Below are positions 1 through 32,797 of a stretch of 32,797 bases of DNA, piece by piece; position 1 is the first letter of the stretch, and each line of letters begins with the position of its first letter. Source of the stretch: an uncultured Chthoniobacter sp. (GTDB lineage Bacteria; Verrucomicrobiota; Verrucomicrobiia; Chthoniobacterales; Chthoniobacteraceae); contig CAIQUL010000154.1 in assembly GCA_903874975.1 (NCBI GenBank), positions 1 to 32,797 of the forward strand, read 5' to 3'. A model generated the notes under the pieces. It was not told the DNA's origin and ran no database searches. It saw only the letters and a program-made list of their open reading frames with translations. Made by a program: the position numbers and the translations under genes.

Positions 1-469
1 GCCACCCGCGCACCCGCGTCTTCGGCGGGTCGCCGCAGACCGCACTCGGGTCGAGTGCTCCACCCGGAATTTGCGGCCACGCGCAAGCAAGTAGCTGGGG
101 CTTCAGCCCAAAATGCGCGGACGCGCCCCATTCGTCGGGGCGCGCAAGGAGCGGCGAGCTTCCAGCCGCCGACCCCACAGCGCGCGCAGCGCCCAATCTC
201 CCCGGTGGGCGCACAGCACGCCGCCGCCTTTCCGCAGCTTGGTGCGCCTCCGGCGCAGCCGGTGGTCGGCGGCTGGAAGTTCGCCGCTCCTTTGCACGCC
301 CACCGGTTCATCCCGCTCCAAAAATCACGCCCGCGTGTTTGGTTCCTCAGGATGATGGAGTGATCAGCCGAGATTCAGCCCGCATCGGCTTCCGCCGGGG
401 TGCGATGCGACGCCCGTGTTCCAGCGGGTGAACGGGCTGAGGCCCGTGCCTACTTCTGCCGGAGGAAGT
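1..469. repeat. Repeat-rich stretch without a supported gene
   Basis: I see no convincing coding sequence here; the open frames are arginine/alanine-rich and read through inverted repeats. Positions 21-35 and 42-67 match, in reverse orientation, the block at 23623-23668 (core ACTCGGGTCGAGT). A long imperfect inverted repeat has arms at about 138-174 and 264-301, which pair nearly throughout. A small hairpin at 432-447 (ACGGGC, TGAG, GCCCGT) sits just past the stop codon of the minus-strand gene that ends at 470. It could act as a processing or termination site, but no T-run follows it. The stretch looks like a composite of mobile short repeats. Confidence 0.6.
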
Positions 470-955
470 TTAGACCGGCTCTTCCTTGTGCAGCTCCATC
501 ACCCCGCTGTCCTCGAAATACCAGACGGAGCAGGCGAGGCGCTTGGTCTGGCCGGCCGGCGTTTCGGGGCCGGTGAGCCAGTCGCGGAGCAGCGGGAGCC
601 CGGTGGAAATGAGGAGCTGCTGGAGCATGGCCCGGCGCTCGAAAAGCACGGGGAGGATGTCGAAATGCCAGCGTTCGCCGCCCTGGCGGCGGGGGCGTCC
701 GCCGAGCGAGGCTTCGCGGGGGATGTATTCGGGGTAGTTGGAATACGTGAAGCGGATGATCGGGTAGCCGGGGATGCGCATCGGCGGGTTGAGAATCGGC
801 GACTGGCTCGAAAAGCTCAGCGTGAACTTGTCGTATTGCGGGACGCTGGCGAGGGCTTCGCCGACGGCGCTGGCTCCGAGGGGGTAGCTGAAACCGCGCG
901 GGAGCTGGGATTTGCCCAAAGTTGGAATGGGTGGCAGGGCACCATCAGGAATCAT
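470..955 (-). CDS. Conserved-looking protein of unknown function
   Basis: I do not recognise a family. The 161-residue frame has a normal amino-acid mix, unlike the arginine-rich frames overlapping it: a Pro/Ile-rich N-terminal third, a central 'PGYPIIRFTYSNYPEYIPRE' stretch, and a C-terminal part with 'CSVWYFEDSG'. It has no signal peptide or transmembrane helix. The frame is open upstream to about 1018 (more Pro/Thr-rich residues) without another ATG, so a non-ATG start upstream is possible; the ATG at 955 lacks a Shine-Dalgarno site. It is divergent from the beta-propeller gene at 1137. Function is left open. Confidence 0.6.
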   Translation of the reverse strand: MIPDGALPPIPTLGKSQLPRGFSYPLGASAVGEALASVPQYDKFTLSFSSQSPILNPPMRIPGYPIIRFTYSNYPEYIPREASLGGRPRRQGGERWHFDILPVLFERRAMLQQLLISTGLPLLRDWLTGPETPAGQTKRLACSVWYFEDSGVMELHKEEPV

Positions 956-1027
956 ATACGGGTGGGTGGGTATTGTTACGGTCGGTTGACAGGAGTCACG
1001 GACGGGAAATTGCAGGACTCATACGTT

Positions 1028-1080
1028 GGCCGCCAAGCATTTAGTTATGATTGAGTTCGTGGCGGCCCCTCTTGGCGGCC
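1028..1080. repeat. 10-bp inverted repeat in divergent intergenic region
   Basis: GGCCGCCAAG at 1028-1037 is exactly complementary to CTTGGCGGCC at 1071-1080, with a 33-nt A/T-richer loop containing TATGAT (1046-1051). It lies between the minus-strand unknown gene and the plus-strand beta-propeller gene. It could be an operator or a transcript hairpin; nothing here decides which. Confidence 0.45.
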
Positions 1081-1087
1081 GTGTTTC

Positions 1088-1117
1088 TTGACAGTCAGGA
1101 CCACCCGCGCGCTTAAT
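1088..1117 (+). promoter_or_regulatory. Candidate sigma70-type promoter for the beta-propeller gene
   Basis: A perfect TTGACA (1088-1093) is followed after 18 nt by CTTAAT (1112-1117, 4 of 6 match to TATAAT). It ends 19 nt before the ATG at 1137. The leader would be very short. This is a motif match only; the -10 is weak. Confidence 0.3.
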
Positions 1118-1136
1118 CCGCCAACCCCATTTTACG

Positions 1137-2375
1137 ATGCGCCGGATTTTCGCTTTTTTCTCATTTTCAGTGATTTGTCTAGGGTTTTCCCCTAGAGGAG
1201 GCGCGCAGGAATGGACGCGGTTTCGCGGTCCGAATGGGGCCGGTTTGGGGGTCGCAGAAAAATTTCCGGCGGAGCTGTCGGAGCGCGATTTTTTTTGGAA
1301 AATCGAGCTGCCGGGCCGCGGACATTCGTCGCCGGTGGTGTGGGGAGAGCGCATTTTCGTGACGTCGAATCCCCCGGAGACGACGCAGCGCGTGATCTCG
1401 TGCGTGAGCGCGGCGGATGGGAAAACGCTGTGGAAAAAAGGCTACGCGACCGGCGGTTATCGGCAGCACGCGGACAACAACTATGCCTCCGCGACGCCCG
1501 CCGTGGATGCGGAGCGGGTCTATTTTCACTGGGCGTCGCCGGAGGGTTCCGGCCTGGTGGCGCTCGATCAAAAAGACGGACGGGAAGTGTGGAAGGTGGA
1601 TTTCGGGCCGTTCCTTTCGAAGCACGGCCCGGGCACTTCACCCATCGTTTTCGAGGATGTCGTCCTACTCGATTTCGATCAGGACGAGGGGAAAAGCTTC
1701 CTCCTCGCCGTGGACGCGAAGACGGGCCGCACGCGCTGGCGGCGGGAGCATGAAGGGACAAAGTCCAGCGCTTCGACGCCGTGCATTTTCACGCCGAAAA
1801 GCGGTGCGCCGCAGGTCATCACCGAGAGCTTTGCCACCGGCGTGGTGGCGAGCGACACCCGCAGCGGCGCGGTCGTCTGGCAGCTTCCGTCGCTGATGAC
1901 CAGGCGCTGCGTTTCGTCGCCGTTCGTCACGCCCGGCGGGCTGATCATCGCGCAGTGCGGCGAGGGCCGGGCGGAGAGTTTCGTGGAAGCGGTGCGGCCT
2001 GCGGCGGATGGAAAATCAGCCGTGCGAGCCTACGGAGTCTTGCGCGTGGGCGGCTACGTGCCGACGCCGATCGCAGTCGGCGAGCTGCTTTTCCTGTGGA
2101 AAGAGAACGGGCTCGTGAGCTGCGTGCGCTCCGCGACGGGCGAGCAGCTTTGGAGCGAGCGCGTGGAGGGCGCGTTCTACGGGTCGCCGGTCTGCGTGAA
2201 TGGGCGTCTCTACAACATGACCATGCGCGGCGATCTCGTGGTGCTGGCGGTGGGCGAAAAATTCCAGCCGCCGCAGCGGCTCGCGCTCGGCGAAGGCAGC
2301 CACGCGACACCGGCGGTCAGCGGCGGGCGGATGTATCTGCGGACGTTCACGCATTTGATTGCGGTGGGGAGGTAG
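1137..2375 (+). CDS. Secreted PQQ-like beta-propeller repeat protein
   Basis: The 412-residue product starts with a Sec signal peptide (MRRIFAFFSFSVICLGFSP) and probable cleavage after 'GGAQ'. Mature sequence opens with 'EWTRFRGPNGAGLG', the hallmark start of the exported PQQ-like (BamB/quinoprotein-like) propellers that are numerous in Verrucomicrobiota and Planctomycetota. Repeated blades carry the 'G...W......' pattern ('DGKTLWKK', 'DGREVWKVD', 'TGRTRWRRE', 'SGAVVWQL', 'TGEQLWSERV'). Family members often have no demonstrated cofactor and may act as binding scaffolds, so an enzymatic role should not be assumed. The start is fixed by the signal peptide. It stands alone; downstream is a repeat and then convergent genes. 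Confidence 0.85.
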   Translation: MRRIFAFFSFSVICLGFSPRGGAQEWTRFRGPNGAGLGVAEKFPAELSERDFFWKIELPGRGHSSPVVWGERIFVTSNPPETTQRVISCVSAADGKTLWKKGYATGGYRQHADNNYASATPAVDAERVYFHWASPEGSGLVALDQKDGREVWKVDFGPFLSKHGPGTSPIVFEDVVLLDFDQDEGKSFLLAVDAKTGRTRWRREHEGTKSSASTPCIFTPKSGAPQVITESFATGVVASDTRSGAVVWQLPSLMTRRCVSSPFVTPGGLIIAQCGEGRAESFVEAVRPAADGKSAVRAYGVLRVGGYVPTPIAVGELLFLWKENGLVSCVRSATGEQLWSERVEGAFYGSPVCVNGRLYNMTMRGDLVVLAVGEKFQPPQRLALGEGSHATPAVSGGRMYLRTFTHLIAVGR

Positions 2376-2609
2376 GTGCGGCTGCGGGAAAAAACGCGGT
2401 CATCCTGAGCGGAGCGCAGTCGAAGGACCTCTAACTTTTCGGCGGGAGCGGAGGCGGTGGTCGGGACGCAGGGCTCCACGTTGAAGCGCACGCCGCACCT
2501 CGACGGCAGGGCGAAGGACGAGCGGAAACTCACGAGCTTCTCCGGCGCGCGGGTCTCGCCGTCGCGCGCGGGCTTCGCTCCGAAGGGGCGGCACCCTGCC
2601 GCTGCCGGA
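2376..2609. repeat. Intergenic repeat, GTCATCCTGAGCGGA family (solo arm)
   Basis: Positions 2399-2413 read GTCATCCTGAGCGGA, followed by GCGCAGTCGAAGGACCTCTAAC. The same module occurs at 5879 and 19221. Unlike those two, I see no matching right arm here, so this may be a decayed or half copy. The rest of the gap up to the DedA-like stop at 2610 is GC-rich with no supported gene. Confidence 0.6.
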
Positions 2610-3299
2610 TCAATTCAAGCCGCCCGGTTCCGCCGGAGTCTCCGCTTTCGCGACAGCGGCCCTGGCCAGCTTCGTGATGTGGCGGAGGGCGAGAAAAGCG
2701 GCAACGAGGCCGACGGCGAGGAAGACGTATTCGCCGGGGTGTTTCGCGTGCTGCGCGCCGGTGGCGGCGGCCAGGCCCTGATGGGCGCTGACCCCGAGCC
2801 AGACGAAAAAGCAATTCGCCGGAATGATCGCGATGAAAGTGGCGAACAGGTAGGGCCAGAAGGCGATGGACGTGAGGCCGTAGGCGTAGTTCGCGAAACC
2901 GAAGGGGATGGGGCAGAGGCGCAGCAGGGCGATGATCTTCCAGCCCTCCCGGCCGACGGCGGTGTCGATGAGGCGAAATTTTTCGTGGTGCCCGAGCCAG
3001 CGGTGGACGGTGCGGCGGGCGAGGTGGCGGGCGATGAGGAAATTGACTGCGGCACCGGTATTCGTGCCGAGGGTGATGGCGACGAATCCTTTCCAGAAAC
3101 CGAAGATGCCGCCGGCCCCGATGGCGGCGGGCGAAAGCGGGATGCCGATTATTTGGAGGAGGACGATTCCGAAGGAGTAGGCGAAGGCGCCGAACCAGCC
3201 GAGCTGCTCGAATTTGTCGTGATACTGGAGAAGGAGATCGGTGAAGCGCTGCATGCCGTGCGGGAGCGCTGCTTGTCGCAGAAAGGTGCGGGTTTGCAA
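2610..3299 (-). CDS. DedA/TVP38-like (VTT domain) membrane protein
   Basis: This polytopic inner-membrane protein of 229 residues contains the core of the VTT/SNARE-associated family: 'GIPLSPAAIGAGGIFGFWKGFVAITLGTNTGAAVNFLIAR', followed by 'LLRLCPIPFGFANYAYGLTSI'. The family has re-entrant loops around the two P/G-rich motifs, and members are implicated in membrane lipid handling; the substrate here is unknown. About five hydrophobic segments are visible. The upstream ATG (3299) is used, but an internal ATG at 3254 ('MQRFTDLL') is an equally good start. It lies 40 bp downstream of the TerC gene on the same strand and could be co-transcribed with it. Confidence 0.8.
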   Translation of the reverse strand: MQTRTFLRQAALPHGMQRFTDLLLQYHDKFEQLGWFGAFAYSFGIVLLQIIGIPLSPAAIGAGGIFGFWKGFVAITLGTNTGAAVNFLIARHLARRTVHRWLGHHEKFRLIDTAVGREGWKIIALLRLCPIPFGFANYAYGLTSIAFWPYLFATFIAIIPANCFFVWLGVSAHQGLAAATGAQHAKHPGEYVFLAVGLVAAFLALRHITKLARAAVAKAETPAEPGGLN

Positions 3300-3339
3300 C
3301 CGCGCCGGGAGCGGGCTCGGGGGGACGCTGACGCGAAAC

Positions 3340-4092
<753 letters not shown>

Positions 4093-4141
4093 GGTGGGAG
4101 AGAAAACGGGGTGGGCGGGAGGGAGGCAAGGGGAAAGGATA

Positions 4142-4232
4142 AAGGATGAAGGCGGAAGGATGAAGGCGGAAGGATGCATGGCGGTCCGCGCGACTTTCTC
4201 ATTTCATCCTTCATCCTTCCGCCTTCATCCTT
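4142..4232. repeat. Perfect 25-bp inverted repeat made of 7-bp units (AGGATGA/AGGCGGA)
   Basis: The left arm (4142-4166) and right arm (4208-4232) are perfectly complementary over 25 bp, with a 41-nt loop. The left side is a run of heptamers AGGATGA, AGGCGGA, AGGATGA, AGGCGGA, AGGATG. The element fills the gap between the divergent terC and protease genes. A near copy lies at 6489-6588. It is too long and lacks the T-run of a simple terminator. Confidence 0.85.
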
Positions 4233-4246
4233 TCCCACCTTTCCCC

Positions 4247-5089
4247 GTGCTTCCGCGCCGCCTTTTCCTCCGCACCCTCGCGACCGCTGCCGCCGCGCCA
4301 TTCACGGCGTTGCGCGCCGCCCCATCGGCGAGCGTGCGGATCGTGGTGGAAGGGCGCGGGCCGTGGGGCAAGGCGTCGCCGGGGGACATCGGGCGGGTCG
4401 CGGAGTCGGCGGCGGGGGAGCTGTGGAAATGGTGTCCGCAGACGCGCATGGACGGCATCCGCATTTATCGCCGGCCGGATTTTCCGCAGACGGATTTCGG
4501 GCGCGGCATCGATGGAAGAATCGCCATCGGGCTGGCGGTGGAGCATCAGCGGTGGTCGCAGTTTGCCTTTCAGTTTGCGCACGAATTTTGCCACGCGCTG
4601 GCGCAGCACAGCGCGGTGGGCATCCGCGGCTGGCACGAGCCGCGGCACGCGAATCTCTGGCTGGAGGAGTCGCTCTGCGAGACGGCCTCGCTCTTTGCGC
4701 TCCGGCGGATGGCCGAGTCGTGGCGGACGCGCCCGCCGTACCGGAACTGGCGCGACTTTGCCCCGCACCACGCGGCCTACGCGGCGGAGCGGCTCGCCGA
4801 GCGGCGGCATCAGCTCCCCGAGGGGCGGAGCTTTCGCGCGTGGTTCGCGGAGAATGAAAACTCGATGCGTGCGAACCATGCGCTGCGGGAGAAGAATGTG
4901 ATCGTGGCGCGGGAGCTTCTCCCGCTCTTTGAGGCCGCGCCGGAAAACTGGGAGGCGATCCCGTACCTCAACCACGGCCCGCGCGTCCGGGGAAGATTGC
5001 TGCGCGAAAAGATCGCGGACTGGCAGGCCGCAGCCCCGCTCGCGCACCGGGCGTTTATCGCGCGACTTGGCGCGTTGCTGGGCGTGTGA
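4247..5089 (+). CDS. Tat-exported putative zinc metalloprotease (gluzincin-like)
   Basis: I do not recognise an exact family. From the GTG at 4247 the 280-residue product begins 'MLPRRLFLRTLATAAAAPF', a twin-arginine-type signal with a hydrophobic segment and an 'RAAPSA' cleavage region. An HEXXH motif (HEFCH, residues 112-116) is followed 24 residues later by 'LWLEES' (E140/E141), the spacing style of gluzincin zinc ligands (two His plus downstream Glu). An ATG at 4178 in the same frame would add residues encoded by the repeat hairpin and hide the signal, so I prefer GTG. It is convergent with panB, the two stops being 4 bp apart. Substrate unknown; it could also be an inactive relative. Confidence 0.65.
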   Translation: MLPRRLFLRTLATAAAAPFTALRAAPSASVRIVVEGRGPWGKASPGDIGRVAESAAGELWKWCPQTRMDGIRIYRRPDFPQTDFGRGIDGRIAIGLAVEHQRWSQFAFQFAHEFCHALAQHSAVGIRGWHEPRHANLWLEESLCETASLFALRRMAESWRTRPPYRNWRDFAPHHAAYAAERLAERRHQLPEGRSFRAWFAENENSMRANHALREKNVIVARELLPLFEAAPENWEAIPYLNHGPRVRGRLLREKIADWQAAAPLAHRAFIARLGALLGV

Positions 5090-5093
5090 AAGG

Positions 5094-5855
5094 TCAGCGC
5101 TCGGGCTGTTTCGTTTCGCGGATGAAGGCGGCGGCGGCTTCGCGGAGGGAGACGGCGACCTGCGCGTGCTGGCGGGCAAACTTCGGCGTGAACCACGGAA
5201 AGAGGCCGATGAGATCGTGGGTGACGAGCACCTGGCCGTCGCACGCGAGGCCGGAGCCGATGCCGATGGTCGGGATTTTCAGCGCGGCGCTGAGGACCGC
5301 AGCGACATCGGCCTGCACGAGTTCGAGCACGACCGCGAAGGCGCCCGCGTTTTCCACCGCGTGTGCATCGGCGAGCAGCGCGGCGGCGGCTTCGGGCGTT
5401 TTGCCTTTGATCCGGTAGCCGCCTTCCTGCACCACGCTCTGCGGGAGCATGCCGAGATGCGCCATCACGGGGATGCCGTCGGCGACGATCGCTGCGATGC
5501 GCGCGGCGTGGCTGGCGCCGCCTTCGAGTTTCACCGCGTGCGCGCCGGCGGCGACGAGACGGCGGGCGTTGGCGATGGCCTGCTCCGGCGTGTCGTAGCT
5601 GGCGAAAGGCAGATCGGCGACGACGAGCGCGCGCTCGGCTCCGCGGGCCACGGCGGCGGTGTGGTGGAGCATGTGCTCCATGGTCACGTGCGTGGTATCG
5701 GGAAAGCCGAGCACGACCATGCCGAGCGAGTCGCCGACGAGCAGGATGTCGATCCCGCTTTCATCGAGCAGGCGCGCGGTCGGGTAGTCGTAAGCCGTGA
5801 GGACGGCGAGCTTTTCGCCCCGGCGTTTAAGGGCGGTGAGGTCGGCGGGTTTCAT
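5094..5855 (-). CDS. panB: 3-methyl-2-oxobutanoate hydroxymethyltransferase
   Basis: PanB makes ketopantoate from alpha-ketoisovalerate and methylene-tetrahydrofolate, the first committed step of pantothenate/CoA synthesis, in the cytoplasm. The 253-residue length is typical. Metal-ligand motifs are 'VGDSLGMVVLG' (D42), 'DLPFASY' (D81) and 'KLEGG' (E111); the catalytic base is E178 in 'LELVQAD'. The N-terminal 'LTAYDYPTARLLDESGIDILL' is also characteristic. It is the last gene of the minus-strand dapF-dapA-dapB-folK-panB run, 128 bp after folK with a repeat in between. Its methylene-THF need gives a loose metabolic link to folK. No panC or panD is in the window. Confidence 0.96.
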   Translation of the reverse strand: MKPADLTALKRRGEKLAVLTAYDYPTARLLDESGIDILLVGDSLGMVVLGFPDTTHVTMEHMLHHTAAVARGAERALVVADLPFASYDTPEQAIANARRLVAAGAHAVKLEGGASHAARIAAIVADGIPVMAHLGMLPQSVVQEGGYRIKGKTPEAAAALLADAHAVENAGAFAVVLELVQADVAAVLSAALKIPTIGIGSGLACDGQVLVTHDLIGLFPWFTPKFARQHAQVAVSLREAAAAFIRETKQPER

Positions 5856-5878
5856 GGCAGGGCGGTGGAGAAAAAGCG

Positions 5879-5959
5879 GTCATCCGGAGCGGAGCGGAGG
5901 CTTTGCGCAGCGCAGTCGAAGGACCTCTGACTCCCGGCGGGAACTGCGCTCAGGATGAC
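5879..5959. repeat. Inverted repeat, GTCATCCTGAGCGGA family
   Basis: GTCATCCGGAGCG (5879-5891) pairs with CGCTCAGGATGAC (5947-5959), with one mismatch. The loop contains the shared CAGTCGAAGGACCTCTGACT module. It sits in the folK-panB spacer. Sister copies are at 2399 and 19221-19359. Confidence 0.75.
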
Positions 5960-5983
5960 GGGGTTGGGAGGACGCGCTCATTG

Positions 5984-6484
5984 CTAGAAAGTCTCCGCGA
6001 AAATTTCCACCCGCGCCGGATCAGGCAAGCGCGCGAGCAGTTCGGCGATGGTGTGGTGCTGGCCGGGGAGGATGAGGTCGGGGCGGATGTCGGCGAGCGG
6101 CGCGAGGACGAACCGCCGCTGGTGCAGGCGCGGGTGGGGGATGACGAACTCGTCGTTGCTGAGGACGAGATTGCCCGCGTAGAGGATGTCGAGGTCGAGG
6201 GTGCGCGGGGCGTTGCGCGGACGTTTCGACGGACGACCAAACTCGGCCTCGATGCGCTGCAGCCCGTCGAGCAGCGTGATCGCCTGGCCGTCGAATTCGA
6301 CTTCGAGCACGGCATTCAAATACGCACCCGCGTCCGGCCCAGAGCCGACCGGTTCGGTTTCATAAACCCGCGAGCCGAACACCGGAGTGGACACGCCCGG
6401 CAACCCGAGGACGCGCTCGCGGGCGAGCCGGAGCTGCGCGAGGCGGTCGCCGAGATTCGAGCCGAGCGCGACGCCGGCCCTCAT
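5984..6484 (-). CDS. folK: 2-amino-4-hydroxy-6-hydroxymethyldihydropteridine diphosphokinase
   Basis: HPPK transfers pyrophosphate from ATP to 6-hydroxymethyl-7,8-dihydropterin in folate synthesis. The 166-residue product shows the family marks: 'ALGSNLGDR' (residues 6-14), 'YETEPVG', the magnesium-binding 'RTLDLDIL' (D97, D99) and 'IPHPRLHQRRFVLAPL' (H117 region). The ATG at 6484 starts directly on the conserved N-terminus. It lies 103 bp after dapB with a hairpin repeat in the gap. No folP or folB is adjacent, so the gene is grouped with amino-acid and vitamin genes rather than with its own pathway. Confidence 0.95.
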   Translation of the reverse strand: MRAGVALGSNLGDRLAQLRLARERVLGLPGVSTPVFGSRVYETEPVGSGPDAGAYLNAVLEVEFDGQAITLLDGLQRIEAEFGRPSKRPRNAPRTLDLDILYAGNLVLSNDEFVIPHPRLHQRRFVLAPLADIRPDLILPGQHHTIAELLARLPDPARVEIFAETF

Positions 6485-6488
6485 GGGA

Positions 6489-6588
6489 AAGGATGAAGGC
6501 GGAAGGATGAAGAATGAAGGGGCTGGCGCGAAAGGAACGCGATCGCCGGACTCCGACGTTCATCCTTCATCCTTCCGCCCTCATCCTT
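6489..6588. repeat. 24-bp inverted repeat of 7-bp units between dapB and folK
   Basis: The left arm (6489-6512) pairs with the right arm (6565-6588) with a single mismatch. The units are AGGATGA/AGGCGGA, as at 4142-4232. The right arm abuts and touches the dapB stop codon (6588-6590 on the plus strand), and the left arm ends a few bases from the folK start, so the element occupies the entire spacer between two same-strand genes. Confidence 0.85.
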
Positions 6589-7328
6589 CATTCCAGTCCC
6601 AGCACGTCCTGCATGTCGTAGAGCCCCGCGGGTTGGCCGTGCGCCCAGAGCGCGGCGCGGAGGGCACCACGGGCAAAGGTCTCGCGGCTGGAGGCTTTGT
6701 GGGTCAGCTCCACGCGCTCGCCTTGCGCGGCGTAGATGACGGTGTGGTCGCCCACGACATCGCCGCCGCGGACGGCGTGCATGCCGATCTCGGTGTCGGT
6801 GCGCTCGCCCACGATGCCATGCCGGCCGTGGCGCACGTCGTCGTTGTATTGCAGCTTGCGGACTTCGGCCAAAATCTCGGCGAGCTTTTTCGCGGTGCCG
6901 CTGGGCGCGTCCTTTTTTAAACGGTGATGCATTTCGACGACTTCGAGATCGAAGCCGGGGCCGAGGATTTCCGCGGCCTTGCGGGTCAGCCAGAAGAGGG
7001 TGTTCATCCCGACGCTGTAGTTCGACGCGAAGACGAGCGGGATGTGCGCGGCGGAATGTTTGATCGCGGCGACCTGCGCGTCGGTGTGGCCGGTGGTGCC
7101 GATGACCAGCGTCTTTTTCGCCTCCACGCAGCGCGCGAGCACGGGCTCGACGGTGGTGTAGTGCGAGAAATCAATGACCGCGTCGCAGAGCGCGAGCGCG
7201 GCGGCGAGGTCGTCACCGACATCGATCTGCGCGGTCACTTCGAGGGCGGCATCGCCGCGCGCGCAGGCGACGAGCATCTGGCCCATGCGGCCGCGTGCGC
7301 CGTTGATGAGGAGTTTGAGCGGGGTCAT
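6588..7328 (-). CDS. dapB: 4-hydroxy-tetrahydrodipicolinate reductase
   Basis: DapB reduces HTPA to tetrahydrodipicolinate with NAD(P)H in the diaminopimelate/lysine pathway. The 246-residue product has the nucleotide-binding 'INGARGRMGQ' (residues 8-17), 'VIDFSHYTT', 'IGTTGHT', 'ASNYSVGMN' and the catalytic 'EMHHRLKKDAPSGTA' (H134/H135, K138/K139). The C-terminal 'THKASSRETFARGALRAALW' is also typical. The open frame reaches 7388, but residues before the ATG at 7328 derive from the inverted repeat at 7368-7459, so the start at 7328 ('MTPLKLLING') is right. It follows dapA after 153 bp. Confidence 0.96.
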   Translation of the reverse strand: MTPLKLLINGARGRMGQMLVACARGDAALEVTAQIDVGDDLAAALALCDAVIDFSHYTTVEPVLARCVEAKKTLVIGTTGHTDAQVAAIKHSAAHIPLVFASNYSVGMNTLFWLTRKAAEILGPGFDLEVVEMHHRLKKDAPSGTAKKLAEILAEVRKLQYNDDVRHGRHGIVGERTDTEIGMHAVRGGDVVGDHTVIYAAQGERVELTHKASSRETFARGALRAALWAHGQPAGLYDMQDVLGLE

Positions 7329-7367
7329 GGCTGGTGAATTGATCGCTGTTTTGGGGTCAAGGATGGG

Positions 7368-7459
7368 AACGCGAAACACGCGGAACAAACGCGAAAAGGC
7401 GCAAAAAAACTTTCAACTCTTGTCTCTTACTTTCGCGTTTGTTCCGCGTGTTTCGCGTT
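7368..7459. repeat. Perfect 29-bp inverted repeat between dapA and dapB
   Basis: Arms 7368-7396 and 7431-7459 are exactly complementary over 29 bp, with a 34-nt A/T-richer loop. The arm contains CGCGAAA, CGCGGAA and CGCGAAA words at irregular 9-11 bp spacing, so it is not a clean heptamer array. It lies wholly inside the dapA-dapB spacer. Confidence 0.9.
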
Positions 7460-7481
7460 GAGAATTTCTCCGCTCCTCATC

Positions 7482-8357
7482 TCAAAGGAGGCCGAGCGCG
7501 CGGAGCGTGGCGGTGAGCCTTCCGGCTTTGGCGGGGCCCATTTCCCACAGCGGCAGGCGCACGTCGGCGAGCATCCGGCCCTGGGCGGCGAGGGCAAATT
7601 TGATCGGCACGGGGTTGGGCTCGATGAAGAGGTCTTTGAACAGCGGGTAGAGTTTGAAGTGCAGCTCGCGCGCTTTCACGTAGTCGCCCTTGAGCGCGGC
7701 TTTGACGAGCGCCACGACTTCGGCGGGGATGATATTGGACGCCACGCTGATCACCCCGACCGCACCCGCGGCCATGAACGGCAGCGTGAGCGAATCGTCG
7801 CCGGAGAGGATCGTGAATGACTCCGGCACCACCGCGCGCAAGGCGCTCACGCGCTCGACGGTGCCGCCGGCTTCTTTCATCGCGACGATATTCGGGAAGG
7901 CTTTGGCGAGGCGCGCGGTGACTTCCGCGCCGATCTCGATGCCGCAGCGGCCGGGGATCGAGTAAAGGATGAGCGGCAGCTTGGTGGCTTTGGCGATTTT
8001 GGCGAAGTGGTGGTAGAGCCCTTCCTGCGAAGGTTTGTTGTAATAAGGCGCGATGAGCAGCGCGCCGTCGCAGCCGAGTTTCTCCGCCTCGACGGTCATG
8101 GCCACGGCCTCGCTGGTGGAGTTCGAGCCGGTGCCGCCGATGACTTTGCAGCGTCCTTTGGCAAACTGGACGCCCAACTCGATCACCCGGCGGTGCTCGG
8201 CGTCGTTGAGCGTGGGCGATTCGCCGGTCGTGCCGACGGGGATGATGCCGGTGATGCCGGCGGCGATCTGCGCCTCGATGAGCGCCGCGAAGGCATCCTC
8301 ATCGACGAGATCGTTTTTGAAAGGAGTGACGAGGGCGGTAAAAGTGCCGGCAAACAT
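7482..8357 (-). CDS. dapA: 4-hydroxy-tetrahydrodipicolinate synthase
   Basis: DapA condenses pyruvate with aspartate semialdehyde at the entry to the lysine/diaminopimelate branch. The TIM-barrel protein has 291 residues, the family's normal length. Catalytic residues fit the classical enzyme: T43/T44 in 'VGTTGESPTL', Y106 in 'APYYNKPSQEG', Y132 in 'LILYSIPGR' and the Schiff-base lysine K161 in 'VAMKEAGG'. The start at 8357 gives the canonical short N-terminus 'MFAGTFTALVTPF'. It lies 69 bp after dapF on the same strand. Confidence 0.97.
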   Translation of the reverse strand: MFAGTFTALVTPFKNDLVDEDAFAALIEAQIAAGITGIIPVGTTGESPTLNDAEHRRVIELGVQFAKGRCKVIGGTGSNSTSEAVAMTVEAEKLGCDGALLIAPYYNKPSQEGLYHHFAKIAKATKLPLILYSIPGRCGIEIGAEVTARLAKAFPNIVAMKEAGGTVERVSALRAVVPESFTILSGDDSLTLPFMAAGAVGVISVASNIIPAEVVALVKAALKGDYVKARELHFKLYPLFKDLFIEPNPVPIKFALAAQGRMLADVRLPLWEMGPAKAGRLTATLRALGLL

Positions 8358-8426
8358 AGGGGCGTGGTTTCTAAGCGGGGCGGGGGACTTTGCCCAGAAA
8401 AACCCGCGCCCGATCGCGCGGGCGCG

Positions 8427-9230
8427 TCAGGCGGAGACGGTGCCGTCGAAGACGAAATCCGCCGGGCCGGTCAGTGTGACATCGAGGTAGCCGTCGCCGG
8501 TTTTCGTAAAGCCGATGCGCAGGGTCTCGCCGCCGCGGACCTGCACCTGCACGGGCGACGGCGCGCCGGTGCGTTCGTGGAAAATGAGCGCGCAGGCGAC
8601 CATGCCGGTGCCGCAGGCGAGCGTTTCATCCTCGACGCCGCGCTCGTAGGTGCGGATGGCGATGGTGTCGGCGGCGCGCTGTCGGACGAAATTGGCGTTC
8701 GTGCCCTTCGGCGCGAAGTGCTCGTGATACCGGAGCGCGTGACCGAGGTGGCGCACGTCCGTGCCTTCCAGATCCTCCACGAAGACGACGGCGTGCGGGA
8801 CGCCGGTATTCACCGAGTGGACAAAGTGCGTCTCGCCGTCCGCGTGGAGCTTGTCGTTCAGGCGCAGCGAGTGCGGCTTGCTCATCTGGATCTGGACGAG
8901 GTCGCCGAGAAACTTCGCGGTGATCACGCCCGCCTGCGTTTCAAACGAGATGTCGCCCGCCTGGCCGCTGATCCTTTGCGCGAAGCGCCCAAAGCAGCGC
9001 GCGCCATTGCCGCACATCTCGGCCTCGCCGCCATCGGCGTTGTAGTAGCGCATGCGGAAGTGGGCCCCGTTCTGCGCGGGCTCGACCGCGAGCAGGCCGT
9101 CGGCCCCGATGCCGCGGTGGCGGTCGCAAAGGCGGGCGATTTGCGCGCCGGTGAGGGCGCTCTTTCCGTCGCGGTTATCGACCATGACGAAATCATTTCC
9201 GGCCCCGTTCATTTTCGTGAAGTGCAGCAT
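8427..9230 (-). CDS. dapF: Diaminopimelate epimerase
   Basis: DapF interconverts LL- and meso-diaminopimelate, supplying the peptidoglycan cross-linking residue and the lysine precursor. The 267-residue product has both catalytic cysteines: C73 in 'MCGNGARCFGRF' and C206 in 'LACGTGMVA'; other family motifs are 'MNGAGNDFVMVDNR', 'YNADGGEAE' and 'NTGVPHAVVFV'. The frame is open far upstream to 9923, but that part is the shadow of the plus-strand secreted gene; the ATG at 9230 ('MLHFTKMNGAGND') is the conserved start. It is first in the minus-strand operon, with the promoter probably between 9231 and 9344. Confidence 0.97.
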   Translation of the reverse strand: MLHFTKMNGAGNDFVMVDNRDGKSALTGAQIARLCDRHRGIGADGLLAVEPAQNGAHFRMRYYNADGGEAEMCGNGARCFGRFAQRISGQAGDISFETQAGVITAKFLGDLVQIQMSKPHSLRLNDKLHADGETHFVHSVNTGVPHAVVFVEDLEGTDVRHLGHALRYHEHFAPKGTNANFVRQRAADTIAIRTYERGVEDETLACGTGMVACALIFHERTGAPSPVQVQVRGGETLRIGFTKTGDGYLDVTLTGPADFVFDGTVSA

Positions 9231-9344
9231 AAGGGCGGAGAAGAAAGCACGCCGTCGCCCGGCGTGCCAACGCGGTTTTTTGCCGGAGGGAGGGCCCGCC
9301 CGCCGATTGACAACGCCGCGCCGGTGAGCCACGAACCGCGGAAG

Positions 9345-9926
9345 ATGAAGATTCTCCGGCTCAGCCTGATCGCCGCTTTCGCGCTGCCCGCGCTGGCGGG
9401 GCCGGCGGCGATCAAGGCGCGCGTGGAGGAACCGGCGGTGCCGGAGACGATGGGCGGGTGCTCGCTGAAATGCGGCTTCGCGTGGAGCGTGGAGGTGCAG
9501 GCGGACGGCGGGCAGAAGGCGGAGGTCACGAAGAAGCTGAATGATGAGAAGGCCGAGACGACCTGGGTCGCGGCGGACGGAACGAGCGGAGTCGGCGCGC
9601 GACTGAAACTTCTCTTCCCGAAAAAGCTCCACGCCGAGGCCGAGGGGAACATTCCGATTTACGGCCTGGACATCATCAATGGCGACTGGTCCAGCGAGGA
9701 ACGGTGGAAGGCCCGCGCTCGGGTGAAAAAAGCGCGGCTTTACTACCGCGACAAGCCGCTCGCCGACGTGACTTTTTCGGACAACCGCCGCTGGCAGCGG
9801 GTGATGTTCCCCGACCAGTTCGCTCGCTCCGGCGACTGGATGACCTTCGAGATTCTGGAGATCTATCCGGGCGAAAAGGGCGCGGGCGCGGCGCTCACGG
9901 AGATCGTCCTGCAGGGCGCGCACTGA
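9345..9926 (+). CDS. Secreted protein with NADase-type glycan-binding (discoidin-like) domain
   Basis: This 193-residue protein has a Sec signal peptide (MKILRLSLIAAFALPALAGP, cleavage near residue 19). The mature part shows 'GGCSLKCGFAW' (C39, C43), then a jelly-roll-like pattern: 'AETTWVAADGTSGVGARLKLLF', 'IYGLDIINGDWSSEERWKARARVKKARLYY', 'WMTFEILEIYPGEKGAGAALTEIVL'. This resembles the domain annotated as NADase-type glycan-binding in bacterial surface proteins ('TAWVEG..GDGIGE', 'NGY.K....Y..N.R.K'). I infer carbohydrate or surface binding rather than catalysis. It is divergent from dapF with a 114-bp gap, and convergent with the DUF4864 gene. Confidence 0.65.
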   Translation: MKILRLSLIAAFALPALAGPAAIKARVEEPAVPETMGGCSLKCGFAWSVEVQADGGQKAEVTKKLNDEKAETTWVAADGTSGVGARLKLLFPKKLHAEAEGNIPIYGLDIINGDWSSEERWKARARVKKARLYYRDKPLADVTFSDNRRWQRVMFPDQFARSGDWMTFEILEIYPGEKGAGAALTEIVLQGAH

Positions 9927-9955
9927 GCGCTGCCGCGCGCCGGGTGGTCCGGGGA

Positions 9956-10417
9956 CTACGCCCGCACGCCACCCATCCGCCGGCCGGCCGGCCAGCGGCG
10001 GAGGACGCGGGCGCTGTCGATCTTCCAGACGTCGTCTTCGTTCACGAGCCGGTAGATGCAGGGGATGATGTCGCCGTCATCGAGGAAGAGATACGCGGGG
10101 ATGACCGCGTGCTGGCCTTCGTGGCGGACAGCGCCGAATTCCACGCGGCGCGCGCGGCGCACGCTCGGGTAATCGGTGCGCGCGAGGTCGGAGAAGGCCT
10201 CGATGTTGAACTTCTCCTGAAAGCCCGTGGAAACCTGCCGGTAGGCGCTGGCGTAGTCGTCGTCGCGAAAGGCGGCGATCTGTTTCCAGATGACGGCGTA
10301 GAGCACGGCGGGCGTGGTGCTTTGCCGGCGGCGCTCGGCTTGCTCCTGAAAAATGGCCCCCGCTCCGCAGATGAGGAAGAGGCCGGCGAGGAGGAGGAGC
10401 TTGGCGGTGCGGTTCAC
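9956..10417 (-). CDS. Membrane-anchored DUF4864-like protein
   Basis: From the GTG at 10417 this is a 153-residue protein with an N-terminal hydrophobic helix ('AKLLLLAGLFLICGAGAIF', signal anchor), followed by an SnoaL/NTF2-like domain: 'IAAFRDDDYASAYRQVSTGFQEKF', 'FSDLARTDYPSVRRARRVEFGAV', 'YRLVNEDDVWKIDSARVL'. That order matches DUF4864 as I remember it; function is unknown. The GTG overlaps the TGA of the upstream gene (GTGA), so translation is probably coupled. Longer same-frame starts read through the DUF971 gene and are not credible. Confidence 0.65.
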   Translation of the reverse strand: MNRTAKLLLLAGLFLICGAGAIFQEQAERRRQSTTPAVLYAVIWKQIAAFRDDDYASAYRQVSTGFQEKFNIEAFSDLARTDYPSVRRARRVEFGAVRHEGQHAVIPAYLFLDDGDIIPCIYRLVNEDDVWKIDSARVLRRWPAGRRMGGVRA

Positions 10418-10743
10418 GCGGAGTGGCTCGGCGCGGCTTCGTCGGCGAGGCGGCGGAGAAAAGGGAAGGTGTAGAGCCCGGTGCCGTGGCCGTCGGCCCA
10501 GGTAGGCTGGAGCGCGTAGCTGCCGATGATCTGAAAGCCGGTCAGCACGAAACTCTGCGGCGTAAAGACGACCTGCGGGCGGACGACGTAGCCGAGCACA
10601 TCCGGCTCGCCGCCGCAGGCCGCGCACGGGCAGGCGCGGCGCAGGGCTTCGAGCCCGAGATACGACTCCGTGCCGTCGCTCCACGCGATGGCGAGTTCGT
10701 GGCCGATGGTCTGGATTTGCGTCGGGGTGAGGCGGGAGGCCAT
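10414..10743 (-). CDS. DUF971 (GBBH-like N-terminal domain) protein
   Basis: This 109-residue protein matches the DUF971 layout: 'LAIAWSDGTESYLGLEALRRACPCAAC' (family pattern W.DG....L....LR..CPCA.C) and the C-terminal 'IGSYALQPTWADGHGTGLYTFPFLRRL' (W.DGH.TG.Y....LR). The same fold forms the N-terminal domain of gamma-butyrobetaine hydroxylase; stand-alone versions are suspected iron-sulfur or metal-linked proteins, with the cysteines ('CPCAACGG') as candidate ligands. It starts 4 bp after the YggS stop and overlaps the next gene by 4 bp, so the three form a tight operon. Confidence 0.85.
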   Translation of the reverse strand: MASRLTPTQIQTIGHELAIAWSDGTESYLGLEALRRACPCAACGGEPDVLGYVVRPQVVFTPQSFVLTGFQIIGSYALQPTWADGHGTGLYTFPFLRRLADEAAPSHSA

Positions 10744-10747
10744 GTGT

Positions 10748-11479
10748 TTAGTCGTCGAAAGATGCCGCGTCTCCCGCCGGTTTCCAAGCCTTCCCTCGCC
10801 GCGTCCCGAAAATCGCCGTGCCCACGCGGACCAGCGTCGCGCCCTCCTCCACGGCCACGGCGAAATCCCCGCTCATGCCCATCGAGAGCCGGGGCAGCGG
10901 CACGCGAAACTCCGCCTGCAGCCGGTCGCGCAGCTCCCGGAGCGCGATGAAAAACGGGCGCGAGTTTTCCGCTTCGGGGGCAAAGGGAGGGATCGTCATC
11001 AGCCCCTCGATTTGCAGCCGACCGAGCGCCAGCAGCGCCTCCATTTCGGCGCGCAGTTGGTCCGGCGAAAAGCCAAACTTGCTCGTTTCGCCGGCCACAT
11101 TCACCTCGAGCAGCACGCGCGGAAACTGCCCGGCCTCCTCCGCGATCCGGTCGAACTCCCGGGCCAGCTCCAGCGTGTCGAGGCCATGGTAAAGCTCGAA
11201 CCCGGCGGCGAGCGCGTGGCGGATTTTGTTTTTCTGCAAATGCCCGATCAGGTGCCAGCGCGCCCGGCCCGGCAGCAGGGGAATTTTCGCCCGTGCCTCC
11301 TGCACCCGGTTTTCACCAAAGACGCACTGCCCGGCGTCGAGCGCGGCGAGCAGCGTCTCGGGCGGATGGGTTTTCGAGACGGCCACGAGTTCGATTTCCT
11401 CCGCGCTCCGACCGGCGCGGACGGCGGCGGCGGCGATCTCCGTGTGGACGGCGGCGAGACGGTCGGCGATTTCGTTCAT
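10748..11479 (-). CDS. YggS/PLPBP-type pyridoxal phosphate homeostasis protein
   Basis: The 243-residue protein binds PLP without known catalysis and buffers vitamin B6 and amino/keto-acid pools. The motifs are complete: the PLP lysine K36 in 'LVAVSKTHP', 'FGENRVQEA', 'WHLIGHLQKNK', 'VNVAGETSKFGF', 'GLMTIPP' and 'LSMGMSGDFAVAVEEGATLVRVGTAIFG'. The frame is open to 12190 through the LysR gene on the other strand, but the true start is the ATG at 11479 ('MNEIADRLAAVHTEI'). It heads the operon with DUF971 and DUF4864 and is divergent from the LysR gene with 60 bp between starts. Confidence 0.94.
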   Translation of the reverse strand: MNEIADRLAAVHTEIAAAAVRAGRSAEEIELVAVSKTHPPETLLAALDAGQCVFGENRVQEARAKIPLLPGRARWHLIGHLQKNKIRHALAAGFELYHGLDTLELAREFDRIAEEAGQFPRVLLEVNVAGETSKFGFSPDQLRAEMEALLALGRLQIEGLMTIPPFAPEAENSRPFFIALRELRDRLQAEFRVPLPRLSMGMSGDFAVAVEEGATLVRVGTAIFGTRRGKAWKPAGDAASFDD

Positions 11480-11539
11480 TTGGGAAATTGATGCCCGTTG
11501 ACAGGCGGATAAGCCAACCTTACCTCGTCCCCAACCGGC

Positions 11540-12430
11540 ATGTATATCGATACCTTCAAAGTCTTCTGCGATCTTGTCGAGACTGGCAATTTTTCCAAGG
11601 CGGGCGCGCTCAATTCCATCACCCAGAGCGCCGTCAGCCAGCAGATTCGCGCCATCGAGGAGCGCTTCAAAGTGCGGCTCGTCGAGCGCGGTCAGCGGCA
11701 CTTTGCGCTCACCCCGGAGGGCCGCGTCTTTCTCCAGGCCGGGCGCGAGATTCTCGACGTCTTCAATGACCTCGACCACCGCCTGCACGCGCTGCGCAAC
11801 GTGGTCGCCGGGGAACTCCGCATCGCCTCCATTTACAGCATCGGCCTCCACGAACTGCCGCCTTTGCTGCAATCCTTCCGCCAGACCTATCCCGACGTGG
11901 AACTGCACGTCGCATACCGGCGTTCGCCGCAGGTTTATGCGCAGGTCGCGAGTGGCGACGTGGACTTCGGACTCGTGGCCTACCCGATGAAACGCAGTGG
12001 CCTGCAGACCGAGATTTTCAGCGAGGATCGGATGGTCCTGATCTGCCACCCGCAGCACACGCTGGCCCGCCGGCCCAAGATTCGCCTCGCGGAGTTGAAC
12101 GGCGAAAAACTCATCAGCTTCGAGCCGGATCAACCCACGCGCAAAGTCATCGACCGCCACCTCCGCGCGCACGCGGTGGAAATCGAACACGCCATGGAAT
12201 TCGACAACATTGAGACCGTGAAACGCGCCGTCGAAATCGCCAGCGGCGTCTCCATCGTGCCTGGCTACACCGTCCGGCAGGAGGTGAAAAGCGGCGTGCT
12301 GTGCGCGGTGCCGATCGAGAGCCCGAAAATCTCACGCCCGCTCGGTATCGTCTCGAAACGCAACCGCGCGCGGTCCCCGGCGCACAAGGAATTCGTCGAG
12401 GCGCTGAAGCAGGGCGCGGCGGCAGCGTAG
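11540..12430 (+). CDS. LysR-family transcriptional regulator (CysB-like)
   Basis: This 296-residue regulator has the N-terminal winged helix-turn-helix ('FSKAGALNSITQSAVSQQIRAIEERFKVRLVER', residues 18-50) and a C-terminal periplasmic-binding-like effector domain from about residue 90 ('GELRIASIYSIGLHELPPLLQSFRQTYPDVEL'). Such proteins bind T-N11-A sites near their own promoter and usually control the divergent gene; here that is the YggS operon. The effector is unknown. A TTGACA (11498-11503) lies in the 60-bp divergent gap, but its -10 partner is poor. Confidence 0.9.
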   Translation: MYIDTFKVFCDLVETGNFSKAGALNSITQSAVSQQIRAIEERFKVRLVERGQRHFALTPEGRVFLQAGREILDVFNDLDHRLHALRNVVAGELRIASIYSIGLHELPPLLQSFRQTYPDVELHVAYRRSPQVYAQVASGDVDFGLVAYPMKRSGLQTEIFSEDRMVLICHPQHTLARRPKIRLAELNGEKLISFEPDQPTRKVIDRHLRAHAVEIEHAMEFDNIETVKRAVEIASGVSIVPGYTVRQEVKSGVLCAVPIESPKISRPLGIVSKRNRARSPAHKEFVEALKQGAAAA

Positions 12431-12437
12431 GAAGTTG

Positions 12438-12516
12438 ATTGCGCAGGGTGATCGGTGAGTGGTGAGTGGGGCTCCGCAAGCCACCGATCACTTGCGGAGG
12501 ACGTCGGGTGCGCAAT
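12438..12516. repeat. Nested/alternative inverted repeats in the mtnP leader
   Basis: The segment contains GTGATCGGTG (12448-12457) complementary to CACCGATCAC (12482-12491), and CTCCGCAAG (12472-12480) complementary to CTTGCGGAG (12491-12499). The two pairings share position 12491 and interleave, so they cannot both form fully. An outer ATTGCGC/GCGCAAT pair (12438-12444 and 12510-12516) closes the unit. The left part is a heptamer run: GTGATCG, GTGAGTG, GTGAGTG. It lies 56 bp before the start of the MTA phosphorylase gene. Confidence 0.75.
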
Positions 12517-12571
12517 TGCGGTGCGACTTTCCCGTTTTCAAACCTCCCCACGCCGCCTATCTCTCGCCGCC

Positions 12572-13441
12572 ATGACAGCACCAGCGATCGGCATCATCGG
12601 CGGCAGCGGCCTTTACCAGATGGACGGGCTCACCGACATCTCCGAGCACGTGGTCGAGACGCCGTTCGGCCCGCCGTCCGACGTGATCTTTGGCGGCCAA
12701 CTCGCTGGCCGGCAGGTTTATTTCCTCCCGCGCCATGCGCGCGGCCACCGCATCCTGCCGCACGAGCTGAATCACCGCGCGAACATCTACGCGCTGCGTT
12801 CGCTGAACGTCCGCTGGATTCTTTGCGTCACGGCTGTCGGCTCGCTGCAGGAGCAGTATGAGCCCCGGCACATCGTCCTGCCGTCGCAGTTTTTCGACCG
12901 CACCAGCCAGGGCGCGGCGCACACGTTTTTCGGCGGCGGGATCGTCGCGCACGTGAGCTTTGCCGAGCCCACCTGCTCGCCTTTGCGCCAGCTCCTGGCC
13001 AATGCCGCGCGCGACCTCGGCCTGCCCGTCCACAACGGGGGCACCTACGTGAACATGGACGGCCCCGCGTTTTCCACCCGCGCCGAATCCGAGACGCACC
13101 GCAAGCTCGGCTTCGATGTCATCGGCATGACGAACCTCGGTGAAGTGCGACTTGCGCGGGAAGCGGAGATTGCCATCGCGACCATGGCGATGATTACAGA
13201 TTACGATTGCTGGAAGACCGAGGAAGAGCCCGTGACCGCCGAAGCCGTGATCGCGCACCTCATGGCCAACGCCGCCGCCGCGAAACAGATTCTCGCCCGC
13301 GTGATCCCGCAAATTCCCGCCGAACCGCACTACCCCGAGCACCGCGCGCTCGACAGCGCGCTCGTCACCGACCGCTCGCTCTGGCCGGCGGAGACGGTGC
13401 AAAAATTGGGCGTGATTCTGGAGCGCTTCGCCGACCGCTGA
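12572..13441 (+). CDS. mtnP: S-methyl-5'-thioadenosine phosphorylase
   Basis: This cytosolic enzyme splits methylthioadenosine into adenine and methylthioribose-1-phosphate in methionine salvage. The 289-residue product carries the phosphate-binding 'GIIGGSGLYQM', 'PRHARGHRILPHELNHRANIYALR', 'GPAFSTRAESETHRKLGFDVIGMTNLGEVRLAREAEIAIATMAMITDYDCW'. The 'TDYDCW' aspartates are the mark of MTA phosphorylases as opposed to guanosine/inosine phosphorylases. The frame opens at 12455, but those codons run through the leader inverted repeat; the ATG at 12572 gives the canonical start. No other methionine-salvage gene is nearby. Confidence 0.94.
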   Translation: MTAPAIGIIGGSGLYQMDGLTDISEHVVETPFGPPSDVIFGGQLAGRQVYFLPRHARGHRILPHELNHRANIYALRSLNVRWILCVTAVGSLQEQYEPRHIVLPSQFFDRTSQGAAHTFFGGGIVAHVSFAEPTCSPLRQLLANAARDLGLPVHNGGTYVNMDGPAFSTRAESETHRKLGFDVIGMTNLGEVRLAREAEIAIATMAMITDYDCWKTEEEPVTAEAVIAHLMANAAAAKQILARVIPQIPAEPHYPEHRALDSALVTDRSLWPAETVQKLGVILERFADR

Positions 13442-13515
13442 GCGGGGACTGACGATTTTTCAGCGGGTCGTCTTCCTGCTTTCACCGGGAACGAATTACG
13501 CTAGTAATTCCCACC

Positions 13516-14403
13516 ATGATCCGCCTCCTGCCTTTCGTATTCCTCGGTCTCGCGTCTGCGCTCGTCGGTGCCGCGCCCGCGCCAGCCGCGTCGGCTCCTG
13601 TCGCGCCCGCGACCAAGCCGCAAGCACCCGCGCCCGTCCTGTCTGTCCCCACCGATGTCCCTGCCCCAACCGCCGCCGGAGCACCGAAAATCACCGTCTC
13701 CCAATGCAACGTCGATGGCCCGCATATCGCCATCACCTTCGACGACGGCCCGCACGGGACGAACACGCCGCGGCTGCTCGACATGCTCAAGCAGCGTAAA
13801 ATCCATGCGACCTTTTTCATGGTCGGCCAGTGTGTTGCCGAGTATCCCGCGATCGTCAAAAGGATGGTCGCCGAAGGTCATGAAGTCGCGAACCACTCGT
13901 GGTCCCATCCGCAGCTTTCCAGCATGACCGAAGCCTCAGTGCGCGAGCAGCTCCAGAGGACGCACGACGCGATCATCGCGGCCTGCGGCGTCGCCCCGAA
14001 AACGATGCGTCCGCCCTTCGGAGCCTTCACCGCCCGCCAGCGCGCCTGGTCGCACGGCGAATGGGGCTACAAGTGCATTTTGTGGGATGTCGATCCGCTC
14101 GATTGGAAAGTGCGCAACGCCGAGCACGTGAAAAATGCGATCCTCAAAGCGGCCGTGCCGGGCTCGATCATTCTCGCGCACGACATCCACAAATCCACCA
14201 TCGACGCCATGCCCGAGACCCTCGACGGCCTGCTCGCCAAGGGGTTCAAATTTGCCACTGTCACCGAGCTGCTCGCCATGGATAAACCGCTCCCGCCCAA
14301 ACCGAAAGCCACGCCCGCCCCGAAGCCCGATCCCGCCGTGGCGGTGAAAGCGGAAGCGGCCACCGCGCCGGTCGCGCCCCCGGCGACCAAGCCGCAGCCC
14401 TGA
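13516..14403 (+). CDS. Secreted polysaccharide deacetylase (NodB domain, CE4)
   Basis: This 295-residue protein has a signal peptide (MIRLLPFVFLGLASALVGAAPAPA), a 35-residue Ala/Pro-rich linker, a NodB domain from about residue 60, and a Pro/Ala/Lys-rich tail. CE4 motifs: 'ITFDDGPHGTNTPRLLDML' (catalytic Asp plus metal Asp), 'ANHSWSHPQLS' (metal His pair), 'RPPFGAF' and 'IILAHDIHKSTIDAMPETLDGL' (C-terminal His). Family members remove acetyl groups from peptidoglycan GlcNAc/MurNAc or chitin-like chains. The low-complexity tails suggest it spans or contacts the cell wall. It starts 74 bp after mtnP; no promoter is obvious. Confidence 0.92.
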   Translation: MIRLLPFVFLGLASALVGAAPAPAASAPVAPATKPQAPAPVLSVPTDVPAPTAAGAPKITVSQCNVDGPHIAITFDDGPHGTNTPRLLDMLKQRKIHATFFMVGQCVAEYPAIVKRMVAEGHEVANHSWSHPQLSSMTEASVREQLQRTHDAIIAACGVAPKTMRPPFGAFTARQRAWSHGEWGYKCILWDVDPLDWKVRNAEHVKNAILKAAVPGSIILAHDIHKSTIDAMPETLDGLLAKGFKFATVTELLAMDKPLPPKPKATPAPKPDPAVAVKAEAATAPVAPPATKPQP

Positions 14404-14457
14404 CGCAAGACGGTCCCCCAAAAGCTCGCCCGGCGTGGTGAAGTCTGCGAATCTGCC

Positions 14458-14853
14458 GTGATGCGCCGCGTCGCCGATTGGTTCCGTTCTCATCCGCTAA
14501 CCACGGCCTTCCTCGTGCTCATCGGCTGCGCCGTGGGCGCGCATCTTTTCGCCAACTGGCGCGCAGAAGTCCGCTGGCAGCAATACTGCACCGAGGCCCG
14601 CGCCCGCGGCGGGAGCGGGTCCACGGTCGGCGGCGGGGGCGCCGCCGACGGCACGCGAGGGCGCGCGCGCTCCCCCGGAACGTCGGTTCTCGAATGGAGA
14701 GGTGCGTGTTCAGTATTCAGTGTGCCGTGCTCAGTTCGGACGCGGCTGCGAAAACTGCATACTGAACACCGCGCCCCGCCCCACTATCACGCGTCCAGAC
14801 ACGCGCGCACATTCCACCCCGCGCGTTCCAGTCGCGCCTGCGCTTCCGCGTAA
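14458..14853 (+). pseudogene. Truncated remnant of a membrane-anchored protein gene
   Basis: The first about 50 residues from the ATG at 14461 look genuine: 'MRRVADWFRSHPLTTAFLVLIGCAVGAHLF', a membrane anchor, followed by 'RAEVRWQQYCTEARARG'. Long Verrucomicrobiota/Planctomycetota hypothetical proteins begin with this kind of anchor plus 'W..Y..E..ARG' segment and continue for hundreds of residues (from memory). Here the reading frame runs at about 14610 straight into repeat DNA (hairpin 14626-14649, ACGCG-type repeat, heptamer repeat 14706-14740) and then into the antisense of the next gene. I read it as a 5' fragment cut by repeat insertion or deletion. Confidence 0.5.
14626..14775. repeat. 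Composite repeat: GC hairpin, ACGCG-type repeat, heptamer hairpin
   Basis: GTCGGCGGCG (14626-14635) pairs exactly with CGCCGCCGAC (14640-14649) across GGGG. Positions 14650-14682 (GGCACGCGAGGGCGCGCGCG, then CTCCCCCGGA) resemble blocks at 23771-23800 and 28105-28133. Next comes a heptamer run at 14706-14740: GTGTTCA, GTATTCA, GTGTGCC, GTGCTCA, GTTCGGA. Its GTGTTCAGTAT (14706-14716) pairs with ATACTGAACAC (14759-14769). Confidence 0.75.
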
Positions 14854-16544
14854 TCCAGGCTGAGCGCCGCGCTGACCAACCGCACGCCGCGGTCGCGCAG
14901 TTTGGCGTTGGAAATGTGCAGATCCACCATCGCGTTGCCGCGCACCCGGCCGAGGCGGATCATCGCGCAGGTCGAGAGCAGGTTCAGCACGACCTTCGTC
15001 GCGGTGCCCGCTTTCAGCCGCGTGGAGCCGGTGATGATCTCCGGCCCGACCGGCAGATCGATCTCCGCATCCCACGGCTGCGCTGCCCGCGCCCGCGCGG
15101 GATTGCACGTCAGCAGCAGCGTCCGCGCGCCCGTTTCCCGCGCCCGCGCCAGCGCGCCGAGCACGAACGGCGTGCGCCCGCTCGCGGCGATCCCGCACAG
15201 CACATCGCCCGCGCGCACGCCCCGCTCCAGCACCGCGTGCGCCCCAGCCACCGGCTGATCCTCCGCGCCCTCGATCCCCCGATGCAGCGCCTCCGCTCCA
15301 CCGGCCATGATGCCCTGCACCAGCTCCGGCGGCGCGCCGAACGTCGGCGGAATCTCGCTCGCATCCAGCACCCCCAGTCGCCCGCTCGTCCCCGCGCCCA
15401 CATAAAAAAGCCGCCCGCCCGCCCGCAGCGCCGCGCTCACCACGTCCACCGCCGCGATCAACTCCGTCCGGCACGCCGCCAGCGCCCGCGCCACCCCTTC
15501 CTCCTCCGTCGTGAAAAGGTCCACCAGCTCCGCCGTCGTCCGCTCTTCGAGATTCACCGACCGCGGATTCGCCTGCTCCGTCGCCGCTGCCGCGAGTGCC
15601 GCCTGATCCTGCGGAAAATCTCCCGCTCCGGCCAAACCAGAAACCTGAAACCCGAAACCTGAAACCCTTCCCGCCAGCCACGCCGCGCCCAGCGCCCCGC
15701 TCTCCGCGCACACGCTTACCGTCGCGTCCGGCAGCAGCACGCTCAGCCGGTATCTGAAAAGCGCCGCGTATTCCTGGTGATGCGTGAACAGCCCGCCGAT
15801 CAGCCGCACCGGCGCTCCGCGAAACTCCAGCCGCTGCGCCACCGCGCGCGTGAACTCCGCCAGCACGCCGGCCCCCGCCTGCACCGTCGCCAGCATCTCC
15901 GGTTCGCCGTGTTTCGCCGCGTGGAAGATCGCCGGCGCGAGCCGGGCCACGCTCATTTTGTCCGCCTGCATCGCCCAGCCGACCAAGTCCTGGAGCCGGT
16001 TCAGCGCCAGCGAGCGCAGGATTTCCTCCGCCAGCGGCGTGATCGTTTGGTTCAAATCGTAGTGCGTCAGCACCAGCCGCAGCCCCTGCATCGCGAGGTC
16101 GTAGCCGCCGCCGCGGTCGCCGAGGAGCTGCCCCCAACCGCCCGCCTTTTCCACCCGCTCGCCGCGCCGCCCATGCACCGCCGCGCCCGTGCCCGCGATG
16201 ACCGCGATCCCGTCCTCCGCGCCAAACGCCACCGCCAGCCCCGAGTCGCGGTCGCTGCCGATCGCCAGCACCGCGTGCGGCCACGCCTTTTCCACCAGCC
16301 CGCGGAGCCGCGTCCGATCCTCGTCCGTCGCGCACCCCGCGAGAAAAACCCCGACGTGCGTGGCGTCCGCCGGGAGCACCGCAAAGAGCCGCGCGAGCGC
16401 GTCATCCGAGGTCAGCCGGAGGTTCGAGCCGGAGAGCTGGCCTTGGCTGAGGATCTTCTGTTCATCAGCCTCGCCGGACAGCAGCACCCACTCAGTTTTG
16501 GTGCCGCCGCCTTCGATTCCGAGGATGCGCTTTGGACTTTTCAT
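14787..16544 (-). CDS. murQ: Sugar kinase (BadF/NagK-MurK-like) fused to MurNAc-6-phosphate etherase
   Basis: This 585-residue, two-domain recycling enzyme starts at the ATG at 16544 ('MKSPKRILGIEGGGTKTEW'). Residues 1 to about 290 form an ASKHA/BadF-type N-acetylhexosamine kinase ('GIEGGGTKTEW', 'VIAGTGAAVHGRRG', 'GGWGQLLGDRGGGYDLAMQGL'). Residues about 318-585 are a complete MurQ with 'TEQANPRSVNLEERTT', 'FYVGAGTSGRLGVLDASEIPPTFG' (catalytic Glu E397) and 'NPARARAAQPWDAEIDLPVGPEIITGSTRLKAGTATK'. The likely combined reaction is phosphorylation of MurNAc to MurNAc-6-P, then lactyl-ether cleavage to GlcNAc-6-P and D-lactate. The linker (about residues 293-303, 'VSGFGFQVSGL') is encoded by a 7-bp tandem repeat. 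In-frame upstream ATGs would add non-family sequence antisense to the VanZ gene. Confidence 0.9.
   Translation of the reverse strand: MKSPKRILGIEGGGTKTEWVLLSGEADEQKILSQGQLSGSNLRLTSDDALARLFAVLPADATHVGVFLAGCATDEDRTRLRGLVEKAWPHAVLAIGSDRDSGLAVAFGAEDGIAVIAGTGAAVHGRRGERVEKAGGWGQLLGDRGGGYDLAMQGLRLVLTHYDLNQTITPLAEEILRSLALNRLQDLVGWAMQADKMSVARLAPAIFHAAKHGEPEMLATVQAGAGVLAEFTRAVAQRLEFRGAPVRLIGGLFTHHQEYAALFRYRLSVLLPDATVSVCAESGALGAAWLAGRVSGFGFQVSGLAGAGDFPQDQAALAAAATEQANPRSVNLEERTTAELVDLFTTEEEGVARALAACRTELIAAVDVVSAALRAGGRLFYVGAGTSGRLGVLDASEIPPTFGAPPELVQGIMAGGAEALHRGIEGAEDQPVAGAHAVLERGVRAGDVLCGIAASGRTPFVLGALARARETGARTLLLTCNPARARAAQPWDAEIDLPVGPEIITGSTRLKAGTATKVVLNLLSTCAMIRLGRVRGNAMVDLHISNAKLRDRGVRLVSAALSLDYAEAQARLERAGWNVRACLDA
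15637..15667. repeat. 7-bp tandem repeat inside the kinase-MurQ coding sequence
   Basis: On the plus strand: CCAGAAA, CCTGAAA, CCCGAAA, CCTGAAA, CCC. These are four consecutive 7-bp units, translated on the minus strand as the interdomain linker. The sequence looks like the intergenic heptamer repeats of the window and unlike the flanking codons (A-rich against a GC-rich background). Confidence 0.85.
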
Positions 16545-16587
16545 CCCCCGACTATCGTGAAAACTCCCCGCGCACTCAAACATTCCC

Positions 16588-19204
<2,617 letters not shown>

Positions 19205-19220
19205 CCGAAAGCCCCCCGCC

Positions 19221-19359
19221 GTCATCCTGAGCGGAGTCGAAGGACCTCTAACTCTCGGCGGGGCGAAGGCGGTGGCCGGTGGCCGGGTGATGCGGCTGCA
19301 AAATGCGCGGCGTTTTCGCCACCGCCTCCGCCCGCACGGAAGTCCGCTTAGGATGAGAC
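19221..19359. repeat. Nested inverted repeat, GTCATCCTGAGCGGA family, full copy
   Basis: Outer arms: GTCATCCTGAGCGGA (19221-19235) against TCCGCTTAGGATGAGAC (19343-19359), imperfect. Inner arms: GGCGAAGGCGGTGGC (19262-19276) against GCCACCGCCTCCGCC (19318-19332), one mismatch. The CGAAGGACCTCTAAC module is in the left half. It fills most of the 246-bp ligA-nucleotidyltransferase gap. A TTTTT run follows (about 19363), so it might also terminate ligA transcripts. Confidence 0.75.
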
Positions 19360-19450
19360 GGCTTTTTGCCCGCTCGTTCCCAAAGCGGTGCGCTAACTTT
19401 TGGAAGAGCATGGCTTTTCCCAAAACCTCCCGGCACGCTCCGCCGCTTTC

Positions 19451-20392
19451 ATGTCCTCCATTCGCACCGCTTTTGTCCTCGGCGCCGGCCTCGGTACGCG
19501 TCTGCGCGCGATCACGCTGCGCCGCCCGAAGCCGCTCATCCCGGTGGTCAACCGCCCGCTCATCACCTACGCCTTCGATCACCTGCTCGGGGGCGGCGTC
19601 GAGCGACTGGTCGTGAATACGCACTGGCAGGCGGAGCGTTACGCGGAGTTTTTTCCGGACGCCAGCTACCGCGGCACGCCGCTGTTTTTCCGGCACGAGT
19701 CGCCGGAGGTATTGGAAACGGCAGGCGGCATCTGGAATGTCCGCGACCTGCTCGGGGACGAGCCGTTCATCGTTTATAACGGCGACATTTTCACCGACCT
19801 CCCGCTCGCCCCGGCGCTGCGGGCCCACCGCGAAAATGGCAACGAAGTCACGCTCGTGCTGCGGTCGAAGGACGGTCCGCTCCAGGTCGCGTGCGACACC
19901 GCGAGCGGTCGCGTGACGGACCTCAGCCGGCGGATCGATCCGGCGAGCGATCTGCGTTTTCTCTTCACCGGCATCTATCTCGTGAGCCCCGAATTCATCC
20001 GCCGCATCCCGCCGGCGACGAAGATCAGCGTCGTCCCCATTTTCTGCGAAATGATCCGCGCCGGGGCGAAACTCGGAGGGGTGGTGATCGACGACGGCAG
20101 CTGGCGGGATCTGGGTTCGCGGGAGGAGTATCTCGCGGTTCACACCACGCTCGCGGCAGTGGGCGCGGGCGGCGACGCGTGGATTCACCCGACGGCGCAC
20201 GTCGCGCCGGATGCGCGGCTGAGCGGAGCCACGGCCATCGCGCCGGGCGCGCGGGTCGGCGCGGGCGCAGTCTTGCGGGATTGCCTCGTGTGGGAAAATG
20301 CGGAGGTCGCGCCGGGCGCGCACCTTACCCGCTGCATCGTCACCCGCGGCGCGCGCGCGGAGGGCACGCAGACGGATTTCGACTTCGCCTAA
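19451..20392 (+). CDS. Sugar-1-phosphate nucleotidyltransferase (MurU/GDP-mannose pyrophosphorylase-like)
   Basis: This 313-residue enzyme would activate a sugar 1-phosphate with NTP. It carries the signature 'VLGAGLGTRLRAITLRRPKPLIPVVNRPLITYAF' (residues 9-42), 'ETAGGIWNVRDLL', 'FIVYNGDIFTDL' (metal-binding Asp) and 'GSWRDLGSREEYL'. About residues 240-300 form short left-handed beta-helix repeats ('WIHPTAHVAPDARLSGATAIAPGARVGAGA'), absent from the short Pseudomonas MurU but common in hexose pyrophosphorylases. The next gene, 23 bp downstream, is an APH-type sugar kinase, the same partnership as AmgK-MurU in MurNAc salvage. Substrate is not determined by sequence: MurNAc-alpha-1-P, mannose-1-P or glucose-1-P are all possible. 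Confidence 0.85.
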   Translation: MSSIRTAFVLGAGLGTRLRAITLRRPKPLIPVVNRPLITYAFDHLLGGGVERLVVNTHWQAERYAEFFPDASYRGTPLFFRHESPEVLETAGGIWNVRDLLGDEPFIVYNGDIFTDLPLAPALRAHRENGNEVTLVLRSKDGPLQVACDTASGRVTDLSRRIDPASDLRFLFTGIYLVSPEFIRRIPPATKISVVPIFCEMIRAGAKLGGVVIDDGSWRDLGSREEYLAVHTTLAAVGAGGDAWIHPTAHVAPDARLSGATAIAPGARVGAGAVLRDCLVWENAEVAPGAHLTRCIVTRGARAEGTQTDFDFA

Positions 20393-20415
20393 AACGCCGC
20401 CATCATTTTCGCCCC

Positions 20416-21366
20416 ATGTCTCCGCACCACCTCCCGCAAACCGTCTCCGTCCTCCCGATCGAAAAGGGCGGGTCGGGCCGCAAGTTCTGGCGCATGCACG
20501 TCGGCGGGCAGTCGCTCATCCTCGTGCGCTACGGCGAGGATCGCCCGGAGAACAAGCACTACGTCGCCATCGCGCGCTTCCTCGCCGGCGTGGGCGTGCG
20601 GGTGCCGGTCACGTATTTTCACGATGAAGCCGAGGGGCTGATCATCATGGAGGACGCGGGCGAAACCGATCTCTGGAGCCGCCGCAACGACCCGTGGCCG
20701 CAACGCCGCGCGCTCTATCAGCGGTCGCTCGACCAGGCGCTGATTCTCCACCGCGATGCGCACCGCGCGCCGGGCGCGGATTCGCTGACGATCCTCCAGC
20801 CGGTCTTCGATGCAGCGCTCTATCGCTGGGAGCAGGACTACTTTTTCGAGCACTGCCTCGGCCGGCATTTCGGCATCGCGCCCGAAGTCCTCGAAGGCGA
20901 GGGCGACCGCGTCCGCTTGCGGGCGATCGCCGAGCATTTGGCAAAACAGCCGCGCTGTCTGGTGCATCGCGATTTCCAAAGTCAGAATATCATCGTGCGT
21001 GAGGGCGAGGTCTGCCTGATCGATTTCCAGGGGCTGCGGCCCGGCCTCGCGCAGTACGACATCGCCTCGCTACTGCTCGATCCCTACGTGGCGCTGACCG
21101 CCGCCGAGCGCGAAGAACTGCTCGCGCACTATCTCAGCGGCCTGCACGGCCCCGGTCGCCACGAAGCGCCCGGCTTCCGCGCGCTCTACGAACTCTGTGC
21201 CATGCAGCGGCTCATGCAGGCGCTCGGGGCCTACGGCAAACTCGGCCACGCCGACGGTCGCGCGCCGTTCCTCGATCACATCCCCGCCGCGCTCCGCTCG
21301 CTGCGCGAAGTGCTCGCGGGCATCGAGGGCCTGGAGCGGCTCCGCGGCCTGCTCGCGGCGCTCTGA
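20416..21366 (+). CDS. APH-superfamily sugar kinase (AmgK-like)
   Basis: This 316-residue protein has the aminoglycoside-phosphotransferase fold: an N-lobe with 'GGSGRKFWRMHVGGQSLILV' and 'EGLIIMEDAGETDLW', catalytic loop 'CLVHRDFQSQNIIV' (H-D-x4-N) and metal motif 'VCLIDFQGLRPGLAQYDIASLLLDPYV'. The 'DFQ' and 'YD.ASLL.DPY' forms are those of AmgK-type anomeric sugar kinases rather than of drug-modifying enzymes. AmgK phosphorylates MurNAc/GlcNAc at C1, feeding MurU; the adjacent nucleotidyltransferase makes this the leading hypothesis. An alternative is another sugar-1-kinase for the glycan genes downstream. Start chosen at the ATG at 20416; the longer same-frame start lies inside the previous gene. 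Confidence 0.82.
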   Translation: MSPHHLPQTVSVLPIEKGGSGRKFWRMHVGGQSLILVRYGEDRPENKHYVAIARFLAGVGVRVPVTYFHDEAEGLIIMEDAGETDLWSRRNDPWPQRRALYQRSLDQALILHRDAHRAPGADSLTILQPVFDAALYRWEQDYFFEHCLGRHFGIAPEVLEGEGDRVRLRAIAEHLAKQPRCLVHRDFQSQNIIVREGEVCLIDFQGLRPGLAQYDIASLLLDPYVALTAAEREELLAHYLSGLHGPGRHEAPGFRALYELCAMQRLMQALGAYGKLGHADGRAPFLDHIPAALRSLREVLAGIEGLERLRGLLAAL

Positions 21367-21407
21367 CGGAGCGGCGCAGACGGTGCCCCTTCGTTCGCGA
21401 CGCGCCG

Positions 21408-21641
21408 TCAGCCCGCCGCGAGTCGCACGCGCGGGAGCAGGTAGACGAGGATCTGCGCCACACAATCGCCGATGCCGCCTTCCGCCGTCCGTATGTGGAT
21501 GTCCGGCGCGGCCGCCGCTTCGTACGGCGCGTCGATGCCGGTGAGCCAAACGACCCACCCCCGGTGCCCGGCGAGCGCCCAGCGTTGCTCCGCAGTGACG
21601 AGACCTTCGCTGACAAAGAAGTTTTTTTGATCCCTGCTCAT
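21408..21641 (-). pseudogene. cysC: Internally deleted adenylylsulfate kinase (mini-CysC)
   Basis: The 77-residue frame from the ATG at 21641 begins like a normal CysC ('SEGLVTAEQRWALAGHRGWVVWLTG') and ends like one ('TGIDAPYEAAAAPDIHIRT', then 'CVAQILVYL'). In full-length APS kinases (about 200 residues) the first block continues into the P-loop 'GLSGSGKST', and the second block comes about 130 residues later, after 'NFTG'. Here they are joined directly at a shared 'TG' (about 21536-21542), deleting the P-loop and the APS-binding core while keeping the frame. It cannot be a kinase. It is probably a deletion pseudogene; an expressed remnant is possible. No cysD/cysN genes are in the window. 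Confidence 0.75.
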
Positions 21642-21737
21642 GCGCGAAAGTCTTTGCCCAATGCGCCGCGTCTTTGGCAAGGCTGCGCGCGCCCTTTTCA
21701 TGTCCGCATCGCATCACCCCTTTCACGTTCCAACCGC

Positions 21738-23588
21738 ATGTGTGGCCTAGCGGGCTTCGCGGGCCGCGGTGATCTCGGGGTGCTGCGGCGCATGACCGCC
21801 GCCATCGCGCACCGCGGGCCGGATGCGGACGGGCATTGGGCGGAGGAAAGTGCGGGCGTTTTCCTCGGCCATCGGCGGCTCTCGATCGTGGACCTTGGCG
21901 GCGGCGCGCAGCCCATGTGGACGCGCGACGGCCAGCTCGGCGTGACCTTCAACGGCGAAATCTACAACCACGCCGAACTCCGCGCGGAGTTGAAGGCGCG
22001 CGGGTGCGAGTTCACCACCGACCACAGCGACACCGAGGTGCTGCTCCACGGCTACCGCGAGTGGGGCGAGAGTTTCGTCGAGCGGCTAAACGGGATGTGG
22101 GCCTTCGTGATCTACGACCGCGCGCGGCGGCGGCTCTTCGGATCGCGCGACCGTTTTGGAAAAAAGCCGCTCTACTACTTCAAGGAAGGCGAGACTTTCG
22201 GCTTCGCGAGCGAGTTGCCCGCGCTGCTCCAGCATCCGAGCTGCCCGCGCGATCTCTCGCCGCTCTCGCTGAAGAAATACTTCGCTTACTGCTACATCCC
22301 CGCGCCTCGCTCGATCTACGAACGCGTGTGGAAGCTGCCCGGCGGGCACTCGTTCACCTTCGACCTCGCGAGTCGGGAGCTGAAGACGTGGCGGTGGTGG
22401 GAGTTTGTTTTGGAAACCGGCGGGCCGCTCAGGGACGAGGAGAGCCTTTGTGAAGAAATCCGCGCCACCCTCGAGCGCGCCGTCCAGCGCCGGCTGATGT
22501 CCGACGTGCCGCTCGGCGTCTTCCTGAGCGGCGGCATCGACAGCTCGGCCATCGCCGCGCTCGCCGCGAAGCACGTCCCCGCCGGCCAGCTCAACACGTT
22601 TTCCATCGGCTTCAACGAGGCGAGCTTCGACGAGTCGGGCTACGCGCAGTTTGTCGCCGAGAGGCTCGGCACGCGGCATCGCAACGAAACGCTCGACCTC
22701 GACAAATCCACCGCGCTCCTCCCCGAGATCGTCGCGCGCCTCGACGAACCGCTCGGCGACGGCTCGCTCCTCCCGACGTATCTGCTTTCGCGCTTCACCC
22801 GCCAGCACGTCACCGTCGCGCTCGGCGGCGATGGCGGCGACGAACTCTTCGCCGGTTACGATCCCTTTCGCGCCCTGCGCGCCGCCGAGCTTTACGCGAA
22901 GCTGGTGCCGCGTCCGGTGCATCACGCCATCCGGCTACTGGCCGCGCGCCTGCCCGTCTCGCATGAAAACGTGAGCTTCGATTTCAAAATCAAGCGCACC
23001 CTCATGGGCCTGAGCTCCCCGCCGAAACTCTGGAACGCCGTCTGGATGGGCGCGCTCGAACCCAGCGGGCTCGCCCAGCTTTTCCGCGAGCCGTGCGACG
23101 AGGAGGAGATTTACAGCGAAGCCATCGAAGCCTGGGACCGCTGCGCCCAGCCGAACCTCGTGGACCGCGCGCTCCAGTTTTTCACGAACGTCTATTTACC
23201 GGACAACATCCTCACCAAAATCGACCGCGCCTCGATGATGTGTTCGCTCGAAGCGCGCTCGCCTTTTCTCGACATCGAAGTCGTCGATCTCGCCCGTCGC
23301 ATCCCGTGGCAGCTCAAGCTCCGTGGCGGCCAGACGAAGTGGATTTTGAAAAAGGCGCTCGCGCCGCTCCTCCCGCGCGAAATCATCGACCGCAAAAAGA
23401 AGGGCTTTGGCATGCCCATCGGCCGCTGGCTGCGCGAGGGAAAGTTCGACTTCGATCACGCGCAGAGTTTTCCGCACCTCGACGTCGCCTTCGCCGAGCG
23501 CCAGCACACCGCGCACCTGGCCGGCACGCGCGATGAGCGGCTTTTCCTCTGGAGCTACTGGCTGCTCGGCCAGTGGATGAAACGATGA
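21738..23588 (+). CDS. Asparagine synthase-like glutamine amidotransferase (first copy)
   Basis: The 616-residue product starts with the N-terminal nucleophile Cys2 ('MCGLAGFAGRG'), then the class-II glutaminase motifs 'IAHRGPDADG', 'RRLSIVDL' and 'FNGEIYNHAELR', and the synthetase PPi loop 'SGGIDSS' (from S264), 'LGGDGGDELFAGY' and 'ARSPFLDIEVVDLA'. The family amidates asparagine or, in polysaccharide and exosortase-associated loci, other carboxyls. The context of a glycosyltransferase, a second copy and nucleotide-sugar genes suggests amidation of a surface glycan (for example uronic acids), an inference. The start is fixed by Cys2; the longer upstream frame is antisense to the mini-cysC. 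Confidence 0.9.
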   Translation: MCGLAGFAGRGDLGVLRRMTAAIAHRGPDADGHWAEESAGVFLGHRRLSIVDLGGGAQPMWTRDGQLGVTFNGEIYNHAELRAELKARGCEFTTDHSDTEVLLHGYREWGESFVERLNGMWAFVIYDRARRRLFGSRDRFGKKPLYYFKEGETFGFASELPALLQHPSCPRDLSPLSLKKYFAYCYIPAPRSIYERVWKLPGGHSFTFDLASRELKTWRWWEFVLETGGPLRDEESLCEEIRATLERAVQRRLMSDVPLGVFLSGGIDSSAIAALAAKHVPAGQLNTFSIGFNEASFDESGYAQFVAERLGTRHRNETLDLDKSTALLPEIVARLDEPLGDGSLLPTYLLSRFTRQHVTVALGGDGGDELFAGYDPFRALRAAELYAKLVPRPVHHAIRLLAARLPVSHENVSFDFKIKRTLMGLSSPPKLWNAVWMGALEPSGLAQLFREPCDEEEIYSEAIEAWDRCAQPNLVDRALQFFTNVYLPDNILTKIDRASMMCSLEARSPFLDIEVVDLARRIPWQLKLRGGQTKWILKKALAPLLPREIIDRKKKGFGMPIGRWLREGKFDFDHAQSFPHLDVAFAERQHTAHLAGTRDERLFLWSYWLLGQWMKR

Positions 23589-23817
23589 GCGTCTTGTCCG
23601 CCAGGCGCGGGGCTCAGGGACTCCGGGTGGAGCACTCGACCCGAGTGCTGCCGTCGGCGACCCGCCGAGGGCACTGGGGAGAGCGCCGCGTTGGGATTGC
23701 GCCCACTGAATTGGTCCTGCCGAATCGGATGGCACGCGCACCCTCAAGTTTTCGGCGGGTCGCCGGAAACAGCACGCGAGACGCGCGCGCTCCCCGGAAA
23801 TCCCGCGCACCGCACCC
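23589..23817. repeat. Repeat cluster between the first amidotransferase and GT4 genes
   Basis: AGCACTCG-ACC-CGAGTGCT forms a hairpin at 23631-23649; the block 23623-23668 matches window positions 21-67 in reverse. CGGCGACCCGCCGA (23655-23668) pairs exactly with TCGGCGGGTCGCCG (23752-23765) across 83 nt. Then comes the ACGCGAGACGCGCGCGCTCC block (23774-23793) shared with 14652 and 28109. No gene is supported. Confidence 0.75.
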
Positions 23818-24984
23818 ATGAAAATCCTGCTCATCAACTACGAATACCCGCCGCTCGGCGGTGGTGCCGGGCAGGCCACGGCGGCGCTGGCGCGGGAGTT
23901 TTTCGTGGCGGGGCATGAGCCGCTGGTGCTCACCTCGCGCTTTCGCGGACAGCCTCGGGAGGAGACGGTCGCGGGTGTGCGGTTGCGGCGCGTCGCGGTG
24001 GTGCGGCGTCGGGCGGATCGCTGCACGCCGGCGGAAATGCTCACGTTCCTCGCCAGCGCCAGCGCGGTCGCTTGGCGCGAGATGCGCGCCTGGCGGCCCG
24101 CCGCGTCGATCGCCTTTTTCGGCATCCCGTCCGGACCGGTCGGCGCGCTGCTCCAGTTCACCGCGCGCGTGCCCTGCGTCGTTTCGCTGCGCGGCGGCGA
24201 CGTGCCCGGTTTCCAACCGTACGACCTCGCGCTTTTCCACCGCCTGCTCGGCCCGTGCATCCGCCTGCTCTGGCGGCACGCCGCCGCGGTGGTCGCGAAT
24301 AGCGCCGGCCTCCGCGATCTCGCCCGTCGGAGTGCGCCCGCGCAGGCGGTCCGGGTGATCCCGAACGGCGTGGACGCGCAGACCTGTCGCCCGGCGGCGG
24401 AAAACGAACGCCCGTCCGGCGGCCCGGTCCGGCTGCTTTTCGTCGGGCGCGTGGTTTTTCAAAAAGGGCTCGACGTGCTCCTCCGCGCGCTCGCGGCGCT
24501 GCCGGCTGGGCTGGCCTGGGAACTCGAAATCATCGGCGACGGCGAGCAGCGCGCGACGCTCACCGCCGAGGCGGCACGACTCGACCTCGCGGAGCGCATC
24601 ACTTTCGCCGGTTGGTGCGACCGCGCGGGCATCGCCGAGCGCTACCGGGCGGCGGATGTTTTCGTCTTTCCGTCGCGCGACGAGGGCATGCCGAACGTCG
24701 TCCTCGAAGCCATGGCTAGCGGCCTGCCGATCGTGGCCACGGCTATCGCGGGCAGCGAAGATCTCGTGCGCGAGGGCGAGAACGGCCATCTCGTGCCGCC
24801 CGACGATGCCGCCTCGCTCACGGCTGCGCTGGCACGGCTCCTCGCTGATCCCGCGGGTTGCCGCGCGTTGGGCCGGGCGAGCCGCGCCATCGTGGAGCGC
24901 GACTACGCTTGGGCGCGCGTGGCGGCGGAGTATTTGGAAATGATCCACGAAACCTGCCAGCCTCCTCCTCATGTGCGGCATTAG
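23818..24984 (+). CDS. Glycosyltransferase family 4
   Basis: This 388-residue GT-B enzyme has the N-terminal 'LLINYEYPPLGGGAGQATAALAREF' (glycine-rich acceptor loop), 'VVANSAGLRDLARR', 'VIPNGVDAQTCRP', 'LLFVGRVVFQKGLDVLLRAL' and the donor-binding E-x7-E motif 'EGMPNVVLEAMASG' (E289, E297), then 'PIVATAIAGSEDLV'. GT4 enzymes transfer sugars with retention, usually from UDP- or GDP-sugars, onto lipid-linked or protein acceptors at the cytoplasmic face. Its 3' end overlaps the second amidotransferase gene by 14 bp, so the two are translationally coupled. Donor and acceptor cannot be told. Confidence 0.93.
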   Translation: MKILLINYEYPPLGGGAGQATAALAREFFVAGHEPLVLTSRFRGQPREETVAGVRLRRVAVVRRRADRCTPAEMLTFLASASAVAWREMRAWRPAASIAFFGIPSGPVGALLQFTARVPCVVSLRGGDVPGFQPYDLALFHRLLGPCIRLLWRHAAAVVANSAGLRDLARRSAPAQAVRVIPNGVDAQTCRPAAENERPSGGPVRLLFVGRVVFQKGLDVLLRALAALPAGLAWELEIIGDGEQRATLTAEAARLDLAERITFAGWCDRAGIAERYRAADVFVFPSRDEGMPNVVLEAMASGLPIVATAIAGSEDLVREGENGHLVPPDDAASLTAALARLLADPAGCRALGRASRAIVERDYAWARVAAEYLEMIHETCQPPPHVRH

Positions 24985-26863
24985 CGGACTCGTCTATCGC
25001 GACCCCGAGCGCCCGGTGGAAGAGGCCGTGCTCGGGCGGATGAACACAGCCATCCGGCATCGCGGCCCGGACAGCGACGGCTTCTACTTTCGCCCCGGCG
25101 TGGGCCTCGCGATGCGCCGCCTCGCCATCGTGGATCTCGCGACCGGCGACCAACCGCTGAGCAATGAGGACGGCAGCGTGTGGATCGTTTTCAACGGGGA
25201 GATTTACAACTACCCGCAGCTCCGGCCCGAGCTGGAGAAACGCGGCCACGTCTTCCGCACGCACAGCGACACCGAGGCCATCGTGCATCTCTACGAGGAG
25301 CACGGGCTCGACTGCGTGCAGCATTTGCGCGGCATGTTCGCCTTCGCCATTTGGGATGAAAAGCGGCGCCGCCTGTTCATCGCGCGCGATCGCGTGGGCA
25401 AGAAGCCGCTCTATTTCGCGGAGCACGACGGCGCGCTGCTTTTCGGCTCCGAGCTGAAGTGCCTGCTGCAGTACCCCGGCTTCCCGCGTGAGCCGGACCT
25501 CGCGGCGATCCACCACTACCTCACGCTCCAGTACGTGCCCGATCCGCAGTCCGCGCTGCGCCATGCGCGCAAGCTGCCGCCCGCGCACCACCTCGTCTGG
25601 GAGGCGGGCCGCGTGAGCATCGAGCGCTACTGGCAACTCCCGTATGAGCCGAAATGGGAAACGCCCGCGCCGGAGCTGCGCGAGCGGGTGCGGGCGACGA
25701 TCACCGAGGCGGTGCGCATCCGGCTGATGAGCGACGTGCCGCTCGGTGCGCATCTCAGCGGCGGAATTGATTCGGCGATCATCGTGGGGCTGATGGCCGG
25801 GCTGATGGACCGGCCGGTGAAGACGTTTTCCATCGGGTTCAAGGAAGCCGCTTTCAACGAACTCGAGCATGCGCGGACGGTGGCGCAGAAGTTTGGCACT
25901 GAGCACCACGAGTTCATCGTCGAGCCGGCGGCCATCGAGCTGCTGCCGAGCCTCGTCGAGCATTTCGACGAACCCTTTGCCGACGCCGCGGCCATCCCCA
26001 CCTGGTACCTCGCCCGGATGACGCGCGAGCACGTGACGGTGGCGCTGAATGGCGACGGCGGCGACGAGGCGTTCGGCGGCTACCAGCGCTACTTCGCCGA
26101 CCCGCTCGCCGATCTCTACCGGCTCGTCCCCGGCGTGCTGCGGCACGGCGTGCTCGATCGCCTGCTCCGCGCGCTGCCGGTGCAAAGTGGGCGTCCGGTC
26201 GAGCGCAGCGTGACGACCGCGCTGCGGCATCTGGCCCGGGCCGCCGACCTATCCCACGGCGCGAGCATCGTGCGCTGGGGATCGTTTTTTACCGAGGCGG
26301 AAAAGCGGACGCTCTACACGCCGGAGATGAGCCAGTCGCTCCAGGCCGGCGCGTCGGCGGCGCTGCTGGAGGAGAGCTTTCGCACTGCGCTCGCCCGCAC
26401 GCGACTCGACCGCACGCTCAGCACCGACGTGCAAAACTACCTCCCCGGCGCGCTGCTGCCCAAGGTGGACCGCATGACGATGGCGCACTCGCTCGAGGCG
26501 CGTTCGCCGTTTCTCGATCACGCCGTGCTGGAGCTGGCCGCGCGCCTGCCGGGCTCGTGGAAAGTGCGCGGGACCACGACGAAGCGCATCCTGCGCGAAC
26601 TCTTCGCCGACCTGCTGCCGCCGTCGATCACGAGGCGCGGGAAGATGGGTTTCTCCGTGCCGCTCGCGCTGTGGTTCCGCCAGACGCTCGCCGCGCCGCT
26701 GGGCGATCTGCTGCTCGCTCCCGACGCGCGCATTTACCGCTACCTCCGCCGCGACGGCGTGCGCGCGATCTTCGACGAAAACGCCGCGGGCCGCGCGGAC
26801 CACGGCAAGCGGCTGTGGGCGCTGCTCAACCTCGAAATGTGGCTGCGGAAATATGCGGATTGA
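24971..26863 (+). CDS. Asparagine synthase-like glutamine amidotransferase (second copy)
   Basis: This 630-residue protein has Cys2 ('MCGISGLVYRD'), 'IRHRGPDSDGFYF', 'FNGEIYNYPQLRPEL', PPi loop 'SGGIDSA' (from S263), 'LNGDGGDEAFGGYQRYF' and 'EARSPFLDHAVLELAARLP'. It resembles the amidotransferase-1 subgroup of AsnB-like proteins common in exopolysaccharide clusters. It differs enough from the first copy (SGGIDSA against SGGIDSS; an insert around 'PGVLRHGVLDRLLRALP') not to be a recent tandem duplication. It starts inside the end of the GT4 gene. The amidated substrate is probably a glycan precursor, by context only. Confidence 0.92.
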   Translation: MCGISGLVYRDPERPVEEAVLGRMNTAIRHRGPDSDGFYFRPGVGLAMRRLAIVDLATGDQPLSNEDGSVWIVFNGEIYNYPQLRPELEKRGHVFRTHSDTEAIVHLYEEHGLDCVQHLRGMFAFAIWDEKRRRLFIARDRVGKKPLYFAEHDGALLFGSELKCLLQYPGFPREPDLAAIHHYLTLQYVPDPQSALRHARKLPPAHHLVWEAGRVSIERYWQLPYEPKWETPAPELRERVRATITEAVRIRLMSDVPLGAHLSGGIDSAIIVGLMAGLMDRPVKTFSIGFKEAAFNELEHARTVAQKFGTEHHEFIVEPAAIELLPSLVEHFDEPFADAAAIPTWYLARMTREHVTVALNGDGGDEAFGGYQRYFADPLADLYRLVPGVLRHGVLDRLLRALPVQSGRPVERSVTTALRHLARAADLSHGASIVRWGSFFTEAEKRTLYTPEMSQSLQAGASAALLEESFRTALARTRLDRTLSTDVQNYLPGALLPKVDRMTMAHSLEARSPFLDHAVLELAARLPGSWKVRGTTTKRILRELFADLLPPSITRRGKMGFSVPLALWFRQTLAAPLGDLLLAPDARIYRYLRRDGVRAIFDENAAGRADHGKRLWALLNLEMWLRKYAD

Positions 26864-26938
26864 TCCGCCGGGGCGCACGCACGCCGGGCTCGACAACGGC
26901 TCGCCTTTATTGCCTTTGTGCGTCCACCTTTTCGCTCC

Positions 26939-27967
26939 ATGAACCCCTACGCCCAACTCCGCCAGGAACTCGCCGCCGAGCCGCGAGCGTGGCTCATCAC
27001 CGGCGTCGCGGGTTTCATCGGCTCGCATTTGCTCGAAGCCCTACTGCGGCTTGATCAGCGCGTGGTCGGGCTGGATAACATCTCCACTGGCTCGCCGAAA
27101 AATCTCGCGGATGTCCAGGCGGGGGTCAGTCCGGAGCAGTGGGCGCGTTTCAATTTTCTCGAAGGCTCCGTGGCCGACATGGGCGCGTGCCGCGAGGCGA
27201 GCAATCGGGTGGACTACATCTTGCATCACGCGGGTTTCATCTCCGTGCCGCTCTCCATCGAGGATCCGCTCGGCTGCCACGAGACGAATGTCACCGGCAC
27301 GCTCAATCTGCTCGCTGCGGCGCGCGACAACCGGGTGCGGCGGGTGGTTTACGCGAGCAGCAGCGCGGTCTATGGCGATGATCCGCGCGCGACGAAAATC
27401 GAACCCCAGATCGGCCGGTCGCTGAGTCCGTATGGGGCGTCGAAGCTCATGGACGAGATCTACGCGCGCCAGTTTTTCGAGCACTACGGATTGGAAAATG
27501 TGGGGCTGCGCTACTTCAACGTCTTCGGGCCGCGGCAGAATCCGACCGGCGGCTACGCGGCGGTCATCCCGCAGTGGATTACCGCGCTGGTCCGCGGCGG
27601 CGAGTGCGTGATCCACGGCGCTGGGGGGATTACGCGCGACTTTTGCCACGTGGCCAATGTGGTGCAGGCGAATCTGCTCGCCGCGACTTCCCGCAACCGC
27701 GCCGCGCTCGGCGAGGTCTTCAACGTGGCCCTCGGTGGTAGCACCACGTTGGCTGGGCTTTACGAGAGCATCGCGGCGCGGGTCGCCGCAGGGACCGGTA
27801 TTCCCGCGAAACCGGTGCGCTACGGCCCGCCGCGCGCGGGCGACATCCAGCACAGCGCGGCGGACATCGCCGCGATCCGGCGCGGGTTGGATTTCGATCC
27901 GGAGGTGAGCGTGGATGAGGGGCTGGAGGAGACGGTGCGCTGGTACGCGGAGCAGGCGCGCGCGTGA
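26939..27967 (+). CDS. NAD-dependent epimerase/dehydratase (UDP-GlcNAc C4-epimerase-like, WbpP/TviC type)
   Basis: The 342-residue extended SDR has the Rossmann motif 'ITGVAGFIGSHLLE' (residues 20-33), 'VGLDNISTG', 'ILHHAGFISVPLSIEDPLGCHETNVTGTLNLL', catalytic 'YASSSAVYGD' and 'SPYGASKLMDEIYA' (YxxxK), and 'GLRYFNVFGPRQNPTGGYAAVIPQWI' followed by 'RDFCHVANVVQANLLAA'. That last stretch is characteristic of the WbpP/TviC/VipB epimerases, which make UDP-GalNAc (or the uronic acid form) for O-antigen and capsule. A GalNAcA product would provide a carboxyl for the amidotransferases, an attractive inference. Start at the ATG at 26939; a longer same-frame start at 26918 is less likely. Confidence 0.88.
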   Translation: MNPYAQLRQELAAEPRAWLITGVAGFIGSHLLEALLRLDQRVVGLDNISTGSPKNLADVQAGVSPEQWARFNFLEGSVADMGACREASNRVDYILHHAGFISVPLSIEDPLGCHETNVTGTLNLLAAARDNRVRRVVYASSSAVYGDDPRATKIEPQIGRSLSPYGASKLMDEIYARQFFEHYGLENVGLRYFNVFGPRQNPTGGYAAVIPQWITALVRGGECVIHGAGGITRDFCHVANVVQANLLAATSRNRAALGEVFNVALGGSTTLAGLYESIAARVAAGTGIPAKPVRYGPPRAGDIQHSAADIAAIRRGLDFDPEVSVDEGLEETVRWYAEQARA

Positions 27968-28201
27968 GTTTCGGGGAGCACACGTGTCCCGCGTGTTGGC
28001 GAAGGCGTCCCGCCTTCGCGAACTTTCGTTGAGCGTCAAATCTGGGACACGCGCGCCACGACTCCACGCGCCGTGGGAAGTTCGTCGTGTCGGGACGACA
28101 CGACCAGCACGCGGGACGCGTGCGCTCCCCGGAGATCGTGTCCGCGCGGCTTGAAAAAATGGTGCTGCCAGTCCCGCTTTTCCTCTCCTAGTCTCCGCCG
28201 C
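27968..28201. repeat. Nested hairpin repeat after the epimerase gene
   Basis: Outer imperfect 27-bp arms at 27973-27999 and 28104-28130 (three mismatches). Inner hairpins: GCGAAGGC/GCCTTCGC (27999-28006 and 28012-28019) and GTCGTGTCG/CGACACGAC (28084-28092 and 28096-28104). The right outer arm holds the ACGCGGGACGCGTGCGCTCC block shared with 14652 and 23774. No gene is supported. Confidence 0.8.
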
Positions 28202-28933
28202 ATGTCCGACCTCTGGCACGCCCTGAAACCCGCCGCCCACGCCCAACTCACGACGCGCGACTATACCGCCAGTTCCCTCGCTGGCCGCCTCGCCACGAGC
28301 GGCGTGGAGGCGGGTGAGCTGATCGCGAAGCGTGGCGAGCTCGACGCCGCATGGATTCCCGGCGTGGAGATTTTTGGCCGCAAAATCCATCCCCAGCGGC
28401 ACCGCGGATTCTTCGGCGAATTTGCCCGCATGGGCGACGGCGCGCTCGCCGCGATCGGCCTCTGGCCGCGGCAGTGGGCCACGGCGCGGATGTTTGCCGG
28501 CACGGCGAAAGGTTTCCACATTCACCCGCCGCACATCCCCGCCGACACCAGCGCCGAGGCGTGGTTTCAGCGGCTCTTCTCGGCGGAGCCGCAAAACTTC
28601 GCGCTGCGTCCGTATGATCACGAGCAGTGGGACGCGATGTTTTTCGTGCAGGGCAATGTGGAGATGATCCTCGTGGATGAACGCGCCGGGTTGCCGCGCC
28701 GAGTGATGCGTTTCCTCATCGAAGGCGACGACCAGCGCGGGCCGAACAACGCCGGGCTCGTCATCCCCGCCGGGGTCGCGCACGCGCTGCGGGCCGAGGG
28801 TTCGCGCGACGCGATCATGGTCTATGGCACGAGCACGGAGTTCGAGCCGACCTTCGAGGGGCGGATCGCCGACGGGATCGAGCGTGCCCCGCTGCCGCCG
28901 GACTGGCAGAGCTACCTCGCCGCCGGGGCCTAG
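28202..28933 (+). CDS. RmlC-like cupin (dTDP-4-dehydrorhamnose 3,5-epimerase-related)
   Basis: This 243-residue protein has an N-terminal 'WIPGVEIFGRKIHPQRHRGFFGEFAR' and a cupin core: 'AKGFHIHPPHIP' (the RmlC 'G.H.H' position), 'WDAMFFVQGNVEMILVDERAG', 'VIPAGVAHALRAEGS' and 'AIMVYGTSTEFEP'. That order matches RmlC-family sugar 3,5-epimerases, though it is diverged and longer at the N-terminus. No rmlA, rmlB or rmlD lies in the window, so a rhamnose role is unproven; another nucleotide-sugar epimerase or isomerase for the adjacent glycan genes fits equally. Start at the ATG at 28202, right after the repeat cluster. Confidence 0.7.
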   Translation: MSDLWHALKPAAHAQLTTRDYTASSLAGRLATSGVEAGELIAKRGELDAAWIPGVEIFGRKIHPQRHRGFFGEFARMGDGALAAIGLWPRQWATARMFAGTAKGFHIHPPHIPADTSAEAWFQRLFSAEPQNFALRPYDHEQWDAMFFVQGNVEMILVDERAGLPRRVMRFLIEGDDQRGPNNAGLVIPAGVAHALRAEGSRDAIMVYGTSTEFEPTFEGRIADGIERAPLPPDWQSYLAAGA

Positions 28934-28998
28934 CTTGCCACCGCCGACATTTCGCTTGAGGCGGCTCGGCGGGTCGCGTTCTCTTCCAGCCCTCTTTC

Positions 28999-29559
28999 AT
29001 GCCTTACACCCTCAAATTGGAGTCGGCGCTCTACCTCGTCGGTCTCCTTCTCGTCCTCGCGCATGCGCTCGCCCTTTTTCAGCCAAAGGCCGCGCAAGAC
29101 TGGTTGCGGGGGCTTCCTCGGTCGAAGGGGCTGGGGTTTCTTTTCGTGACGGTCGCGGCGGCTTGGTTCGCCTGGCTGGTCTGGAAAATGGATCTGGGGG
29201 AGTTTTCGAACTGGCGCACGCGGGTGCTGATCGGGACGCCGATCGCGTGGTGGCTGGCGTGGCGGTATGTGGATGAATTTCTCGCGGTGCGCGGACTGGG
29301 GATGCTCGTGCTGCTGGGCGCGGAGCCGCTGCTGGGCGCGGCGTTTTTGCGGCCGGAAATGTCGCGGCTGTTCCTCGTATCGCTGGTCTATGTGTGGGTG
29401 GGATTCGCGCTTTTCTGGGTGGGGATGCCCTACACGCTGCGGGATCAGATCGGCTGGGTGACGGGGGGCGAAAAACGCTGGCGCGCCGCGGCTTTCGCCG
29501 GGCTCGCCTTTGGAGCGTTGCTGCTGGTGCTGCCGCTGACTTACGGCAGGCCGGCGTAG
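28999..29559 (+). CDS. Integral membrane protein of unknown function
   Basis: I do not recognise a family. The 186 residues form about six hydrophobic segments ('ALYLVGLLLVLAHALALF', 'GFLFVTVAAAWFAWLVW', 'VLIGTPIAWWLAW', 'GLGMLVLLGAEPLLGAAFL', 'LFLVSLVYVWVGFALFWVGM', 'AFAGLAFGALLLVLPLTYG') with short charged loops and the C-terminal loop 'YTLRDQIGWVTGGEKRW'. There is no signal peptide or soluble domain. It follows the cupin gene by 65 bp and is convergent with the pilC gene (13 bp between stops). Confidence 0.75.
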   Translation: MPYTLKLESALYLVGLLLVLAHALALFQPKAAQDWLRGLPRSKGLGFLFVTVAAAWFAWLVWKMDLGEFSNWRTRVLIGTPIAWWLAWRYVDEFLAVRGLGMLVLLGAEPLLGAAFLRPEMSRLFLVSLVYVWVGFALFWVGMPYTLRDQIGWVTGGEKRWRAAAFAGLAFGALLLVLPLTYGRPA

Positions 29560-29572
29560 GTGGGGCGGTCGG

Positions 29573-30790
29573 TTACTTCGACTGCGAGACCACGTCGCTG
29601 AGTTTGAAGATGGGCAGGAACATCGCGATGACGATGCCGCCAACGATGGTGCCGAGGACGACGATGAGGAGCGGTTCGATGAGCGAGGTCAGCGCGTTGA
29701 GCGTGGCCTCGATTTCCTCGTCCCAGAAGTCGGCCATCTTCTCGAGCATGGTGTCGATTTTACCGGTCTGTTCGCCGGCGCTGATCATGCGGACGAGCAT
29801 GGGCGGAAAGATCGGTTCGCGGCTGAGGGCGTTGGCGAGTTGATCGCCTTTCTCGACGTCCGCGGAGACTTTCTTGATCGCTTTCTCGACAACGTAATTG
29901 CCGGAGGTGTCGCCGACGATGGACATAACCTCGAGGATCGGCACGCCGGCGCGGATGAGCTGGGCAAAGGTGCGGGCGAAGCGGGTGAGGCAGATTTTGT
30001 GAACGAGGATGCCGAAGATGGGGAGCTTGAGTTTGTACTGGTCCCAAATCTGGCGGCCGCGCTCGGTTCGCAGAAAAGTGCGGATGGTGAAGAAGACGGC
30101 GAGGATGCCGGCGACGAGGTAGTACCAGTTGCCCGTAATGAAGGCGCTGAGATCGAGGAGGAACTGGGTCGGGGCAGGGAGCTTCGCGCCGAAGTCGGCG
30201 AAGATTTCGCCGAAGACCGGCACGACTTTAACGATGAGGAAGGTGGTGATCGAGAAGGCGATGCAGAGCACGATGACCGGGTAGGTCATGGCGGATTTGA
30301 CCTTCTTTTTCAGGCGCGCGGCGGCTTCCAGGAAGCTGGCGAGGCGGTCGAGAATCTCCGAGAGCAGACCGCCGGACTCACCGGCTTTGACCATGCTGAC
30401 GTAGAGCCGGTTGAAGACGCTGGGGTGTTTCGAGATGGCCTCGCAAAAGGAGTCGCCCTGCTGGACGAGCGCGCTGACTTCCCCGATGACGCGGCGCAGG
30501 CCGGCCTGTTTTTTCGGGTCGGCCTGTTCATAGAGGGCGGTGAGGCCGGTGACCAGCGGGAGGCCGGCATCGACCATGGTGGCGAGCTGGCGGGTGAACA
30601 GGACAAGATCGGTTTCGGTGATTTTGCCGCGGGGGGAGGCCGCCTTGCCGCCAGCTTTCTGCTGGATGGACAGGACCATCAAGCCCCGGGTCATCAGCGT
30701 ATTGATGGCGTTGTCCTCGTTCAGGGCTTCCTGGACACCGGAGATGGTCTTGCCAGCGGAGTCGCGAGCGGAGTAGGCAAAAGTGAGCAT
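29573..30790 (-). CDS. Type IV pilus / type II secretion inner-membrane platform protein (PilC/GspF)
   Basis: The 405-residue protein has the two T2SSF domains: the N-terminal copy around 'LVLFTRQLATMVDAGLPLVTGLTALYEQ', then 'YVSMVKAGESGGLLSEILDRLASFLE', and the C-terminal copy 'TRFARTFAQLIRAGVPILEVMSIVG', then 'MISAGEQTGKIDTMLEKMADFWDEEIE'. Three membrane helices are visible, the last at 'IVVLGTIVGGIVIAMFLPIF'. It sits in the inner membrane and couples the assembly ATPase to pilin. The ATG at 30790 gives the typical 'MLTFAYSARDSAGKTISG' start; an upstream ATG (30886) reads into the rpsO promoter region. No pilin or ATPase gene is nearby. Confidence 0.94.
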   Translation of the reverse strand: MLTFAYSARDSAGKTISGVQEALNEDNAINTLMTRGLMVLSIQQKAGGKAASPRGKITETDLVLFTRQLATMVDAGLPLVTGLTALYEQADPKKQAGLRRVIGEVSALVQQGDSFCEAISKHPSVFNRLYVSMVKAGESGGLLSEILDRLASFLEAAARLKKKVKSAMTYPVIVLCIAFSITTFLIVKVVPVFGEIFADFGAKLPAPTQFLLDLSAFITGNWYYLVAGILAVFFTIRTFLRTERGRQIWDQYKLKLPIFGILVHKICLTRFARTFAQLIRAGVPILEVMSIVGDTSGNYVVEKAIKKVSADVEKGDQLANALSREPIFPPMLVRMISAGEQTGKIDTMLEKMADFWDEEIEATLNALTSLIEPLLIVVLGTIVGGIVIAMFLPIFKLSDVVSQSK

Positions 30791-30879
30791 ACCCGATCCA
30801 CAAAGCACGCCCGGTGCCAGCAGGGAGGGGAGACTGATCCGCCTCGCGCCGCAGGAGGGAGAAAATCTGGAATTCCCGC

Positions 30880-30907
30880 TTGCCATCGGAACTTTCCTTC
30901 CGATAAT
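30880..30907 (+). promoter_or_regulatory. Candidate sigma70-type promoter for rpsO
   Basis: TTGCCA (30880-30885, 5 of 6) and GATAAT (30902-30907, 5 of 6), separated by 16 nt, lie 26 nt before the rpsO ATG and point the same way. It also lies in the divergent gap with pilC. Motif-based only. Confidence 0.5.
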
Positions 30908-30933
30908 GCGACCCTCACAAAAAACAGAAGAAT

Positions 30934-31188
30934 ATGACCGACGTTCAAGATATCACTGCGCTCCGCATGCACGACAAAGACACGGGCAGCGCGGACGTGC
31001 AAGTGGGCCTCCTCACCCAGCGCATCAACCACCTCACGGAGCACTTCAAGGCGCACGCCAAGGACCACGCCTCCCGCCGCGGCCTCCTCCTCATGGTGGC
31101 CCGCCGCCGCAAACTCCTCGATTACCTGAAGCGCTCCTCGCTCGACCGCTACAAGGCGGCGCTCGAGAAACTCGGGCTGCGCAAGTAG
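30934..31188 (+). CDS. rpsO: 30S ribosomal protein S15
   Basis: S15 is a primary 16S rRNA-binding protein of the small-subunit platform. The 84-residue product is slightly short (88-89 is usual) but contains the full signature: '[52 protein letters not shown]' and the end '[12 protein letters not shown]'. It is followed after 254 bp by pnp, the conserved rpsO-pnp order seen in E. coli and many other bacteria. A weak purine-rich site (AGAAG) precedes the ATG. Confidence 0.97.
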
Positions 31189-31442
31189 CTCTCCAAAACT
31201 TTCGGACCGGTTCGCCCGCGACATCCTCGCGGGCAAACTCTTTCAGCCCATCCCTTTTTCGCGCGGCAATTCCGCCGCGCGAATTGTAACCCCACAACAA
31301 GCCGGCGCTCCGGGGGAATTCAGATATTAGATTGCAGATTTCAGATTGGAACACGCGCGGCGACGCGTCCGGCCAATCTGAAATCTGAAATCTTCCATCG
31401 AAAATCCCGGTGCCGGTCTCACACCAAATAGAAGAAACCAAA
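31189..31442 (+). promoter_or_regulatory. rpsO-pnp intergenic leader with three hairpins
   Basis: Hairpin 1: GCCCGCG/CGCGGGC (31214-31220 and 31228-31234). Hairpin 2: a 10-bp stem 31258-31267 with 31274-31283, loop AATTCC, preceded by a CCCTTTTT stretch. Hairpin 3: a 20-bp inverted repeat with one mismatch, arms 31330-31349 and 31373-31392, made of 7-bp units (GATTGCA, GATTTCA, GATTGGA). In E. coli this interval holds the rpsO terminator and the RNase III-processed pnp leader; hairpins 1 and 2 could serve the same roles. Hairpin 3 belongs to the heptamer repeat family. Confidence 0.6.
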
Positions 31443-32797
31443 ATGAGTATCCAAAACGTCACGGCGCAAATCGGCGCCACCACCATCACCATCGAAACCG
31501 GCAAGCTCGCGCGACTCGCGGACGGTGCTGTCACCGTCCGCACGGGCGACACCATCATCATGGTCTCAGCCGTCTCGGCCACCACCATCAAGGAGGGCCA
31601 GGACTGGTTCCCCCTGACCGTCGATTACCGCGAAAAAGCCGCCGCTGTGGGCAAGTTCCCCGGCGGTTATTTCAAGCGCGAAGGCCGGCCTTCCGAAAAG
31701 GAAATCCTCACCTGCCGCATGACCGACCGTCCGCTGCGCCCGCTCTTTCCGAAGGGCTACCTCTACGACACCCAGATCATCGGCGTCCTCCTCAGTGCGG
31801 ACGGCGTGAATGATCCCGACATGCTCTTCATCAACGGCGCGAGCGCCGCGCTCATGGTCAGCGACATCCCGTTCGCGGGCCCCGTCGCCGCCGTGCGCGT
31901 CGGTCGCGTCGATGGCCAGTTCGTCGCCAACCCGACCCACGAGGAAATGGGCCGGAGCGACCTCGACCTCGTCTATGTCGGCACCAAGGACGACGTCATC
32001 ATGATCGAAGGCGCCGCCGACCAGCTCCCCGAGGAGGAGTTCGTGAAAGCGCTCCATTTCGCCCACAGCGAAGCCGCCAAGCTCATCGCCGCGCAGATCG
32101 ACCTCGCCGCCCGCGTGGGCAAGGCCAAGCGCCAGGTCACGCTCTTCACCGTGAAGGACGAACTCATGGAAGTCGCCTATGCCGTCGCCGGCGACCGCAT
32201 CGAGGCCGCGATCTACAACAAGAGCAAGGTCGTCCGGCAGAAAGCCATCGCCGCGCTCAAGGAAGAAGTCACCGCCGCGATCACCGCGAAGTTCCCGGAA
32301 GCCTCGAAGTTCGAGGTCAGCCAGGCTTTCGACTACCTCCAGAAAAAGGCCTTCCGCGTCTCCATTCTCGACAAGGGCTCCCGCTGCGACGGACGCAGCG
32401 CCGACCAGATCCGCGATCTCAGCGCCGAAGTCGGCCTGCTCCCGCGCTCGCACGGTTCCGCGCTCTTCCAGCGTGGTGAAACCCAGGCCGTCGCCCTGGT
32501 CACGCTCGCACCCGCCGACGAGGCCCAGGAACTCGACGGCTACACCGGCGGCGAGAAATCCAAGCGCTTCATCCTGCATTACAACTTCCCGCCGTTCTCC
32601 GTCGGTGAAACCGGCCGCACCGGTTCGCCCGGACGCCGCGAGATCGGCCACGGCGCTCTCGCCGAGCGCTCGGTCGCGCCCGTCCTCCCGAGCGTGCAGG
32701 ATTTCCCATACGCCGTCCGCGTTTCCTCCGAGGTCATGGAGTCCAACGGCTCCACCTCGATGGCGTCCGTCTGCTCCGGCGTCCTCGCGCTGCTCGA
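31443..32797 (+). CDS. pnp: Polyribonucleotide nucleotidyltransferase (partial, runs off the window)
   Basis: PNPase degrades RNA 3'-to-5' with phosphate. The first 451 codons are present, uninterrupted to the window edge (the full protein is usually about 700 residues). The first RNase PH domain shows 'TITIETGKLARLADGAVTVRTGDTIIMVS' and 'DWFPLTVDYREKAAAVGKFPGGYFKREGRPSEKEILTCRMTDRPLRPLFPKGY'. The all-helical linker follows, and the second RNase PH domain begins near 'RCDGRSADQIRDLSAEVGLLPRSHGSALFQRGETQA'; 'FPYAVRVSSEVMESNGSTSMASVCSG' is the catalytic-domain signature. An AGAAGAA purine run precedes the ATG. KH and S1 domains would lie beyond the window. Confidence 0.97.
   Translation, partial: MSIQNVTAQIGATTITIETGKLARLADGAVTVRTGDTIIMVSAVSATTIKEGQDWFPLTVDYREKAAAVGKFPGGYFKREGRPSEKEILTCRMTDRPLRPLFPKGYLYDTQIIGVLLSADGVNDPDMLFINGASAALMVSDIPFAGPVAAVRVGRVDGQFVANPTHEEMGRSDLDLVYVGTKDDVIMIEGAADQLPEEEFVKALHFAHSEAAKLIAAQIDLAARVGKAKRQVTLFTVKDELMEVAYAVAGDRIEAAIYNKSKVVRQKAIAALKEEVTAAITAKFPEASKFEVSQAFDYLQKKAFRVSILDKGSRCDGRSADQIRDLSAEVGLLPRSHGSALFQRGETQAVALVTLAPADEAQELDGYTGGEKSKRFILHYNFPPFSVGETGRTGSPGRREIGHGALAERSVAPVLPSVQDFPYAVRVSSEVMESNGSTSMASVCSGVLALL

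Follow-up and report, generated by a model that had tools for sequence, protein, structure and literature searches.

APS kinase, the CysC protein, is encoded either as a free enzyme or as the C-terminal domain of the bifunctional CysN/CysC protein (TIGR00455, PF01583). A 77-codon ORF (P0002) carrying both ends of this enzyme was found on the minus strand of the window, a term used here for the whole analysed stretch of 32,797 nucleotides from an uncultured Chthoniobacter sp. (assembly GCA_903874975.1, contig CAIQUL010000154.1). Its N-terminal block, through WLTG, and its C-terminal block, from IDAPYE, are collinear with those of CysC, but P0002 is short of about 128 residues, the P-loop included. 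Comparison can also be made with pseudogenes formed by RecA-independent deletion between short direct repeats, a process documented in E. coli (PMC5426353). The end points of such deletions are two short identical sequences of which one copy is retained, with which P0002 is likewise compatible; it differs in that its deletion is in frame and falls at two TG motifs of one protein. It is considered probable (at roughly 0.8) that P0002 is a dead remnant of cysC left by an in-frame deletion of the core between short repeats, the mechanism and the lack of function being the parts that we infer. The coordinates of the locus are given in Table 1.

Table 1. Features of the cysC-derived locus, with positions numbered from the first letter of the window
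Feature	Position	Strand	Basis
Stretch of 371 nt between two genes, unmatched at the DNA level in the regions compared from four congeners	21367..21737		DNA comparison
77-codon ORF P0002, probable internally deleted cysC relic	21411..21641 (stop codon 21408-21410)	minus	Translation; profile and sequence search
N-terminal CysC block, residues 1-35, ...VTAEQRWALAGHRGWVVWLTG	21537..21641	minus	6b8v residues 14-50; at most 57% identity to relatives' N blocks
C-terminal CysC block, residues 36-77, IDAPYEAAAAPDIHIRT...	21411..21536	minus	6b8v residues 162-204; at most 57% identity to relatives' C blocks
Putative deletion junction TCACCGGC, codons cTC ACC GGC, end common to both blocks	21537..21544	minus	Sequence; repeat comparison in intact relatives

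Minus-strand translation from the ATG at 21641 to the last codon, ending at 21411, gives a product of 77 amino acids, MSRDQKNFFVSEGLVTAEQRWALAGHRGWVVWLTGIDAPYEAAAAPDIHIRTAEGGIGDCVAQILVYLLPRVRLAAG. The NCBIfam profile apsK matched this product with an E value of 2.9e-8 in two separate stretches, and the best PDB sequence match was the APS kinase 6b8v (E 2.1e-11), with residues 9-45 of P0002 corresponding to residues 14-50 of the chain and residues 27-69 to residues 162-204, in the same order. Together with the alignment of relatives, these matches identify both blocks as CysC-derived and bear out the preliminary description, in which the N- and C-terminal blocks of CysC were said to be joined in frame at a common TG. 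The family cut-off for APS kinase is not reached (apsK bit score of 33.6 against a curated cut-off of 138.7), and Pfam APS_kinase scored 15.1 bits, under its cut-off of 21.1 bits, as is expected because only fragments of CysC remain. The P-loop motif GxxGxGK[S/T] is not present in the 77-residue translation; it is present in the comparison relatives, which were picked by that motif. Judged from its translation, P0002 cannot be an active kinase. An alternative in-frame ATG lies upstream at 21701 and would give 97 amino acids. The suggestion that the native start had been kept was not confirmed, as the N block of most relatives is preceded by the linker of a CysN/CysC fusion and the original start of the gene cannot therefore be inferred.

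On the coding strand the DNA of the junction reads TGGCTCACCGGCATCGAC, also given as CTCACCGGCATC. The distance from TG to TG in 41 intact relatives is 126-128 codons (128 in 37 of them), so that about 384 nt are missing from P0002; the resulting figure of about 128 residues agrees with the loss of about 130, P-loop included, that had been proposed. In intact relatives the P-loop is usually preceded by the codons TGG-yTn-ACn-GGn and the C block by TTy-ACn-GGn, and an exact repeat of 8-10 nt is found at both deletion sites in 4/41 of them, with 2-7 nt in the rest. Repeats of comparable or greater length also occur elsewhere within the cysC genes of these relatives, and the deletion site is thus not the sole possible one. 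The junction is compatible with the loss of DNA between two copies of an 8-nt repeat, TCACCGGC, presumed to have stood at both ends. Deletion between two short similar sequences, as first proposed, is still the best cause, given the junction itself and the exact repeat of at least 8 nt in 4 of the 41 intact relatives. The parent cysC would have carried TCACCGGC twice, once where the end of WLTG is encoded, ahead of the P-loop, and once in the FTG codons preceding IDAPYE, and one in-frame loss of about 384 nt between the two copies would have removed the catalytic core. Slipped replication or single-strand annealing may have been the route, as a single event of either kind would yield exactly the segment loss that is seen; the leftover product would be unable to bind ATP and without function.

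A degenerate pattern of the junction was found in the window's genome alone, that is in 1/40 genomes of the family and 1/388 of the phylum, and gave no match in viral contigs. No relative was found when the 77-residue protein was used as query against genome contigs, viral contigs and plasmids. The search of relatives for the same short form, which had been put forward as a check, therefore returned only the window's genome among the 40 family and 388 phylum genomes, and as the form occurs in no relative, nothing shows that P0002 has been kept as a conserved small protein. The same pattern gave six matches in a species-level genome collection, of which one is a true second case (locus L083); L084, L086 and L088 were rejected as intact CysC with W before FTG, and L085 and L087 as chance matches. 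The second case lies in a MAG of Lachnospiraceae bacterium UBA7026 (DLBH01000020.1), in an ORF ending ...VTIWLTGISAPYEVPESPDIEVDT..., and shares with the window's genome the WLTG-I..PYE junction, the TGGCTCACCGGC codons and the absence of a further APS kinase match. It differs from P0002 in being a CysN/CysC fusion with extra in-frame joins upstream, and it belongs to an unrelated lineage, which makes it an independent event. Read by eye, its 220-aa ORF (L083:2444-3106) appears to consist of three parts joined in frame, namely the beginning of a binding lipoprotein, part of CysN, and a CysC that has lost its core. The further joins may reflect repeated decay and deletion, or faulty assembly. 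Two independent deletions at one site agree with a short repeat built into the gene, within a search that covered this junction alone.

The locus lies where gene order changes. DNA homology to four congeners stops at about 21362 on the left, where a phosphotransferase gene ends, and restarts on the right at 21738, exactly at the ATG of asnB. These two genes adjoin in the window (21362-21738) and have separate neighbourhoods in the four congeners: by names given by eye, the phosphotransferase is followed by a cytochrome/planctomycete-type gene in G002 and G003 and by a gmhA-like gene in G001, and asnB is preceded by a glycosyltransferase, which in the window's genome is on a different contig with other genes after it. 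An intact cysC on the asnB side was sought in relatives and none was found, the congeners carrying the glycosyltransferase at that place. The position of P0002 is therefore a rearrangement breakpoint or, with lower probability, an erroneous join. Elsewhere in the window, a 624-aa ORF (14787-16661, minus strand) resembles an N-acetylglucosamine-type kinase fused to a MurQ-like etherase.

The breakpoint, with neighbours differing from those of the congeners on both sides, is one of the observations that would suit an artefact of assembly or library, in which the organism has an intact cysC at this place and 384 nt are lost from the contig, or in which two places were wrongly joined. The division of the assembly into 348 contigs points the same way, as does the fact that the other case of the junction is likewise in a MAG and in an ORF with further in-frame joins. 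However, assemblers work with k-mers or overlaps far longer than 8 nt, so the repeat is too short to mislead one and a collapse at P0002 would need chimeric DNA; neither CysC block has more than a chance-level match elsewhere in the assembly. The P of PYEAP, constant in 37/37 aligned relatives, is A in P0002, and changes are also found at positions 10, 23 and 24, where W, R and N stand in 35, 31 and 33 of the 37. These altered residues suggest that the gene was already off constraint, which also speaks against an artefact, and this explanation is considered improbable.

It had been argued that the absence of stop codons made the event recent or the small protein kept. This is not supported: all three minus-strand frames are open over the locus (21073-21948, 21215-21637 and 21411-21713), so an open P0002 frame is expected and carries little information on recency or selection, conserved residues have changed, and the form is absent from relatives. 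A 77-residue protein that is expressed and functional, for instance in binding CysN or as a non-catalytic regulator, would account for the in-frame fusion, the plausible start codon and the gene-like G+C content by codon position (0.71, 0.49, and 0.81). Such retention is nevertheless very unlikely given the singleton form, the uninformative open frame and the loss of a residue that does not vary among 37 relatives. Neither a sigma-70-type promoter nor a terminator was matched at the locus, and single-sequence structure prediction gave no confident fold for the 77 residues (pLDDT 44.7); the missing promoter match and the missing fold likewise count against retention. An RNA or regulatory element was dropped as a candidate, there being no Rfam match. 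Two observations count against the reading of P0002 as a dead remnant, namely that the gene-like codon-position values indicate a decay that is not advanced, and that the closest intact relatives are only about 57% identical per block, so that changes before and after the deletion cannot be separated. Chance likeness of an unrelated ORF to CysC, spurious ORFs being plentiful in high-GC DNA, is ruled out for practical purposes by the E values of both searches and by the two separate blocks in the correct order.

The genome of the window (G000) is 95.9% complete. The APS_kinase domain has no match at all in it and is present in 46/57 relatives; a full-length cysC elsewhere in the assembly, also suggested as a check, was sought and not found. 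The genes cysH-cysD-cysN are on contig C119 (G000:C119:2906-5843, locus L078), with CysN unfused. The CysH encoded there is without the CC..RK and GC..C iron-sulfur ligands, which are present in CysH of the congener G003 and in the CysH found beside cysN/cysC fusions in six further genomes of the family. The window-type CysH, a subtype ending in PNEWDYFDPAKADEKRECGLH, is shared by members of the order and was found in G000, G002, G004, G005, G011, G013, G037, G047, and G049. Among these genomes, APS kinase was not detected in G000 (96% complete), G002 (73%) and G005 (97%) and is present in the other six.

The presence of the iron-sulfur cluster goes with use of APS, and its absence is no proof of PAPS use; moss APR-B uses APS without the cluster (PMC2275785). 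In C. glutamicum, a missing cysC has been explained by CysH acting on APS (PMC1266029). The gap in the window's genome may mean that CysC is bypassed, that an intact cysC was missed in the assembly, or that the pathway is broken. A more specific proposal, that the ligand-less CysH reduces APS directly in this sub-lineage, so that cysC became dispensable and was lost with P0002 marking the loss, is put forward tentatively and is rather doubtful. As another decayed gene, P0002 is in itself of little weight, and its value is as a pointer to the gap in the sulfur pathway: a nearly complete genome keeps the sulfate-activation genes cysD and cysN together with a CysH that, having no iron-sulfur ligands, looks PAPS-type, with APS kinase present only as what is probably a dead relic. 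Should this gap prove genuine, the organism would need reduced sulfur, or else this clade of CysH would be another cluster-free, APS-using reductase like moss APR-B.
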